Source: Candidatus Kryptoniota bacterium
Lineage (GTDB): Bacteria; Bacteroidota; Ignavibacteria; Kryptoniales; JAKASW01
Direction of reading: 5' to 3'
Assembly (NCBI GenBank): GCA_024641705.1
Contig: JAHECO010000013.1
Span: forward strand, 1-64,000
DNA: 64,000 nucleotides
Each line of letters begins with the position of its first letter. The first letter of the stretch is position 1. Under the pieces are notes generated by a model, which did no database searches, was not told the DNA's origin, and saw nothing but the letters and a program-made list of their open reading frames with translations. Position numbers and translations under genes: made by a program. This document shows positions 1 to 64,000 of this stretch, one piece after another.

Positions 1-2
1 TC

Positions 3-665
3 CAGCGGCTGAAAGGTATGACGCGGGAATGGGAAGCAGAATGTCTCTGGGGATATTTCGGGTTCAACTCGCCGTCGATCATGCACCTCCGTCTGGGTTT
101 CTATAAGGGGGACGTCTTCACGGAGGAACCGGAAATCGAGAGAGACGTTTTGCCGGTCCTTGAACTCCTTCGCCAGGTGAGACCTGACATTGTAGGTGTC
201 GCCCTCGATCCGGAAGCAAGCGGACCCGATACGCATTACAAGGTGCTGCAAGTCATGGCGGAAGCACTGAGAATGTACGAGAAGGAATCGCACAGAAGCG
301 ATATACGGGTCATCGGGTACCGAAACATCTGGTACCGGTTCCATCCGTCCGAGGCGAACGTCTACGTCCCGGTTTCGCTCAATATGTTTTCCGTACTCAG
401 CGCATCCTTCATGAACGCCTTCGCATCGCAGCGTGGCGCCTCGTTCCCGAGCTACGAACTCGACGGCCCGTTCTCCGGGCTCGCCCAGAAGATCCAGGTC
501 AACCAGTACCAGATGCTGAAGGTGTGTCTGGGCAGAGAGTTCTTCAACGAACACCCAAGCCCTCTCATCCGGGGCACGCGCGGCTTCGTCTACGTCAGGT
601 CGATGACTCTGCCGGAGTTCTATGAGACCTGCATGGCGCTGAAGAAATCCACGGAGAATCTGTAG
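3..665 (+). CDS. C-terminal part of a NagB/PIG-L-like protein (5' truncated by window edge)
   Basis: The frame is open to the left edge (QRLKG before the first ATG at 18), so this is the 3' part of a longer gene. The segment has LmbE/PIG-L deacetylase character: a hydrophobic strand ending LRLGFY, then a block running from about VRPDIVGVALDPEASGPDTH that resembles the late Asp/His motif of the PIG-L fold, then a helix. In many Bacteroidota such a domain is fused behind a glucosamine-6-phosphate deaminase (NagB) domain in proteins of about 640 residues. That would suit the GlcNAc-releasing enzymes downstream. The NagB part is not visible, so the full identity is inferred. It ends at TAG, with about 160 bp before the GH3 gene. 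Confidence 0.6.
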   Translation, partial: QRLKGMTREWEAECLWGYFGFNSPSIMHLRLGFYKGDVFTEEPEIERDVLPVLELLRQVRPDIVGVALDPEASGPDTHYKVLQVMAEALRMYEKESHRSDIRVIGYRNIWYRFHPSEANVYVPVSLNMFSVLSASFMNAFASQRGASFPSYELDGPFSGLAQKIQVNQYQMLKVCLGREFFNEHPSPLIRGTRGFVYVRSMTLPEFYETCMALKKSTENL

Positions 666-827
666 ATGGCTGCGGGCGGCCTTGCCACAGTCGGCATTCT
701 CACCCGTCTGGGAGCCGGGTCGCCGTGAGTGAGGAAAAAGCAGGAAAGGTCGTCGCTTGAAAATTTCCGTCGAAGGAGCGGCCGCCTTCTTCGCACCCGG
801 GGTCCCGGACAAATTTTGGAGAGCAAA

Positions 828-3497
828 ATGATCCTCTCGATGAATGGTGCATCAAGGTTTGTTTTCCTTGCGCTCTTGTTGACGGCCCTTCCGGCTTCCC
901 CGGCTCACGCCCGGGCAGTGGGGGACACGACAGGCGATCCCGTGCCGGCGTACCTCGACACAAGTCTCTCTTTCCAGGCGCGCGCCGCGGACTTAGTCTC
1001 CAGGATGTCTCTGGATGAAAAAATCTCTCAGATGCAGAACGATGCCTCTGCAATCCCGCGTCTGGGCGTTCAGAAGTACAACTGGTGGAGTGAATGCCTC
1101 CACGGAGTCGCGAGGAACGGGATTGCCACCGTGTTTCCGCAGGCTATCGGAATGGCGGCGACGTGGGATCCGGCACTCATCCATGAAGAAGCCGGTGTCA
1201 TTTCAACCGAGGCGCGCGCGAAATACAATTATGCCGTCAGCAGGGGCGAACACGGAATTTTTCAGGGGCTTACTTTTTGGTCGCCGAACATCAACATCTT
1301 CCGTGATCCGCGATGGGGGAGGGGCCAGGAGACCTACGGGGAAGATCCATATCTCACCTCGAGGATAGGCGTAGCCTTCGTCGAGGGCCTGCAGGGAAGC
1401 AACCCGAAGTACTTCAAGGTGATCGCAACTCCAAAGCATTTTGCGGCCTATAGCGGCCCGGAACTGGAGAGACATAAGTTCAACGCCGTTCCCGACAGGC
1501 GGGATCTTTTTGAAACGTATCTCCCCGCGTTCGAAGCGTGTGTGCGCGAGGGCGGCGCCTACTCCGTAATGGGGGCATACAACAGTCTGAACGGTGTACC
1601 ATGCTGCGCGGACAGTTTCCTGTTGACTGATGTCCTGCGCAATAAATGGGGATTCAAGGGATACGTCGTTTCCGACTGCGGTGCCATCTGGGATATCTAC
1701 AACGGACACAAATACACTCCCGACGCTGCAGCCGCCTCTGCACTTGCGGTCAGGGCAGGATGCGACCTGACTTGCGGAGATGAGTACTCGTCGTTGAAGA
1801 CTTCATTGGCTGAAGGGCTCATCACCGAGAAAGACATTGACGGGGCAGTCACGTCGTTGATGCTGGCGAGATTCAGGCTCGGCATGTTCGATCCGCCCGG
1901 TTCCGTCCCGTATTCCCGGATTCCAATTGCCGACAACGACACCCGGGCCCACCGCGAGTTGGCAAGGAAGGTCGCCGACGAAAGCATCGTCCTGCTGAAG
2001 AACTCGAACCACACCCTGCCTCTCAGGAAAGATCTTAAGTCCGTCGCCGTTATCGGCGTATATGCCGGCGACATCGGCATTCTCCTCGGCAATTACCACG
2101 GCACACCGTCGAATCCAGTGACCATCTTCCAGGGTATCAGAGAAAAGTGCGGGAGCGGTGTACGGGTGCGATATGCGTCGGGGTACAATCTGCTGGAAGA
2201 CACCAACTCGGTCGAGACTGTCGGCAAGGAATTCCTCAGGCCCGCCGGCGGACGAGGCGGCCACGGCCTCTACGGCGAGTACTTCGACAATTTCAACCTG
2301 AAGGGAAAGCCCGTTCTCACAAGGATCGACTCGGTGATGGATCCCTACTGGGGCTTTGGATCGCCCGGCAAAGGAGTGCCCGACGACCACTTCTCCGTGA
2401 GGTGGACCGGCACGATCACTCCTCCTGCCACAGGCAAGTACGAGATCGGCATAATTACCGACGACAGGGGAAGATTATTTCTGGACGACACGTTGCTGGT
2501 AAACAATTGGAGGCCGTATCAGCTGAACGTATTCAAGTCGAAGATCGTACAGATGCGGAAAGGGAAAGAGTATAAAGTTGAAATCGACTACGCCGACAGC
2601 ATTGAATATGCAGGGATAAGATTTCAATGGCGGAGAGTCTACGAGAAACCGAGCGAATCCAGGCTCATCGCAGACGCGGTTTCCCTGACAAAGGAATCGG
2701 ACGCCGCAGTAGTCGTGGCGGGGATTTCGCCCCATCTCGAAAGTGAGGAAGACCCGTCGATCGACTTCCCCGGTTTCAAGGGGGGCGACCGCACGAATCT
2801 TAGGCTCCCTGCCGGCGAGGAGGCACTTCTGAAAGCCCTTCATGCCACAGGAAAGCCGGTCATTCTTGTCCTGGTCGGAGGAAGCGCGCTGGCCGTGAAT
2901 TGGGAGGAAGAGAATCTCCCGGCGATAGTCGATGCATGGTATCCCGGCGAGGAGGGGGGCAGGGCGGTAGCCGATGTGCTTTTCGGAGATTATAACCCCG
3001 CGGGGAGGCTGCCCGTCACCTTCTATAAATTCGTAACGGTTCTCCCTCCCTTCACAGATTACAGCATGAAGGGAAGAACCTATCGGTACTTCACCGGGAA
3101 TCCCCTCTATCCGTTCGGCTTTGGATTGAGTTATGCCAGATTCGAATATTCCGATTTCCGCGCGAGCAGCGAGAAGGTTGGCCCTGATGATACGCTGAGA
3201 CTTTCTGTCACGGTCCGTAACGGCGGCGGGCGCGCCGGCGACGAGGTGGTGCAGCTGTACGTGAAAAATATGGCGTCGAAGGAACTTCAGCCATTGAAAT
3301 CCCTGGAGAGATTCAAGCGCGTACATATCAGGAACGGAGAATCAAAAACGGTGAGGTTCGTGCTTCCTGTCTGGTCGTTCAAGTATTTTGACGAAAAGAA
3401 GAATGAGTTTGTCGTCGCACCCGGCAAATATGAGTTGCAGGTAGGTGCATCGTCCAGCGACATCAGATTTAGAAAAGTCGTAACCGTGTCCGAATGA
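828..3497 (+). CDS. Secreted GH3 beta-glucosidase/beta-xylosidase-type enzyme with PA14 insert
   Basis: Exo-acting beta-glycosidase of family GH3, 889 aa from the ATG at 828. This start is chosen because GGAGA lies at 818-822 and a signal peptide follows at once (hydrophobic FVFLALLLTALPASPAHA). Upstream in-frame codons give an unlikely charged N-terminus. Visible are the (alpha/beta)8 domain with KHFAAYSGPE and the nucleophile motif SDCGAI (Asp283), the second GH3 domain (VLLKNSNHTLPL), a PA14 domain inserted at about residues 480-600 (GLYGEYFDN to RFQWRR), and a fibronectin-like C-domain from about residue 770. PA14-inserted GH3 enzymes include beta-glucosidases and xylosidases; the specificity cannot be read from sequence. 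Periplasmic or surface action is likely. It sits at the left end of the glycan island. Confidence 0.9.
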   Translation: MILSMNGASRFVFLALLLTALPASPAHARAVGDTTGDPVPAYLDTSLSFQARAADLVSRMSLDEKISQMQNDASAIPRLGVQKYNWWSECLHGVARNGIATVFPQAIGMAATWDPALIHEEAGVISTEARAKYNYAVSRGEHGIFQGLTFWSPNINIFRDPRWGRGQETYGEDPYLTSRIGVAFVEGLQGSNPKYFKVIATPKHFAAYSGPELERHKFNAVPDRRDLFETYLPAFEACVREGGAYSVMGAYNSLNGVPCCADSFLLTDVLRNKWGFKGYVVSDCGAIWDIYNGHKYTPDAAAASALAVRAGCDLTCGDEYSSLKTSLAEGLITEKDIDGAVTSLMLARFRLGMFDPPGSVPYSRIPIADNDTRAHRELARKVADESIVLLKNSNHTLPLRKDLKSVAVIGVYAGDIGILLGNYHGTPSNPVTIFQGIREKCGSGVRVRYASGYNLLEDTNSVETVGKEFLRPAGGRGGHGLYGEYFDNFNLKGKPVLTRIDSVMDPYWGFGSPGKGVPDDHFSVRWTGTITPPATGKYEIGIITDDRGRLFLDDTLLVNNWRPYQLNVFKSKIVQMRKGKEYKVEIDYADSIEYAGIRFQWRRVYEKPSESRLIADAVSLTKESDAAVVVAGISPHLESEEDPSIDFPGFKGGDRTNLRLPAGEEALLKALHATGKPVILVLVGGSALAVNWEEENLPAIVDAWYPGEEGGRAVADVLFGDYNPAGRLPVTFYKFVTVLPPFTDYSMKGRTYRYFTGNPLYPFGFGLSYARFEYSDFRASSEKVGPDDTLRLSVTVRNGGGRAGDEVVQLYVKNMASKELQPLKSLERFKRVHIRNGESKTVRFVLPVWSFKYFDEKKNEFVVAPGKYELQVGASSSDIRFRKVVTVSE

Positions 3498-3579
3498 TTT
3501 ATCGTTGCCGATGAAACCAATTGTCATTCAAGTAAGAATTGCCACGGTATTCGGCAGCTGGTATTAAAGATGAGTTTGC

Positions 3580-3605
3580 TCCGGACCCGGAACACACGGT
3601 CCGGA
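3580..3605. repeat. Hairpin-forming inverted repeat between GH3 and CBM9-like genes
   Basis: TCCGGACC (3580-3587) and GGTCCGGA (3598-3605) form a perfect 8-bp stem with a 10-nt loop, 83 bp after the GH3 stop. No T-run follows, so it is not a convincing intrinsic terminator. It may be an operator or an mRNA 3'-end stabiliser. Confidence 0.4.
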
Positions 3606-3701
3606 CAGCGACCTGCGACATAGAGATTCTTTATTAACCTTGATCATGGTCACCGTCGATGTGGCGGCATTCATGACCAATCATCATGCTCGGAGTACAA
3701 A

Positions 3702-4820
3702 ATGAAGAAGATAATCATCGTGCTGGTGGCAATCGTCAGCTGCACCGCGTACGCGCAGGTGCCCGGCGGCCCCGGAACGTTCCCGGTACCTGAAATACCG
3801 TTTGCGCCGAAGCACTATGTCTGCTACCGCACAGATGGACCAATAAGGGTCGACGGCAGGTTGAATGAAGATTCCTGGCGCAAGGCCGCCTGGACCGACT
3901 ATTTCGTCGATATCCAGGGGAGCAGCCGGCCGCTTCCAAGGTATAAGACCAGGGTCAAAATGTTATGGGATAGCAAGTACCTCTATGTGGGGGCGGAATT
4001 GAACGAACCTAACTTGTGGGCCACGCTGAGACAGAGAGATACCGTCATATTCCGCGACAACGATTTCGAAGTGTTCATCGACCCGAACGGCAGCACACAG
4101 CCTTATTACGAGACCGAGATAAACGCGCTCGGGACCGTCTGGGACCTGTTGCTGAGGGCTCCATACCGGGACATCGACAGGGCCCCGATAAACGCGTTCG
4201 ATATAAAGGGATTGAAGGTAGGGATTCGTTTGCACGGAACGCTCGACAATCCCTCGGATGTCGACACCGGATGGACAGTCGAACTCGCGTTCCCGTGGTC
4301 AATCCTCGGACAGGGAGCTCTGGACGGGGCTCCGCCGCAGGATGGTTCTCAGTGGCGCATTAACTTCTCTCGCGTCGAGTGGCACCTCAAGGCCCAGAAT
4401 GGGATATATGCCAGAGAGACAGATCCAAAGACCGGGAAATCTCTTCCGGAAGACAACTGGGTCTGGTCCCCCCAGGGAATTATCGACATGCATTACCCGG
4501 AAATGTGGGGCTTCCTCCAGTTTTCCGGTAAAGCGGCCGGCGAGGGAAACGACCCATTTAAGTGGAACCAGATAGAGAATGCAAAATGGGCTCTCAGGAA
4601 AGTCTACTATGCTGAGCGCGGATACTTCATGGCACATGGTGAGTTTACCGCCAACCTCCCGGAACTCGCGCTGGATGCACCGGTGCCGGCAGGATATGCG
4701 TGGCCTCCGAAGGTTTATACTACTCCCGATCTTTTTGAGGCAATAACTTCGAGTGTTGACGGGAAAACCGTGGTCCATATACGACAGGATGGAATGACCT
4801 GGATTACGAAGAATAAGTAG
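3702..4820 (+). CDS. Secreted CBM9-like (DOMON-type) carbohydrate-binding protein
   Basis: 372 aa with a clear signal peptide (MKKIIIVLVAIVSCTAYAQ). The body matches the family-9-like carbohydrate-binding fold found alone in Bacteroidota: IRVDGRLNEDSWRKA opens the domain, then YLYVGAELNEPNLWAT, the calcium/ligand-type stretch DNDFEVFIDP, YYETEINALGTVWDLLL, and W-rich strands to the PEMWGFLQFS close. There is no catalytic motif of a known hydrolase. About 90 residues after the domain are of unknown fold. Likely an exported sugar-binding accessory protein of the neighbouring hydrolases. The 204-bp gap from GH3 suggests its own transcript or a processed one. Confidence 0.8.
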   Translation: MKKIIIVLVAIVSCTAYAQVPGGPGTFPVPEIPFAPKHYVCYRTDGPIRVDGRLNEDSWRKAAWTDYFVDIQGSSRPLPRYKTRVKMLWDSKYLYVGAELNEPNLWATLRQRDTVIFRDNDFEVFIDPNGSTQPYYETEINALGTVWDLLLRAPYRDIDRAPINAFDIKGLKVGIRLHGTLDNPSDVDTGWTVELAFPWSILGQGALDGAPPQDGSQWRINFSRVEWHLKAQNGIYARETDPKTGKSLPEDNWVWSPQGIIDMHYPEMWGFLQFSGKAAGEGNDPFKWNQIENAKWALRKVYYAERGYFMAHGEFTANLPELALDAPVPAGYAWPPKVYTTPDLFEAITSSVDGKTVVHIRQDGMTWITKNK

Positions 4821-4894
4821 TGCAGGACAGCCTGTAACTATGGAAAGCCTCGCAAGGTTTTGGCGTGATTGTCGTCGACATCCGGCGATGACGT

Positions 4895-4923
4895 TTGATA
4901 ATGAAGTAAGTGGATACTATTAT
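4895..4923 (+). promoter_or_regulatory. Predicted sigma70-type promoter of the L-fucose operon
   Basis: TTGATA (4895-4900), a 17-bp spacer, then TATTAT (4918-4923). It stands in the 280-bp gap before the aldolase gene and would give a leader of about 170 nt. There is no other equally good match in the gap. Found by eye only. Confidence 0.5.
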
Positions 4924-5100
4924 CTGAAAGCTGAACCTTGAGCAAAGGGCTCCAGCCGAGAATCAAAGGCTTGCGGTTTAACATTCGCTGTCACTATCAT
5001 CTCGCGGACCATTACCAAACCGGAGTCGATCATCGGCCGCCAGCATGAAAGTCCAGTTCGGTTTTTGTTTTCAAACATGTAATTCCAAGGAGTTGAGAAG

Positions 5101-5766
5101 TTGAAGCAGGGAATCGGGTCTCTTAGAAGAGATATCGTCGAGACCGCCAGGCGAATGTATGAGAAGGGATACGTAGCCGCTAATGACGGAAACATAAGTG
5201 CCCGCATCGACGAACGGACCGTTTTGATAACACCGACGCGCATCAGCAAAGGGTTCATGAAGGCTGAAGACCTCAGCGTGATCGACATGAATGGAAAATT
5301 GCTGAGCGGGGAGAGAAAACCTTCATCGGAGTCGGATTTTCATCTGAAGATTTACCGCGACAGGCCGGACGTGAAGAGCGTCTGCCATGCACATCCTCCC
5401 TACGCTACCGGATTCGCCGTGGCCGGAATACCACTTGACAAGATGGTCCTACCCGAGGTGATTATTAGACTCGGCATAGTTCCGATCGTCGAATACGGCA
5501 CGCCGGGTCACAGCGATCTGTACGACCAGATCGCGAAACATTTGAAGGCCCACGATGCGTTTCTACTTGCCAATCATGGCGCCCTGACCGTCGGCAGCAG
5601 CGTCATGGATGCTTACGACAAAATGGAAACTCTCGAGCACGCAGCGATGATCCAGTTCATCGCGCATCAGCTGGGGAGGGTAAACACTCTTCCCAGAGAT
5701 CAGGTCGACAGGCTGATTCCGTTGAGGGAGAAGTTCGGCGCGAGGAAAGACCTCAGTCTGGAGTGA
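5101..5766 (+). CDS. fucA: Class II aldolase, L-fuculose-phosphate aldolase type
   Basis: 221 aa Zn-dependent class II aldolase/adducin-family protein. It should cleave L-fuculose-1-phosphate to DHAP and L-lactaldehyde. The start is TTG at 5101, fixed by AAGGAG at 5087-5092; no better ATG is in frame. Zinc-ligand motifs are present: HAH (His96, His98) and LANHGAL (His159), with the catalytic-type Glu in VLPEV. N-terminal [20 protein letters not shown] is the typical family opening. First gene of the fucose operon, 34 bp before the isomerase. A second aldolase domain is encoded at 11143-13263, so the real substrate split between the two is not certain. Confidence 0.85.
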
Positions 5767-5800
5767 AAACAAATCGCCAACGCAAAGAACAGGATATCCA

Positions 5801-7618
5801 ATGACTAAACAGCTATTCCATGCCAACGGTCCCGTGAAACGTCTCAGGGGGAGCATGCCGAAAATAGGAATCCGTCCCGTCATTGACGGGAGAAGAAAGG
5901 GAGTCCGCGAGTCGCTCGAGGTCCAGACCATGCAGATGGCAAGAAACGCGGCGAAGTTCCTGACCGACAACCTGCGGCATTCGAACGGCCTGCCAGTCGA
6001 GTGTGTAATTGCGGACACGTGCATTGGTGGCGTCGCTGAAGCGGCCGAAACGGCCGAGAAGTTTGCACGAGAAGGCGTCGGAGTTTCGCTCACCGTGACG
6101 CCGTGCTGGTGTTACGGGACCGAGGTCATGGATAGCGATCCGCTCATCCCCAAAGCCGTGTGGGGTTTCAACGGGACCGAGAGGCCCGGTGCGGTCTATC
6201 TTGCCGCGGCCCTCGCAGGATATTCACAGAGAGGTCTCCCCGCATTCGGGATATACGGCAAGGATGTACAGGACAAGTCGGACACTCAGCTTCCTGCAGA
6301 TGTCAGGGAGAATCTCCTGCGCTTCGCCAAGGCCGGGCTTGCCGTCGCCGAGATGAGAGGGAAATCCTACCTTTCGATCGGCTCCGTCTCGATGGGGATA
6401 GCCGGCTCGGTAGTCAACCCGGACTTCTTCGGAGATTATCTCGGGATGAGAAACGAATATGTCGACATGTCTGAGCTGGTCAGGAGAATCGAGGAAGGAA
6501 TTTTTGATCCCGAAGAATACGAGAAGGCTTTGGCCTGGACGAAGAAGTATTGCGAAGAAGGCGAAGACATAAACTCCGACAGGAATCGCGCGTCGAGAGA
6601 AAGAAAGGATTATGAATGGGAAACGGTGGTGAAGATGGCGCTCATTGCCAGGGACCTGATGATCGGCAACGAGAGGCTCGCGGAGCTCGGATTTGGCGAG
6701 GAGGCCATGGGTCACAACGCTATCATAGCGGGGTTCCAGGGCCAGCGTCACTGGACCGACCATTTCCCGAACGGAGATTTTCTCGAAGCGATCCTGAACT
6801 CGTCCTTCGACTGGAACGGAATACGCGAGCCGTTTACTGTAGCCACCGAAAATGATAGCCTCAACGGCGCCGCGATGGTGTTCAGCCACCTCGTCTCGGA
6901 CAGGGCTCAGATGTTTTCAGACGTCAGAACATATTGGAGCCCGGCAGCCGTGAAGAGAGTCGCGGGCCATGTCCTGAAAGGAAAAGCGGCGAACGGAATC
7001 ATACACCTTATTAACTCCGGCTCGTCCGCCCTCGACGCGACCGGCCGGCAGAGAATCAAGCGCGAGCCGGCTATGAAGCCGTTCTGGGAAATATCATCCG
7101 ACGAAGCGTTGGAATGTCTCAAAGCGACAAAGTGGTGTCCGGCCGATAGGGAATACTTCAGGGGAGGCGGATTCTCCTCTCAGTTCCTTACAGAAGGAGG
7201 AATGCCCATAACCATGTCCCGCGTGAACCTGGTCAAAGGGCTTGGCCCGGTTCTGCAAATTGCTGAAGGGTACACGGTCGAACTCCCGAAGAAGGTCAAC
7301 AGGATTCTTGATAGAAGGACTAATCCAACCTGGCCTACGACGTGGTTCGCGCCGATACTTACCGGCAAAGGAGCATTCACGGACGTGTATTCCGTAATGG
7401 CAAATTGGGGAGCGAACCACGGAGCGATCAGCTACGGCCATATCGGCGACAAGCTGATGACTCTCGCGTCCATACTCCGCATACCCGTGAACATGCACAA
7501 TGTCTCCAGGGACAGGATTTACAGGCCGAGCGCGTGGAGTGCCTTCGGCACGGATGATCTCGAGAGTGCCGATTACATGGCGTGCAAGAATTTCGGACCC
7601 CTTTACGGCAGGAGTTAA
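5801..7618 (+). CDS. fucI: L-fucose isomerase
   Basis: 605 aa, close to the 591 aa of E. coli FucI and alignable over nearly the whole length: [49 protein letters not shown] and WGANHG are all there. Active-site residues expected for the Mn-dependent ketol isomerase are visible: Glu in ATENDSLNG, Asp in DVRTYWSP and His in the late MHNV. It converts L-fucose to L-fuculose in the cytoplasm. It has an N-terminal extension of about 18 residues relative to E. coli. It ends in TAA inside a 12-bp inverted repeat that separates it from the kinase gene. Confidence 0.97.
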
Positions 7619-7650
7619 CCTTGTCAAGATTCTTAACCCTTGACAAGGTT
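7617..7650. repeat. 12-bp perfect inverted repeat between fucI and the kinase gene
   Basis: AACCTTGTCAAG (7617-7628), 10-nt loop, CTTGACAAGGTT (7639-7650). The left arm starts inside the fucI stop codon. No T-run follows and the kinase ribosome site (GAGGG) lies just downstream. It could act as an RNA-processing or stability hairpin that sets stoichiometry, or as an operator. Confidence 0.6.
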
Positions 7651-7666
7651 TACCCGAGGGTAGCCT

Positions 7667-9136
7667 ATGTCCCGATCTAAGTTCCTCGCTATCGACCTCG
7701 GCGCAGAGAGCGGAAGAGCTTTTGTCGGGATACTTGACAATAAGAGGATAATCCTCGAGGAGATCCACAGGTTTCCCAATGTGCCCGTGCATGTGTCGGG
7801 ACACTTGCACTGGGACGTCTTCGCGTTGTTCAACCATATAAAGGAAGCGCTGAGACTTGCCGTGCAAAAAGGCCACACCGATATCGAATCGATGGCCGTC
7901 GATACTTGGGGCGTTGACTTCGGGCTGCTCAAAACAGATGACACGATGGATCTTCCGTTTACCTACAGAGACCCGCGTACAAACGGTATGATGGAGAAGG
8001 TCTTCGCGAAGATTTCGAGCGACGAGATCTATTCCCGAACGGGCATCCAGCTTATGCAAATCAACTCTCTCTACCAGTTATACAGCATGATTGATGGTGG
8101 GGATGCAAGTCTCGATGATTACGCCAAGCTCCTGTTCATTCCGGATATCTTCAACTATTTCCTGACCGGCGAAAAAGTCTCCGAATATACGATCGCGTCC
8201 ACTTCCCAGCTCCTGAACGCTGAGTCGGGAAAGTTTGACGAATCGATCTTCTCCGCTCTCGGACTCCCGTACAGGCTCATGTGTCCTATAGTAAAGCCCG
8301 GCACGGTCGTCGGGAAACTACTTCCTGCCGTTGCATTTGAGGTCGGTCTGAAAAACGTCGATGTAGTTGCGGTCGGCAGCCACGACACTGCGAGCGCAAT
8401 TGCCGCCGTACCTGCCGCAGGGACAAACTGGGCATATCTGAGTTCCGGTACCTGGTCGCTTATAGGCATAGAGGCCGATAAGCCGATAATCAACGCCGCG
8501 TCCCGCGAGAACAATTTCACGAACGAAGGCGGTGTCGGCGGGAAGATAAGGTTCCTCAAAAACATCATGGGACTGTGGTTGCTGCAGGAGCTCAAGAGAA
8601 TTTGGGAGAAGGACGGCGAGTCCTATACATACGATGGGTTCGTGAACATGGCCCGAAGCGCCGGGGAGTTCAGGTGCGTCATTGATCCGGACGACGACTC
8701 CTTCTTCAATCCGCCTGATATGAATGTCGCTATTATGGACTTCTGTGAGAGGACTGGTCAGACCTCCCCGGATAGCAAGGGCGAGACGGTGCGTATCGTT
8801 CTTGAGAGCCTCGCGTTCAAGTACAAATCTGCCATCGGCAAGCTTGCCGCGATTACCGGGAAGAGAATTGAGACGCTCCACGTTGTGGGGGGCGGATCGC
8901 AGAATGAAATGCTGAACCAGTTTACGGCCAATGCCGCGGGGATCCCGGTAGTTGCGGGACCGGTCGAGGCAACCACGCTGGGTAATGTTCTCGTGCAGGC
9001 GATGGCGAAAGGCAGGATCGAAACGCTCGAAAGTGCCAGGCAGATTGTCGGCGAATCGTTCCCGCTGAAAAGATACTACCCGAAAGATTTCGAGAAATGG
9101 GATCAGGTTTACCGAAGTGTCGCTATTGACTTCTAA
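7667..9136 (+). CDS. FGGY-family carbohydrate kinase (fuculokinase/rhamnulokinase)
   Basis: 489 aa FGGY kinase: N-terminal LAIDLGAESGR phosphate-1 motif, AVDTWGVDFGLL, GSHDTASAIAAVP, SSGTWSLIG, and the C-terminal HVVGGGSQNEMLNQFTAN adenosine motif. This overall pattern is nearer to rhamnulokinase (RhaB) than to E. coli FucK, but the isomerase next door is a fucose isomerase, so L-fuculose is the likely substrate. Phosphorylation at C1 feeds the aldolase. Start ATG 7667 with GAGGG upstream; the symporter follows after 18 bp. Confidence 0.9.
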   Translation: MSRSKFLAIDLGAESGRAFVGILDNKRIILEEIHRFPNVPVHVSGHLHWDVFALFNHIKEALRLAVQKGHTDIESMAVDTWGVDFGLLKTDDTMDLPFTYRDPRTNGMMEKVFAKISSDEIYSRTGIQLMQINSLYQLYSMIDGGDASLDDYAKLLFIPDIFNYFLTGEKVSEYTIASTSQLLNAESGKFDESIFSALGLPYRLMCPIVKPGTVVGKLLPAVAFEVGLKNVDVVAVGSHDTASAIAAVPAAGTNWAYLSSGTWSLIGIEADKPIINAASRENNFTNEGGVGGKIRFLKNIMGLWLLQELKRIWEKDGESYTYDGFVNMARSAGEFRCVIDPDDDSFFNPPDMNVAIMDFCERTGQTSPDSKGETVRIVLESLAFKYKSAIGKLAAITGKRIETLHVVGGGSQNEMLNQFTANAAGIPVVAGPVEATTLGNVLVQAMAKGRIETLESARQIVGESFPLKRYYPKDFEKWDQVYRSVAIDF

Positions 9137-9154
9137 CCAGGAAAGGGAAGCTGC

Positions 9155-10816
9155 ATGCACACTATCTCTATGACCCTGTTCGATTGGGCGATTCTCCTCG
9201 TCTATCTCGGCTTTGTCGTCTGGGTCGGGTTCTATCTGAAGAAATTTACCAAGACGGACAAGGACTTTTTCCTTGCCGGACGAAGGAACAGCGCCTTTGT
9301 GGCCGGTGTGGCGTTCATGTCCGCGAACATGGGGGCCCTGGAAGTGGTAGGGTACGCGGGGCAGGGAGCCGAATACGGCCTGTTCGCTCTGCATTTTTAC
9401 CTTATCGGCGCGATACCCGCCATCCTGTTCCTCGGAATGTTCATGATGCGCTTCTACTACAGCGGTCGCATCAAATCGACGCCGGGCTACCTGAAAGAAC
9501 GATACGACGAGAAGACACGCGTGCTGAACGCGGTCTCTTTCTCCGTGATGACCGTCCTTTCCTCGGGCATCTCGCTCTACGCGCTTGCCCTCGTACTAAA
9601 GACTTTTCTCGGATGGAACTGGGACATGAGCATATGGCTGTCTGCCGGGTTCGTCGCTCTCTACATCACGCTGAGCGGTCTTCTCTCGGCGATATTCACC
9701 GAGGTAATCCAGTTCTTCCTCATCTGGGGCGGCATACTTCTCCTCCCGATACTGGGGATCGTCGACCTCGGCGGTGCGACGAAGGCTTTCGCGAGTCTTC
9801 CGCATGTATACACCTCCCTCTGGTCAATAACCGGCAGCGCCGCCGATAACCCGATGCAGCTCGGGTGGCCGGCGCTCATCTTCGGGCTCGGATTCGGAAT
9901 CTCTTTCGGCTACTGGACGACCGACTTCCTGATTATCCAGCGCGCGTTCTCGGCGAAAGACGTCCGCTCGGCGAGGATGGCGCCGATAATAAGCTCCTAC
10001 TTCAAGATCCTCCTCGGCTTCGTCGTTGTCGGCAGCGGTATGGTCGGACTCGCCCTCATGAGGGATCCCAACAGCGGATTCACGCTTCTGCACACCGGCG
10101 GCAAGATCAACTACGACTCGGTGATCCCCCTTCTGATGATGCGCTATTTTCCTCCTGGACTCATCGGTGTCGGAGTAACGGCGCTAATCGCTATGTTCAT
10201 GGCGGGACAGGCCGGCAACATGAGCGCGTTCAATACGGTGTGGACCTACGATATTTACCAATCCGTCATCAACAGGACCGCCTCAGAGCGACATCTCATT
10301 TGGATGGGACGTGTCGCGACGGTAGTCGGCATTCTCCTTAGCATCGTAGGAGCCTACTGGGCGAGAAGCATGCCGACAATAATAGATTACCTTCAGGCTA
10401 TCGCCTCCTGGGTACTCGCGCCGGCAGTCGCGGTCATACTCCTCGGCATGTTCGTTAAATGGATCTCTCCCGACGGAGCGTTCTGGGGAATGCTGATCGG
10501 TACGCTCGTCTCGTTCTCGATGTTCATGGCGCTTCAGCTTGGATGGATTACGCCCGGCGCTATCGCTCCCGGCGGACAGGCAAGTCCGATGGCCGCGAAT
10601 TTCTGGCGTGCCCTGTGGGCATGGCTGATCAGCTCCGGAATTGCGATGGCGGTGAGTACATTCACTGAAAAGCGTCCGGAAGCTGAACTGGTCGGACTGG
10701 TGCGTGGGCTTACGAATGAAGTGGAAGTTGCCGGAGTTCCGCTCCTCAAAAAGCCGGCGTTCTGGGCGTCCATTACGGTCGTGGTCTTCGTCATATTGAA
10801 TCTCTGGTTATGGTAA
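9155..10816 (+). CDS. Sodium/solute symporter (SSS family), probable L-fucose importer
   Basis: 553 aa with about 14 membrane segments. SSS-family signatures are visible: the N-terminal helix and FFLAGRRNSAFVAGVAFMSANMGALEVVG, GYLKERYD, then TEVIQFFLIWGG, FMAGQAGNMSAFNTVW and a C-terminal helix. Such Na+-coupled carriers move sugars such as galactose or fucose. Its position between fuculokinase and aldolase genes suggests fucose uptake across the inner membrane. Substrate is inferred from context only. It is followed after 21 bp by a small membrane protein gene. Confidence 0.87.
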   Translation: MHTISMTLFDWAILLVYLGFVVWVGFYLKKFTKTDKDFFLAGRRNSAFVAGVAFMSANMGALEVVGYAGQGAEYGLFALHFYLIGAIPAILFLGMFMMRFYYSGRIKSTPGYLKERYDEKTRVLNAVSFSVMTVLSSGISLYALALVLKTFLGWNWDMSIWLSAGFVALYITLSGLLSAIFTEVIQFFLIWGGILLLPILGIVDLGGATKAFASLPHVYTSLWSITGSAADNPMQLGWPALIFGLGFGISFGYWTTDFLIIQRAFSAKDVRSARMAPIISSYFKILLGFVVVGSGMVGLALMRDPNSGFTLLHTGGKINYDSVIPLLMMRYFPPGLIGVGVTALIAMFMAGQAGNMSAFNTVWTYDIYQSVINRTASERHLIWMGRVATVVGILLSIVGAYWARSMPTIIDYLQAIASWVLAPAVAVILLGMFVKWISPDGAFWGMLIGTLVSFSMFMALQLGWITPGAIAPGGQASPMAANFWRALWAWLISSGIAMAVSTFTEKRPEAELVGLVRGLTNEVEVAGVPLLKKPAFWASITVVVFVILNLWLW

Positions 10817-10837
10817 GCCTGAAGGGAGGAAATCTCG

Positions 10838-11062
10838 ATGACTGATGATGCGGTGCAAATGAAGCCGATCTGGTATTTCGTCGGTTGGGTATTGATGATA
10901 ATCGGCGGTCTCGTAGTGGCTGCCGGCGTTTATTATTACTTTTTCCCGGTACATCTGGACATAGAACTCCGCGGGATGCATATCAGTATCTGGTGGGGCG
11001 CTATTCTTATCGTGGGCGGACTTCTGCTGACTTACTTCAACAGGAAACCTTTACCCGCGTAA
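10838..11062 (+). CDS. Small two-helix membrane protein of unknown function
   Basis: 74 aa. Two predicted membrane helices (WYFVGWVLMIIGGLVVAAGVY and WWGAILIVGGLLLTYF) joined by a short loop. A strong AGGGAGG at 10823-10829 precedes the ATG, supporting translation. It could be an accessory subunit of the upstream SSS symporter, but there is no direct evidence for that. No known family recognised. Confidence 0.75.
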   Translation: MTDDAVQMKPIWYFVGWVLMIIGGLVVAAGVYYYFFPVHLDIELRGMHISIWWGAILIVGGLLLTYFNRKPLPA

Positions 11063-11078
11063 TTCGAAACACAAACGA

Positions 11079-11103
11079 CGAGCTTTGGTCCTTTGTAAGC
11101 TCG
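11079..11103. repeat. Intercistronic hairpin in the fucose operon
   Basis: CGAGCTT (11079-11085) pairs with AAGCTCG (11097-11103) around an 11-nt loop, in the 80-bp gap before the aldolase/dehydrogenase fusion. No T-run follows. Confidence 0.35.
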
Positions 11104-11142
11104 ATTATGAAAAAGCAGTAAGACTTTGAAGAGGTTAATAAC

Positions 11143-13263
11143 ATGTCTGTAAAGAAACGGCAATTCAAAAACGTAAGCTATCTTTGGGATGAATCAAAAG
11201 CCCGTGAGCTGGCGGGCGACGAAGTCGGCCTTCTCGTCTACAGGTCCAACCTTCTGGGTGCGGATGTGAGACTCACTAACTACGGCGGCGGCAACACATC
11301 GTGCAAGGCTGCCGGTGCAGACCCGTTGACGGGTCACGAGACCGAAGTGATGTGGGTTAAAGGATCAGGCGGAGACCTCGGAACGATGACGAAGTCGGGA
11401 CTTGCGGCTCTCTACGTGGAGCGTCTAAGGGATCTGAAGAGAGTATACCGCGGTCTCCAGCACGAGGATGAAATGGTGGAGCTTTTCAACCATTGTATTT
11501 TCGACCTCGGCTCGAAAGCTCCGTCCATCGATACTCCCCTGCACGGATTCCTCCCGTTCAAGCATATCGACCACCTCCACCCTGACGCGTCGATCGCCAT
11601 CGCGGCCTCGAGGGACGGTAAAAAGATCACCGAACAATTGTTCGGGGGGATCGTCGGCTGGCTGGGCTGGCAGCGCCCCGGGTTCGACCTCGCTCTTAAA
11701 CTGAGGCAATATGTCGATGAACATCCGGGCATTCGAGGGCTCATACTGGCGTCCCACGGGTTGTTCACGTGGGGAGAGACATCGTATGACTGTTATGTCA
11801 ACACGCTTCAGGTCATCGAACAATGCGCCGATTACGTGAATGAGAAGACTCGTAAGCAGCGGGCGGTATTCGGCGGAGCCGTAGTCAGGTCGCTTTCAAA
11901 AGAGGAGCGGAGGAAGAAAGCCGCGTCGCTCGCTCCGGTCCTGCGCGGATACTGTTCTTCACATACGAGGATGATCGGACACTTCACCGACGACGAAAAG
12001 GTCCTCGAATTTGTCAATTCGAAGGACCTCGGCAGACTGGCGAAGATGGGCACAAGCTGCCCGGATCACTTCCTTCGGACGAAGATAAGTCCGCTGGTGC
12101 TCGACCTGAAACCCGGCGACGACACCAGCGACATCGAGGCGGTCAAAGGGAAGATAGGCCCGCAGTTCGAAGCTTACAGGAAGTTCTATTCGGAGTACTA
12201 CGATTCGTGCAAGCACCCTGACAGCCCCGCGATGCGCGATCCTAATCCGGTTGTGATATTGTTGGCCGGTGTCGGCATGTTTACCTTCGCAAAGGACAAG
12301 CAGACCGCAAGAGTCGCGGCCGAATTTTACATCAATGCCATAAACGTGATGAGGGGCGCCGAGGCAATTTCGGAATATGTCGCTTTGCCGAGGCAGGAGG
12401 CGTTCAACATCGAGTACTGGCTTTTGGAAGAAGCGAAGCTGGCACGGAGACCGAAGCCGAAGGCGCTGAGCGGCAGAGTGGCTTTAGTGACCGGGAGCGC
12501 GGGCGGCATCGGCAAGGCCATAGCGAAAAAATTTGCGGACGAGAGCGCCTGCGTCGTCATCTGCGACAACGATGAGTCGAGACTGAAGGGAGCCGAAGCA
12601 GAGTTTCAAAAGAAGTACGGCAACGATGTCTTCATCGGCACGAAGCTCGACGTCATGAAGGAGCCCGATATCCGGAAGGCCTTCGACGAAGCCTCGCTCG
12701 CATTCGGCGGAGTGGATATTGTCGTCAACTGCGCCGGCCTTTCGATTTCAAAACCGCTCGAAGAACACACCGAGAAGGACTGGGATCTGCAATATGACGT
12801 CATGGTGAAAGGGCAGTTCCTTGTGACGCAGAAGGGTGTGGAGATAATGCGCAAGCAGGACTTCGGCGGCGATGTGCTGAACATAGTGAGCAAAAACGCT
12901 CTCGTGAGCGGTCCGAACAACGCAGCGTACGGCTCCGCTAAGGCAGCACAACTTCACCTGAGCCGTCTGAATGCGGCGGAACTGGGCAAAGACAGAATCC
13001 GTGTGAATGTAGTAAACCCTGACGCCGTAATTACGGACAGCAAGATCTGGAGCGGTGCCTGGGCGGAAGGACGGACCAAAGCCTACGGTGTGAAGGTAGA
13101 GGAGCTTCCCGCGTTTTACGCGAAGCGTACTCTGCTGAATGAAATTATCAATCCCGAAGATATTGCCAACGCTTGTTTCGCGTTCGTCGGCGGCCTGCTC
13201 GGCAAGTCGACCGGGAATGTCCTGAATGTCGACGGAGGCGTAACCGCTGCCTTTCTGAGATGA
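11143..13263 (+). CDS. Bifunctional deoxyhexulose-1-phosphate aldolase / lactaldehyde dehydrogenase (RhaD-SDR fusion)
   Basis: 706 aa. Residues 1 to about 430 are a class II aldolase domain of the rhamnulose-1-phosphate aldolase fusion type (YGGGNTSCK, HIDHLHPDA, LASHGLFTWG). Residues from about 443 are a short-chain dehydrogenase: TGSAGGIG nucleotide loop (T450), NCAG, and the YxxxK pair Tyr596/Lys600. Homologues split rhamnulose-1-phosphate and oxidise the resulting L-lactaldehyde to L-lactate. Here, with FucI, it probably uses fuculose-1-phosphate and/or only supplies lactaldehyde dehydrogenase. It links fucose breakdown to the lactate genes that follow directly (34-bp gap). Confidence 0.9.
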   Translation: MSVKKRQFKNVSYLWDESKARELAGDEVGLLVYRSNLLGADVRLTNYGGGNTSCKAAGADPLTGHETEVMWVKGSGGDLGTMTKSGLAALYVERLRDLKRVYRGLQHEDEMVELFNHCIFDLGSKAPSIDTPLHGFLPFKHIDHLHPDASIAIAASRDGKKITEQLFGGIVGWLGWQRPGFDLALKLRQYVDEHPGIRGLILASHGLFTWGETSYDCYVNTLQVIEQCADYVNEKTRKQRAVFGGAVVRSLSKEERRKKAASLAPVLRGYCSSHTRMIGHFTDDEKVLEFVNSKDLGRLAKMGTSCPDHFLRTKISPLVLDLKPGDDTSDIEAVKGKIGPQFEAYRKFYSEYYDSCKHPDSPAMRDPNPVVILLAGVGMFTFAKDKQTARVAAEFYINAINVMRGAEAISEYVALPRQEAFNIEYWLLEEAKLARRPKPKALSGRVALVTGSAGGIGKAIAKKFADESACVVICDNDESRLKGAEAEFQKKYGNDVFIGTKLDVMKEPDIRKAFDEASLAFGGVDIVVNCAGLSISKPLEEHTEKDWDLQYDVMVKGQFLVTQKGVEIMRKQDFGGDVLNIVSKNALVSGPNNAAYGSAKAAQLHLSRLNAAELGKDRIRVNVVNPDAVITDSKIWSGAWAEGRTKAYGVKVEELPAFYAKRTLLNEIINPEDIANACFAFVGGLLGKSTGNVLNVDGGVTAAFLR

Positions 13264-13297
13264 CGCGATCAGTAAAACACAAGCCTGTGCCACGAAT

Positions 13298-13831
13298 ATG
13301 ACCAGGACCGAATTGATTGAACAATTCATCAAGTCTGTTGCCGCCGCTGCCGCAACGGCGGAGAAGATCCCGTCTAATGCCGACAGCCTTAATGAGGCGT
13401 TGGTGCGGGCGGCCGGCGACGGCGGTCTGATATTCTTCGCGGCGGCGGGCGATGTCGCACCGGAACTTTTCAATTCGTTCAGAAGAAGCGAGAGAGTAAT
13501 AACCGAACCGACGGTGGAACAGATGAAAACTCTGAAGGTGGGAGTGACGGATGCTTTCTGCGGTATCGCAAGCACCGGATCGGTCTGCGTCACCATCGGT
13601 CGGAGTTTGTCGGGACCAGCCGGCAGTCTTACACGGAAACACATTGCCGTGGTCGACGGCAGTACGATCGTCCCCCGTCCTCGGGATGTGTTTTCCGAAG
13701 AATTCCTGGACGGCAAGGGACTTCGCCGGAGCTTCTCCTTCATAACGGGGCCGAGCGCCACCGCCGACATGGGACCGCTGGTTCGCGGCGTCCATGGCCC
13801 GGGAAAACTACACGTGATCGTCCTGGAATGA
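13298..13831 (+). CDS. lutC: Lactate utilization protein C (LUD domain)
   Basis: 177 aa LUD-domain protein. The core ends GVTDAFCGIASTGSVCV, then RKHIAVVDGSTIVPRPRDVF, as in LutC/YkgG. LutC works with LutA and LutB in the iron-sulfur L-lactate dehydrogenase complex that oxidises L-lactate to pyruvate. It is slightly shorter than the usual 200-240 aa. The stop codon is 4 bp before the next gene, so the two are probably translationally coupled. This placement makes the operon a full route from fucose to pyruvate. Confidence 0.85.
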   Translation: MTRTELIEQFIKSVAAAAATAEKIPSNADSLNEALVRAAGDGGLIFFAAAGDVAPELFNSFRRSERVITEPTVEQMKTLKVGVTDAFCGIASTGSVCVTIGRSLSGPAGSLTRKHIAVVDGSTIVPRPRDVFSEEFLDGKGLRRSFSFITGPSATADMGPLVRGVHGPGKLHVIVLE

Positions 13832-13835
13832 TAAG

Positions 13836-16055
13836 ATGAGCGATAGTCAGGCTGAAATTCACCCCAGAGAAGTCGCGAATAAGGCTTCTAAGGAGTCTTT
13901 GCAGAAGGCTATCGGAATGGCCCTCCGGGTCGAAAGCGATGCCCTTCGGTTGAACACCCAATCCTTCAACACTAACAGGTACTCGGCGGTCGGGAAAATT
14001 GGAGACTATGAAGAGCTCAAAGACCGCGCGAGGAAAATCAAGGAAGAGTCGATCCGGGATCTTTCCCAGCTGATAGACAGACTTACCAGGTCGATCGAAG
14101 CGCGCGGCGGGAAGGTGTTCCTTGCCAGGACGAAAGATGACGCCACCAGCTACATCAGAAACGTCTGCCTTTCGGCAAATGCGAAACTCGTCGTAAAGGC
14201 AAAGTCGATCACGTCCGAGGAGATCGGGCTCAACCACGTTCTTGCGGAAGCGGGTATCGATGTCGCTGAAACGGACCTGGCTGAATTCATACTGCAGGTT
14301 TCTGGTGAACAGCCGTCTCATATTGTGGCCCCTGCAATCCATAGGAGCAGGGAGCGAATTTCAAAATTGTTCAAGGAACATTTCAATACCGATAAACCGC
14401 TCGACACCGGCGAACAGCTGACGGAGTTTGCCCGTGATATATTGAGAGAAAAATTCCTGGCTGCCGATGTTGGAATCACAGGTGCCAACCTGATCGCTGC
14501 GGAGGAGGGGACAATCCTTCTCGTGGAAAGCGAGGGCAACATACGGCTCACGACTCAGTTGCCCGCCGTCCATATCGCCGTAGCGGGGATCGAAAAAGTT
14601 ATCCCCGGCAAAAAGGATTTCGGGACGTTCATAGAGTTGCTCGCTGCCAGCGGCACAGGACAGCCCCTTACATCGTATACAAATATTCTCGAGCCTCCGC
14701 TCGAACTTCCCGTATTGAATCTCAACGGACGCGAGGATAAAGCAAGGGAGTTTCATCTCGTCCTTCTGGATAACGGCCGGATGAAGATGAGGGAGGATAA
14801 CGATTTAAGGGAAGCGCTTTACTGCATAAGGTGCAGCGCGTGCATGAACGTCTGTGCTAACTTCCAGACCGTCGGCGGTCATGCTTTCGGCGGAGAGTGC
14901 TATACCGGAGGCATCGGAGCCGCGTGGACAATCGGCACTTCCGGCAACCTGGCAGACGGCAGGTTTGCCGAATTATGCACGGGGTGTTCGAGGTGTGTGC
15001 CGAACTGTCCGGTTAGAATAGACATACCGCGATTGAACAGTGTGATAAAAAACCGGCTGATGAAGAGCGAAGGGGGTGCATCGCTGGAGAAGAGGTTCTT
15101 CGCAGGCTTCTCGACGCTCGCGAAGTTCGCTTCATTCGCACCCGGACTCTCCAACTGGATCAACGATTTGCCTGCGACCAGGTCATTGCTCGAGAAATTT
15201 GCAGGCGTCGACGAACGCCGGCCTCTTCCGCGAATTGCCGGCAAGACGCTGACGCGAAAATACACGGATTACCGCAAGAAGATCAAACCTCCCGTGACAC
15301 TGCCTGATAGCACTCTGAAGATCGTCCTGTTCCCGGATGTCTTCATGAACTATCAGAATCCCGACGTCGGAATGGCAACGGTAAGAGTGTTCGAGAAGCT
15401 CGGGCTGCCGGTATATCTGGCTGAGGTCATGGAGGACGGCAGGAGCGCGCAGTCGCAGGGCCTCCTTGAGTCTGCGAGGAGAAGCGCGACTAAAGCGGCC
15501 GCCTATCTTGCAGAACTCGTCGATGACGGAGCCGAGATCATTGTGGCGGAGCCTAGCGTGCTCAGCATGTTCAGGTCGGATTATGAAAAGCTGGTCGGGG
15601 ACGGAGAACTCTTCGTCAAGCTAAAGACGCACACTTACGACCCGATCGAATGGCTCGACAAACATTGCAATGAGGACAGCGATTTTCTAAAGAAGTTATC
15701 GGACAGAGTCAGCGGTGCGCGGGCCAGGATTTTCTATCATGCCCACTGCCAGATGAAGGCGATAGGCGCGGGCAACGCGGTGCCCGAACTTTTCAGAAAG
15801 CTGGGCCTGACGGTGGACACGTCAACTGTCGAATGCTGCGGGATGGCTGGAAGTTTCGGTTACAAGAAGGAGTATTACGAAATAAGCAAGAATATCGGTC
15901 GTGACCTGGCGCAGCAAGTTGAGAAGAGCACCGCGGGCCAGGGCGGCGTAAGAGTCCTTGCCAGCGGCACCTCCTGCAGGGAACAATTGCGCGATGAGCT
16001 GGGACGCCGCATCGGACACCCGATCGAATTCCTCGCTGAGATTATGGGAAAATGA
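13836..16055 (+). CDS. LutB-LutA-type fusion: LUD + 2x[4Fe-4S] + CCG domains
   Basis: 739 aa. The N-terminal about 310 residues are the LUD domain of LutB (HPREVANKASKE, GITGANLIAAEEGTI). Then come two ferredoxin-type clusters, Cys330/333/336/340 and Cys381/384/387/391, and a C-terminal pair of CCG-type domains like LutA or the GlcF end of FAD-linked lactate dehydrogenases. The second CCG unit is intact (HAHCQMKA, then ECCGMAGSFGY with Cys667-668). In the first unit the expected CCGR position reads EDGR (533-536) and the later EPSC reads EPSV (V575), so its cysteines are lost. It likely oxidises L-lactate with LutC. Fusion of LutB and LutA into one chain is less common than separate genes. 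Confidence 0.87.
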   Translation: MSDSQAEIHPREVANKASKESLQKAIGMALRVESDALRLNTQSFNTNRYSAVGKIGDYEELKDRARKIKEESIRDLSQLIDRLTRSIEARGGKVFLARTKDDATSYIRNVCLSANAKLVVKAKSITSEEIGLNHVLAEAGIDVAETDLAEFILQVSGEQPSHIVAPAIHRSRERISKLFKEHFNTDKPLDTGEQLTEFARDILREKFLAADVGITGANLIAAEEGTILLVESEGNIRLTTQLPAVHIAVAGIEKVIPGKKDFGTFIELLAASGTGQPLTSYTNILEPPLELPVLNLNGREDKAREFHLVLLDNGRMKMREDNDLREALYCIRCSACMNVCANFQTVGGHAFGGECYTGGIGAAWTIGTSGNLADGRFAELCTGCSRCVPNCPVRIDIPRLNSVIKNRLMKSEGGASLEKRFFAGFSTLAKFASFAPGLSNWINDLPATRSLLEKFAGVDERRPLPRIAGKTLTRKYTDYRKKIKPPVTLPDSTLKIVLFPDVFMNYQNPDVGMATVRVFEKLGLPVYLAEVMEDGRSAQSQGLLESARRSATKAAAYLAELVDDGAEIIVAEPSVLSMFRSDYEKLVGDGELFVKLKTHTYDPIEWLDKHCNEDSDFLKKLSDRVSGARARIFYHAHCQMKAIGAGNAVPELFRKLGLTVDTSTVECCGMAGSFGYKKEYYEISKNIGRDLAQQVEKSTAGQGGVRVLASGTSCREQLRDELGRRIGHPIEFLAEIMGK

Positions 16056-16139
16056 ATCTGCCATTCTTCCGCGAAAGAGCCTGCTGCTTCGGGAAGATGG
16101 CGCGCAGTCAACCGTTGTTTCCAAGGAGAGAACCGCTCA

Positions 16140-18383
16140 ATGCAACATTTCTTAATCGTTCTATTCATTTTGATCCCTCTTTTCTACTCAGAGGCACCGG
16201 CGAAGGAATCGATTAACGTGGTACCCGAACCGAACTCCATCGTGACCGGAGACGGATATTTCCTCCTGTCCCGCGCGACGACAATTGTTCGCGCGAAGGA
16301 TCTGCAGAAGTTGGGAGAGTATCTGAATGAGCAGCTCGGCATCTTCACTCACCTTCAGTTATCCGAGATGACTTCTGCCGATGGGATTAAGAGCGTAATC
16401 TTGCTCGAGTTGGATAAATCCCTGACGGAACCAACCTCTGAAGCTTACGAACTCGAAGTGACGCCCGCGAAAACTGTGCTGAAGGCCAAAACGGAAGCGG
16501 GACTCTTCACGGGCATACAGACGCTTCTGCAGCTTATTCCTCTCCCGAATTCATCGAGCGACGGAGGGTTCAATATCCCTGCGTGCACGATTAAGGATTA
16601 CCCCAGGTTCGGCTGGCGCGGGCTGAATCTCGACTGCGTACGTCATTTCATGACCAAGGACTTCATCAAAAGATATATCGATCTTCTGGCCTACTACAAG
16701 TTCAACGTCTTCCATTGGCACCTGACGGACGACCAGGGATGGAGGATACAGATAAAGAAATATCCGAGGCTGACGGAGATCGGCGCCTGGCGGAAAGAAG
16801 CCGACGGCAAAATGTACGACGGCTTCTACACGCAGGAGGATATAAAGGAGATCGTTGCTTACGCGAAGAGCCGTTTCATAACGGTAGTCCCGGAAATCGA
16901 GATGCCCGGTCATTGCGAGGCTTCACTCGCTTCGTACCCCGAAAACGCCTGCGTGCCGGGCCCGTTCGAGGTCGGCATACAATGGGGAGTCTACAAAGAC
17001 ATTTATAATCCTGCCAAGGAGTCGACGTATACCTTTCTCGAAAATATCCTGACCGAAGTAATGGATCTTTTCCCCTCTCATTATATACACATCGGCGGCG
17101 ATGAGGTGCCGAAGATCGAATGGAAGGAAAACGAAGCATGCCAGGCGCTTATGAAAGAGAAGGGGCTAAAGAGCGAGGAAGAGCTCCAGAGTTATTTCAT
17201 CAGGAGAATTCAGAAATTCCTGGAATCCAAGGGGAGACAGATCATTGGTTGGGACGAGATACTTGAAGGTGATGGACCCGACTCCGGCGGAGTTGTCGAG
17301 TCGTGGCGGGGAATCGACGGTGCAATCCAGGCGGCAACAAGCGGGCATTACACTATTCTGGCGCCGGGAGGATACACCTACCTGAGCCAGGATGCAGACG
17401 GCCTGAGCCTCGACACGGTTTATTCCTTCGATCCTGTACCCCCGGAACTGACACCGGATGAACAGAAGTATGTCCTCGGCACGGAAGCCAGCATGTGGAG
17501 CGAGCGCGCGCCGCAGGAGACCGTCGACAGCAAGATGTTCCCGCGGCTTCTCGCGATCGCGGAAGACGCGTGGACAAATCCTGCCGAAAAGAATTACGAC
17601 AATTTCCACGAAAGGCTGCAATCACAGTACAGAAGGCTGGCCTATCTCGGCGTCGACTACGGACTGGAGCGCAAGGCAATTTCCTATCGGACGACGTTCA
17701 ATAAAGAGAAAAAGGAATTTATCATCGACCTGACCCCCACGCAGGCCGGCATAACGCTTCGGTACGAGATCGGAGACACTCTTACCTTGGCCGGTTCACA
17801 CCCGTATGTCAAGCCGGTCCCGATCTCAAGCACTGCCACCTTCATAGCTCAGGCCGAGATGAACGGACGCCTCGTCGGAAACCCGATCTATCTTTCATTT
17901 ATCACCGACAAAGCGCTGAACGCAGATGTCTCTGTGGAGGAGGCATGTTCGCCGGAATATAGCGCTGGGGGAGTGAAATCGCTTGTCGACGGAATCCGCG
18001 GAACAGCCAATTTCCGTGACGGGCTCTGGCTCGGTTATAAAGGTACCGACATCCATGCAACAGTAGAGCTGCAGAAAGCGCAAAACATATCGGAGGTCGG
18101 AGCCGGGTTTTACCAGTCGATCAGTTCATATATTTTCATGCCGACAAGCGTTGAGTTCTTCGTCTCGAAGGACGGCAAAGATTTCGAAAGTGTGGGAGTG
18201 GCAAAAAACAATGTGCCCGAAAAAGATCCCGAGACTCTGATGGCAGATTTCAAAGTGAAATTCAGAGCCAGGGATGTCAGGTACGTGAAGATGGTCGCGA
18301 AAAGCATCGGCGTCTGTCCGCCGTGGCATATCGGCGCCGGAGCCAAGGCATGGTTATTTATAGACGAGATTTTTGCGAATTAG
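16140..18383 (+). CDS. Secreted GH20 beta-N-acetylhexosaminidase
   Basis: 747 aa. Signal peptide (FLIVLFILIPLFYSEAPA), N-terminal GH20b domain (VVPEPNSIVTGDGYF), catalytic barrel starting FGWRGLNLDCVRHF, with FHWHLTDDQGWR and the catalytic pair in IHIGGDEVP (Asp321-Glu322, substrate-assisted mechanism). The C-terminal about 150 residues look like a chitobiase-type FN3 segment and an F5/8-type discoidin module. It removes terminal GlcNAc or GalNAc from glycans. It follows the lactate gene after 84 bp with CCAAGGAGAGA upstream, so it may share the fucose transcript. Works naturally with the two fucosidases and GH35 behind it. Confidence 0.93.
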   Translation: MQHFLIVLFILIPLFYSEAPAKESINVVPEPNSIVTGDGYFLLSRATTIVRAKDLQKLGEYLNEQLGIFTHLQLSEMTSADGIKSVILLELDKSLTEPTSEAYELEVTPAKTVLKAKTEAGLFTGIQTLLQLIPLPNSSSDGGFNIPACTIKDYPRFGWRGLNLDCVRHFMTKDFIKRYIDLLAYYKFNVFHWHLTDDQGWRIQIKKYPRLTEIGAWRKEADGKMYDGFYTQEDIKEIVAYAKSRFITVVPEIEMPGHCEASLASYPENACVPGPFEVGIQWGVYKDIYNPAKESTYTFLENILTEVMDLFPSHYIHIGGDEVPKIEWKENEACQALMKEKGLKSEEELQSYFIRRIQKFLESKGRQIIGWDEILEGDGPDSGGVVESWRGIDGAIQAATSGHYTILAPGGYTYLSQDADGLSLDTVYSFDPVPPELTPDEQKYVLGTEASMWSERAPQETVDSKMFPRLLAIAEDAWTNPAEKNYDNFHERLQSQYRRLAYLGVDYGLERKAISYRTTFNKEKKEFIIDLTPTQAGITLRYEIGDTLTLAGSHPYVKPVPISSTATFIAQAEMNGRLVGNPIYLSFITDKALNADVSVEEACSPEYSAGGVKSLVDGIRGTANFRDGLWLGYKGTDIHATVELQKAQNISEVGAGFYQSISSYIFMPTSVEFFVSKDGKDFESVGVAKNNVPEKDPETLMADFKVKFRARDVRYVKMVAKSIGVCPPWHIGAGAKAWLFIDEIFAN

Positions 18384-18404
18384 GGATGAATAATGATGCT
18401 GCAC

Positions 18405-18424
18405 CCCAGGAGCAGAACCCTGGG
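18405..18424. repeat. Short intercistronic hairpin
   Basis: CCCAGG (18405-18410) and CCTGGG (18419-18424) around an 8-nt loop in the 108-bp gap between GH20 and GH29. No T-run. Confidence 0.25.
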
Positions 18425-18491
18425 CCTTCAAAAGAAAATCAACGGCAGCAGATTGCAGTGTTGAGTTCAAATTCCAAATGAGAGGTTACCA

Positions 18492-19967
18492 ATGAAGAAG
18501 CTGATTGCCGCACTGGCGTTTGTTCTGATGGCCGCGAGCGCTTCCATGGCTCAGGGCTACCTTCAGAAATATTATCCTGAAACCGACACCCTTGTCCTGA
18601 ACAAACTCCACAAGTGGCACGACAACAAGTTCGGCCTCCTTATGCACTGGGGTACCTACAGCCAATGGGGAGTCGTGGAATCCTGGTCGATCTGTTCAGA
18701 AGACGAAGGCTGGGAACGCAGGAGGGATTCCAACTACACGGACTACAAGCAGAAATATGAAAACCTCATAAAGACATTCGACCCTGTCAAATTCGACCCC
18801 GACAAGTGGGCAGAGGCCGCGAAAGAGGCCGGAATGAGATATGTGGTTTTCACGACCAAACACCATGACGGCTTCTGCATGTTCGACACAAAGACGACTG
18901 ACTACAAAATCACAAGCCCGGAATGTCCGTTCCACACGAACCCCCGTGCCAACGTTACCAAGGCGATCTTCGATTCGTTCAGGAAAGACGGATTCATGAT
19001 CGGCGCATATTTCTCGAAGGCAGACTGGCATTCACCCGACTACTGGTGGCCGAACTTCGCGACTCCGGACCGCAACCCGAACTACAACATCGAGCTTCAT
19101 CCGAACCGCTGGCAGAGATTCGTCAAATACACCCAAACCCAGATCGATGAACTGATGACGAACTACGGACGTGTAGACATCCTGTGGCTGGACGCCGGGT
19201 GGGTGAGGAAGAAGACGCCTGAGGAAATAATGAGAGCCAAGCTGACCGCGAAGTATGCCATTTTCCCGCAGAGCCAGGACATCGACATGCCTCTTATCGT
19301 TAAGGACGCGCGCGAGAAGCAGCCGGGACTCATCGTCGTCGACCGCGCTGTGCCGGGGCCGTATCAGGATTATCTTACCCCGGAAAACACCGTGCCCGAC
19401 AAGCCTCTCCCATATCCGTGGGAGACTTGCATGCCGATGGCAACAAGCTGGTCCTATGTTCCTCACGATCATTACAAGTCGGTCCATGAACTCATTCATC
19501 TCCTCGTCGACATAGTATCGAAGGGTGGAAATTTCCTTTTGAACATCGGTCCGAATCCTGAAGGCGACTGGTCACCCACCGCGTACGAGAGGCTCAAAGG
19601 CATCGGCGACTGGATGAAGGTGAACAGCGAAGCCATATATGACACCCATCCCGTCGCGCCGTACAAGCAGGGGAAGGTCTGCCTGACGCAGCTGGACGAC
19701 GGTACGACCTTCGCTATTTACCTGGCCGACGAAGGAGAGACGACCCCGCCGTCGAACATCTGGATGGATAACATCTGCCCTGCGAAGGATGCCAAGGTGA
19801 CGCTCCTCGGGTACGGCGATACGCCGATCAAATGGAGCAAGGTCGGAGAGGGATTCGAGGCAGACATACCGAAAGAATTCCAGGAGCATCCTCCGTGCGA
19901 GAATGCATGGGTCTTGAAGATTTCCAAAGTGACGGGCAATCCTCAGACGATGGATTCGAAATATTGA
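18492..19967 (+). CDS. Secreted GH29 alpha-L-fucosidase (first copy)
   Basis: 491 aa, signal peptide MKKLIAALAFVLMAASASMAQ. GH29 core: KFGLLMHWGTYSQWGV, YVVFTTKHHDGFCMFDT, and the nucleophile strand VDILWLDAGW (Asp234). GGNFLLNIGPNPEGDW closes the barrel and a C-terminal beta-sandwich follows. It would release terminal L-fucose outside the cytoplasm. It resembles the broad-specificity GH29-A group, though subfamily placement is a guess. It differs clearly from the second copy at 20086, so the two are not a recent tandem duplication. Confidence 0.94.
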   Translation: MKKLIAALAFVLMAASASMAQGYLQKYYPETDTLVLNKLHKWHDNKFGLLMHWGTYSQWGVVESWSICSEDEGWERRRDSNYTDYKQKYENLIKTFDPVKFDPDKWAEAAKEAGMRYVVFTTKHHDGFCMFDTKTTDYKITSPECPFHTNPRANVTKAIFDSFRKDGFMIGAYFSKADWHSPDYWWPNFATPDRNPNYNIELHPNRWQRFVKYTQTQIDELMTNYGRVDILWLDAGWVRKKTPEEIMRAKLTAKYAIFPQSQDIDMPLIVKDAREKQPGLIVVDRAVPGPYQDYLTPENTVPDKPLPYPWETCMPMATSWSYVPHDHYKSVHELIHLLVDIVSKGGNFLLNIGPNPEGDWSPTAYERLKGIGDWMKVNSEAIYDTHPVAPYKQGKVCLTQLDDGTTFAIYLADEGETTPPSNIWMDNICPAKDAKVTLLGYGDTPIKWSKVGEGFEADIPKEFQEHPPCENAWVLKISKVTGNPQTMDSKY

Positions 19968-20085
19968 CCGAAACTGACAAGCGTTGTGATACTCGCGGCT
20001 CCGAAATCGAAGAGAAAGGACCTGCGCGCGGCTAACCCTTCAGAAGAGCAACAGCCGATCTCATGAGAAAAAGTGGAGTGAAGTA

Positions 20086-21630
20086 ATGAAAAGGGTCGTC
20101 TTAATTATTTGCATGCTGGTTCTGCCGGTTCTCGGTTCTCCCTCCCTCGAGGCTCAGACCGGAAGGAACTACGCTTGCATCAGTCCGTCGGATACGATGC
20201 AAGAGATTGTCGAGAAAGCGGCGCACATCGTTCCGTCTCCTCAGCAATATGCCTGGCAAAAGATGGAATTCAACGCCTTTATCCATTTCGGGATGAACAC
20301 CTTTGCGGATGTGGAATGGGCGAAGGAGAAAGCGAGTCCGCAACTTTTTGACCCGACGGATCTGGACTGTGACCAGTGGGTCAGGGTGCTGAAGGAAGCA
20401 GGCGTGAAGATGGCCATCCTCACTGCAAAGCACGAGGACGGTTTCTGCCTCTGGCCGAGCAAGTACACGAAGTACAGCGTGAAGTACAGCCCATGGAAGA
20501 ACGGTAAAGGCGATGTCGTGCGCGAGTTCGTGAATGCATGCCACAAGTACGGTCTGAAGGTCGGGCTCTATCTCTCTCCGTGGGACCAGGCTGAACCGAG
20601 CTACGGAACCCCCGCTTATAACAGATATTTCGAGAACCAACTGACCGAGCTCCTGACAAACTATGGCCCGATCACGGAGGTATGGTTCGATGGCGGCAAA
20701 GCCCCAAACTATCCGAAGAAACAGGTCTATGACTGGCAGGCCTATTACAGGCTGATCAGAAAACTCCAGCCCAACGCGTTGATAGCGATCGGCGGGCCCG
20801 ATGTCAGATGGGTCGGAACCGAATCAGGCTGCGGAAGAGAAACGGAATGGGATGTCATCCCCATCGATCTCAGCTCGCTGAACAAAACAGATATTAAGAA
20901 CATGTCGCACCCGGTAGATGAGGTCTTCCGTCCGCATGACATGATGGATGCCGACCTCGGGAGCAGGGAAAAGCTGAGGGATGCGAAGGGACTATTCTGG
21001 TATCCTGCCGAAACCGATGTCACGATCCGGCCGGGATGGTTCTACCACGCATCCCAGGATACGTCCGTCAAGTCGGTGGCGAAGCTGGTCGACATATACT
21101 TCAGTTCGGTCGGACGCAATTCCGTCCTTCTCCTAAACGTGCCTCCGGATAAGAGAGGCTTGATGACCGAGTACGACATCAAATCACTTATGGGACTTCA
21201 CAAGGTCATATCCGAGGCCTTCCGCGACGATTTCGCGAAGGACGCGACCGTAGAGATCGACGGTGAAAAGGGAGGGGCCAAGGCCTCTTCGCTTTTTGGC
21301 GACGGCAGGTACTGGACGGGAAAAGCAGGTGTTGACTCCACGTCGCTCGTGTTCTCTCTCCCGGAGAAGAGGACTTTCGATGTCGCAATGCTGCAGGAAG
21401 AGATTCAGGTGGGGCAGCGGATAGGGAAATTCCGCATCGACTACTGGAATGGGAAACGGTGGCAGAAACTCACGGAGGGAACAACGGTCGGTTACAAGAG
21501 GCTGCTCCGGTTCGATCCGGTGACGACAGATCGGGTGCGGCTTGTAATCGAGAGATCGAGACTGAACCCGACGCTTGGCGGCTTCGGATTGTTCGAACTC
21601 CCGCCGCAGTACCTTGACGTCAAAGACTGA
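20086..21630 (+). CDS. Secreted GH29 alpha-L-fucosidase (second copy, GH29-B-like)
   Basis: 514 aa, signal peptide MKRVVLIICMLVLPVLGSPSLEAQ. FNAFIHFGMNTFADVEW, ILTAKHEDGFCLWPSKYTKYS, YLSPWDQ and the nucleophile in ITEVWFDGG (Asp202). The FIHFGMNTF / WFDGGKAP pattern is the one seen in the GH29-B group that prefers branched alpha-1,3/1,4-fucose on GlcNAc (Lewis-type). A C-terminal module with MLQEEIQVGQRIGKFRIDYW is discoidin-like. The pairing with GH35 and GH20 fits stepwise trimming of fucosylated Gal-GlcNAc chains. Specificity is inferred. Confidence 0.92.
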   Translation: MKRVVLIICMLVLPVLGSPSLEAQTGRNYACISPSDTMQEIVEKAAHIVPSPQQYAWQKMEFNAFIHFGMNTFADVEWAKEKASPQLFDPTDLDCDQWVRVLKEAGVKMAILTAKHEDGFCLWPSKYTKYSVKYSPWKNGKGDVVREFVNACHKYGLKVGLYLSPWDQAEPSYGTPAYNRYFENQLTELLTNYGPITEVWFDGGKAPNYPKKQVYDWQAYYRLIRKLQPNALIAIGGPDVRWVGTESGCGRETEWDVIPIDLSSLNKTDIKNMSHPVDEVFRPHDMMDADLGSREKLRDAKGLFWYPAETDVTIRPGWFYHASQDTSVKSVAKLVDIYFSSVGRNSVLLLNVPPDKRGLMTEYDIKSLMGLHKVISEAFRDDFAKDATVEIDGEKGGAKASSLFGDGRYWTGKAGVDSTSLVFSLPEKRTFDVAMLQEEIQVGQRIGKFRIDYWNGKRWQKLTEGTTVGYKRLLRFDPVTTDRVRLVIERSRLNPTLGGFGLFELPPQYLDVKD

Positions 21631-21722
21631 GCGCGTGCAGCGGCGGCGGCAAAACGATTTTGGATCATTGGCGCACCGGGCTGAAAACATCTTGCGGAAA
21701 CGACAATTCGAGAGGGAAGAAA

Positions 21723-23603
21723 ATGACCGGTCAAAACACTGTGTTTGAAGCAAATGCCCGCATCCGATTCAGACCGATGGGGACATTTGTATCAGGAGTC
21801 CTCCTGGTATTTCTTTTATTCGGAGCTGCGTCAGCTAGGGGTCAGAAACACACGTTTGCGATATCCAACGGCAACTTCCTCCTTGACGGCAAACCTTTCC
21901 AGATAATCAGCGGCGAGATGCATTTCGCGCGGATACCGCGAGCCTACTGGTCCGCTCGTCTCCGCATGGCGAAGGCGATGGGATTGAACGCGGTCTGCAC
22001 TTACGTCTTCTGGAACATTGAGGAGCCTGAGAAGGGGAAGTTCAATTTCAAAGGTAACGCCGACGTCGCGGCCTTCGTGCGTATGGCCCAGCAGGAAGGG
22101 CTCTGGGTCATTGTCAGGCCGAGCGCCTATGCTTGCGCGGAGTGGGAATTCGGCGGGTATCCGTACTGGCTGCTCAACGAAAAAGGAATGAAGGTGAGAA
22201 GCCGCGATCCCGAATTCATGAAGCTCATGAAAGCCTATTACGAGCAGCTGGGAAAATACCTGGCACCGCTCCAGGTGACGAGGGGTGGACCGATCCTCAT
22301 GGTCCAGATCGAGAACGAATACGGCTCATACGGGGACGACAAGGAATACCTTAAGATGAACGAAAAGTTGATGCGGCAGGCGGGCTTCGACGTGCCGTTC
22401 TACACCCTCGACGGGATCGACAGGGTTTCAAAGGGTTCGGTCGAGGGCGCGCTCCCGGCCATCGACGGGTCGATCGATATCAAACAGATTGAAGACACCG
22501 TGAACGCGAATCACGGCTGCCTTGGTCCTTACTTCATAGGCGAGTGGTACCCGGGTTGGTTCGACGACTGGGGCAAGCCATTCAACAAAGTTTCCTCGAA
22601 AGTGTGTGCCGAGCAGATGGACACGATCCTTGCGCACGGCCTCTCGGTCAACATGTACATGGCGCACGGCGGTACGACGCGGGCATTCATGAACGGCGCC
22701 AACTTCAACGACAACCTGCCTTACTCTCCGCAGATCAGCAGTTACGATTACGACGCGCCGATCGACGAAGCCGGTCATCCCACTCAGAAGTATTATGCAC
22801 TGCGCAGGGTTATCGAGAAGCATTTGCCTGCCGGGACCAAGCTTCCCGAAGTGCCTCCCGTCGAAAATGTAATCACGATCCCGAAGTTTAGACTCAAGTA
22901 TGCCGTCGACATCACTGATGTTCTCCCAAAACCTGTTCGCTCGGAGATGCCGCTGAGTTTCGAAGACATTCACCAGGCCTACGGGTACGTCCTGTACCGT
23001 ACGAACGTGAACGGCCCGGTAAGAGGCGAGCTCGACATCGTTCACTTGAGAGACTACGGTATCGTATTCGTCAACGGAAAGAGAGTTGCGATACTTGACC
23101 GCAGACTCAGCCAGGAGTCGTGTGAGATCGACCTGCCGGACTCCAGCAATACTCTCGATATCTTCGTCGAGAACCTCGGGAGGATCAATTACGGAAAATA
23201 CATAAACGACAACCACAAAGGCATCACAAGGGAAGTGACTCTGATGGGGAGAGTGCTGAAAGGTTGGGAAATGTTCGGGTTTCCGTTCGACTCTCAACCT
23301 CGAGTAAGCGAAAATTCCGGCAAAGTATCCGATTACCCTGTAGTCAGAAGGGGAAGTTTCTCTCTCGAGAAGGTCGGCGATACATTCCTCGACATGAGAG
23401 ATTGGGGAAAGGGCCACGTCTGGATCAACGGGCACAACCTGGGCAGATATTGGTACATCGGCCCCCAGCAGACGATATACGTCCCCGCACCGTGGTTAAA
23501 GAAGGGGAAAAACTCCATAGCCGTGTTTGAAGAACTTAAGGTGCGGCAGGATGAAATCGGGTCTATCGGGACTCCGATACTTGACCAGGTTCGACAGAAG
23601 TAG
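21723..23603 (+). CDS. Secreted GH35 beta-galactosidase
   Basis: 626 aa from ATG 21723, which is preceded by GAGGGAAG; a further in-frame ATG at 21777 lies directly before the hydrophobic signal (FVSGVLLVFLLFGAASA) and is an alternative start. GH35 signatures: GEMHFARIPRAYWSARL, TYVFWNIEEP, RPSAYACAEWEFGGYPYWLL, acid/base in QIENEYG (Glu199) and nucleophile in FIGEWYPGWFDDWG (Glu274). C-terminal beta domains end in WINGHNLGRYWYIGPQQTIYVP. Acts on terminal beta-galactose. It closes the GH20-GH29-GH29-GH35 block, after which an 800-bp non-coding stretch begins. Confidence 0.94.
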   Translation: MTGQNTVFEANARIRFRPMGTFVSGVLLVFLLFGAASARGQKHTFAISNGNFLLDGKPFQIISGEMHFARIPRAYWSARLRMAKAMGLNAVCTYVFWNIEEPEKGKFNFKGNADVAAFVRMAQQEGLWVIVRPSAYACAEWEFGGYPYWLLNEKGMKVRSRDPEFMKLMKAYYEQLGKYLAPLQVTRGGPILMVQIENEYGSYGDDKEYLKMNEKLMRQAGFDVPFYTLDGIDRVSKGSVEGALPAIDGSIDIKQIEDTVNANHGCLGPYFIGEWYPGWFDDWGKPFNKVSSKVCAEQMDTILAHGLSVNMYMAHGGTTRAFMNGANFNDNLPYSPQISSYDYDAPIDEAGHPTQKYYALRRVIEKHLPAGTKLPEVPPVENVITIPKFRLKYAVDITDVLPKPVRSEMPLSFEDIHQAYGYVLYRTNVNGPVRGELDIVHLRDYGIVFVNGKRVAILDRRLSQESCEIDLPDSSNTLDIFVENLGRINYGKYINDNHKGITREVTLMGRVLKGWEMFGFPFDSQPRVSENSGKVSDYPVVRRGSFSLEKVGDTFLDMRDWGKGHVWINGHNLGRYWYIGPQQTIYVPAPWLKKGKNSIAVFEELKVRQDEIGSIGTPILDQVRQK

Positions 23604-23943
23604 TATCACGCCCGACTGTTGCGCGCAGGACTTCAGTTTACTACAAATGTGCCTGACCCTCACAGGAGTCAGGCTGAGGTCGCTGTCAGATTGAGCCTGC
23701 CCCGAAACATGGAACGCTGTTCCGGCCTCCGAATGCGCTCAAGCTTAAACCGCGGGTTTGCGTCTTCCATGTCGTGCTGGGCGGAGGCTCAGTGGCTTCC
23801 ATGAGTTCAAGATGAGGGTGCTATCGGCTGTAGGGTACTTAATTTCTTCGTAAAGCGAATCAACCTCCACATCCAGATCTTCCGGCAATTCACAGAAACC
23901 CCTCGTAGGCACTGATTTGGCGGGTTTTTGGCCAAGGAAAAAC

Positions 23944-23972
23944 TTGACATTCGATTAAAACTTATTTAATAT
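23944..23972 (+). promoter_or_regulatory. Strong sigma70-type promoter upstream of the TonB receptor
   Basis: TTGACA (23944-23949), 17-bp spacer, TAATAT (23967-23972). The -35 matches consensus fully and the spacing is ideal. Transcription would start near 23980, giving a leader of about 420 nt before the receptor gene. Confidence 0.65.
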
Positions 23973-24222
23973 GAGTTGGTTTTTTCGAGCAGCTAACAAA
24001 CGCATCATGGAGGCCGTTACAGGTGGAAGTGCACTCGGGAAGCAAGGCTGACAAACAGGGAGTTCAGGAAACCGAATGCCGCCCAGAAAACAGGGGAACC
24101 TTCGGGAGACCCGGCCTTCACTGCGAGAACCGATCCGGATTGACAGACAGAGAATCGATGAGAAACGGCGTTGGTGAACTTGCGGGATGTGAATCCGTTG
24201 ACTCAAGACCAGCACGTCCGGG

Positions 24223-24238
24223 GCGGTCTGCAGACCGC
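24223..24238. repeat. 16-bp perfect palindrome in the receptor leader
   Basis: GCGGTCTGCAGACCGC, fully self-complementary with no spacer. In RNA it could form a hairpin or a dimer contact; in DNA it could be an operator. Confidence 0.5.
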
Positions 24239-24400
24239 ACTTATTCCCGCAATCCAGAAAAATTGTCATACAGAATCTCAGATCGCAGTTTCGCTGCTAC
24301 GAGATCAGCAGATCCCATCACATTATATGCTCCGCATATTCTAGGAGTACATTATCTAACAGGAGCTGTTCCAGAGAGTAATTGACAACCGAAGGAGAGT

Positions 24401-27376
24401 ATGATGCACCGAGTAACTCTTAAAGCCATTGGCTTCACTATTTTGTTCATTTCCTTCCTCCCCTTTGCTGCTCGAGCCCAGGAAAGCGGTACGGTCCAGG
24501 GAACTGTGATGGACTCGCAGACTGGCGATGCTCTCCCCGGTGCGAACGTCTTGGTGCAGGGCACGAGTCTTGGTGCCGCCACCGACTTGAACGGAGGCTT
24601 CGTCATCAGAAATGTACCCCCGGGATCATACAAGCTTCGCTCTACGTATGTCGGTTACGACACGAAGATTACCGAAGTCGACATCAAACCGGGTGAGAAA
24701 GTGAAGCTCTCGATTCGACTCGATGCGGTTGGAATCAAAGGCAAAGAAGTGGTGGTGACCGCGCAAGCAAGCGGTCAGAGCAACGCTATTAACCAGCAGC
24801 TGTCGTCTGTCCAGATTACAAACGTGGTATCCGCTGCAAAGATCCAGGAGCTCCCTGACGCGAACGCGGCAGAATCGGTCGGCAGGTTGCCCGGAGTTTC
24901 ACTGGTCAGGGAAGGCGGCGAAGCTTCCCAGGTTGTCATTCGTGGTCTCGCGCCGCAGTACAATCAGGTGACAATAGACGGCGTGGAAATGGCAAGCGAC
25001 GTTGCCTCTGCCAACAATCTCACGGGCACCGACCTGAACGATGTGACGAACAGCCTCATGGGCGACAGAGGGGTGGACCTGAGCATGATTTCGTCCAACA
25101 GCCTTGGAGGGATCGAGGTTATAAAGGCGATCACTCCTGATATGGACGCGGCTGTCCTCGGAGGAGTTGTGAACTTTGACATGGGAAAAGCTGTAAAGAG
25201 TACCCACGATTTGCTCCCCAACGCAAAATTGGTCGCGCAAGGGGCGTACAATCAGCTTAAGAATTCATATAACGAATACAAATACGCCCTATCGCTTGAG
25301 AATCGATATTTCAATAATGAGTTCGGGATTTATGCGGAAGGTTCTGCCGAACGAAGAAACCTTAGCGATAACGAACTCGGTGTCAGCTATACGTTGAATG
25401 ACAAGACGCACGGCGACCTGGGTGTGCCGGATCTGACATCCCTTACTTTGACGGACGCGTTCAGGATACGCGATCGTTACAATGCTAACATCGTGATGGA
25501 CTATGCCGGTGAAAACACAAGCATCGGTCTGATGAACTTCTTCAGCACGAGCGACACGAGGGCGACATATAGAAGTGAGACAGCCTATATCTTCAACGGT
25601 TCAAGAGAACTCAACTACGGGCTAACCGGTGCTAATACACACCTGAATGTCATGACGAATCTGCTTAGTGTGAAATCGTCCATCCCATTCTTCCAGGTTG
25701 ATTTGAAGCTGTCACATTCTCTTTCCATGAATACAGACCCTGGCGACGCTACTTTCAATTTTGTCCAGGATTATGGTGGGTTTACCGGAGGCGTCGGTCC
25801 GAGCGTGTCCAAGCTGCCTCCCACGCAGATCGCAGCGTTGATACAGCCGAACGATACGCTGGCGTGGTTGGATAATCTCAGCAATTCGACAAACCAGACA
25901 AAAGAAGAGATCTATCAGGCCAAAGTCGACCTCCAGCATGATTTCAATATCTCGGACTTGCTTAATGCAAAGCTGAAATTCGGCGGGATGTTTCAGAACA
26001 GGGCCCGTTCCTATACGCTGAGTCAAAGAAGCGGCTCGACCATATACGATGGAGGAGATTACGTAATAGGGAAATTCCTGCAAGAGTACCCCAATCTAAT
26101 GACCAACCCCACTGGGCTGAGCATGGCCAATTTCGTCTACAACGGCTACAGCTACGGAAACTTCCTGAACGGCCAGTATACCATGGCTTATCCGTTGAAC
26201 GACGGTTTTATGTGGCAGCTGATTCCGATTACGCAACAGGCAACACCCGGAACGGTAATCGGTGGCGGGTTTAAAGCAAACGATTTAGCGTCCCGAATAA
26301 ACAACTATACCGGCGTCGAAAAACGGAGCGCCGGTTACGCGATGGTGACGTTCAATATCGGGGATAAACTGACGTTTCTCCCCGGTGCACGGTATCAGAA
26401 TCTTACGGCCAACTACACTGCGGTCAGGGGAGATATGACGGTCCCTGGCGGAAATTTCAGTGATACGACGGTTACTGAGACTCATGGCTATCTCCTTCCC
26501 ATGGTACACCTGATATACAAACCGCTCGACTGGCTTCAGGTCCACCTTGCCTACACAAACACTCTGAACTATCCCGACTACAGCACGGTTACTCCAAGAT
26601 ACATGATTACAAACGGCTCGGTCGTTTTGAACAACACTAACCTGAGGCCTGCCACTTCGCAGAACTTTGACGTGGTTCTGTCTGCCTACTCCAACGCGCT
26701 TGGATTGTTTACCGTCGACGGGTTCAACAAGAACATCAAGGACCTGGAATTCTATTCGCATACGTGGGTCACGGATTTGTCAGCGTATCCGGAGCTCCCG
26801 CAGAAGGCAGGCAATCTGTGGCAGCTAACCACCTACATCAACAGCCCGTTTGTAGTCCACCTGTACGGAATCGAGACCGATTGGCAAACCCATTTCTGGT
26901 ATTTGCCGGGTCCGCTGTCGGGACTGATCTTGAGCGCGAACTGGACGCATATCTTTTCACAGGCGCATTATCCCAAGACGATTTATAACGTAACATACGA
27001 CATAGAGGGGAATGCGGTTATCCAGATCGTCGACACTTCATACACCGCGCGCCTCCTCAACCAGCCCAACGACATCGTCAACCTGGGGATGGGATACGAC
27101 TACAAGGGGTTCTCGGTGAGAGTGTCTATGATGTATCAGGATAATGTTTTCATGCAGCCGAGTTTCTGGATGCAGGAGAGGGTCTTATCTTCAGCGTACA
27201 CCAGATGGGATGTTGTGGTCAAGCAGGATCTTCCCTGGTACGGACTGGAGCTGTACCTGAATCTCAATAATATCACGAGCGAGAATGATGTCAACATAAA
27301 CGAGCGGACGAGCTATCCCGCGTCCGAACAGCGATACGGTTCGGTGTACCAGCTGGGACTTCGCTTGAAATTGTGA
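24401..27376 (+). CDS. TonB-dependent outer-membrane receptor with carboxypeptidase-regulatory-like domain
   Basis: 991 aa. AAGGAG at 24392-24397 serves either ATG 24401 or the next codon 24404. Signal peptide to about residue 27 (FLPFAARAQ), a CarboxypepD_reg-like domain (GTVQGTVMDSQTGDALPGAN to about residue 110), a plug domain (SAAKIQELPDANAAESVGRLPGVS, VVIRGLAPQYNQVTIDGVEM) and a 22-strand-type barrel ending LGLRLKL. It imports large ligands, probably oligosaccharides, using TonB energy. Unlike SusC systems it has no SusD-like gene beside it; a T9SS-exported beta-helix protein follows instead. Confidence 0.93.
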   Translation: MMHRVTLKAIGFTILFISFLPFAARAQESGTVQGTVMDSQTGDALPGANVLVQGTSLGAATDLNGGFVIRNVPPGSYKLRSTYVGYDTKITEVDIKPGEKVKLSIRLDAVGIKGKEVVVTAQASGQSNAINQQLSSVQITNVVSAAKIQELPDANAAESVGRLPGVSLVREGGEASQVVIRGLAPQYNQVTIDGVEMASDVASANNLTGTDLNDVTNSLMGDRGVDLSMISSNSLGGIEVIKAITPDMDAAVLGGVVNFDMGKAVKSTHDLLPNAKLVAQGAYNQLKNSYNEYKYALSLENRYFNNEFGIYAEGSAERRNLSDNELGVSYTLNDKTHGDLGVPDLTSLTLTDAFRIRDRYNANIVMDYAGENTSIGLMNFFSTSDTRATYRSETAYIFNGSRELNYGLTGANTHLNVMTNLLSVKSSIPFFQVDLKLSHSLSMNTDPGDATFNFVQDYGGFTGGVGPSVSKLPPTQIAALIQPNDTLAWLDNLSNSTNQTKEEIYQAKVDLQHDFNISDLLNAKLKFGGMFQNRARSYTLSQRSGSTIYDGGDYVIGKFLQEYPNLMTNPTGLSMANFVYNGYSYGNFLNGQYTMAYPLNDGFMWQLIPITQQATPGTVIGGGFKANDLASRINNYTGVEKRSAGYAMVTFNIGDKLTFLPGARYQNLTANYTAVRGDMTVPGGNFSDTTVTETHGYLLPMVHLIYKPLDWLQVHLAYTNTLNYPDYSTVTPRYMITNGSVVLNNTNLRPATSQNFDVVLSAYSNALGLFTVDGFNKNIKDLEFYSHTWVTDLSAYPELPQKAGNLWQLTTYINSPFVVHLYGIETDWQTHFWYLPGPLSGLILSANWTHIFSQAHYPKTIYNVTYDIEGNAVIQIVDTSYTARLLNQPNDIVNLGMGYDYKGFSVRVSMMYQDNVFMQPSFWMQERVLSSAYTRWDVVVKQDLPWYGLELYLNLNNITSENDVNINERTSYPASEQRYGSVYQLGLRLKL

Positions 27377-27533
27377 CGTTTTGGAAATTCATAGTAAATA
27401 GCTCACTCCTAAAGTTCAGAAGGAGGTGGTTTAAAGGTCCGCATGTTCAGTAATGAGGAATTAGGGAAGTAGCAGTATGATTTTATCTTCACGTGTTGGT
27501 AAGATTCATCACTTAAACAAAAAGGAGAAACAA

Positions 27534-29375
27534 ATGAGAAGATTGCCATGGTCTATCGCTTTGATGGCAGCGGCAGTGCTCGCGATGACGACGGGTCTGT
27601 TCGCCCAGACGGCGGACACGCTCAGGATCTATCCAAGCACTACTCCTGGGGTCGTCAACGACGTCATCAATAGCGATACCCTTGCCGGAGGAGTCAGGGC
27701 GCATCCCAACCGGGTATACGTCCTTTCACACGGAGCTGTTTACCAGCAGACCGAGCCGTTCAAGATCGATGGTAATGTCACGATTGTCGGCAACGACACG
27801 ACCGCGGGACTTCGCCCGCCTGTGCTCGCACCGGCTATCCTGTCGGATAACTCTTCGATCGATCACTACTTCGATCTGAATGGGAAGGGCGGCGACGTCA
27901 CCCTGAAGAATATTTACATAACAGCCTTCCGTGCCGACGGAAACGCCCTCGGCTGGTCCGATGGTATAAGGATGAACGCGGACAGTGTGGACCTCACGAT
28001 GGACGGAGTCATCTTCGACGGGTTTACACATACTGCGCTCCAGCTTGGCGGACAGTGGAACAAGATGCTCGTGGAAAACTGCGTGTTCAGAAATGACATG
28101 CACAGCAGCTCCTACTTCGGCGGCGGAGCTTTCCTTTCCAACGGTAACGTCGACATGGATACCACGGTATGGGTCAACAATACTTTCTTCTGCAACAACT
28201 CTTACCTGTGGTCGATCCGCGGATATTGCCCGGTCGCGGTATTCTCTCACAACACCGTCGTATACGGGACTGTTAACCCGTTCCTTATGAGACAGGGTCA
28301 AATCATGAACCTGGACAACAACCTCTTCTACGCGGTCCATTCATACGGCGGTATTCCTGAACAGACAATTACGGCGTGGTTCCTGAACTATCCCGATACC
28401 GCATCAACCAGCATCATGAGACTTCGCACACACGACAGCACGAGCTATTGGTCCAACCTGTGGGGTGGCGCGATCACTGGTCCGGAAGTCTTCATCGGTA
28501 CCGGCGGGACTGGCAACAGGCAGGTCGTTGACCAGGATGTCGCCCTCGCTGGCAGACACGTTTCGGTACGTAACAACTCTTACTTCTGGCCGACCGCGTT
28601 GTGGAATTTCATTAAGGCCTACAACGATACGGTTACCCAGTCTGACAGTGTAGATATACCTGTGTACGGTAATCCGAACGGCGGCAAGGCGCTTATGGTC
28701 AGGAAGCTTTACTATCCGACCTGGTGGAGCAATTACGCCAAGTATACGATTGCCAAGATCGACAGTCAGGGCGGCGTCGTCGACACGTCGGGCAACATTT
28801 ATGCTGACCCCGGCTTCAGCACCAACATTAACAACCAGATGGATAGTCTGGATGCCTACATCCTGAAGATTGCTGATAACACGCTCGACCATCCGTGGTA
28901 CTACTACCCCTCGAGCGGTAAACTCTATCCGCCGACATGGCCGCTTCCCGAGAACCTGGCTTATTCAAATACCACGCTTCAGTCAGCCGGTAGAGATGGT
29001 TACGCTGTCGGCGATCTGAACTGGTTCCCGACTCAGAAAGCTGCGTGGATTGCGGCAGGCGGTATGTCGCAAGCGATTACCGGAGTGAAGACAGTACCCA
29101 GCAAAGTGCCGACCAAGTTCGTACTCAGCAACAACTACCCGAATCCGTTCAACCCGTCGACCGCGATCAAAGTCAGCCTGAAGCAGGCGGGCGTGATCAG
29201 CCTGACGGTTTACAACGTCCTCGGTCAGATCGTGCAGGTTGTCGACCAGGGCTTCAAACCGGCCGGCGAATATCTGTACAACGTCAACATGGACAGATTT
29301 GCCAGCGGCGTTTACTTCTACACTTTGAGGCAAGGGACTAACTCAATAACCAAAAAAATGCTTCTCCTTAAGTAG
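27534..29375 (+). CDS. Secreted right-handed beta-helix protein with T9SS type A sorting domain
   Basis: 613 aa from ATG 27534 (AAGGAG at 27522-27527; signal peptide WSIALMAAAVLAMTTGLFAQ). The middle shows parallel beta-helix style repeats (VTLKNIYITAF, VDLTMDGVIFDGF, NKMLVENCVFRND, VWVNNTFFCNN, AVFSHNTVVYG, IMNLDNNLFYAV). The last about 85 residues are a classic T9SS sorting domain: NNYPNPFNPSTAIKVSL, LTVYNVLGQIVQ, ASGVYFYTLR, KKMLLLK. It is exported across the outer membrane and probably kept at the surface. It could bind or cleave polysaccharide, but no lyase active site is recognised. It sits 157 bp after the receptor gene and before a terminator. Confidence 0.9.
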   Translation: MRRLPWSIALMAAAVLAMTTGLFAQTADTLRIYPSTTPGVVNDVINSDTLAGGVRAHPNRVYVLSHGAVYQQTEPFKIDGNVTIVGNDTTAGLRPPVLAPAILSDNSSIDHYFDLNGKGGDVTLKNIYITAFRADGNALGWSDGIRMNADSVDLTMDGVIFDGFTHTALQLGGQWNKMLVENCVFRNDMHSSSYFGGGAFLSNGNVDMDTTVWVNNTFFCNNSYLWSIRGYCPVAVFSHNTVVYGTVNPFLMRQGQIMNLDNNLFYAVHSYGGIPEQTITAWFLNYPDTASTSIMRLRTHDSTSYWSNLWGGAITGPEVFIGTGGTGNRQVVDQDVALAGRHVSVRNNSYFWPTALWNFIKAYNDTVTQSDSVDIPVYGNPNGGKALMVRKLYYPTWWSNYAKYTIAKIDSQGGVVDTSGNIYADPGFSTNINNQMDSLDAYILKIADNTLDHPWYYYPSSGKLYPPTWPLPENLAYSNTTLQSAGRDGYAVGDLNWFPTQKAAWIAAGGMSQAITGVKTVPSKVPTKFVLSNNYPNPFNPSTAIKVSLKQAGVISLTVYNVLGQIVQVVDQGFKPAGEYLYNVNMDRFASGVYFYTLRQGTNSITKKMLLLK

Positions 29376-29400
29376 TGGATTAGTCCCATTACTGCAGCGG

Positions 29401-29435
29401 GACCGCCGGGTAAAACCGGCGGTCTCTGCTTTTTG
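29401..29435 (+). terminator. Intrinsic terminator after the T9SS protein gene
   Basis: GACCGCCGG (29401-29409), loop GTAAAA, CCGGCGGTC (29416-29424), then TCTGCTTTTTG. Perfect 9-bp GC-rich stem with a T-rich tail, 26 bp after the stop codon. Confidence 0.85.
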
Positions 29436-29633
29436 CATCTCTATCGGATTACAGTATTAGTTTTGTTTGATTGTGAGTCATAGCCCGGCAAAAGTGGAAC
29501 CCTTCTACCGCGGCACGCTTCTCACGATTGAGAGTTGCTGCGAAGTTAGGACAACCACTTATCCAGCGGGGCAGCGATGACTAGGTTGGGGTGGCTAAGT
29601 GACTCTTTCTGAATCATCTTACTGAGGGACAAT

Positions 29634-30935
29634 ATGACTGAAACAGGTGTGAAGAAAGGAAGTCCTGCATTGTGGGTGCCCACGCTCTATTTTGCAGAAG
29701 GCCTGCCTTTCGTCACGATAAACGTGGTGTCCGTTCTGATGTACAAGTCCCTCGGCGTCTCGGATGCGGATATAGCTTTCTTCACGACGCTCGTGATTCT
29801 GCCGTGGACTCTGAAACCCCTCTGGGGTCCGGTCCTCGAGATGTTCAAAACGAAGAAGTACTTCGTCGTTGCCACGCAGTTCCTGGGCGGTATCGGATTC
29901 GGTCTCCTCGCTCTCACCTTGAAGCTGCCGTCGTTCTTCCAGTATTCGATCGCGCTATTGGGCATCATTGCTTTCAACGGGGCAACGCACGATATTGCAG
30001 CAGACGGGGTCTACATTAATGCCCTCAGCGGAAAACAACAAGCTGAGTACGTGGGTTGGCAGGGGGCATTTTATAATGTCGCGAAAGTCCTCTCGCAGGG
30101 AGCCTTCGTCTACCTGGCGGGCCAGCTCGAAGACTCCGTCGGCGTAGTTCACGCCTGGATGGTTGTCATGGCCCTGTTCGGCGGGATCCTTATCATACTC
30201 AGCATCTACCATGTGAAGGTCCTCCCGACGGGCGGCGAAGCGGGGAACGTCAAAACGGCCAAGGAAGCGTTCGGGACCTTCTGGGATGTGGTCAAAACAT
30301 TTTTCGAGAAGAAGTACATCGCGTGGGGAATTACGTTCATAGTGCTCTACCGGTTTGCAGAAGGGCAGGCAATGAAAATTGTCCCGCTCTTCTTCAGGGC
30401 GGATCGGGCAGTCGGCGGACTTGGGTTGTCCACTTCCCAGATAGGGATACTTTACGGTATCTTTCCGCCGATCGCTTATATCGTGGGCTCGATACTCGCG
30501 GGCTACTTCACGGCGCGGCGCGGCCTCCGGAAATCCCTGATAATCCTGTGTGCTTTCTTCAATATCCCATTCGCTGTCTACGCATTCCTGGCGTATACGA
30601 CCCCGACGAACCTCGTGACCGTCGGCACCGCGGTCGTGTTCGAGTATTTCGGATACGGTTTCGGCTTCATAGGGCTGACGCTTTACATGATGCAGCAGAT
30701 CGCGCCGGGCAAATACAAGATGGCACACTACGCCTTTGCGACGGGCATAATGAACCTCGGTCTCATGATTCCATCGGCCATGAGCGGCTTCATTAGCGAC
30801 TTTCTCGGCTACAAGCATTTCTTCATGTGGGTCATGATAGCCACTATCCCGTCTTTCCTGGTCGCGTGGCTTGTACCCTTCAGGAGAGTGGAAGAGGAGC
30901 CCGTCCCGGCGGATACGTCGCTAACGGCTCAATGA
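29634..30935 (+). CDS. MFS permease, AmpG-like, probable amino-sugar oligomer importer
   Basis: 433 aa with about 12 membrane helices. The opening LYFAEGLPFVTINVVSVLMYKSLG and the helix pair around LPWTLKPLWGPVLEMF are typical of the AmpG/SLC33-like branch of MFS, which moves GlcNAc-anhydroMurNAc and related sugars. It is 26 bp before the chitobiose phosphorylase gene, so the likely cargo is chitobiose or a similar GlcNAc disaccharide. The substrate is inference. It starts a new unit behind the 29.4-kb terminator. Confidence 0.85.
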   Translation: MTETGVKKGSPALWVPTLYFAEGLPFVTINVVSVLMYKSLGVSDADIAFFTTLVILPWTLKPLWGPVLEMFKTKKYFVVATQFLGGIGFGLLALTLKLPSFFQYSIALLGIIAFNGATHDIAADGVYINALSGKQQAEYVGWQGAFYNVAKVLSQGAFVYLAGQLEDSVGVVHAWMVVMALFGGILIILSIYHVKVLPTGGEAGNVKTAKEAFGTFWDVVKTFFEKKYIAWGITFIVLYRFAEGQAMKIVPLFFRADRAVGGLGLSTSQIGILYGIFPPIAYIVGSILAGYFTARRGLRKSLIILCAFFNIPFAVYAFLAYTTPTNLVTVGTAVVFEYFGYGFGFIGLTLYMMQQIAPGKYKMAHYAFATGIMNLGLMIPSAMSGFISDFLGYKHFFMWVMIATIPSFLVAWLVPFRRVEEEPVPADTSLTAQ

Positions 30936-30961
30936 ATAAAATTCTATCATAGGAAATAAAA

Positions 30962-33364
30962 ATGCGTTACGGCTATTTTGACGACGAAGACAGAGAATAT
31001 GTGATCGAGCGACCCGATGTTCCGGTGTCATGGACGAATTATCTCGGCGTGAGGGACTTGTGCACTGTCATTTCGCACAACGCGGGCGGCTATACCTTCT
31101 ACAAATCAACCGAGCACCACAGGATAACAAGGTTCAGGCAAAACGGGATCCCCCTGGACCGGCCCGGCCATTATGTGTACATCCGCGACGACGAGACGGG
31201 CGAGTATTGGTCCGTATCCTGGCAGCCCGTCGGCAAGGACCTGGAGAAGGCAAAATACGTGTGCCGGCACGGGCTTTCTTACTCGAAGTTCCTCTGCGAT
31301 TACAACGGGATAGAGGCAGAACAGCTGATGTTCATCCCCGTGAATGACGATGTCGAGTTGTGGGATGTACGAATCAAGAACAAAGGGAACAAGCCCCGCA
31401 AGCTGAGCGTGTTTTCCTACGCGGAGTTCTCTTTCCATCATATCGAGATCGACAACCAGAACCTCCAGATGAGTCTCTACGCGAGCGGCTCGAACTACAA
31501 GGATGGAATAATCGAATACGATTTCTTTTACGAACCGTGGACGTATCATTTCTTCACTTCAAGTTTTGATCCCGACAGCTACGATTGCGTCCGGGATATT
31601 TTCATAGGGGACTACCGCACCGAGACGAACCCTGCCGCTGTCGAACGCGGCAAGTGTTCTAACAGCACCGAACTCGGGGGTAACCACTGTGGCGCCCTGC
31701 ACAAGAGATTCATGCTGAAATCCGGAGAAGAGTCACGCTTGGTGTTTATGCTCGGCGTGGGCTCCCGCGACGAAAAAGGTTACGCGTGCAGGAAGAAGTA
31801 CTCCGATTTGAAGTCGGTCGATTCGGCCTTCAAGGAATTAAAAGAGTACTGGGAGCACAAAACATCCGTGTTCCAGTGCAAGACACCGAGCCAGGGGATG
31901 AACACGATGATAAACACCTGGACGCTGTACCAGGCCGAGACTTGCGTTGTATGGTCGAGGTTCGCTTCGTTCATCGAGGTCGGCGGGAGAGTCGGGCTCG
32001 GCTACCGCGATACTTCCCAGGACGTCATGGCCGTACCGCATACGAACCCCGGGAAAGTAAAGGAAAGAATCAGAGAACTCCTGCACGGGCAGGTAAGCAG
32101 AGGCTACGGTCTGCATCTTTTCGACCCGGATGTGTTCAAGCCTCAGGAGGACAGGCTGCCCGGCGTGAAATTGCCGACGGTAGTCCCCTCGAGCGGCGTC
32201 GAGTCGATAATACACGGCATGGAAGATGTCTGTTCGGACGATGCGCTCTGGATCGTCGCGTCCGTCTGCGAGTACGTGATGGAGACAGGCGAGATGGAGT
32301 TTTTCAACGAGGTTATCCCTTATGCCGACAAAGGCAAAGACACGGTATATGAACACCTCAAACGCTCGCTTGATTTTACTGCGGAACAAACCGCAAAGAA
32401 CGGTGTCTGTCTCGGCCTCCGCGCGGACTGGAACGACTGCCTCAATCTCGGCGGGGGACAGAGCGCCATGGTATCATTCATGCACTATTGGGCTCTCCGT
32501 TATTTCATAGATGCGGCAGAAGTCCTCGGATATGAAAACGACGTGCACAAGTATTCCGAGATGGCAGAGCGGGTCCGCACATCGATAGAACGCGAACTCT
32601 GGGACGGGGAATGGTACGCGAGAGGAGTGACGCGCGCCGGCATCAGGATCGGCGTCAAAGCGAACAAGGAAGGCAAGATTTTCCTTGAAAGCAACAGCTG
32701 GGCGGGTCTGTCCGGAGCGGCGTCGCCGGAGAGAGCTCGGAGTGCCATGGACGCCGTGCACAAATACCTCGCATCGCCATACGGTCTTCACCTTAATTGG
32801 CCGACTTACACCGAACCGAATGACGACATAGGCTACGTGACACGCGTCTATCGCGGGATAAAGGAGAATGGTTCGATCTTCAGTCATCCGAACCCCTGGG
32901 CGGTGATCGCCGAATGTAAACTCGGCCGCGGCAACCTGGCTATGAAATTGTACGACGCGCTCCTTCCGTATAATCAGAACGATATGATAGAGATCCGGCA
33001 GTCCGAGCCGTACTCGTACTGCCAGTTCGTCATGGGAAAGGACCACACCGCCTACGGACGGGCGCGCCACCCGTGGCTGACCGGGAGCGGCGGTTGGAGC
33101 TACACCGCAGCTGCCAAGTATATTCTCGGCATCCGACCCGCGTATGAAGGCCTCACGATCGATCCGGCAATACCGTCCGACTGGAACGGCTTCGAAGTTG
33201 TGAGGAGATGGCGCGGCGCGACTTACTACATCTCCGTCAAGAACCCGGACCACGTGGAAAATGGGGTCAGGTCGATTCTTGTTAACGGGGTGCCTGCCGA
33301 TGGCATGGTACCGGTTCAACCTGCCGGGTCTGAGAACCGCGTGGAAGTAGTCATGGGGAAGTAG
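30962..33364 (+). CDS. chbP: GH94 N,N'-diacetylchitobiose phosphorylase
   Basis: 800 aa, almost exactly the length of the Vibrio enzyme, with the same opening (MRYGYFDD, then YVIERPDVPVSWTNYLG, CTVISHNAGGYTFYKS, RPGHYVYIRDDETGEYWSVSWQPV). The catalytic Asp in ADWNDCLN falls at residue 492, the position reported for Vibrio proteolyticus ChbP. It splits (GlcNAc)2 with phosphate into GlcNAc-1-phosphate and GlcNAc, saving ATP. No signal peptide, so it acts in the cytoplasm on disaccharide brought in, perhaps by the MFS permease just upstream. GH18 downstream would supply the dimers. Confidence 0.95.
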   Translation: MRYGYFDDEDREYVIERPDVPVSWTNYLGVRDLCTVISHNAGGYTFYKSTEHHRITRFRQNGIPLDRPGHYVYIRDDETGEYWSVSWQPVGKDLEKAKYVCRHGLSYSKFLCDYNGIEAEQLMFIPVNDDVELWDVRIKNKGNKPRKLSVFSYAEFSFHHIEIDNQNLQMSLYASGSNYKDGIIEYDFFYEPWTYHFFTSSFDPDSYDCVRDIFIGDYRTETNPAAVERGKCSNSTELGGNHCGALHKRFMLKSGEESRLVFMLGVGSRDEKGYACRKKYSDLKSVDSAFKELKEYWEHKTSVFQCKTPSQGMNTMINTWTLYQAETCVVWSRFASFIEVGGRVGLGYRDTSQDVMAVPHTNPGKVKERIRELLHGQVSRGYGLHLFDPDVFKPQEDRLPGVKLPTVVPSSGVESIIHGMEDVCSDDALWIVASVCEYVMETGEMEFFNEVIPYADKGKDTVYEHLKRSLDFTAEQTAKNGVCLGLRADWNDCLNLGGGQSAMVSFMHYWALRYFIDAAEVLGYENDVHKYSEMAERVRTSIERELWDGEWYARGVTRAGIRIGVKANKEGKIFLESNSWAGLSGAASPERARSAMDAVHKYLASPYGLHLNWPTYTEPNDDIGYVTRVYRGIKENGSIFSHPNPWAVIAECKLGRGNLAMKLYDALLPYNQNDMIEIRQSEPYSYCQFVMGKDHTAYGRARHPWLTGSGGWSYTAAAKYILGIRPAYEGLTIDPAIPSDWNGFEVVRRWRGATYYISVKNPDHVENGVRSILVNGVPADGMVPVQPAGSENRVEVVMGK

Positions 33365-33415
33365 TCCCGTCGCGATTATCACCTGGATCCAGCTAACCTA
33401 TGCCAGGAGTCTCAT

Positions 33416-35008
33416 ATGAGGACTGTACTTCTACTGCTGTATGCGGCAATGGTGACGGCGGTTTCCTTCGAAGTTGCCGCAGCTCAGTCAAAGAGAGTTG
33501 TCGCTTACTTCCCTGAGTGGGGGGTCAAGCACCAGCCCTACTACGTTAAGGATATCGAGACCCACGGGGCGGCCGACAAGATTACGGTTCTGATGTACGC
33601 TTTCTCCGAGCCGTCGCCCGACTCGAGCGGTCAGATAGAACCGAAATTCATGGACCCCTATGAAGCGTACCAGCGTGTTTACACTTGGGGGATGAGTGTC
33701 GACGGCGTCGCGGATGATTCGGCCCAGGCGCTGCGGGGTCAGTTCAACCAACTGAAGAAACTCAAGAAGTGCCATCCCGGCCTCAGGATACTTATATCGA
33801 TCGGCGGCTGGACCGGCTCGGGCTATTTCTCCGACGCGGTGGCCACACCGGCTTCGAGGCAGGAGTTTGCCGACGCCATTATTCAAAGATTCATTCTGGG
33901 AAATCTTCCGAAAGTAAACGGCGCGGGGGGCGGCGGAGCAGCGGCCGGCGTGTTTGACGGCGTCGACATAGACTGGGAGTATCCCATCAGCGGCGGGAAC
34001 ACAGGCAACCATCACAACCCGACGGATGCGGAGAACCTTACGGCATTTTACGCTCTGCTGCGCGCGAAGCTCGACGCGATCAACCCTAAACTTCTTTTGA
34101 CCGCCGCCGTCCCCGCCGGTGAAACCACGCTCCGAAACTACCAGATAGTCAAAGATCAGAAATATCTGGACTGGTATAACCTGATGACATATGATTTTAC
34201 CGGCGCATGGGATCCTCGAACAGGCCACCATGCCAACCTCCTGTCCTCCCCGGAATCTCCGACCCGAAATTCTTTCGACAGGGCGGTTCACTTCATGCTC
34301 GATACGCTTGGCGTGGAACCGGGAAAGATTGTTCCCGGCGTCGCGTTCTACGGTAGGGGATGGCAGGATGTTGCGGCCACGGACGGAGGTTTGCGTCAGG
34401 CGGCAGGGGGTGGGGCTTCCGGTGAATTCGGTGTCGGGATCAACAACTACTCTCAGCTGTCTTTGCTGACGCATCAGGGATATGAGTATCACTGGGACCC
34501 GGCTGCCATGGCCCCGTGGCTTTACGATCGTGACTTGAAAATATTCTGGTCGCTCGACGACGCAAAGTCTATTGCATTGAAATTTCACTATGTCCTCGCG
34601 TACAATCTCGGAGGCATCATGTGCTGGGACATCACCGGCGACGATTCGAGCGGGACCCTGATCGATGCGATGTCTTCCGGTAGGATGCCAGGGATGCCTG
34701 AAGTCAAAGGGCAGGCCGATACGGGGACCGGTTCGTGTACGATTACGGCTCCGGCCGCAGGTAGCGAGTTCATGGAGGGTTCTAATGTTATATTCGCGAC
34801 AATGTCCGTCGTCGCTAATGGATCGATAGCTGCGACCGAGTTCTTCGTAGACGGAAAATCGATCGGGTACGACACGAAAGCTCCGTTCGACTGGGTCTGG
34901 TTCAACGTGCCGGCGGGAGAACACGCGCTGAAGGCCGTTGCCGTGGATGGTAATGGCAACACGTTCAGTTCCGGGGATGTGCGTGTGATCGTCGCGACGA
35001 AACATTAA
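33416..35008 (+). CDS. Secreted GH18 chitinase with C-terminal Ig-like domain
   Basis: 530 aa, signal peptide (LLLLYAAMVTAVSFEVAAAQ). GH18 barrel: VVAYFPEWG, ILISIGGWTGSGYFSD, and the DxxDxDxE motif in FDGVDIDWEYP with catalytic Glu188; LMTYDFTGAWD and the late Trp strand GGIMCWDITGDDS. An insertion between strands 7 and 8 (YGRGW to HWDP) is of the ChiA type that makes a deep groove, suggesting processive or exo action. About 90 C-terminal residues form an Ig-like module with VNGS/FFVDGKSIGYDTKAPF. Its product (GlcNAc)2 fits the GH94 enzyme. An endo-beta-GlcNAcase role is less likely. Confidence 0.92.
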   Translation: MRTVLLLLYAAMVTAVSFEVAAAQSKRVVAYFPEWGVKHQPYYVKDIETHGAADKITVLMYAFSEPSPDSSGQIEPKFMDPYEAYQRVYTWGMSVDGVADDSAQALRGQFNQLKKLKKCHPGLRILISIGGWTGSGYFSDAVATPASRQEFADAIIQRFILGNLPKVNGAGGGGAAAGVFDGVDIDWEYPISGGNTGNHHNPTDAENLTAFYALLRAKLDAINPKLLLTAAVPAGETTLRNYQIVKDQKYLDWYNLMTYDFTGAWDPRTGHHANLLSSPESPTRNSFDRAVHFMLDTLGVEPGKIVPGVAFYGRGWQDVAATDGGLRQAAGGGASGEFGVGINNYSQLSLLTHQGYEYHWDPAAMAPWLYDRDLKIFWSLDDAKSIALKFHYVLAYNLGGIMCWDITGDDSSGTLIDAMSSGRMPGMPEVKGQADTGTGSCTITAPAAGSEFMEGSNVIFATMSVVANGSIAATEFFVDGKSIGYDTKAPFDWVWFNVPAGEHALKAVAVDGNGNTFSSGDVRVIVATKH

Positions 35009-35025
35009 TCTTTCAGGAGAGAAGA

Positions 35026-36471
35026 ATGGGTTCGAGAAGAGATTTTCTGAAAACCGGCGGCCTCGCGGTGGCAGGCCTTTCTCTGCTGAAAAGGAGCCCT
35101 TTCAGCCTAGAATCGGGCATTCCGGTGCCGAGGAACGGCGACAGTCTCACAGGGAAAAGGCCTCCCGTCGCCAAAAGAAAGTTTATCAGCGAGGCAGTCG
35201 AAGAGGAGATCGACATTGTCGAGAAGGGGATCGGGAACAAAGAACTCGCCCGCATCTTCGTGAACTGTTATCCCAACACGCTCGATACGACCGTGAAGTT
35301 CTCAACGATTGACGGCAGACCGGACACTTTTGTAATCACCGGCGATATCAACGCGATGTGGCTCCGCGACTCGAGTGCCCAGGTCTGGCCTTACCTTCCA
35401 CTCATCAACAAAGACAAGAAGCTCAAAGACCTGATAGCGGGAGTGATCAACAGGCAGGTCAAGTGCATCTTGCTCGATCCGTATGCGAACGCCTTCAACT
35501 TCGGACCGACCGGCAGCGAATGGGACAAAGACCTGACCGACATGAGACCCGGCATACACGAGCGGAAGTGGGAAGTGGACTCTCTGTGCTATCCGATCAG
35601 GCTGGCGCACGGGTACTGGAAGCAAACCGGCGACGCGTCATGTTTCGATTCCCGGTGGCAGGAAGCGATGAAACTTGTCGTCAAGACCTTCAAGCAGCAG
35701 CAGCGCAAGGACGGCCCCGGCCCGTACAAATTCCAGCGCGTAACTGCCTGGCAGAGCGATACCGTTGCCGGCGGCGGCTACGGAAACCCGATCAAGCCCA
35801 ACGGCCTGATTGTCTCGATCTTCCGGCCTTCCGACGACGCGACGATATTTCTGTTCCTGGTGCCGTCCAACTTCTTTGCAGTAACTTCACTGCGACAGCT
35901 GTCCGAAATGTTCGGTGAGGTCATGAACGATAAAGAATTTGCCGGCGAGTGTTCTTCTCTTGCCGACGAAGTCTATGAGGCCCTGCAGCACTACGCGGTA
36001 TCGAACCACATGACGTTCGGCGAAATGTACTCCTATGAGGTGGATGGCTTCGGCAACAGACTGTTCATGGACGACGCCAATGCACCGAGCCTGCTTTCGC
36101 TCCCTTACCTGGGATGCCTCCCCAGCAACGACCGGACCTACCAGAACACGAGAATGTTTCTCTTCAGCGAAAACAACCCATACTTCTTTAAGGGAACAGC
36201 GGGAGAGGGAATCGGAAGTCCGCACACGGGGTTGGACAAGATCTGGCCGATTGGATTGATCATGCGCGCGCTCACGAGCAACGACGATACCGAGATCGCG
36301 AAATGTCTCAGGATGCTCGTAGTGGCGAGCGCAGGTACCGGCCATATGCACGAGTCGTTCGACGAAAACGACCCCAGGAAATTCACGAGAAGCTGGTTCG
36401 CCTGGGCAAACACGCTGTTCGGCGAACTTGTCATCAAGCTCTACCACGAGAGGCCCTACCTCCTCACGTAG
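35026..36471 (+). CDS. GH125 exo-alpha-1,6-mannosidase with Tat-type signal
   Basis: 481 aa. Starts MGSRRDFLKTGG, a twin-arginine signal (SRRDFLK), so it is likely exported folded. GH125 (former DUF1237) hallmarks: VITGDINAMWLRDSSAQVWP, FNFGPTGSEWDKD, ERKWEVDSLCYP, SIFRPSDDAT, and late HESFDENDPRKFTRSWFAWAN, which includes the region of the catalytic acids. The family removes terminal alpha-1,6-mannose. Together with GH20, GH29, GH35 and GH18 it broadens the set from chitin toward N-glycan-like substrates. It is 17 bp after the chitinase gene and ends 23 bp before a convergent gene. Confidence 0.93.
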   Translation: MGSRRDFLKTGGLAVAGLSLLKRSPFSLESGIPVPRNGDSLTGKRPPVAKRKFISEAVEEEIDIVEKGIGNKELARIFVNCYPNTLDTTVKFSTIDGRPDTFVITGDINAMWLRDSSAQVWPYLPLINKDKKLKDLIAGVINRQVKCILLDPYANAFNFGPTGSEWDKDLTDMRPGIHERKWEVDSLCYPIRLAHGYWKQTGDASCFDSRWQEAMKLVVKTFKQQQRKDGPGPYKFQRVTAWQSDTVAGGGYGNPIKPNGLIVSIFRPSDDATIFLFLVPSNFFAVTSLRQLSEMFGEVMNDKEFAGECSSLADEVYEALQHYAVSNHMTFGEMYSYEVDGFGNRLFMDDANAPSLLSLPYLGCLPSNDRTYQNTRMFLFSENNPYFFKGTAGEGIGSPHTGLDKIWPIGLIMRALTSNDDTEIAKCLRMLVVASAGTGHMHESFDENDPRKFTRSWFAWANTLFGELVIKLYHERPYLLT

Positions 36472-36494
36472 AATCGATCCTGGCCGGAGGGGCG

Positions 36495-39400
36495 CTATTT
36501 CTTGCCGCCGACTTCCATCGGGTTCAGTATGATGGCCATGATCCCTTTCTCCCTCAACATGTTGTTGAACGCGGGGATCGTCGATGTCATAAGATTAGCA
36601 TACTCCGCCTCTGCGTCGGCTAATCTCCCTTCAAGCACTTTGAATACCGCGACGTCCTGGTCCGTAGGGGCGAAATCGGGACTCCCGGCGACATCTCCGG
36701 CGCCGTCACCTACTTCTCCGGCGAGCCAGAGGAACTTCATGTAAAGCTGCATCGGCGCGGCATACGTCTTCTGATCATCGGCCGCGAGGTATTTCTGGAA
36801 TAGTCTATCCTCGACATTCTGGATTTTTGAATCAAGCGATTTAGCCGAATCCAGAATTTCCGAAGCGCCCGGCAAGCCGTGGACGTAAACCGGCATGTCT
36901 TCGATTTGTTTCCGGACGCGCTCGATCGAATTGATCATCCCGACGACCGTGTCGATATCCGAGTCAACCGCGCGCCAGAGCTTGACGCTCGCCGAGATGT
37001 CGGCCAACGTACCTTCGGAATGAGGGTCCTTCAGTACCGTCAGCTGCTGCGACAGAGTCTTTCCGTCGACTGTCAACTTCACCGTGTAAGTGCCGGGCTC
37101 GGCAAGCGCTCCGAGCAGAGTGGGTTCGATCCCCCAGTGGTAAATACGCCTTGTCTTCTTCCCGATGAACCTTGAATCGCTCCATATCTGAGGATATGCC
37201 TCCGGGGTCGTCCGGAGTTCGATTTCCTGTACGGAAGGATAGCGGAGGTTCCAGTACACGCGGTTGATCCCGGCATCCTTTGTCTCTTCGAACGTCCTGA
37301 CCATGTTCCCGGCCGAATCGAGTATCGTAATGGCCACGTTTCCTTTCGGCGCCGTCTTCAGATAGTAGTTGATATCTGCACCGTATCTCGGATTCTGACC
37401 CGTCGAGGGGTCGTCCGGCACGGCCCGTTGGAGACTCACGCTGCGGAATCTATAAGCGGGGCGAAGTTTGAAGAGATACTCGGAATTGCTCAGGATTTCC
37501 GGCGTAAGCTGCTCGAGAGGTTCGATGTCGTCCATAATCCAAAACCCGCGGCCTTTCGTCGCGAGCACAAGATCGTGAAAATGTTTCTGGATGACCATCC
37601 ACGACACCGGCGCATGTGGAAGGTTAGTGTTGAGCGGCACCCAGTGACCGCCGTCGTCGAACGAGGCATAAACAGAATTCTCGGTTCCGGCGAATAGCTG
37701 ACCGCGCCTGAATGGGTCTTCCCTGACGATATGAACGTAGCTGAAGACGCTCTTTGGGATGCCACCAGCGATGAATTCCCATGTTTTGCCGTAGTCGGTT
37801 GTCTTATATATGTATGGATCCCGGTTATCCATTTGGTGGAAGTTGACGCTGATGTACGCGGCGGCAGGGTCGAAGTGAGACGCCTCTATGTTACTTATCG
37901 TCCCGTACGGGGGAAGTCCGTGTATGTTTTTGCTGACATTCTCCCAGTTCTTGCCGCCGTCGGTCGTGACGTGGACCAGACCGTCGTTGGAACCGGTCCA
38001 GATGACCTCCTCCTTGACCGGAGACACCGCGATCGCAAACAGCGTTCCCCAGTATTCCACGCCGAGGTTGTCGGGAGTAAGTCCGCCCGAGCTTCCCATA
38101 TGGGTGTGGTCGTTGAGCGTCAGGTCTGGACTTATAATCTCCCAGCTTTGCCCGGCATCGGTCGTCCTGTGCACGTACTGGCTGCCGACGTATACGGTGT
38201 TGTGATGGAGAGGGTCGATCACAAGCGGCATGGTCCAGTTCCACCTGTACTTCAAAACACCCGCGGGCGAGTCGAGAGACTTGCTCGGCCAGGGACTGAC
38301 AGATCGCGTCTGGCCCGTCCTCAAGTCAAACCTGTCCACTTCTCCCGCGTAGCAGTTTCCCCAGACTATGTTGTCGTCGACAGGATCGGGGTATGAGAAG
38401 CCCGACTCGCATCCGGCAGTCGTTGCCCACACGTTGGACGGAATACCTTCGTAAGTGCGGGTGTTACTCGGTCCCCGGACGGATTCATCGTCCTGCATGT
38501 TCCCGTATAAGTTGTAGGGAATCCTGTTGTCCACAGCGACGTGGTACATCTGTCCGATCGGAAGGATGATGTGGTGCCAGCTTTTCCCGTGTGTCGTGGA
38601 TATGAAGACCCCGACATCACAGCCTATCATCATGCGGTCGGCGTCGGTCGGGTCGGCCCACATCGCGTGGTTGTCGCCGCCCCAGTAGGTCTGGTAGACC
38701 GTCTTCCCGCCGTCGAGAGTGTACCGTATTTCGTTGGAAGGGAAGTAGACTTCGTTTGCGTTGTCGGGAGAAATCATCAGCCGGGTGTAGTAATGAGGGC
38801 GTTCGTTCAACATGCGGTTGTAACTGACGACGTGCCACTCGTTTCCTCCGTCGTTGGAGCGCCACAACGAGCCGCGCCCGTTTCCTCCCGTTTCGATGAG
38901 CGCATACATTACATCAGGGTCGCTTTGCGCGATACCGACGGCTATTTTTCCGATAGGAGGCTCGGGCAAACCGTTCGTCAAGTGTTCCCACGTGACTCCC
39001 TCGTCGCGCGACATCCAGACTCCGCTTCCAGGTCCGCCGCTGTTCTGTCCCCAGGTGTGGATCACGTACTGCCACATACCGGCCAGGAGGATGCGAGGAT
39101 TTTTGGGATCCATTGCCAGATCGGATGCACCGGTGTTCTCGTTTACGAAGAGCACGCGCTTCCACGTCTTGCCGCCGTCCGTCGTACGGAAAACTCCCCT
39201 CTCCTGCTGCGGTCCGTAGCAATTTCCTTCCGCTGCGACGAGGACGATGTCTGGATTGGTAGGATCGATAACCACCCTGGAAATGCGCCCGGTCTCCGTG
39301 AGGCCCATATGCACCCATGTCTTTCCGGCGTCAGTGGATTTGTAGACACCGTCACCGATGGACACGTTACTCCGGATGAAAGGCTCGCCTGTCCCGACCC

Positions 39401-39728
39401 AGACAATGTTATGATCCGACGGTGCTATCGCGATATCGCCGATCGACTGCGCCGGCTCCTTATCGAATATCGGAGCCCAGTGAATCCCGCCGTCGACCGA
39501 CTTCCACACTCCTCCCGAAGCAGCACCGGCATAGTAGACGTTAAGATCTCCCGGGACTCCTACGACGGCCGATACCCGGTTTCCGCCTGGACCGACGAAT
39601 CTGTAATGAAGTCCGGAGAACACGGCCGGATCGGGATTCAACTGCTGCGCGCCCAGAGAGAGAGGGGCGCAGAGCATGAGCATGAAAACGAGAAGCCCTG
39701 ACAGCTTCGCGGGTTTTGTGGATCTCAT
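36495..39728 (-). CDS. Exported Asp-box (BNR/VPS10-like) beta-propeller protein
   Basis: 1077 aa. Start ATG 39728 (minus) with GGAGGT upstream; signal peptide LLVFMLMLCAPLSLGAQ. The first about 750 residues carry around ten Asp-box repeats of the S/D-x-D-x-G-x-x-W type (DGGIHWAPIF, DAGKTWVHM, DGGKTWKRV, DEGVTWEHL, DGGNEWHVV, DAGQSWEII, DGGKNWENV, DYGKTWEFI, DDGGHWVPL). These give sortilin/xyloglucanase-like propellers. The C-terminal 300 residues include an FlgD-like Ig segment (VAITILDSAGNMVRTF) and a helical tail. Such proteins are often annotated as glycosyl hydrolase, but no catalytic residues can be assigned here. There is no T9SS tail. Convergent with GH125, so a separate unit. Confidence 0.85.
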   Translation of the reverse strand: MRSTKPAKLSGLLVFMLMLCAPLSLGAQQLNPDPAVFSGLHYRFVGPGGNRVSAVVGVPGDLNVYYAGAASGGVWKSVDGGIHWAPIFDKEPAQSIGDIAIAPSDHNIVWVGTGEPFIRSNVSIGDGVYKSTDAGKTWVHMGLTETGRISRVVIDPTNPDIVLVAAEGNCYGPQQERGVFRTTDGGKTWKRVLFVNENTGASDLAMDPKNPRILLAGMWQYVIHTWGQNSGGPGSGVWMSRDEGVTWEHLTNGLPEPPIGKIAVGIAQSDPDVMYALIETGGNGRGSLWRSNDGGNEWHVVSYNRMLNERPHYYTRLMISPDNANEVYFPSNEIRYTLDGGKTVYQTYWGGDNHAMWADPTDADRMMIGCDVGVFISTTHGKSWHHIILPIGQMYHVAVDNRIPYNLYGNMQDDESVRGPSNTRTYEGIPSNVWATTAGCESGFSYPDPVDDNIVWGNCYAGEVDRFDLRTGQTRSVSPWPSKSLDSPAGVLKYRWNWTMPLVIDPLHHNTVYVGSQYVHRTTDAGQSWEIISPDLTLNDHTHMGSSGGLTPDNLGVEYWGTLFAIAVSPVKEEVIWTGSNDGLVHVTTDGGKNWENVSKNIHGLPPYGTISNIEASHFDPAAAYISVNFHQMDNRDPYIYKTTDYGKTWEFIAGGIPKSVFSYVHIVREDPFRRGQLFAGTENSVYASFDDGGHWVPLNTNLPHAPVSWMVIQKHFHDLVLATKGRGFWIMDDIEPLEQLTPEILSNSEYLFKLRPAYRFRSVSLQRAVPDDPSTGQNPRYGADINYYLKTAPKGNVAITILDSAGNMVRTFEETKDAGINRVYWNLRYPSVQEIELRTTPEAYPQIWSDSRFIGKKTRRIYHWGIEPTLLGALAEPGTYTVKLTVDGKTLSQQLTVLKDPHSEGTLADISASVKLWRAVDSDIDTVVGMINSIERVRKQIEDMPVYVHGLPGASEILDSAKSLDSKIQNVEDRLFQKYLAADDQKTYAAPMQLYMKFLWLAGEVGDGAGDVAGSPDFAPTDQDVAVFKVLEGRLADAEAEYANLMTSTIPAFNNMLREKGIMAIILNPMEVGGKK

Positions 39729-40125
39729 TGTCTCTTACCTCCGATGTGATGGGTAGGTTCTTTATGTGGCAGCTGGGGATGGCCGCAGCATGCCTTTCAC
39801 ACGGGTTGCCGAAACATGGCTGGAACAATTTTCCTGCAAATCGGGAATGATCTGTCTTGATAAGTGGAACGCGGATCGCTTGAGCGGGTTGATCCTGCCT
39901 GATAATGGATCCTGACGGATGTCAACAGGACTGTGTGTGGGAAGGTGCTCCTCCATGTCGCTTTCTCATTTTGAAACTATCACAAACCGCCAAGATTATC
40001 AAGTATGGGCATCGACGGGTTATCGTTGGTGTCACATTCAGGAATGGTGCTTTTATACCAAAACCGCATATTGGACGCCGTCTTCGGCCGATGTTAGATA
40101 GTTTTAGCGACGAGAGTCAAATGCA
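39729..40125. other. 397-bp non-coding region between the propeller gene and the zinc-ribbon gene
   Basis: Divergent spacer that must hold promoters for the minus-strand propeller gene and possibly the plus-strand zinc-ribbon gene. No clear consensus promoter or hairpin stood out. Small open frames inside look non-coding. Confidence 0.5.
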
Positions 40126-40371
40126 ATGAGAGAATTGAAGATGGTCGAGAAACCGGAACGTGTTTCTAATAGCTGCGATAGCTTCAGGCTCTGCCCTTCC
40201 TTTGAGGAAATCGATTCACCGGCGATCTATTGTGAAGTTTGCGGAACGAGGCTCCTCGACCAGTGTCCCGAGTGCTTCGAGCCGATCTACTATCCGACGG
40301 CCAGATTCTGTCCACCGTGCGGTGGAGAGTATCCTGCGGGCAGAGCCGGTAGTCCCCTTTTCAGGCAATAG
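40126..40371 (+). CDS. Small zinc-ribbon protein
   Basis: 81 aa (or 76 aa from the internal ATG 40141). Cys pairs in YCEVCG, QCPECF and FCPPCG give a double zinc-ribbon pattern with three CxxC knuckles plus an N-terminal Cys in RLCPSF. No other domain. It may be a DNA, RNA or protein-binding adaptor. The ribosome site is weak for both starts. The gene is near a second zinc-ribbon gene but 220 bp away from it. Confidence 0.6.
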   Translation: MRELKMVEKPERVSNSCDSFRLCPSFEEIDSPAIYCEVCGTRLLDQCPECFEPIYYPTARFCPPCGGEYPAGRAGSPLFRQ

Positions 40372-40494
40372 GTAGTAATTTTTTGCACCCCCGTTGCAAT
40401 TCACCCCGGAAATCAGTAAAGTCTGTCGTGTCAGGTGCGTGTCAGGAGAGCGGTCCTAACGCCAATATGAGTTCTTGGCACAGCTGAATCAGGA

Positions 40495-40562
40495 GCTGCC
40501 GGCCTCTCTTCCATAATGGCCTTTCAGTACGAAAGGACTCAGCGTCTGAGAAAGACGGCAGC
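40495..40562 (+). ncRNA. Candidate structured leader RNA (possible three-way junction)
   Basis: Outer stem GCTGCCG (40495-40501) with CGGCAGC (40556-40562); inside it a 6-bp hairpin CCTTTC-AGTAC-GAAAGG (40520-40536) and a 5-bp hairpin CTCAG-CGT-CTGAG (40538-40550). A T-run (TTTTTT, 40570-40575 region) and then the ribosome site of the zinc-ribbon gene follow. It matches no riboswitch class I can recall. Could be a cis-regulatory element or chance pairing. Confidence 0.35.
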
Positions 40563-40591
40563 CGTGGCTTTTTTATAGGGAGGAGGAAGCC

Positions 40592-40783
40592 ATGTCGCTT
40601 CAGAGAGTGATTTCGAAGGTGTTTGCGGTCAGGGAGGAACCGGTTTGCCCCCGGTGCGGCAGGAGGATGCTACGCATAAGGAGGAAAAGCCGCGACCGGG
40701 TTCTGAGTATAGTGGTCCCGGTAATTCGTTGCGGATGTTGCGGTAGAACTTATCTTGTAATGAGGGCTGGAACAGATCAATAG
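40592..40783 (+). CDS. Very small zinc-ribbon protein
   Basis: 63 aa, basic. Two knuckles, CPRCG near residue 19 and CGCCG near residue 47, flank an Arg-rich stretch (RRMLRIRRKSRDR), so one zinc site with nucleic-acid-binding character is likely. A very strong GGGAGGAGG precedes the ATG, which argues that it is really translated. A possible structured leader lies just upstream. No known family recognised. Confidence 0.65.
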   Translation: MSLQRVISKVFAVREEPVCPRCGRRMLRIRRKSRDRVLSIVVPVIRCGCCGRTYLVMRAGTDQ

Positions 40784-41111
40784 GGGGTGTTGAACCCCGT
40801 CACACTCTTTCTTGCATGTAAATCATCTGCGGGTTACTTTTTCATGTCCGGGGCAATTTCCGGACATGTAAAGTCAAGGTATGCAATAGGGAGCTATGTT
40901 GCGGGCCGCCGCGGAAGGACCGGAAACGTTCAGGGATCCGGCTCTGGTAGTCAAGGGTATCTTCGGATACAAAATCGCCATCTCGGGAATCTTCACTTAA
41001 GCTCGCGCTGCCTCCCTCTCGGGCACTGGCAAGCCCGGCATCGTCCTGTTTTTAACAAGAATGTACGCTCGAAATTTGATTCACATGTCAAAAACAACAG
41101 GAGGTTGAAAC
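40784..41111. other. 328-bp non-coding region before the LPP20 cluster
   Basis: Contains a small hairpin GGGGT-gttga-ACCCC (40784-40798) directly after the zinc-ribbon stop, and a 9-bp perfect stem CATGTCCGG (40843-40851) / CCGGACATG (40860-40868) with an 8-nt loop. Neither has a T-run on either strand, so an operator or RNA element is more likely than a terminator. The promoter of the envelope cluster must lie here, but no clear consensus was found. Confidence 0.45.
40843..40868. repeat. 9-bp inverted repeat upstream of the LPP20 cluster
   Basis: CATGTCCGG and CCGGACATG with an 8-nt loop. Position about 245 bp before the first lipoprotein gene. Possible operator or leader hairpin. Confidence 0.5.
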
Positions 41112-41684
41112 ATGAGGTACGTATTTGTTCTTGCCGTTCTCGTCGCGGTCGGTATCGCCGGCTGCAGTAGTTCAAAGGGACTGCAATCGGCAGACACCGG
41201 TGATGTACCCGATTGGTACATGAACCCGCCGCAGGATCCTAACTACCTGTATGCGGCCAACACGCAGAGTTCTCAGGATATGCAGCTTGCGGTGGATAAG
41301 GCAACGGCAGCCGCCAGAACGGACATCGGTCGACAGATTGAGCTCCGTATCCAGGGGCTGCAGAAGAGATTCACTGAAGAGACAGGTACCGGGAACGACG
41401 CACAGCTTCTCCAGATGTTCACCGAGGCCGAGAAGACGGTCGTATCCACAACGCTCAACGGAAGTCACGTCAAGAGTCACAAAATAAGCAAGGACGCAAA
41501 CCTGTGGCGTGCCTATGTTCTTGTGGAATACCCGATCGGCGCGGCGAACCAGGCATTCATGGATCAGATGAAGAAGAACGACCAGATGTACACACGCTTC
41601 AGGGCCACGCAGACCTTCAAGGAACTCGATGACGAAGTGAAGAAGTACGAAGATTTCAAGAAGCAGCAGAGTCAACAGCAATAA
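41112..41684 (+). CDS. LPP20-family lipoprotein
   Basis: 190 aa. Lipoprotein signal with lipobox GIAGC (Cys18) followed by SSSKG. The mature part starts PDWYMNPPQDPNYLYA and contains the LPP20 pattern of a strand, then a helix rich in Ala and Arg (AVDKATAAARTDIGRQIELRI), then a stretch ending WRAYVLVEYP. The C-terminus is a charged coiled-coil-like helix. Families of this type include the outer-membrane FlgP and Helicobacter Lpp20. First gene of a five-gene cluster with short gaps. Confidence 0.8.
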   Translation: MRYVFVLAVLVAVGIAGCSSSKGLQSADTGDVPDWYMNPPQDPNYLYAANTQSSQDMQLAVDKATAAARTDIGRQIELRIQGLQKRFTEETGTGNDAQLLQMFTEAEKTVVSTTLNGSHVKSHKISKDANLWRAYVLVEYPIGAANQAFMDQMKKNDQMYTRFRATQTFKELDDEVKKYEDFKKQQSQQQ

Positions 41685-41701
41685 CATAGCAGGTCATCGA
41701 C

Positions 41702-42457
41702 GTGCGAAGCATCGGAGTCCTGATTTTCCTTGTACTTTTTTCGAACGCCGCCCGGCCTCAATTGTACCCCAGATGGTTCCTTGAACAGGGATCGCTGGAA
41801 TGTGGCTTGACGGCGGTCGGCTACTCCAACAAAGGATTCTATGAGGACTCCTCCGCTTCGCAGACTTCGCGAAATGCTCGCCAGAACCTGGCACGACAAC
41901 GCATGACGACTGTCGAAGGTGGTCAGGCCTTTTGGGCCACCGAGGCCGGAACCGCATGGATGGGAAGCGACCTTCGCATGTCGGTCGATTCGGCAGCCTT
42001 GAAGCGGGCCGCCGCGGACACCGGAGCAGCCGAGGTTTACATCGGAGCCGAAATGGTCATCTCGCTGGTCGTGTCTGGTAACTGCGCGATTCCTGATTCG
42101 ATGAAGAAACTCGTTCCAATGGGGATAGAACAGCCTGCCTGGATACACGGCACGCCGAGCACGAATTCCTGCATATTCTCGTTGGGTGTCGCGCCGGCGT
42201 ACTTCTACGAGACGAGTTCATGGGAATCTGCAGAGCGCATGGCTATCGTCGGCCTGGCAAAGGAAGCCGGAGATTCGCTGATCGCGATGGAGAAGAATGT
42301 GACCGGTTCGGGCCAGGCGATACTCAACGAACAGGTTTCGGTGGTGCTGCGCGATTTCGGTGTGGTTGCCAGATGGTTCGACGCACGGGAGCGGATCTAC
42401 TATGTCCTGGCAGCGGTCGACAGGAAGAATATCGGCAGAGTCGCAGGCGAGCCATGA
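41702..42457 (+). CDS. Exported LPP20-like protein of unknown function
   Basis: 251 aa, GTG start at 41702, 17 bp behind the previous gene. Short signal (IGVLIFLVLFSNAARPQ). Two halves each carry a strand-helix pattern like LPP20: LTAVGYSNKGFYEDSSASQTSRNARQN and then SLGVAPAYFYETSSWESAERMA with later ARERIYYVLAAVD. This suggests an internal duplication of the LPP20 fold. No lipobox. Not a family with known role. Confidence 0.65.
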   Translation: MRSIGVLIFLVLFSNAARPQLYPRWFLEQGSLECGLTAVGYSNKGFYEDSSASQTSRNARQNLARQRMTTVEGGQAFWATEAGTAWMGSDLRMSVDSAALKRAAADTGAAEVYIGAEMVISLVVSGNCAIPDSMKKLVPMGIEQPAWIHGTPSTNSCIFSLGVAPAYFYETSSWESAERMAIVGLAKEAGDSLIAMEKNVTGSGQAILNEQVSVVLRDFGVVARWFDARERIYYVLAAVDRKNIGRVAGEP

Positions 42458-42562
42458 AACACCGGCGTGGATCTTCGCTGCGAAATCCGTTTTCGATTCG
42501 GGCCGGGGCCGCGCGACGAAATTTGATTTGGACAGTAATTACCAAATAAAGAAAGGGACAAA

Positions 42563-43216
42563 ATGATTACGAGGTGGAAATCCGCGCGGCCGCTACTGTC
42601 GTCCCCGATCGTGCGGAGTGCGACCTACGGAGCGCTGATGTTTCTATTCTCCGTAATGCTGTTCGCCTGTTCTTCGTCACGCCAGGTTTCCCGCGTAAGC
42701 GCGGACTCCGTCACGGACGTCAGCGGCGACTGGAACGACACCGATTCCCGTCTGGTCTCCCAGACGATGATAACGGATCTTACCTCGGGCGGCTGGGTGG
42801 ACAACTTCAGGCAGGATAAAGGGAAGAAGCCGACTGTCATCGTCGGAAGGATCACAAACCGCACGTACGAGCACATAGATGTTACGACGTTCGTCAAGGA
42901 CCTCGAGCGCGCGCTTATTAATGACGGCGTCGTGAATTTCGTGGCCAGCTCGGGTGAGCGCGATCAGATCCGCGAAGAACGCAAGGACCAGGCAAAACAA
43001 GCATCCGAAGATACCCAAAAAGGCCCCGGGCAGGAAACCGGAGCCGATTTCATGCTGATCGGGAACATCTCCTCGATTATCGACAAGGAGGGTGGGGAGG
43101 CTGTGAAATACTACCAGATCAACATGGAACTCGTCGACATGGAGACCAACCAGAAAGTGTGGATCGGCGAAAAGAAGATCAAGAAGATAGTAAACCAGGA
43201 CAAATACAAATTCTGA
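42563..43216 (+). CDS. LpoB-like outer-membrane lipoprotein
   Basis: 217 aa, signal peptide ending FACSSS (lipobox Cys). The mature part follows the LpoB/YcfM pattern: DWNDTDSRLVSQTMITDL, PTVIVGRITNRTYEHID, TFVKDLERALINDG, ADFMLIGNISSI, YYQINMELVDMETNQKVW. In enterobacteria LpoB activates penicillin-binding protein PBP1B from the outer membrane; more distant homologues (FlgO type) sit near flagellar rings. Here it is between LPP20-like and TPR genes and ends 3 bp before the next, so it works with them. Confidence 0.85.
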   Translation: MITRWKSARPLLSSPIVRSATYGALMFLFSVMLFACSSSRQVSRVSADSVTDVSGDWNDTDSRLVSQTMITDLTSGGWVDNFRQDKGKKPTVIVGRITNRTYEHIDVTTFVKDLERALINDGVVNFVASSGERDQIREERKDQAKQASEDTQKGPGQETGADFMLIGNISSIIDKEGGEAVKYYQINMELVDMETNQKVWIGEKKIKKIVNQDKYKF

Positions 43217-43219
43217 TCG

Positions 43220-44575
43220 ATGACTGGTTTGAATGACGGCGGAGTCCGTGGCCCGACAGCTTTCCGAGTAAGAACCGCACTCTTCCTCGCGCTTTTCCTG
43301 CAGGGATGCGCGATGAGTGTGGAGTTCTACAAACAGGTAGACACGCAGGTCAGCGCGAACAGGTTCGACGTAGCCGCAAAGGTCGTCGAAGATAACCGCA
43401 AGACCTATGGTGAAAGCAGCTCGGTGCTCTACAACCTCGAGACCGGCCTCCTGAGGCACTACGCCGGAGACTACGACGCCAGCAATCTCCGCCTGCTCGA
43501 GAGCGAGAGACAGATGGACGAGCTATATACCCAGAGTATCTCGAAAGGGGTAGGCTCGTTGCTGGTGAACGACAACCTGCTGCCGTACGAGGGCGAAGAT
43601 TTCGAGAAGGTCTATGTCAATCTCTTCCTTGCGCTGAACTACGCAAAGCTCGGCAAGATCGAGGACGCGATAGTAGAGGCACGGAAAGTCGACCTCAAGC
43701 TCAACGAGTATTCGAGAAAGTACGACGGCAAGAATTCATACAAGCAGGATGCGTTCGTCCGCTACATCATGGGGGTACTTTACGAGGCAAACGGCGAACT
43801 GAACGACGCCTTCATATCGTATAAACTGGCCTATGACGGGTATCGAGAATATGATACCCTATACGCGACGGGCTGCCCCTCCTTCCTGAAATCGGACCTG
43901 ATCCGGACGGCCGGCCTGCTCGGATTTGACGATGAACGCCGTGAATATGAAAACCTGTTCGGTATGCAGTACGCCTCTCCGCAGAGAAATCAGGGGACAC
44001 TTCTGATCATTATATACTCGGGGAAGGGACCCGTTAAGGAAGAGGTGAAGCTGAAAGTGTCGATAATGGACAAGGACGGCACCACCCACACGTTTGTTGC
44101 GGCGATCCCGAAATTCCAGGCCCGGCAGAACTGGGTCCGCCCATATCGTCTCGAGTTGCGCGGCGGTGCAACGTCCTCCGAGCTGTCTTCCGAGTTGGGG
44201 GAGAACGTGACAGCCATAGCCGCAAGGAATCTCGACGAGCGTATCGGGCTTGTTTACCTGAAGACCGCGGGACGCGCCCTCATGAAGTTTCTTGCCGCCG
44301 AAAAAGCAAAGAAAGAGATGAAGAAAAAGGATGACTCCCCCCTCGCGAATTTTCTCACGAGCGTAGTTGTCGACGCGGCGTACGACGCTTCCGAGAAAGC
44401 GGACATCCGGACCTGGAGGATACTCCCGCACGACATACAGATCGCCAGGTTTCAGCTGCCGGAGGGGAATTATGATCTGAGCATTTCTGACGAAGCCTGC
44501 CAGTCGGTGGACAACAGGGCGATAACAATCAAACCCGGTACGGTCTCCGTGCAGATCGTCCCGGATGTAAGATGA
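43220..44575 (+). CDS. TPR-containing putative lipoprotein (COG3014-like)
   Basis: 451 aa. Signal with lipobox LQGC after FRVRTALFLALF. N-terminal helical repeats of TPR type (SSVLYNLETGLLRHYAGDY, VNLFLALNYAKLGKIEDAIVEARKVD, MGVLYEANGELNDAFISYKLAYD). The second half has beta strands and ends in DLSISDEACQSVDNRAI. It resembles an uncharacterised envelope family that is often encoded beside LpoB-like and LPP20-like genes. 3 bp behind the LpoB-like gene, so likely translationally coupled. Confidence 0.75.
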   Translation: MTGLNDGGVRGPTAFRVRTALFLALFLQGCAMSVEFYKQVDTQVSANRFDVAAKVVEDNRKTYGESSSVLYNLETGLLRHYAGDYDASNLRLLESERQMDELYTQSISKGVGSLLVNDNLLPYEGEDFEKVYVNLFLALNYAKLGKIEDAIVEARKVDLKLNEYSRKYDGKNSYKQDAFVRYIMGVLYEANGELNDAFISYKLAYDGYREYDTLYATGCPSFLKSDLIRTAGLLGFDDERREYENLFGMQYASPQRNQGTLLIIIYSGKGPVKEEVKLKVSIMDKDGTTHTFVAAIPKFQARQNWVRPYRLELRGGATSSELSSELGENVTAIAARNLDERIGLVYLKTAGRALMKFLAAEKAKKEMKKKDDSPLANFLTSVVVDAAYDASEKADIRTWRILPHDIQIARFQLPEGNYDLSISDEACQSVDNRAITIKPGTVSVQIVPDVR

Positions 44576-44587
44576 AGGAAATGTGTC

Positions 44588-45604
44588 ATGAGAATCGTGC
44601 TATCGATGACGTTGTTGTTGTTTTTCAACTCGTTCCTCTTCGCGCAGGAGCCCGACTGGGTGCGCGGGAAGAGCAGGGAATACCCGGATGAGTTTTACAT
44701 GGTCGGTGTCGGCAGCGGCGATACCAGGCAGGATGCGGAAAGCCAGGCAAGGGCCCATATCGCTGAGATCTTCAGGGTCAACATAAAGGCGGATATATCG
44801 GTCAACAGGTCGGAGACCCTCAAGAACACGCAGGGCAATGTAACGGCGGAATCCAGGGAAGTGACCAGGTCTAAGATCGACATGGGACTGAAAAAGACGC
44901 TCGAGGGGACGGAGATTGCGGAAGTGTGGCAGAATCCCAAAGACGCGACATACTACGCGCTGGCGGTGCTGGACCGCGAAAAGGCTTCTCTGAAGATCAA
45001 GGAACGAATTGGCGAACTCGATTCGGAGGTCGAACGGCTCCGGGGAAAAACGGATTCCGCCGCCGGCAAGATCGACAAGTTGAAGCTTTTGCTCCTGAAG
45101 AAATCGCTGCTCTCCGATAGAAACGAGCTCAACTCCGATCTGAGAATAGTTTCGGGGAGCGGAAAAGGAATTGAACCTCCTTATTCGTTTGAAACTGAGA
45201 ATTCGGAAATTATGAGGTTCCTTCAAAACGATTTCGTTATCGGCGTGACGGGTGAGGGGGTCGGTTCCGAAGTATTGAATCAAACGGTAACCGATCTGTT
45301 TACGGCAAAGGGGTTCGTCGTGAAGCGGGTGTCGAAGAAGGGAGGCGACCTCCTTATAAGTGTTTCCAGCAGCACGAAGCCCTCGTCTGAACCGGTAGAT
45401 GGATGGTACTACTGCAGATGGCACCTTGAATTGAATGCGAGCGATGCGACTACCGGCGATGTGATCTTCAGTTCTTCCGAGAATGGGCGGTCGGGCCAAC
45501 TTTCACGGGATGAATCGGAGAGGCGCGCCGTCTACGACATGAACAAGAAGATCAGTGCGATGACAAGCAAGGTGCTCGGAAAACTTACGGGTGTTGAGGA
45601 TTAG
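44588..45604 (+). CDS. LPP20-domain exported protein
   Basis: 338 aa, signal peptide MRIVLSMTLLLFFNSFLFAQ without lipobox. LPP20 domain at about residues 22-140: EPDWVRGKSREYPDEFYMVGVG, DTRQDAESQARAHIAEIF, YYALAVLDREKA. A coiled-coil segment follows (ERIGELDSEVERLRGKTD). The C-terminal 150 residues form a separate alpha/beta unit (FVIGVTGEGVGSEV, DLLISVSSSTK, WYYCRWHLELNASD), perhaps an LpoB-like or TolB-N-like fold. Last gene of the envelope cluster. Confidence 0.78.
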   Translation: MRIVLSMTLLLFFNSFLFAQEPDWVRGKSREYPDEFYMVGVGSGDTRQDAESQARAHIAEIFRVNIKADISVNRSETLKNTQGNVTAESREVTRSKIDMGLKKTLEGTEIAEVWQNPKDATYYALAVLDREKASLKIKERIGELDSEVERLRGKTDSAAGKIDKLKLLLLKKSLLSDRNELNSDLRIVSGSGKGIEPPYSFETENSEIMRFLQNDFVIGVTGEGVGSEVLNQTVTDLFTAKGFVVKRVSKKGGDLLISVSSSTKPSSEPVDGWYYCRWHLELNASDATTGDVIFSSSENGRSGQLSRDESERRAVYDMNKKISAMTSKVLGKLTGVED

Positions 45605-45606
45605 CA

Positions 45607-45726
45607 GCTAGTGCTCATCCAACTATCATTTGCTAATCCCGTCGAAGAAAAATCTGGCGAGGTGCTCATTCCAACGATAATTTTAGCCGCACGTTGTTTG
45701 CTAAAATTAGTTGGAATGGCACTAGC
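45607..45726. repeat. MITE/REP-like palindromic element, about 120 bp
   Basis: Ends are imperfect inverted repeats: GCTAGTGCTCATCCAACTA (45607-45625) against the complement of 45708-45726, 16 of 19 positions equal. The interior holds a further direct copy at 45662-45687 (GTGCTCATTCCAAC, then ATAATTTTAGC) that pairs with 45700-45722 in a long hairpin with a 2-nt bulge. So three related copies are arranged direct-direct-inverted. No coding capacity. It starts 3 bp after the last envelope-cluster gene and may also end transcription. Confidence 0.6.
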
Positions 45727-46016
45727 ATACTTCTCCAGGCAGCGAAAGCCCGGATAGACCGCCTCCGTCCAGCCCGGCCTTCTACGAACCGCGACAGACA
45801 GATCTGTTCTCCTGTCGGCTCACCGAGTAAGACCGTCCAGTTTCGCGGTTTCCCGCCAATTTGAGAGGCCTGGAAGAGTCTTCGTGGTCTCCCCTTTCCC
45901 CAATATTTCGTTACGATTTCGTAACAGCGCCCCGTCTATGCGCAGTCAAACTCCCCCAAAAGACGCCGTTTTGAGCCATTTTTACCGGCATGCCTATTGC
46001 CCTAATATAAGTGAAC
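45727..46016. other. Non-coding leader region of the DUF4402 gene
   Basis: Contains CGACAG (45792-45797) pairing with CTGTCG (45812-45817), and a perfect hairpin GTTACG-ATTT-CGTAAC (45910-45925). A TAATAT at 46003-46008 just before the start codon could be a -10 for a nearly leaderless transcript, but no good -35 is present. Otherwise nothing recognised. Confidence 0.4.
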
Positions 46017-46586
46017 ATGAAAAAGATGATTTCAAAACGGCATTCAGGAATATCGGACACGGCGAAGCCGGGACGCATGAGCCTGGCTGCGAAGCTGGTC
46101 CTCGCGCTTGTGGTGGTTTTGATGGCAAATGCGAAATCCTTCGCGCAAAACACCGCCAACAACAACGTGACAATCAGCGCGACGGTTATTCAGGGTCTCA
46201 CACTTGCCGTTTCGGGCGGGCCTCTTAATTTCGGCACTGTCGTGGCGGGCACGGCTCCCTCCGCGATAAGCGCGCAAAGCAGCAGCGTCCTTTTCACCGT
46301 AACGGGCAACGGCGGAAGCAGCGTTACCGTGACATATTCCGGCGTAACTTTAAACGGCCCAGGCGGGTCCACGTTGATCTTCACACCGAGTGTTTATGGC
46401 TCTTCTTCGTCATCAGGGCAGGCATCATCGACAAACGTACCTTCCGGCGCAAACGTAACTCTCAACGGATCCAACTTCAGCGCCGGCAACTACTATCTGT
46501 GGCTTGGAGGGAATCTTGGCGCGATTCCCTCTGGCCAAACCCCGGGAGCATATACCGGGACATTTACAATGACTGTGAACTACTAA
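46017..46586 (+). CDS. Secreted DUF4402-type protein
   Basis: 189 aa from ATG 46017 (GTG at 46011 also possible; no Shine-Dalgarno before either). A long basic N-region precedes the signal core LAAKLVLALVVVLMANAKSFAQ, so ATG 46077 is an alternative. The mature part fits DUF4402: ATVIQGLTLAVSGGPLNFGTVVAG, then TVTGNGGSSVTVTYSG, and ending GAYTGTFTMTVNY. Predicted all-beta, pilin- or adhesin-like small surface protein. Ser/Gly-rich middle. Confidence 0.8.
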   Translation: MKKMISKRHSGISDTAKPGRMSLAAKLVLALVVVLMANAKSFAQNTANNNVTISATVIQGLTLAVSGGPLNFGTVVAGTAPSAISAQSSSVLFTVTGNGGSSVTVTYSGVTLNGPGGSTLIFTPSVYGSSSSSGQASSTNVPSGANVTLNGSNFSAGNYYLWLGGNLGAIPSGQTPGAYTGTFTMTVNY

Positions 46587-46621
46587 GCACGACTTCTCTC
46601 CTTCTCTCTCTGATGCTTCCG

Positions 46622-46655
46622 GAAGCCCGGCAATTCGACCGGGCTTCTTTTTTTT
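46622..46655 (+). terminator. Intrinsic terminator after the DUF4402 gene
   Basis: GAAGCCCGG (46622-46630), 8-nt loop, CCGGGCTTC (46639-46647), followed by eight T (46648-46655). Perfect stem and strong T-run. Confidence 0.93.
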
Positions 46656-46760
46656 CGACGTCCGCTTAGACCTGTCTTTGACCAACGGGAATCCCATCTA
46701 TATCCCAATATCTTTTAATGGGCGCTGATTCGTCTATTATCACCATAATTCATTAATTCA

Positions 46761-46793
46761 TTGAACATGAAACGCTCAAATGTGTTATTTTTG
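46761..46793 (+). promoter_or_regulatory. Possible promoter of the rpiB-tal-pgi unit, Bacteroidota-like -7 element
   Basis: TTG at 46761-46763 and TATTTTTG at 46786-46793, matching the Bacteroidota TAnnTTTG element at a 22-bp distance. Transcription would start near 46800, right before a hairpin. Alternative sigma70 boxes here are poor. Confidence 0.4.
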
Positions 46794-46807
46794 TTAAAGC
46801 AGATAGA

Positions 46808-46830
46808 GCGCGTTCCCCAAGTGAACGCGC
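46808..46830 (+). repeat. 8-bp hairpin in the rpiB leader
   Basis: GCGCGTTC (46808-46815), loop CCCAAGT, GAACGCGC (46823-46830), about 30 nt before the rpiB start codon. If the promoter above is right it lies at the very 5' end of the mRNA and may protect it, or act as a weak attenuator. Confidence 0.5.
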
Positions 46831-46862
46831 AATTGTTTCGTTATTCAACGAGGAGAGCACCA

Positions 46863-47321
46863 ATGCGGATCGGCATCGCCTGCGATCACGGCGGATTCAA
46901 CCTGAAACGTGAAATAGCTTCGCGCCTGAGAAAATCCGGCCACGATGTGGTCGACTTTGGGGCAGCTGAGCTGGACGACAGCGACGATTATCCGGATTAC
47001 GTAATACCGCTTGCCAAAGGAGTCTCGGCGAAGGAAGTGGAGAGGGGAATTGCCATATGCGGGAGCGGTGTAGGTGCTTCTGTTGCCGTGAACAAGATCA
47101 GAGGCGTACGCGGAGCTCTCATTCACGACTCCTTTTCGGCACATCAGGGCGTCGAAGACGACGACGTCAATGTGATCTGCCTGGGAGGAAGGGTGATCGG
47201 CAATGAGCTCGCGTGGGAAATAATCGGTACATTCCTGAACGCGTCTTTCAGCGGAGCCGAGCGTCATCGGCGGCGGCTCGCGAAAGTGACTGCATATGAG
47301 GACAAGGAGAACGCCAGATGA
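46863..47321 (+). CDS. rpiB: Ribose-5-phosphate isomerase B
   Basis: 152 aa. Start ATG 46863 is chosen because GAGGAG (46850-46855) precedes it and MRIGIACDHGGF is the standard RpiB start; upstream in-frame ATGs give an unrelated tail. Motifs: ACDHGGFNLK, VDFGA, DYPDYV, GIAICGSGVGAS with the active-site Cys, NVICLGGRVIG. It interconverts ribose-5-P and ribulose-5-P in the pentose phosphate pathway. Its TGA stop overlaps the ATG of the next gene by 4 nt, so the two are coupled. Confidence 0.95.
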   Translation: MRIGIACDHGGFNLKREIASRLRKSGHDVVDFGAAELDDSDDYPDYVIPLAKGVSAKEVERGIAICGSGVGASVAVNKIRGVRGALIHDSFSAHQGVEDDDVNVICLGGRVIGNELAWEIIGTFLNASFSGAERHRRRLAKVTAYEDKENAR

Positions 47322-50149
47322 AGGTCAACCCACTTTTGAATCTCGAGAAACTCGGACAAAGCATCTGGATGGATTTCATCCGGAGAGAGATGATCGTCTC
47401 CGGCGAGCTCGAGAGGCGAATCGGTGAGGACGGTATATCGGGAGTTACTTCCAACCCTTCAATATTCGAAAAGGCTATCGCGGGGAGTCATGACTACGAT
47501 GAGGCCGTGCGCGCCATGGCTCTCGAGGGAAAGTCCGTTGAGGAAATTTACCGTGAATTGGCGGTCGAGGACATCAGGCAGGCCGCCGACGTATTCCAGA
47601 AAACATACGAGAAGACAAGAGGCGGAGACGGGTACGTAAGCCTGGAAGTCTCTCCGTCCCTTGCCCGCGATTCAAAAGGGACAGTCGAGGAAGCTCGCCG
47701 CCTGTGGGAAGCCGTGAAGAGGCCGAATGTATATATCAAAGTCCCGGCCACGGAGGAAGGACTCGATGCGATCCGCCGGCTCATAAGCGAAGGGATCAAT
47801 GTGAATGTTACGCTTCTGTTCGGCCTCCCGCGATATAGGGAGGTGTTGGAAGCCTATCTGTCCGGACTAGAGGAGCGGGCCGGAAAAGGATTGAGCCTGG
47901 ATGGAATATCCTCGGTGGCGAGTTTCTTTCTCAGCAGGATAGACGTCGTGGTTGACAAGGTCTTCGAGGAGAAAATCTGGAAGCAGGGGCCCGACACGGC
48001 GGAGGCGGTCCGGGCGCGCGGACAGGTCGCGATCGCCAGCGCGAAGATGGCGTACGAAATCTCGGGCGAGGTCTTCGAAAGCGAGCATTTCAGGAAACTT
48101 GCCTCGAAGGGCGCCAGGAAGCAGCGTCTCCTTTGGGCCAGCACGAGCACAAAGAACCCGGCTTACAGCGATGTGAAATATGTCGAAGCGCTCATCGGTC
48201 CCGAGACGATAAACACCCTCCCCCTGGAGACGCTCAATGCCTATCGCGACCACGGCGATCCAACCTCCAGGCTCGAAATAGATCTCGATGTTGCCCGGAG
48301 AGTACTCGAACATCTCCCGCTGCTCGGGATAGATATCGACGAGGTCACCCGGCAGCTGGAAGAGGAAGGGGTCAAGAAATTTGCCGATGCGTACGAAACG
48401 CTTCTCAAATCGCTTGCCGTCAAGCGTGAGTCGGCGCTGAAAGAGCCGGCAGATCCGGAAAAATATTCGCTCGGCTCTCTCGAAAAGGCGGTCAAAGACA
48501 GGATTGTGGCGCTGGAGAAAGAACAATTCGCGGCACGGCTGTGGCAAAAAGATGCCTCGCTCTGGAAGAACGACGAAGCGAGCCGTAAGATAATCAGAAA
48601 CTCGCTCGGCTGGCTCCACGTGGCGGAGAAGATCGAGGATGTCATCGGCGATCTTACAAATTTCGTTGCGGAAGTAAAAGACGCAGGCATCAGGCACGTC
48701 GTGCACATGGGGATGGGGGGGAGCAGCCTTGCTCCTTTGGTCCTGCAGGAGTCGTTCGGGCTGCCGGAAGGAGGAATCCCTCTTACTGTCCTGGACACGA
48801 CCGACCCCGCGACAGTCCGGAAGATCGAGAAGGAAGTGCCGCTCGCAGACACCCTTTTCATCGTGGCGAGCAAGTCCGGTACGACCGCCGAGCCTAACGC
48901 ATTCGGTGACTACTTCTACGATAAGGTGAAAGTGCTGAAGGGTACTTACGCCGGAGCCAATTTCGTAGCGATCACCGATCCAGGGTCGAAACTCGTGGGG
49001 GTTGCCAAGGAGCGGCGTTTCAAGCATACGTTCCTCAACTTCGCGGATATCGGCGGACGCTACTCGGCACTCTCCTACTTCGGCCTGGTGCCTGCGGCTC
49101 TCCTCGGAGTGAACGTGCAGGAGCTTCTGGTACGTGCCCTCCGAATGGCACACGCCTGCGATCAGTGTGTACCAGCCGGCAAGAATCCCGGACTGACCTT
49201 GGGCGCTGCGATGGGTGAGCTCGCGCTCAAGGGGAGAGACAAGGTTACGTTCATAGTCTCCAGGAAGGTGGCAACTCTTGGACTGTGGCTTGAACAACTC
49301 ATTGCGGAGAGCACTGGCAAGGAAGGGAAAGGTATTCTTCCGGTGAGCGACGAGCCGGTCCTGGATCCACGGGACTATGGTAATGACAGATTCTTCGCTC
49401 ACATAAAATTAAAGGGGGCGGTCGAGCCGGAGGTCGATGAGCGCGTGCGAAAACTGAGCGACGCGGGACATCCGGTGGTCAGCATAGAGATATCCGATCT
49501 CTACGACCTTGCGCAGGAGTTCTTCAGATGGGAGATCGCCACCGCGACTGCCGGCTCGATCATCGGCATAAATGCCTTCGATCAGCCGAACGTTCAGGAG
49601 AGCAAGGACAACACCAACAGGCTCCTCGACGAGGTGCGCAGCAGCGGCAAGCTTCCCGAAGAACCGGTCTCAGTTGAGGATGGGAACATCAAGGTGTTCG
49701 GGAAAGTGAAGGGGAAGACTCTCGAGGAAGTCATGAAGTCCTTCCTTGCCCTCTCGAAACCCGGCGATTACATCCCCTTCATGGCGTACCTGCCCATGAG
49801 CGAGGAAGTGGACGACCGCCTCGCATCGATCCGCGCGACGATACAACAGGCGCTTCACCTGACGACGACGTTCGGCTACGGTCCGCGCTTTCTCCACTCC
49901 ACGGGTCAATATCACAAAGGCGGGCCGAACACCGGACTATTCATCCAGCTGACCGCCGACGATCTTGTCGATGCGCAGCTTCCCGGCCAGCCGTACAGTT
50001 TTTCCGTTTTCAAGAGGGCCCAGGCATTCGGTGATCTTGAAGCGTTGAGACAGCACGAGCGAAGGGTCTTGCGTATCGATTTCGGTGATGATGTGGTCGC
50101 GGGTCTGGAAAGGCTGGACGAGTGCATTAAGAGCGCTCTGAAGAAGTAA
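47318..50149 (+). CDS. Bifunctional transaldolase / glucose-6-phosphate isomerase
   Basis: 943 aa fusion. Residues 1 to about 365 are transaldolase (QSIWMDFIRREM, GVTSNPSIFEKA, and the Schiff-base Lys in NVYIKVPATEEG). From about residue 390 is a Pgi domain: MGMGGSSLAPLVL, VASKSGTTAEPNAF, then FGYGPRFLHSTGQYHKGGPNTG. The fused form is known in several phyla. AAGGAG at about 47306-47311 precedes the ATG, which overlaps the rpiB stop. It couples pentose phosphate and upper glycolysis. Confidence 0.95.
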   Translation: MKVNPLLNLEKLGQSIWMDFIRREMIVSGELERRIGEDGISGVTSNPSIFEKAIAGSHDYDEAVRAMALEGKSVEEIYRELAVEDIRQAADVFQKTYEKTRGGDGYVSLEVSPSLARDSKGTVEEARRLWEAVKRPNVYIKVPATEEGLDAIRRLISEGINVNVTLLFGLPRYREVLEAYLSGLEERAGKGLSLDGISSVASFFLSRIDVVVDKVFEEKIWKQGPDTAEAVRARGQVAIASAKMAYEISGEVFESEHFRKLASKGARKQRLLWASTSTKNPAYSDVKYVEALIGPETINTLPLETLNAYRDHGDPTSRLEIDLDVARRVLEHLPLLGIDIDEVTRQLEEEGVKKFADAYETLLKSLAVKRESALKEPADPEKYSLGSLEKAVKDRIVALEKEQFAARLWQKDASLWKNDEASRKIIRNSLGWLHVAEKIEDVIGDLTNFVAEVKDAGIRHVVHMGMGGSSLAPLVLQESFGLPEGGIPLTVLDTTDPATVRKIEKEVPLADTLFIVASKSGTTAEPNAFGDYFYDKVKVLKGTYAGANFVAITDPGSKLVGVAKERRFKHTFLNFADIGGRYSALSYFGLVPAALLGVNVQELLVRALRMAHACDQCVPAGKNPGLTLGAAMGELALKGRDKVTFIVSRKVATLGLWLEQLIAESTGKEGKGILPVSDEPVLDPRDYGNDRFFAHIKLKGAVEPEVDERVRKLSDAGHPVVSIEISDLYDLAQEFFRWEIATATAGSIIGINAFDQPNVQESKDNTNRLLDEVRSSGKLPEEPVSVEDGNIKVFGKVKGKTLEEVMKSFLALSKPGDYIPFMAYLPMSEEVDDRLASIRATIQQALHLTTTFGYGPRFLHSTGQYHKGGPNTGLFIQLTADDLVDAQLPGQPYSFSVFKRAQAFGDLEALRQHERRVLRIDFGDDVVAGLERLDECIKSALKK

Positions 50150-50197
50150 AACGGGCACGTTCCTGCATAATCGCAGATTCAGCAATGGAGGAGCACC

Positions 50198-50818
50198 ATG
50201 GGAGGGATGAATGGACCGTCGACACTTTTTCTCGACATCGGCGGCGTGTTGCTTACAAACGGATGGGACCACAATTCACGACGGGAAGCGGCAAAGAAAT
50301 TTGGCCTCGATTACGAAGAGCTGAACGAGCGCCATCACCTCACCTATGACACGTACGAATCCGGAAAGCTGAGTCTGAAGGAATACCTCGACAGGATCGT
50401 CTTCTATCAGAAGCGGGAGTTTGCGCGGGAAGATTTCAGAGAGTTCATGTTTGCTCAATCGAAACCGTTCCCTAGGATGATAGAACTTGTGAAATCTCTA
50501 AAGATCAAGTACGGCCTGAAAGTGGGCGTGATCAGCAACGAGGGGAGAGAAGTCAACGAATACAGGATCACAACTTTCGGGCTGGCAGAGTTCGTCGATT
50601 TCTTCGTGTCGTCCTGCTTTGTGCACTTTAGGAAGCCCGACATGGATATCTACCGGATAGCGCTCGACGTTGCGCAGGTGTCTCCAGATGAGTCGGTCTA
50701 CATCGACGATCGCGCAATGTTCGCGCAGGTGGCGGCAGGACTCGGTTTGAGGGCGATACACCACAAGAGTTACGAAGATACGAAATCGTCCCTCGCAGGG
50801 CTGGGCCTGGTACTGTGA
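50198..50818 (+). CDS. HAD-family hydrolase (subfamily IA)
   Basis: 206 aa. Motif I LFLDIGGVLL has the nucleophile Asp; the usual second Asp is Gly, as in YihX-like sugar phosphatases (DIGGVL). Motif II GVISNEG, motif III Lys in HFRKPDMDIYR, motif IV VYIDDRAMF. A helical cap lies at about residues 20-85. It might dephosphorylate a sugar phosphate such as glucose-1-phosphate, which would suit the neighbours, but that is a guess. It is 48 bp after the Tal-Pgi gene. Confidence 0.85.
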   Translation: MGGMNGPSTLFLDIGGVLLTNGWDHNSRREAAKKFGLDYEELNERHHLTYDTYESGKLSLKEYLDRIVFYQKREFAREDFREFMFAQSKPFPRMIELVKSLKIKYGLKVGVISNEGREVNEYRITTFGLAEFVDFFVSSCFVHFRKPDMDIYRIALDVAQVSPDESVYIDDRAMFAQVAAGLGLRAIHHKSYEDTKSSLAGLGLVL

Positions 50819-50907
50819 TGGTCGGCCTTCGCATTGAATACACTTTGTCGATCTGGTAAATTTCCGCGGGATGGATTTCGGATTCTGCGCCATATTGCCG
50901 GAGAGAA

Positions 50908-51588
50908 ATGAAAGAGACGGCTGAGTTCCTGAAAGAAATTCCGATCTTCGCGAAGCTAAGCGACGACGAACTCGATATGATAAAGGACATAAGCGTCGTC
51001 AGGAAGTTTGCGAAGGACAGGATCGTTTTCCTTGAAGGCGAGAAATTTACCGGATTCTACGTGGTTCTGAGCGGATCGGTGAAAGTCTACAAGCTCTCCG
51101 GCAGCGGCGGCGAGACCGTGCTTCACATACTGAAACCGTACCGCAGTTTCGCTGAGGCCCCGATACTCACGGGCGAAACAGTGTATCCCGCCTGCGCCGA
51201 GGCGATTGAAGATTCCCTTCTCTACTACATCCCTGCCGTCGAGTTCAGGAAACTGCTTCAGAAGAGCTCTTCCGTCGCTATCAAGATTTCGGAAGTGCTG
51301 GCGCTCCGACTTACGGAGCTCAACAGGAGGTTCGGACAGCTCTCCGCGGGCGTTGAGGGAAGGCTCGCGCGATATATTGTCGGTGAGATCACCTTGAACG
51401 GGACGATCGACAAACCCGAACCCTTTTTCGTCCTTTCGTCAAGCAAGAAAGATCTTGCCTCCCAGCTCGGTATGGCGGTTGAAACGCTCTCGCGAGCCTT
51501 AAGGAAGCTGAAGAATCAGAAGATCATCAGGGAGTGTTCGAAGAGGATCTTCGTGGCTGACTTGAAGCGGCTGAAAGAAATTTCGTGA
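50908..51588 (+). CDS. Crp/Fnr-family transcription regulator (DNR-like)
   Basis: 226 aa. Cyclic-nucleotide-binding-like beta-roll at about residues 10-130 (GFYVVLSGSVKVYKL), long dimer helix, then winged HTH with recognition helix ETLSRALRKL. The E-xx-SR signature is that of FNR/DNR proteins, which bind TTGAT/TTGAC half-sites. There is no N-terminal Cys cluster as in FNR, so a DNR-type (NO or heme) or other ligand is likely. TTGAC palindromes lie in the nearby nitric oxide reductase promoter region (54064-54077, 54137-54150). It is the only clear regulator in the window. Convergent with the reductase gene. Confidence 0.88.
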   Translation: MKETAEFLKEIPIFAKLSDDELDMIKDISVVRKFAKDRIVFLEGEKFTGFYVVLSGSVKVYKLSGSGGETVLHILKPYRSFAEAPILTGETVYPACAEAIEDSLLYYIPAVEFRKLLQKSSSVAIKISEVLALRLTELNRRFGQLSAGVEGRLARYIVGEITLNGTIDKPEPFFVLSSSKKDLASQLGMAVETLSRALRKLKNQKIIRECSKRIFVADLKRLKEIS

Positions 51589-51627
51589 ATATCACTCGCA
51601 ACCGGGCATAAATCATATCAGGCAGAA

Positions 51628-51658
51628 AGTCCGTCCGCCGGACTAAGACGGACGGACT
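51628..51658. terminator. Hairpin between convergent regulator and reductase genes
   Basis: AGTCCGTCCG (51628-51637), 11-nt loop, CGGACGGACT (51649-51658): perfect 10-bp stem. Only a short T-run follows on the minus strand (TTTCTG), none on the plus. Probably ends the minus-strand reductase transcript. Confidence 0.55.
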
Positions 51659-51678
51659 CAAGAAACGGGAAATGGGCG

Positions 51679-53988
51679 CTAGACCTGGCTCGAAAGGGCC
51701 TTCCACATCTTTTTTCTCGCGGCAAATATCCGGAGTGTGAAAATCAGGATCGGTATCGCACCCGCCGCTATGAACACCACGTCGGCGACGAGTCGGAGCC
51801 ACTCTAGCGTGTGGAACGTCCCGGCGTCGATGAAGGCGAGCCTCCTCGCGTGCCAGTAGCCATGGTTGACGACGTCCGCAAGTTGAAGGATGCCGGCCGG
51901 GAACATGTCGAGCAGCACCATGAGCATGAGCCCGACGTTCAAACCCCAGAAACCGGTCCTGACATATTTTTCGTTTTTGCTCCAGACGTCGTCCGTGGAC
52001 AGCCTGCGGAGCGTGTACATCATGAGCCCGAGCGCGAGCATTCCGAACACGCCCATCATCGCCGCGTGGCCGTGGTTCAGCGTAAGGAGCGTTCCCACCT
52101 CGTAATAGCTGACGATCGGGAGGTTGATCAGAAAGCCGAACACGCCGGCTCCAAGGAAATTCCAGAAGCCGACTGCCATCAGGAAATAGAACGCCCACTT
52201 CTGTCCCTGCGCGATCCGGGCTCCGCCGTTCCCGCTGGCGGGATCTACGACAGGCGAAGTCTTCCTTGTAAGCCTGATGAAATCCCATGCGTCGAGTGTC
52301 AGAAGTGTCAGCGGGACTACCTCCATCGCCGAGAACATGGTACCCAGTGCCATCGTTATGTTGCTCTGGCCTGTCCAGTACCAGTGGTGGCCGGTTCCTA
52401 TGATCCCGCTGCCGAGGTAGAGGATGGCGTCGAGGTATACCACGCGCGTGGCTGACGTCGCCCGGACGAGGCCGAGCTGATAGAATATTACCGCCACCAT
52501 GACCGTCGCAAAGAGTTCGAAGAAGCCTTCGACCCAGAGGTGTATTATCCAGAATCTCCAGTTATCTGCAACCGTGAAGTTTGTCGTCGGCCCGAAGAAG
52601 AGTGCCGGGAGGTAGAACAGCGGAATTGCCACGGCGGAGTAGAGGAAGAGCGAGCTCAGCTCCTTCTGGGATTTGTCCTTCATCGCGGGTTTCAGTCCGC
52701 GGAAAACCAGGACGAGCCAGATGACGAGTCCGATGATAAGGAGGAACTGCCAGGCCCTGCCGAGGTCGAGGTACTCCCAGCCCTGCATACCGAAGTAGTA
52801 CCAGAGTTTCCCGAGGAACTGGTTGATGCCGAGGAACTCGCCGAAGAGGCTCCCAAGCGCCACTATTACCACAGCTCCAAACAGGAAGTTGACCCAGAAC
52901 TTCTGTCCCCTGGGTTCCGATTTGCTGAGCAAAGGCGGGAGAAAAAGGCCGCCTGCGACGAACGACATCGCTACCCAGAAGATCGCAAGCTGAAGGTGCC
53001 ATGTCCTGAGGACATTGAATGGGAGCCACTTCTCCAGATCGAGTCCGTAAAAGCCGAACGGCTCTGCACGATAGTGAGCCAATGCGCCGCCCGCTAACGT
53101 CTGAAGCACAAAGAGGCAGGCCACAACCACGAAGTATTTCAGGAGCGCTTTCTGGCTCTCTGTCGGCGGTATGGCTGAAGATTTCGGGAAGTGATCTCCA
53201 ACTTCCGATTTCCATCCGAGATAATCGAACTTCCCGAAGATAAAGAGTATGAGCCCGGTCATCCCGAGGAGTGAGACCAGGCTTAACGCGCTCCAGATCA
53301 GGGCGGAGCTGGTCGGACCGTTCCCGGCCAGGCTGTCGAACGGCCAGTTGTTGGTGTAAGAATAATCCTTGCCCGGTCGGTTCGTAACGGCAGCCCATGC
53401 AGCCCACGCGAAGAACGAATTCAGCTGCCTGAGTTGCACCGGATCCGAGATGAAATCTGCCGGCAAACCCGGTGCTCTATCGGGCTTGGTGAAGTAGTCT
53501 GCCCAATGCTGGAGCTCACTCCGAAAGGCATCTGCCTCCGGCCCGGTAAGTGCGAGTACACCCGTCGCCTCGTCGTACCGGTTCGTGTGAAGCATGGCCT
53601 GAACATCGGCGATGATACTGTTTCTCTGGTCGGGGGTCAGGCTGTCGTAGGGAGTCTTGTACTTCTGCGAGGCCAGTTCGCCCTGAACAGTCATTGCCTC
53701 ACGATGCAGGTATTCTGCGGAATAATCCGGGCCGAGATAAGCGCCGTGTCCGAGTACCGTGCCGTGTTCCATCAACCCGTATTTCAGGAACACCTCCTGG
53801 CCCGCCTTAACGTCGGCAGAAGTGAAAATAATGTTACCCTGAGGATCGACCGCCTTGTCCGGGATCGGCGGCGCGTCCCTGTAACTCTTCACGGCGACAA
53901 AAATCAGAACGCTGAATGCGGCAATCATTATCAGGATTACCGACTGTTTCCACCAAGGTGATAATTTTTCGGTTTTCAATTCGTCCAT
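51679..53988 (-). CDS. norZ: Quinol-dependent nitric oxide reductase (qNor)
   Basis: 769 aa single-subunit NorB/NorZ type with about 14 membrane helices. The N-terminal extension (FTSADVKAGQEVFLKYGLMEHGTVLGHGAYLGPDY) fits qNor and there is no CxxCH haem c motif, so electrons come from quinol. Haem-copper core with the expected His residues: WHLQLAIFWVA, HLWVEGFFELFAT, GTGHHWYW. It reduces NO to N2O. Start ATG 53988 with AGGAGAAGAA upstream. The divergent region holds an FNR/DNR box at -41.5 from its predicted start. With no other denitrification genes here, NO detoxification is likely. Confidence 0.95.
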   Translation of the reverse strand: MDELKTEKLSPWWKQSVILIMIAAFSVLIFVAVKSYRDAPPIPDKAVDPQGNIIFTSADVKAGQEVFLKYGLMEHGTVLGHGAYLGPDYSAEYLHREAMTVQGELASQKYKTPYDSLTPDQRNSIIADVQAMLHTNRYDEATGVLALTGPEADAFRSELQHWADYFTKPDRAPGLPADFISDPVQLRQLNSFFAWAAWAAVTNRPGKDYSYTNNWPFDSLAGNGPTSSALIWSALSLVSLLGMTGLILFIFGKFDYLGWKSEVGDHFPKSSAIPPTESQKALLKYFVVVACLFVLQTLAGGALAHYRAEPFGFYGLDLEKWLPFNVLRTWHLQLAIFWVAMSFVAGGLFLPPLLSKSEPRGQKFWVNFLFGAVVIVALGSLFGEFLGINQFLGKLWYYFGMQGWEYLDLGRAWQFLLIIGLVIWLVLVFRGLKPAMKDKSQKELSSLFLYSAVAIPLFYLPALFFGPTTNFTVADNWRFWIIHLWVEGFFELFATVMVAVIFYQLGLVRATSATRVVYLDAILYLGSGIIGTGHHWYWTGQSNITMALGTMFSAMEVVPLTLLTLDAWDFIRLTRKTSPVVDPASGNGGARIAQGQKWAFYFLMAVGFWNFLGAGVFGFLINLPIVSYYEVGTLLTLNHGHAAMMGVFGMLALGLMMYTLRRLSTDDVWSKNEKYVRTGFWGLNVGLMLMVLLDMFPAGILQLADVVNHGYWHARRLAFIDAGTFHTLEWLRLVADVVFIAAGAIPILIFTLRIFAARKKMWKALSSQV

Positions 53989-54035
53989 TTTCTTCTCCTG
54001 GAATCGATATAGAACTTTCGGATAATTTCATCTGA

Positions 54036-54077
54036 ATATTAGCCGACGGTCGTGAAGAAAAAATTGACCTAAGTCAA
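54036..54077 (-). promoter_or_regulatory. norZ promoter with FNR/DNR-type box at -41.5
   Basis: Palindrome TTGACCTAAGTCAA (54064-54077), perfect TTGAC-N4-GTCAA, centred at 54070.5. On the minus strand a -10 TAATAT lies at 54041-54036, so the start would be near 54029. The box centre is then 41.5 bp upstream, the standard class II activator position. Confidence 0.75.
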
Positions 54078-54136
54078 GAAAAGCCATTTTCGGTCCGCAC
54101 CCGCCTTCTTTTCTTCCTGTGATAATCTGTCGATAC

Positions 54137-54178
54137 TTGACCGATATCAAGGTGGGGAGTTGATGTCGCCGATAAATT
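54137..54178 (+). promoter_or_regulatory. Promoter of the DUF2249 unit with FNR/DNR-type box at -41.5
   Basis: TTGACCGATATCAA (54137-54150), one mismatch from a perfect palindrome, centred at 54143.5. A -10 TAAATT at 54173-54178 gives a start near 54185, again 41.5 bp downstream of the box centre. This supports the ATG at 54201 as start of the first gene, since the upstream TTG lies in the -10. Confidence 0.7.
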
Positions 54179-54200
54179 GTCAGGAAGAAAGGTGATAGAA

Positions 54201-54479
54201 ATGTCGATTGAAAAAGATAGAGTTCTTCTGGATGTCAGGCCGATAATGCCGAAGGAAAAACATGCGATGATCTATGCCGCCTTCGAGAGACTTGAAGCCG
54301 GACAGAGCATGATGCTTATAAACGATCACGACCCTAAACCGCTCTACCACGAATTCAGCGCAGAGAAGCCCGGCATGTTCAACTGGGATTATGTCGAGAA
54401 GGGGCCCGAGATATGGAAGGTAGTAATCACGAAAAGCAGATTTGAGCATCAAAAACCTAAAACAACGGAATCGGAATGA
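54201..54479 (+). CDS. DUF2249-domain protein
   Basis: 92 aa from ATG 54201 (AAAGGTGA at 54188-54195). The domain shows LLDVRPIMPKEKHAMIYAAFERL, MMLINDHDPKPLYHEF and WKVVITKS, the usual pattern of DUF2249/YccJ-like small proteins, which turn up near NO and hemerythrin genes and may bind metal or redox partners. Exact function is unknown. Overlaps the next gene by 4 nt (ATGA). Confidence 0.85.
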   Translation: MSIEKDRVLLDVRPIMPKEKHAMIYAAFERLEAGQSMMLINDHDPKPLYHEFSAEKPGMFNWDYVEKGPEIWKVVITKSRFEHQKPKTTESE

Positions 54480-54949
54480 AACCAAGATTAAGTTATTCCA
54501 AAGTTGCTCCGGGCGCGTTCGATGTAATGCGCCAGTTGCAGCGCTATGTAGATAATTCGGGCCTCGAACGGTCACTTCTCGAACTCGTCAAACTCCGCGC
54601 CTCCCAGATAAACGGCTGCGCCTATTGTATCGATATGCATACGAAGGACGCCCGGGCAAACGGCGAGACGGAACAACGCCTCTACGGACTGAGCGCGTGG
54701 CACGAGGCGCCGTTTTATACGGAGCGCGAGAGGGCTGCACTCCTCTGGACGGAAACCGTTACTCTTGTGAGCGAGACGCACGTACCGGACGATGTTTATG
54801 AAGCCGTCAGGGAACAGTTCGATGAGAAAGAAATAGTGGACCTAGCCGTGGCGGTCGTTGCGATAAACGGATGGAACAGGCTTGCGATCGGTTTCAGGAC
54901 GGTGCCGGGTACTTATCGGCCGGTGAAAACCCCTGCGGCAACAGTGTGA
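54476..54949 (+). CDS. AhpD/carboxymuconolactone decarboxylase-like protein
   Basis: 157 aa. Core LLELVKLRASQINGCAYCIDMHTKDARANGE carries the CxxC (CAYC) with nearby His typical of AhpD-like alkylhydroperoxidase proteins. The rest (ERERAALLWTETVTLVSE, FDEKEIVDLAVAVVAINGWNR) matches the all-helical family. It may reduce peroxides or reactive nitrogen products. It shares the box-controlled promoter with DUF2249, supporting a stress role alongside qNor. Confidence 0.9.
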   Translation: MKPRLSYSKVAPGAFDVMRQLQRYVDNSGLERSLLELVKLRASQINGCAYCIDMHTKDARANGETEQRLYGLSAWHEAPFYTERERAALLWTETVTLVSETHVPDDVYEAVREQFDEKEIVDLAVAVVAINGWNRLAIGFRTVPGTYRPVKTPAATV

Positions 54950-55030
54950 AGTCACGGAACGATTCACCCCGTCGATTGTTAGTAAAATGGCAGCAAGTAA
55001 ATCGCAAAATGAAACAATGTCGGAGGGAAA

Positions 55031-55678
55031 ATGAAGATAGGTATTTTCGGAACGGGTATGGTCGGCAGCAGCATCGGAACCAAGCTCATCGGGCTTGGCC
55101 ATGAGGTGAAGATGGGCTCACGGACGGCAGGCAATACGAAGGCGGATGAATGGGCGAAGTCGGCAGGGGCAAAAGCCTCTCACGGTACTTTTGCCGACGC
55201 CGCGGGTTTCGGCGAGATAATCTTCAATTGCACTTCGGGTGCGGGAGCGACATCCGCGCTCAAGCTCGCCGGAGCAGACAGGTTGAACGGAAAGATCCTG
55301 ATCGATATATCGAACCCCTTCGACTTCTCGAAGGGGATGCCGCCGTCTCTCAGCGTGTGTAACACCGACTCGCTGGGTGAGCAGATATAGCGTGCGTTTC
55401 CCGGCGTGAAGGTCGTGAAGACTCTGAACACGGTCAACTGCAAGGTGATGGTCGAGCCGTCCCTGATTCCCGGCCCCCACGAAATGTTTGTGAGCGGGAA
55501 CGATACCGCGGCGAAGTTGCAGGTGGTGAAAATATTGAAGGACTGGTTCGGCTGGCAATCGGTGACGGACCTGGGCGATATCACCGGTGCAAGGGCGCAG
55601 GAGATGCTGCTGCCGATGTGGCTCAGGCTGATGGGCGTCTTCCAGAGCCCCAACTTCAATTTCAGAGTAGTGAAGTAG
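55031..55678 (+). pseudogene. NADP-binding oxidoreductase gene interrupted by one in-frame TAG
   Basis: Reads MKIGIFGTGMVGSSIGTKLIGLGHEV, a Rossmann dinucleotide site like that of NADPH-dependent F420 reductase-type proteins. At 55388-55390 a TAG stops the frame after SLGEQI; the same frame then continues with RAFPGVKVVKTLNTVNCKVM to a TAG at 55676-55678. The total of 215 codons is the normal length for the family, where this position is usually Gln. CAG to TAG is a single C-to-T change. TAG ends other genes here, so it is not a reassigned codon. A sequencing error or a recent mutation are the main options; the second half has no obvious own start. Confidence 0.8.
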
Positions 55679-55703
55679 GGACCGCTGCTCTCTTCGAAGA
55701 GAA

Positions 55704-56486
55704 TTACATCGCTTTCCTGAAACTCAGGCAGAAGTATGCGCCGCCGCGTATCTCCGTGAGCATGACATCACGCGCGTTTTCCGGAAGTAAGTCGGTCGGC
55801 GGACCCGGACGTGCCTTTGAGCTGTTGAAGTAGCCGCGGTAGATGGGGAGCCAGTTGTGTGCGTGCGCCGACCGTTCGGTCTCGTCGGCTATCATCATGC
55901 GCGCGCCCGGTTTTGCCACTCTGAACATCTCGTCGATTGCCCTGCGTTTGTCCTCGAAGTAATTAATCGAGCCGACGCTGAACACGACATCGAATGCACC
56001 GTCGCAGAAGGGGAGGTGCTCGGCTTCCGCCTGGAAGAGTTCCACGTTGATTCCGTTCCTGCCGGCATTTTCACCGCACCGCTTCAGTTGTCCCCAGGAG
56101 AGATCTATCCCGAAGTACTCGGCATCGCGTGGAAGGAACTGCAGGTTCACGCCATCCCCAACCGACACCTCCAGAGCCATGTCGCCTTCTTTCACCCCAG
56201 CGAATTTCAAGTATTCGTTCCGAGATTTTGCTTCACCCCCTTTGAGCCGATAGTAGAACGACTGCGTGAAACGGTAGAAAGGGGCGAGGATGTCATAATA
56301 TATGCGGCTCCTTTCATTTGCCGCCGACATCCGTGCCGGATCGATGAATACCGGGATGCCGTCGCGTACAGGGAATCTCGCCCCGCTCTCTCTGCCGACC
56401 AGGACAGGTCCTGCCGGCGAGTCTACCAGATCCAGGGGCTCATGGTTGAACGGATCGCGGAGAATGGACAGGTATTTCAGATTCAT
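55704..56486 (-). CDS. SAM-dependent methyltransferase with Trm112-like N-terminus
   Basis: 260 aa. N-terminus LRDPFNHEPLDLV ... RFPVRDGIPVFIDP is the Trm112/YcaR-like zinc-ribbon-derived segment, without its cysteines. A class I methyltransferase follows: MALEVSVGDGVNLQFLP (motif I), YFGIDLSWGQL, EHLPFCDGAFDVVFSVGSINYF, and AKPGARMMIADE. Substrate unknown; quinone or lipid methylation are possibilities for such proteins. Convergent with the interrupted oxidoreductase gene. Confidence 0.85.
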   Translation of the reverse strand: MNLKYLSILRDPFNHEPLDLVDSPAGPVLVGRESGARFPVRDGIPVFIDPARMSAANERSRIYYDILAPFYRFTQSFYYRLKGGEAKSRNEYLKFAGVKEGDMALEVSVGDGVNLQFLPRDAEYFGIDLSWGQLKRCGENAGRNGINVELFQAEAEHLPFCDGAFDVVFSVGSINYFEDKRRAIDEMFRVAKPGARMMIADETERSAHAHNWLPIYRGYFNSSKARPGPPTDLLPENARDVMLTEIRGGAYFCLSFRKAM

Positions 56487-56586
56487 CGGAAGCTTATCCG
56501 GTTATTGCGCCGTGTTTTGCAGGTCACATGTTCAATTTAACATTCCCGCGTCATGTTACGCGAGCTCCGGGAGGGAGTTTCTTTCA

Positions 56587-58064
<1,478 letters not shown>

Positions 58065-58082
58065 CTCCGACCTGATGAGGAG

Positions 58083-58110
58083 GAGCCCCGGCGGGCTCTT
58101 CCTTGCCTCT
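58083..58110 (+). terminator. Probable intrinsic terminator after tyrosine phenol-lyase
   Basis: GAGCCC (58083-58088), loop CGGC, GGGCTC (58093-58098), then a pyrimidine-rich tail TTCCTTGCCTCTTCTCC. The next gene starts only 27 bp after the stem, so termination may be partial. Confidence 0.55.
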
Positions 58111-58124
58111 TCTCCTTAACCCCC

Positions 58125-59339
58125 ATGAGCAACCCAGCACCAATTCAAAAGTACAATCGAAACGGGATCCTTCTGATCGCGGTGCTTAGGATTACGCGCA
58201 GCATCGCGGCCGGGATGATCAACGTCGCCTTCCCTTACTACATACTTACCAGGCTCGGCTACGGCGTGTTCGTCGTAGGCCTTATATATGTATCCGCAAC
58301 CATCGCGACTGCAGTTCTTGGTTTCTCGGCCGGCATCTCTACCGATATTTGGGGTAAGCGCGGAACTCTGATGATAGCCAGCGCTTTCCTTCCGTTGAGC
58401 GCTCTGCTCATATATTTGTCGTCCAGCCTTTGGGTGATCTTCCCCGCGGCTATGATCGGCGGGTACTCGGCCACCGGTTCACTCGCCGGAGGCGGCATCG
58501 GCGGGGCCGTACAACCGATACAAAGCACTGTCCTGGCAACCCTTGCTCCCACCGCTCAAAGGACAAGGTATTTTTCTCTTTTCACTTTCATGTCAGGGGT
58601 GACCGCGGCGTTCGGCGCCCTCCTTTCAAAGGCTTTCGATGTAAACGACATATTTCTCGTCGCCGCGATCATCTCGGCGGCCGGGATTCCGGGCTTGTGG
58701 AAGCTTAAGGTTGCCGACTCAAAGGGTGTAATTGGAAGATTGAAGACGAAGAGGACGATCGGCAAGTTCACCATAACGGGGATGCTGAACGGCTTCTCAC
58801 AGGGGCTGGTCGTCCCGTTCCTCATACCATTCTTCGTTCTCGTCTATCACGTCCCGAAGTCTCAGATGGCAGAGTATGCCTTCATCGGCGGTATCCTCGC
58901 CTCGTTTGCTCTTCTGGGGGCGCCGCTCCTTGAACGGAAATTCGGATTTGTGAGAAGCATGATGTTGACAAGGGGGACAGGACTTCTCATGTACACGATC
59001 TTTCCGGTTGTAACATCCCTTCCGCTAGCGGTACTCATTTATATCCTCGCACCCTCGCTGAGGGTTGCGGCCCTGCCGATCCAGCAGTCGGAACTCACCA
59101 AACGTGTCGATGAGGACGAGATGGGGAGGGCACTGGGCATAAACCAGGTCGCGAGGCTGGCGGCATCTTCGACGGGCACCGGGCTCAGCGGGTACCTGAT
59201 GGAAAGCGCCTTGTTCGAGATACCGTTCTTCGCATACGGTCTGATAATGGCTGCTAACCTGTATCTATACTTCAGATTCTTCGGGACCGGGAAGGGCGCC
59301 GTCCCGGTAGACGCGGGAAACGGAAGCGAAATAAAATAG
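58125..59339 (+). CDS. MFS transporter of unknown substrate
   Basis: 404 aa, about 12 membrane helices with the usual halves. ILTRLGYGVFVVGLIYVSATIATA and GISTDIWGKRGTLMIASAF include the MFS loop 2-3 motif (D-x-x-G-K-R). LDNERKF-like and KRVDEDEMGRALGINQVAR loops are charged. No substrate can be inferred; adjacency to tyrosine phenol-lyase may hint at an aromatic or drug-type cargo, but the link is weak. Confidence 0.83.
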   Translation: MSNPAPIQKYNRNGILLIAVLRITRSIAAGMINVAFPYYILTRLGYGVFVVGLIYVSATIATAVLGFSAGISTDIWGKRGTLMIASAFLPLSALLIYLSSSLWVIFPAAMIGGYSATGSLAGGGIGGAVQPIQSTVLATLAPTAQRTRYFSLFTFMSGVTAAFGALLSKAFDVNDIFLVAAIISAAGIPGLWKLKVADSKGVIGRLKTKRTIGKFTITGMLNGFSQGLVVPFLIPFFVLVYHVPKSQMAEYAFIGGILASFALLGAPLLERKFGFVRSMMLTRGTGLLMYTIFPVVTSLPLAVLIYILAPSLRVAALPIQQSELTKRVDEDEMGRALGINQVARLAASSTGTGLSGYLMESALFEIPFFAYGLIMAANLYLYFRFFGTGKGAVPVDAGNGSEIK

Positions 59340-59439
59340 GAGCCCTGTTGGTGGGATCCCGTCCCAGGCCGGTGATGGGGAAGTTCCCAGGTATAGGGCT
59401 CATGGCATTTGTGGCGGAGCCCCGCCGGCGGATAAATTT

Positions 59440-59701
59440 CTAGCAGTACTCCTGGAATGTCTCTCGCAGGAATCCTGCGACCTCTTCGGGAGCTCGCCCT
59501 TCGATGTCACTGCGATGAATCATCCTGACCAATCTCCCGTCTTTCATCAGCGCAAACGCACGTGGAGTTCACGAAGACTAATGTTGTCCCCTTGGTCTCT
59601 ATCGCGTGATCGACTTCTTCGGGCGTCCTGAGCTCTTCCGCGCCGATAGCCCTTACCTCTTTCCGCATCTGATCTATGAACAGGTCGAATGTCTCGAACA
59701 T
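59440..59701 (-). pseudogene. Bacilliredoxin (BrxA/BrxB family) remnant with internal deletion
   Basis: The 5' part (minus strand, ATG 59701) reads DLFIDQMRKEV, ELRTPEEVDHAIETKGTTLVFVNSTCVCA, the start of a YphP/YqiW bacilliredoxin including its CxC site. The same frame then runs out of family. A second frame continues FALMKDGRLVRMIHRSDIEG and ends in EYC at 59440, the normal C-terminal part. The central stretch of roughly 55-60 residues is missing. The joint lies in GCGTTTGCGC (59550-59559, minus strand), which codes for the end of CVCA in one frame and for AFAL in the other, as expected if a deletion occurred between two copies of this 10-mer. The frames shift at the joint, so no functional protein is made. 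Confidence 0.75.
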
Positions 59702-59883
59702 TGTTTCCTTCGCTGTTTCCTATCCAGAACAAACGGAATAACAAAATAGTTTTCGGAGTGAGGGAATTAACCGCAAAGGCCGCAAAGCCTATTTGTTAAT
59801 TTGAAAACCGGCTGACGCGCATTGAAAACGAGATAATTCTTCGCGTCCCTTGCGCCTTCTTCGCGGTCTTGGCGGTTGAAGAA

Positions 59884-61284
59884 CTAAAGGTTGGTAATCG
59901 CCCCTAAGACTTTGTCGACTTTGTCCTTCGAATCGGCTTCGCAGTAGTAGCGGATCAGCGGCTCGGTCCCGGAAGCCCGGACGAGCATCCATCCGCCGTC
60001 GGCGAAGAAATACTTGAACCCGTCTATTTTAAGGATGTGATCGACCTTGTGGCCTGCCACTTCCTTGAGTCCTTTCTTCAGCTTGCTGAGCACCTTCTGT
60101 TTATACTTCTCGGTCGTGCGCACGTCGATTCTCCTGTAAATGTGCGGCCCAACCTGGTCGAACAGCTCCTTCACGAGTTCGCCTAAAGTCCGTCCCCTCT
60201 TTACCATCATTTCGCAGAGAGTCAGGCCGAGAAAAAGTCCGTCGCGCTCGGGGATGTGGCCTTTCAGCCCGACCCCGCCGCTCTCTTCTCCGCCGATAAG
60301 GACATCGCGGCTGACCATGAGCGAGGCGACGTGTTTGAAGCCGACCGGTAGTTCCGTGATGGGAAGGCCGTATATCTTCGCGAGTTTGTCGGGCATCTCG
60401 CCGACGGACACCGTCTTGACTACTTCTCCTCTCATCCCTTTCGTCTCGTACAGATATTTCAGCAGCAGGGCATAGACCTCTTGCGGTCCGACGAAATTGC
60501 CGTGCTCGTCGACGGCGCCGATCCTGTCCGCGTCTCCGTCCGTTGCGAGCCCCACGTTGTAATTGCCCTGGGGAACGAATCTCATGAGCTCCGGCAGATG
60601 CGCGGCGATCGGCTCCGGATGGTCTCCGCCGAAGGATGGATTGAACTCGTTGTGGATTACGACAGCGTCCTCTATGATCTGCTGGAGAATGCCCTGTCCG
60701 GCGCCGTACATCGCGTCGTGCGCAATCCTCAGCCTCGCATTCTTTATCGCACCGACATCTATCTTCTTCTTCAGATCGTCTATGTATATCTGCCGCAGGT
60801 TCGCCTTCTTTATAAGCCCCTTCTTGGTCAACTCCTCGAAACTCTTCCTGACCGCACCGAGCGCTTTTTCGGAAGTTCTGTTGGCTTCCTTCTCTACCTT
60901 GTTGACAACCTCAACGTCCTCCGGCCCGCCGAAGTCGGCCTTCAGTTTGAACCCGTTGTACTTCGCAGGATTATGGCTCGCGGTAATGACGACGCCGGCC
61001 GCCGCCTTGAACTCGGGTATCGCGAGCGAGAGGGCAGGGGTCGGGCAATAACCGTCAGACAGCGTCACCTTCATGCCGGTGCTCGCTATTACCTGCGCTG
61101 TCCGCTCGGCAAACTCAGTCGACAGAAACCGCGTGTCGTAGCCGATCATGATGCCGTTCTTAGCATTCTTGTGTTTTTTATAGAACCTTCCCGTGGCAAG
61201 AGCCACTCTTGAGACGTTGCTGAATGTATAGTCCTGTGCGATGACTCCGCGCCATCCGTCCGTGCCGAACTTGATCTTTTCCAT
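59884..61284 (-). CDS. Phosphoglucomutase/phosphomannomutase-family protein
   Basis: 466 aa alpha-D-phosphohexomutase. Start KIKFGTDGWRGVIAQDY, catalytic phosphoserine loop VITASHNPAKYNGFK, metal site ATDGDADRIG, sugar-recognition loop IGGEESGGVG, C-terminal phosphate loop RASGTEPLIRYY. It moves phosphate between C1 and C6 of glucose, mannose or glucosamine. The GlcNAc-1-P made by GH94 and the hexose phosphates from the sugar genes would need such an enzyme, but the exact substrate is not readable. Has its own divergent promoter (below). Confidence 0.93.
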   Translation of the reverse strand: MEKIKFGTDGWRGVIAQDYTFSNVSRVALATGRFYKKHKNAKNGIMIGYDTRFLSTEFAERTAQVIASTGMKVTLSDGYCPTPALSLAIPEFKAAAGVVITASHNPAKYNGFKLKADFGGPEDVEVVNKVEKEANRTSEKALGAVRKSFEELTKKGLIKKANLRQIYIDDLKKKIDVGAIKNARLRIAHDAMYGAGQGILQQIIEDAVVIHNEFNPSFGGDHPEPIAAHLPELMRFVPQGNYNVGLATDGDADRIGAVDEHGNFVGPQEVYALLLKYLYETKGMRGEVVKTVSVGEMPDKLAKIYGLPITELPVGFKHVASLMVSRDVLIGGEESGGVGLKGHIPERDGLFLGLTLCEMMVKRGRTLGELVKELFDQVGPHIYRRIDVRTTEKYKQKVLSKLKKGLKEVAGHKVDHILKIDGFKYFFADGGWMLVRASGTEPLIRYYCEADSKDKVDKVLGAITNL

Positions 61285-61346
61285 GTGAGAATCCTTTTGG
61301 TTTTTGGCCTGTCAGCTGTATCGAGCCGGGTTGCTCAACTTTGAAC

Positions 61347-61375
61347 AAAATAAAATCCGACCGGTAAACATTCAA
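61347..61375 (-). promoter_or_regulatory. Predicted promoter of the phosphohexomutase gene
   Basis: On the minus strand TTGAAT (61375-61370), 17-bp spacer, TATTTT (61352-61347). Confidence 0.45.
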
Positions 61376-61448
61376 CGATGGGGTGGGGGGTGAGTCTTGA
61401 TTCACTTCGCACGACCAACACGCTTGACATACCGTTAATCCGCGAGCG

Positions 61449-61477
61449 TTGAAATTCCGGGCTAATGCTTTTATATT
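61449..61477 (+). promoter_or_regulatory. Predicted promoter of the OPT transporter gene
   Basis: TTGAAA (61449-61454), 17-bp spacer, TATATT (61472-61477), each one mismatch from the sigma70 consensus. Leader about 125 nt. Confidence 0.55.
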
Positions 61478-61608
61478 CAGCGAGTCAAATTTATGATCCA
61501 GCTAAGAACTAAACCTTGCCTCCTTTCCGGGACAGATGCGACAGGACAGTCCCGTTTTACCATATATAACCATTCCAACGTTTTGTAAACCAAAAGAAGG
61601 AGCAATCC

Positions 61609-63630
61609 ATGGCTGAGAACACGCAGGGATCCGGCGCACGGTATCAGTCTTATGTGCCTGCTGAAACCACGATGAGGGAGTTCAGCATAAGGGCGCTGGT
61701 GCTGGGATTGATAATGTGCGTTATCCTCGGCGCGGCAAACGCGTATCTCGGGTTGAAGGCCGGAATGACGATCGCGGCGACGTATCCCGCTGCCGTGATA
61801 GGCATGGCGGTCCTGCGGTTGATGAAGGGAAATCTGCTTGAAGAGAATTTCGCCAGGACGGTCGGCGCGATAGGTGAGTCCATTGCGGCCGGCGCGGTAT
61901 TTACCATCCCGGCTTTCTACATAGCGGGAATCTGGAAGCATTTCGACAGCAGCCACTATCTCGAAGCGACGGCGATAATGTTCGTCGGCAGCGTCCTCGG
62001 AATCCTTTTCGTCACGATACTTCGCAGGGTTATGGTCGAAGACAAAGAACTTCCTTTTCCGGAGTCTATCGCGGCCTCTGAGATACATAAGGCGGGGCGG
62101 ACCGGCGGCACCGGTGCAAAGTACCTCTTCAGTGCCATGGGTCTCGGCGGTATCATACAGGCGCTCGGCCAGCTCAATTTCTTCGCAGCTGCCTGGGAAA
62201 AGTTTATCAAATTTACACCGCTGTCGCTTTCTCTCGATAACGGAGTCGGAAGCTCGGCAGTCAAGTCGGGCGGCGGAGCGCTCGTCACGACTCCCGGCGT
62301 CAGTCCGGCCTATGTCGGCGTAGGCTACATCATCGGGCCGAGGCTGGCCGCGTTGAACTTCAGCGGTGGTATCCTCAGCTGGGGGCTCTTTGTCCCGCTG
62401 CTTCTCTATTTCCTCGGACCGTCGGCCCTGCCGGCCAACGCAACGCAGAGCCAGTGGATCGCACTCAGCTATTCGGTATGGCTCACCCTGGTTCGCCCGA
62501 TCGCCATCGGGGGAATGATATTCAGCGCAGGTTATACGCTGTACAAGATGAGGAACAGCCTCAGCGTCGGCCTCAGCAGAGCCATCGGGGATGTTAAGAA
62601 GTCCGCGACCGGTGGAAGAGTCGAGATAAGAACCGAGCGCGACATGGATTTCAGGTATGTCGGCGGCGGTATAATCCTGGCCGGCATCGCGACATTTTTC
62701 ATCTATAATTATTTTGCCCAGAGCGTCCCGGCTGCGTTGACGGCGACGCTGGTAATGCTTATCACCGGGTTCTTCTTCGCTGCGGTGTCGGGCTACCTGG
62801 TCGGAATAATCGGCTCCAGCAACAACCCGGTCAGCGGGCTGACGATTTCTACTCTCCTGATCGCTGCCATCTTAATGGTTATCCTCGGGGAGACCGGGGT
62901 AACCGGAATTGCGGCTGTTCTCGGAGTAGCTGCGGTTGTCTGCGTGGCAGCGGCAGTCGCAGGTGAGATGCTGCAGGACCTGAAAGTCGGGCACATACTC
63001 GGCGGTACTCCGTGGAAGATGCAGGTTGGCGATTTGATCGGCGTATTTGCCGGCTCTGCCGTGATGTTTATCCCCCTGATGATCCTGAACCAGGGTGATA
63101 TCAACCAGGGCGGTATAGGCTTCGGTGGTAGAGCTCTTCCGGCGCCCCAGGCGGGTATGATGGCTGCTCTCGCACAAGGCATCGTCGGCGGGCACATGGC
63201 CTGGCCCCTGGTAATTGTCGGCATGATCATGGCATTCGGGTTCATCATAAGCGGCGTTCGGAGCCCGATGCTTGTATTCGTCGGGATGTACCTTCCGTTC
63301 GGCACAGTTGCCGCCATTTTTGTCGGCGGGCTCATCCGCGGCATCGTCGACATAGTTGCGAAACGCCGGAAGCTCAACGATGCGCAGGGCGCACGTGTAG
63401 AGAACACGGGAATCCTTTTGTCGTCAGGCTTCATCGCGGGCGAGGCCCTGATGGGGCTCGTCTTCGCGGCTCTTGCTTTCTATGATATCAAGTGGCCTTC
63501 GATCTTTGAGCACCCGAGCTTTGGAGTGAGCCTTCTGGTCTTTCTGGTGCTCGCACTCATTCTGATCTACTTCCCCCTGAAGAACGCGGGTTCGCCGGAT
63601 CAGCCGGCACCGCCGAAGGCGGCGATGTAA
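61609..63630 (+). CDS. Oligopeptide transporter (OPT family)
   Basis: 673 aa with about 15 membrane segments. SIRALVLGLIMCVILGAANAYLGLKAGMTIAATYPAAV is the N-terminal OPT signature, then LPFPESIAASEIHKAGR, SSNNPVSGLTIST and a Gly-rich later half (GGTPWKMQVGDLIG). OPT carriers import small peptides or metal-chelate compounds with protons. AAGAAGGAGCAA upstream of the ATG serves as ribosome site. It has its own promoter and a hairpin behind it. Confidence 0.92.
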   Translation: MAENTQGSGARYQSYVPAETTMREFSIRALVLGLIMCVILGAANAYLGLKAGMTIAATYPAAVIGMAVLRLMKGNLLEENFARTVGAIGESIAAGAVFTIPAFYIAGIWKHFDSSHYLEATAIMFVGSVLGILFVTILRRVMVEDKELPFPESIAASEIHKAGRTGGTGAKYLFSAMGLGGIIQALGQLNFFAAAWEKFIKFTPLSLSLDNGVGSSAVKSGGGALVTTPGVSPAYVGVGYIIGPRLAALNFSGGILSWGLFVPLLLYFLGPSALPANATQSQWIALSYSVWLTLVRPIAIGGMIFSAGYTLYKMRNSLSVGLSRAIGDVKKSATGGRVEIRTERDMDFRYVGGGIILAGIATFFIYNYFAQSVPAALTATLVMLITGFFFAAVSGYLVGIIGSSNNPVSGLTISTLLIAAILMVILGETGVTGIAAVLGVAAVVCVAAAVAGEMLQDLKVGHILGGTPWKMQVGDLIGVFAGSAVMFIPLMILNQGDINQGGIGFGGRALPAPQAGMMAALAQGIVGGHMAWPLVIVGMIMAFGFIISGVRSPMLVFVGMYLPFGTVAAIFVGGLIRGIVDIVAKRRKLNDAQGARVENTGILLSSGFIAGEALMGLVFAALAFYDIKWPSIFEHPSFGVSLLVFLVLALILIYFPLKNAGSPDQPAPPKAAM

Positions 63631-63682
63631 TCTTTTTAGAGGTAAAAAGGATAAGAGGTAAATAGGTCAATTTTGTTTGAAG

Positions 63683-63706
63683 AAGGGCGGTCGGATGGCC
63701 GCCCTT
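63683..63706. terminator. Probable terminator after the OPT gene
   Basis: AAGGGCGG (63683-63690), 8-nt loop, CCGCCCTT (63699-63706): perfect 8-bp stem 52 bp after the stop codon. Tails are only weakly T-rich on both strands; may serve both directions. Confidence 0.55.
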
Positions 63707-63779
63707 TGCTAGTTCTGCAATGCCTCAGGGTACATGATGCCTTCATTTTTCAGAAGCTGTCGGAGAACAGCGGTTCCAC

Positions 63780-63998
63780 TTAAACATGCACTAATTCGTT
63801 CTGTGCAACTAATCTTGACTGAGACAAGAGGCTCTGGTCTACCAGCGCTTCGTGGACTCTCCTTCCATATTTCTTGGAAAGCTCCTGTGAGAACAGTTCG
63901 ATCTTGTCCCTTTTTGCTCCCGGATTTATAAGAGATTCACTCGACTCCACTTTTTTTCGAGCGATTTCATAAAAGCATCTCTCCGCCACCAAGTCTGC
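63780..63998 (-). CDS. Possible C-terminal fragment of an unknown gene (cut by window end)
   Basis: Open frame on the minus strand running from the right edge to TAA at 63780, about 72 codons, reading LVAERCFYEIARKKVESSESL, then KRDKIELFSQELSKKYGRRVHEALVDQS. It has charged, helical character. No start can be fixed because the frame stays open at the window end. I do not recognise a family. It could be real or spurious. Confidence 0.3.
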   Translation of the reverse strand, partial: ADLVAERCFYEIARKKVESSESLINPGAKRDKIELFSQELSKKYGRRVHEALVDQSLLSQSRLVAQNELVHV

Positions 63999-64000
63999 TA

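Follow-up and report, generated by a model that had tools for sequence, protein, structure and literature searches.

Paired Crp/Fnr-Type Boxes at the Divergent norZ and DUF2249 Promoters of an Uncultured Bacteroidota Genus, a Probable Case of Common Control

Introduction

The palindrome TTGAC-N4-GTCAA is the recognition motif of HcpR1, and that of DNR is TTGAT-N4-ATCAA (Rodionov et al. 2005, PMC1274295). A single HcpR1-type site serves norB in Synechocystis, and the co-regulation of nor genes with those for DUF2249 proteins (COG4309) was already predicted in 2005 (PMC1274295). Gene context has linked this protein family to nitric oxide (NO) reductase since that year, and it has no known function. 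In rhizobia, beta-proteobacteria, and haloarchaea, DUF2249 genes are co-transcribed or co-induced with NO reductase under the control of NnrR, NsrR, or an archaeal motif. In Thermus thermophilus, the Crp/Fnr protein DnrT is needed for the expression of the DUF2249 gene drpA (PMC6282519). The Thermus genes serve nitrate respiration, with DrpA as a proposed nitrate sensor.

The locus described here belongs to an uncultured genus of Bacteroidota and lies in a stretch of 64 kb, referred to as the window, in which norZ, encoding a quinol nitric oxide reductase (qNOR), and a DUF2249 gene diverge from a gap holding one Crp/Fnr-type box for each of them. The consensus of these boxes in the genus, shown by the norZ box of the window and by almost every congeneric box, is TTGAC-N4-GTCAA. 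This is the HcpR1 motif and not TTGAT-N4-ATCAA, so that the DNR-type label of the preliminary description was dropped. The system shares with HcpR1 regulons and their TTGACnnnnGTCAA boxes (PMC1274295) the consensus, a Crp/Fnr regulator, and a small NO-related set of targets. However, HcpR1 typically controls hcp and frdX, and no Prismane (Hcp) match was found in the genome of the window; since the hcp gene is missing, we do not assign the system to the HcpR1 regulons. DNR/NNR regulons resemble it in targeting NO reductase and in relying on a regulator with an FNR-like recognition helix but no FNR cysteine cluster. They differ in their operator, TTGATnnnnATCAA for DNR, and in governing denitrification, while neither NirK nor cytochrome cd1 was detected in the window species. 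The system works like an HcpR1 or a DNR/NNR regulon, the likeness to HcpR1 lying at the level of box and regulon. The pathway from DnrT to drpA likewise connects a Crp/Fnr regulator with a DUF2249 gene, although in the service of nitrate respiration, and the rhizobial, beta-proteobacterial, and haloarchaeal systems lack twin boxes in a divergent gap.

The Locus and Its Two Promoters

The norZ gene (51679-53988, minus strand) encodes a protein of 769 amino acids with COX1 and NorB cytochrome c-like domains, a canonical qNOR that matches the solved enzyme 3ayf at 2.5e-182. Its product is a fused NorB with a cytochrome c-like domain and the FeB and haem ligand motifs expected of a qNOR. These motifs align with those of solved qNORs, and an NO dismutase was rejected on this ground. 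On the other side of the gap, a COG4309-like DUF2249 protein of 92 amino acids is encoded at 54201-54479 (plus strand, ATG at 54201), matching PF10006 (5.3e-27) with 93.9 bits against a gathering score of 29.5. It overlaps by 4 nt with a gene (54476-54949, plus strand) for an AhpD-like protein of the CMD family with a CxxC motif (PF02627, TIGR00778), which passes the core domain model TIGR00778 and reaches 24 bits with the AhpD subfamily model TIGR00777, the cut-off of which is 192 bits. Further downstream, an F420/NADP oxidoreductase-like ORF (55031-55678, plus strand) is interrupted by an in-frame TAG at 55388-55390, with the same frame resuming at 55406, and represents either a pseudogene or a sequence error. 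A 943-aa ORF at 47318-50149 (plus strand), by eye a transaldolase fused to a glucose-6-phosphate isomerase, is a retained neighbour of the norZ locus in G003, G010, and G012.

Both boxes are located where the preliminary description had put them. The norZ box (54064-54077, minus strand) is TTGACCTAAGTCAA, or TTGACTTAGGTCAA when read towards norZ, and lies 22 bp from the -10 element TAATAT (54036-54041, minus strand), which takes the form TAnnTT in the congeners. The DUF2249 box (54137-54150, plus strand), TTGACCGATATCAA, has one half-site (ATCAA) that is weaker than those of the congeneric boxes, and it is also 22 bp from its -10 element, TAAATT followed by GT (54173-54178, plus strand). Transcription starts were predicted at 54029 (minus strand) for norZ and at 54185 (plus strand) for DUF2249 by taking the first T of TAnnTT as -12, with the Bacteroidota promoter box at -12 to -5. 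This placement has been reported for Flavobacterium psychrophilum (PMC9723704). With these starts, the box centres (54070.5 and 54143.5) both fall at -41.5, the geometry of class II activation. A generic sigma-70 scan picked neither promoter, as expected for -10 elements of the Bacteroidota type.

Conservation within the Genus

Thirteen genomes were compared, namely that of the window and those of 12 congeners, the named ones being metagenome assemblies. A full or nearly full-length norZ with 80-87% identity is present in five congeners (G001, G002, G003, G009, and G012), and all five keep the norZ box. At the six norZ promoters, including that of the window, 22 bp separate the box from TAnnTT (TAATAT in the window) without any gap, and the six DUF2249 genes linked to norZ are all boxed, with the same 22 bp to TAnnTTG. 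In total, this spacing holds for both window promoters and for 16 of the 16 box-bearing promoters in seven congeners, of which orthologous promoters are non-independent, so that the norZ, DUF2249, and hemerythrin promoters count as the separate cases. The spacers themselves have kept their length among congeners and diverged in sequence. The preliminary description had staked its reading on conservation of the boxes at related norZ loci, and within the genus both the boxes and the class II geometry proposed for them are preserved. Its claim that norZ and DUF2249 are controlled together is also borne out by the presence of the same conserved box and spacing at both genes.

This association persists when the genes are separated. 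DUF2249 and norZ of G002 are split by the insertion of a gene of approximately 1.9 kb, and each retains its own box. Furthermore, norZ and DUF2249 occur in an identical set of seven of the 13 genomes (p 0.0006). In G010 (locus L128 on contig G010:C129, approximately 4783-5190), norZ has been reduced to roughly its last 33 codons next to DUF2249, and the region of the boxes is missing; here norZ has been deleted naturally along with the promoter gap that the two genes share.

Genome-wide scans were carried out as pattern searches. The motif TTGAY-N4-RTCAA-N22-TANNTT has one exact occurrence in the whole 4.6-Mb genome of the window, at DUF2249, and the norZ promoter escapes it only because its -10 element is TAATAT. 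Across the 13 genomes, box-N22-TANNTT gave 19 exact matches, against two for a reversed control. Seventeen of the 19 are at norZ, at DUF2249, at a second DUF2249 copy (G010 and G012), or at a gene for a double-hemerythrin protein (G003, G005, G010, and G012), in line with the small regulon that had been suggested for the window. The other two (G011:C76 and G005:C179) lack a plausible target and were not taken as members. Other genomic TTGAC-N4-GTCAA sites were likewise discarded, as those examined are mostly intragenic or without a -10 element.

The gene behind DUF2249 varies by species, being a hemerythrin gene, an AhpD gene, a DUF1858-DUF2249 fusion, or one for a NirK-like copper protein. 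AhpD is joined to DUF2249 in the window only; it is found nearby in G002 and G009, and does not appear in the norZ loci retrieved for the remaining congeners. On gene context, AhpD is a loose partner rather than a regular member of the set, and the hemerythrin genes, missed in the preliminary description, are the more regular ones. The double-hemerythrin gene (Pfam Hemerythrin) is found beside a regulator of the same clade as that of the window (L113, 7043-7915, minus strand; L115, 6816-7631, plus strand), with box-N22-TAACTT as its promoter, and in G003, G010, and G012 the boxed gene adjoins the orthologue of the window regulator itself. No such gene was found in the genome of the window. In G002 and G007 (L218 and L223), the double-hemerythrin gene carries one in-frame TAG, and roughly 200 bp upstream of it lies TTGACTCAGTCCCA, which resembles a decayed box. 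G001 and G012 have a NirK-like gene downstream of a DUF2249 gene and on the same strand as it, and no nirK with its own box was found in the genus.

Outside the genus, 75 norZ loci include only one with a TTGAC-N4-GTCAA box, and that one (L279, Planctomycetota) lacks TAnnTT at 22 bp, which discards the idea of a universal norZ box. The near absence of the link between box and norZ beyond the genus argues for a wiring that, to judge from these loci, is specific to the lineage. In L279, the box TTGACATCGGTCAA (3662-3675) lies upstream of norZ without a -10 element of the Bacteroidota type, and a convergent Crp/Fnr gene (6231-6938, minus strand) adjoins the 3' end of norZ, an arrangement much as in the window.

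The Candidate Regulator and Alternative Explanations

A gene for a Crp/Fnr regulator with an E-xx-SR helix had been noticed just beyond norZ, and it is indeed present at 50908-51588 (plus strand), convergent with norZ, with the helix AVETLSR. This FNR-like E-xx-S-R recognition helix also occurs in the full-length homologues of its clade. The FNR-type 4Fe-4S cysteine set is absent, as residues 1-90 of the window regulator include no cysteine. Its relatives are regulators of denitrification: DNR is among the best solved ones, and others are encoded beside nnrS and nosL in Paracoccus and, as a close plasmid relative, in the Thermus NAR1 nar island, the latter being presumably DnrT. Within the genus, homologues of the regulator fall into two clades, A (which includes the window gene) and B. 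Clade A is present in seven of the seven genomes with norZ, counting G010 with its remnant, and in one of the six others (p 0.005), and it adjoins boxed hemerythrin genes, which supports the earlier choice of the adjacent gene as the source of the likely binder of both boxes. Three observations count against it: clade A genes lie next to norZ in just two genomes, norZ is missing from G007 although a clade A gene is present, and G005 has a boxed hemerythrin gene with no clade A gene detected.

Before a regulator is assigned, it has to be considered whether the boxes are operators at all, given that TTGAC is similar to the sigma-70 -35 hexamer. That they are chance matches, or plain -35 elements of unregulated promoters, can be practically dismissed, because the entire palindrome is kept in both halves at a fixed spacing, and because the leading TTGAC begins 36 bp from the -10 element, too far for a -35. 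The less specific pattern TTGA-N6-TCAA is found in the whole 64 kb only at the two gap boxes (1.07 expected by chance). When the 213-bp gap was shuffled 20,000 times with its dinucleotides preserved, two or more such sites arose once, and on this result and the conservation a chance origin was rejected. Looping between the boxes was also rejected, as the distances between their centres (68, 73, 74, 86, and 87 bp) are out of helical register. With the boxes taken as probable operators, they could be served mainly by the clade B paralogue (G000:C93 in the genome of the window), perhaps a regulator of the oxygen or redox type, in which case the response would be a general anaerobic one rather than one to NO. 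Its helix, NETLSR, conforms to E-xx-SR and could recognise similar boxes. Nevertheless, five of the six genomes that lack norZ and DUF2249 also have clade B, and no clade B gene was detected in G012, where four promoters are boxed. The boxes coincide better with clade A, which also adjoins boxed genes; clade A is therefore the better candidate, though both clades have E-xx-SR helices, and control by clade B seems unlikely.

A further element is found at norZ alone. An imperfect inverted repeat of 20 bp, TTCGGAT-N6-ATCCGAA (54017-54036), spans the predicted norZ start and recurs at all six norZ promoters, while the DUF2249 and hemerythrin promoters lack it, and its exact copies in the genus are confined to two norZ promoters. 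At least five of the six species agree in 15 of its 20 columns, compared with 5 of the 22 columns of the spacer. Four one-mismatch sites elsewhere in the genome were set aside, three of them being within predicted ORFs and one lying close to the end of a contig, where no gene follows nearby. The repeat may be a second operator of norZ, bound by a repressor as its location across the start would suggest. It is conceivable, if only tentatively, that norZ is under dual control, by an activator at -41.5 and by a second regulator, probably a repressor, on the repeat. Against this, the repeat has no known regulator, is imperfect in four of the six species, and owes part of its conservation to the -10 element itself. 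In any case, dual control is an addition to the main explanation and not a replacement for it.

Proposed Mechanism and Implications

The divergent norZ and DUF2249 promoters with their conserved and equally placed boxes are a confirmed, well-supported pattern. Building on the observed boxes, spacing, conservation, and co-occurrence, it is proposed that one common regulator probably switches on both genes. In this mechanism, the norZ-DUF2249 gap would hold two divergent promoters, and a Crp/Fnr-type dimer, most likely the product of 50908-51588, would bind each TTGAC-N4-GTCAA-type box at -41.5 and act on RNA polymerase as a class II activator, rather than as a repressor, of norZ to the left and of DUF2249-AhpD to the right. 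In other members of the genus, the same promoter would drive the double-hemerythrin gene and the second DUF2249 gene. The regulon would serve NO protection, with qNOR converting NO to N2O, and the DUF2249 and hemerythrin proteins would be accessories co-induced with it. It is solely from these targets that we infer NO as the signal. Taken as a whole, this model of class II activation by a clade A-type regulator is considered quite likely.

The gene content of the window species bears on where the NO would come from. No homologue of the congeneric NirK and no cytochrome cd1 gene were found in its genome, and its NrfA-family matches are weak and partial. Having norZ but no nitrite reductase that forms NO is consistent with a defence against NO released by neighbours or coming from outside, as is the lack, taken together, of NirK, cytochrome cd1, and Hcp homologues.

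A bolder proposal holds that DUF2249 is an obligatory partner of qNOR in this lineage, and that norZ alone is gated by a second factor at the start-site palindrome, which would make up a two-signal NO switch. We regard it as improbable; if true, it would be a type of control without earlier description.

Wherever a congeneric genome has either gene, one box and one geometry link DUF2249 with qNOR, and they do so even when the two are separated. Box-N22-TAnnTT offers a clean promoter model for class II Crp/Fnr activation with a Bacteroidota-type -10 element, and with so small a regulon the role of DUF2249 becomes testable.
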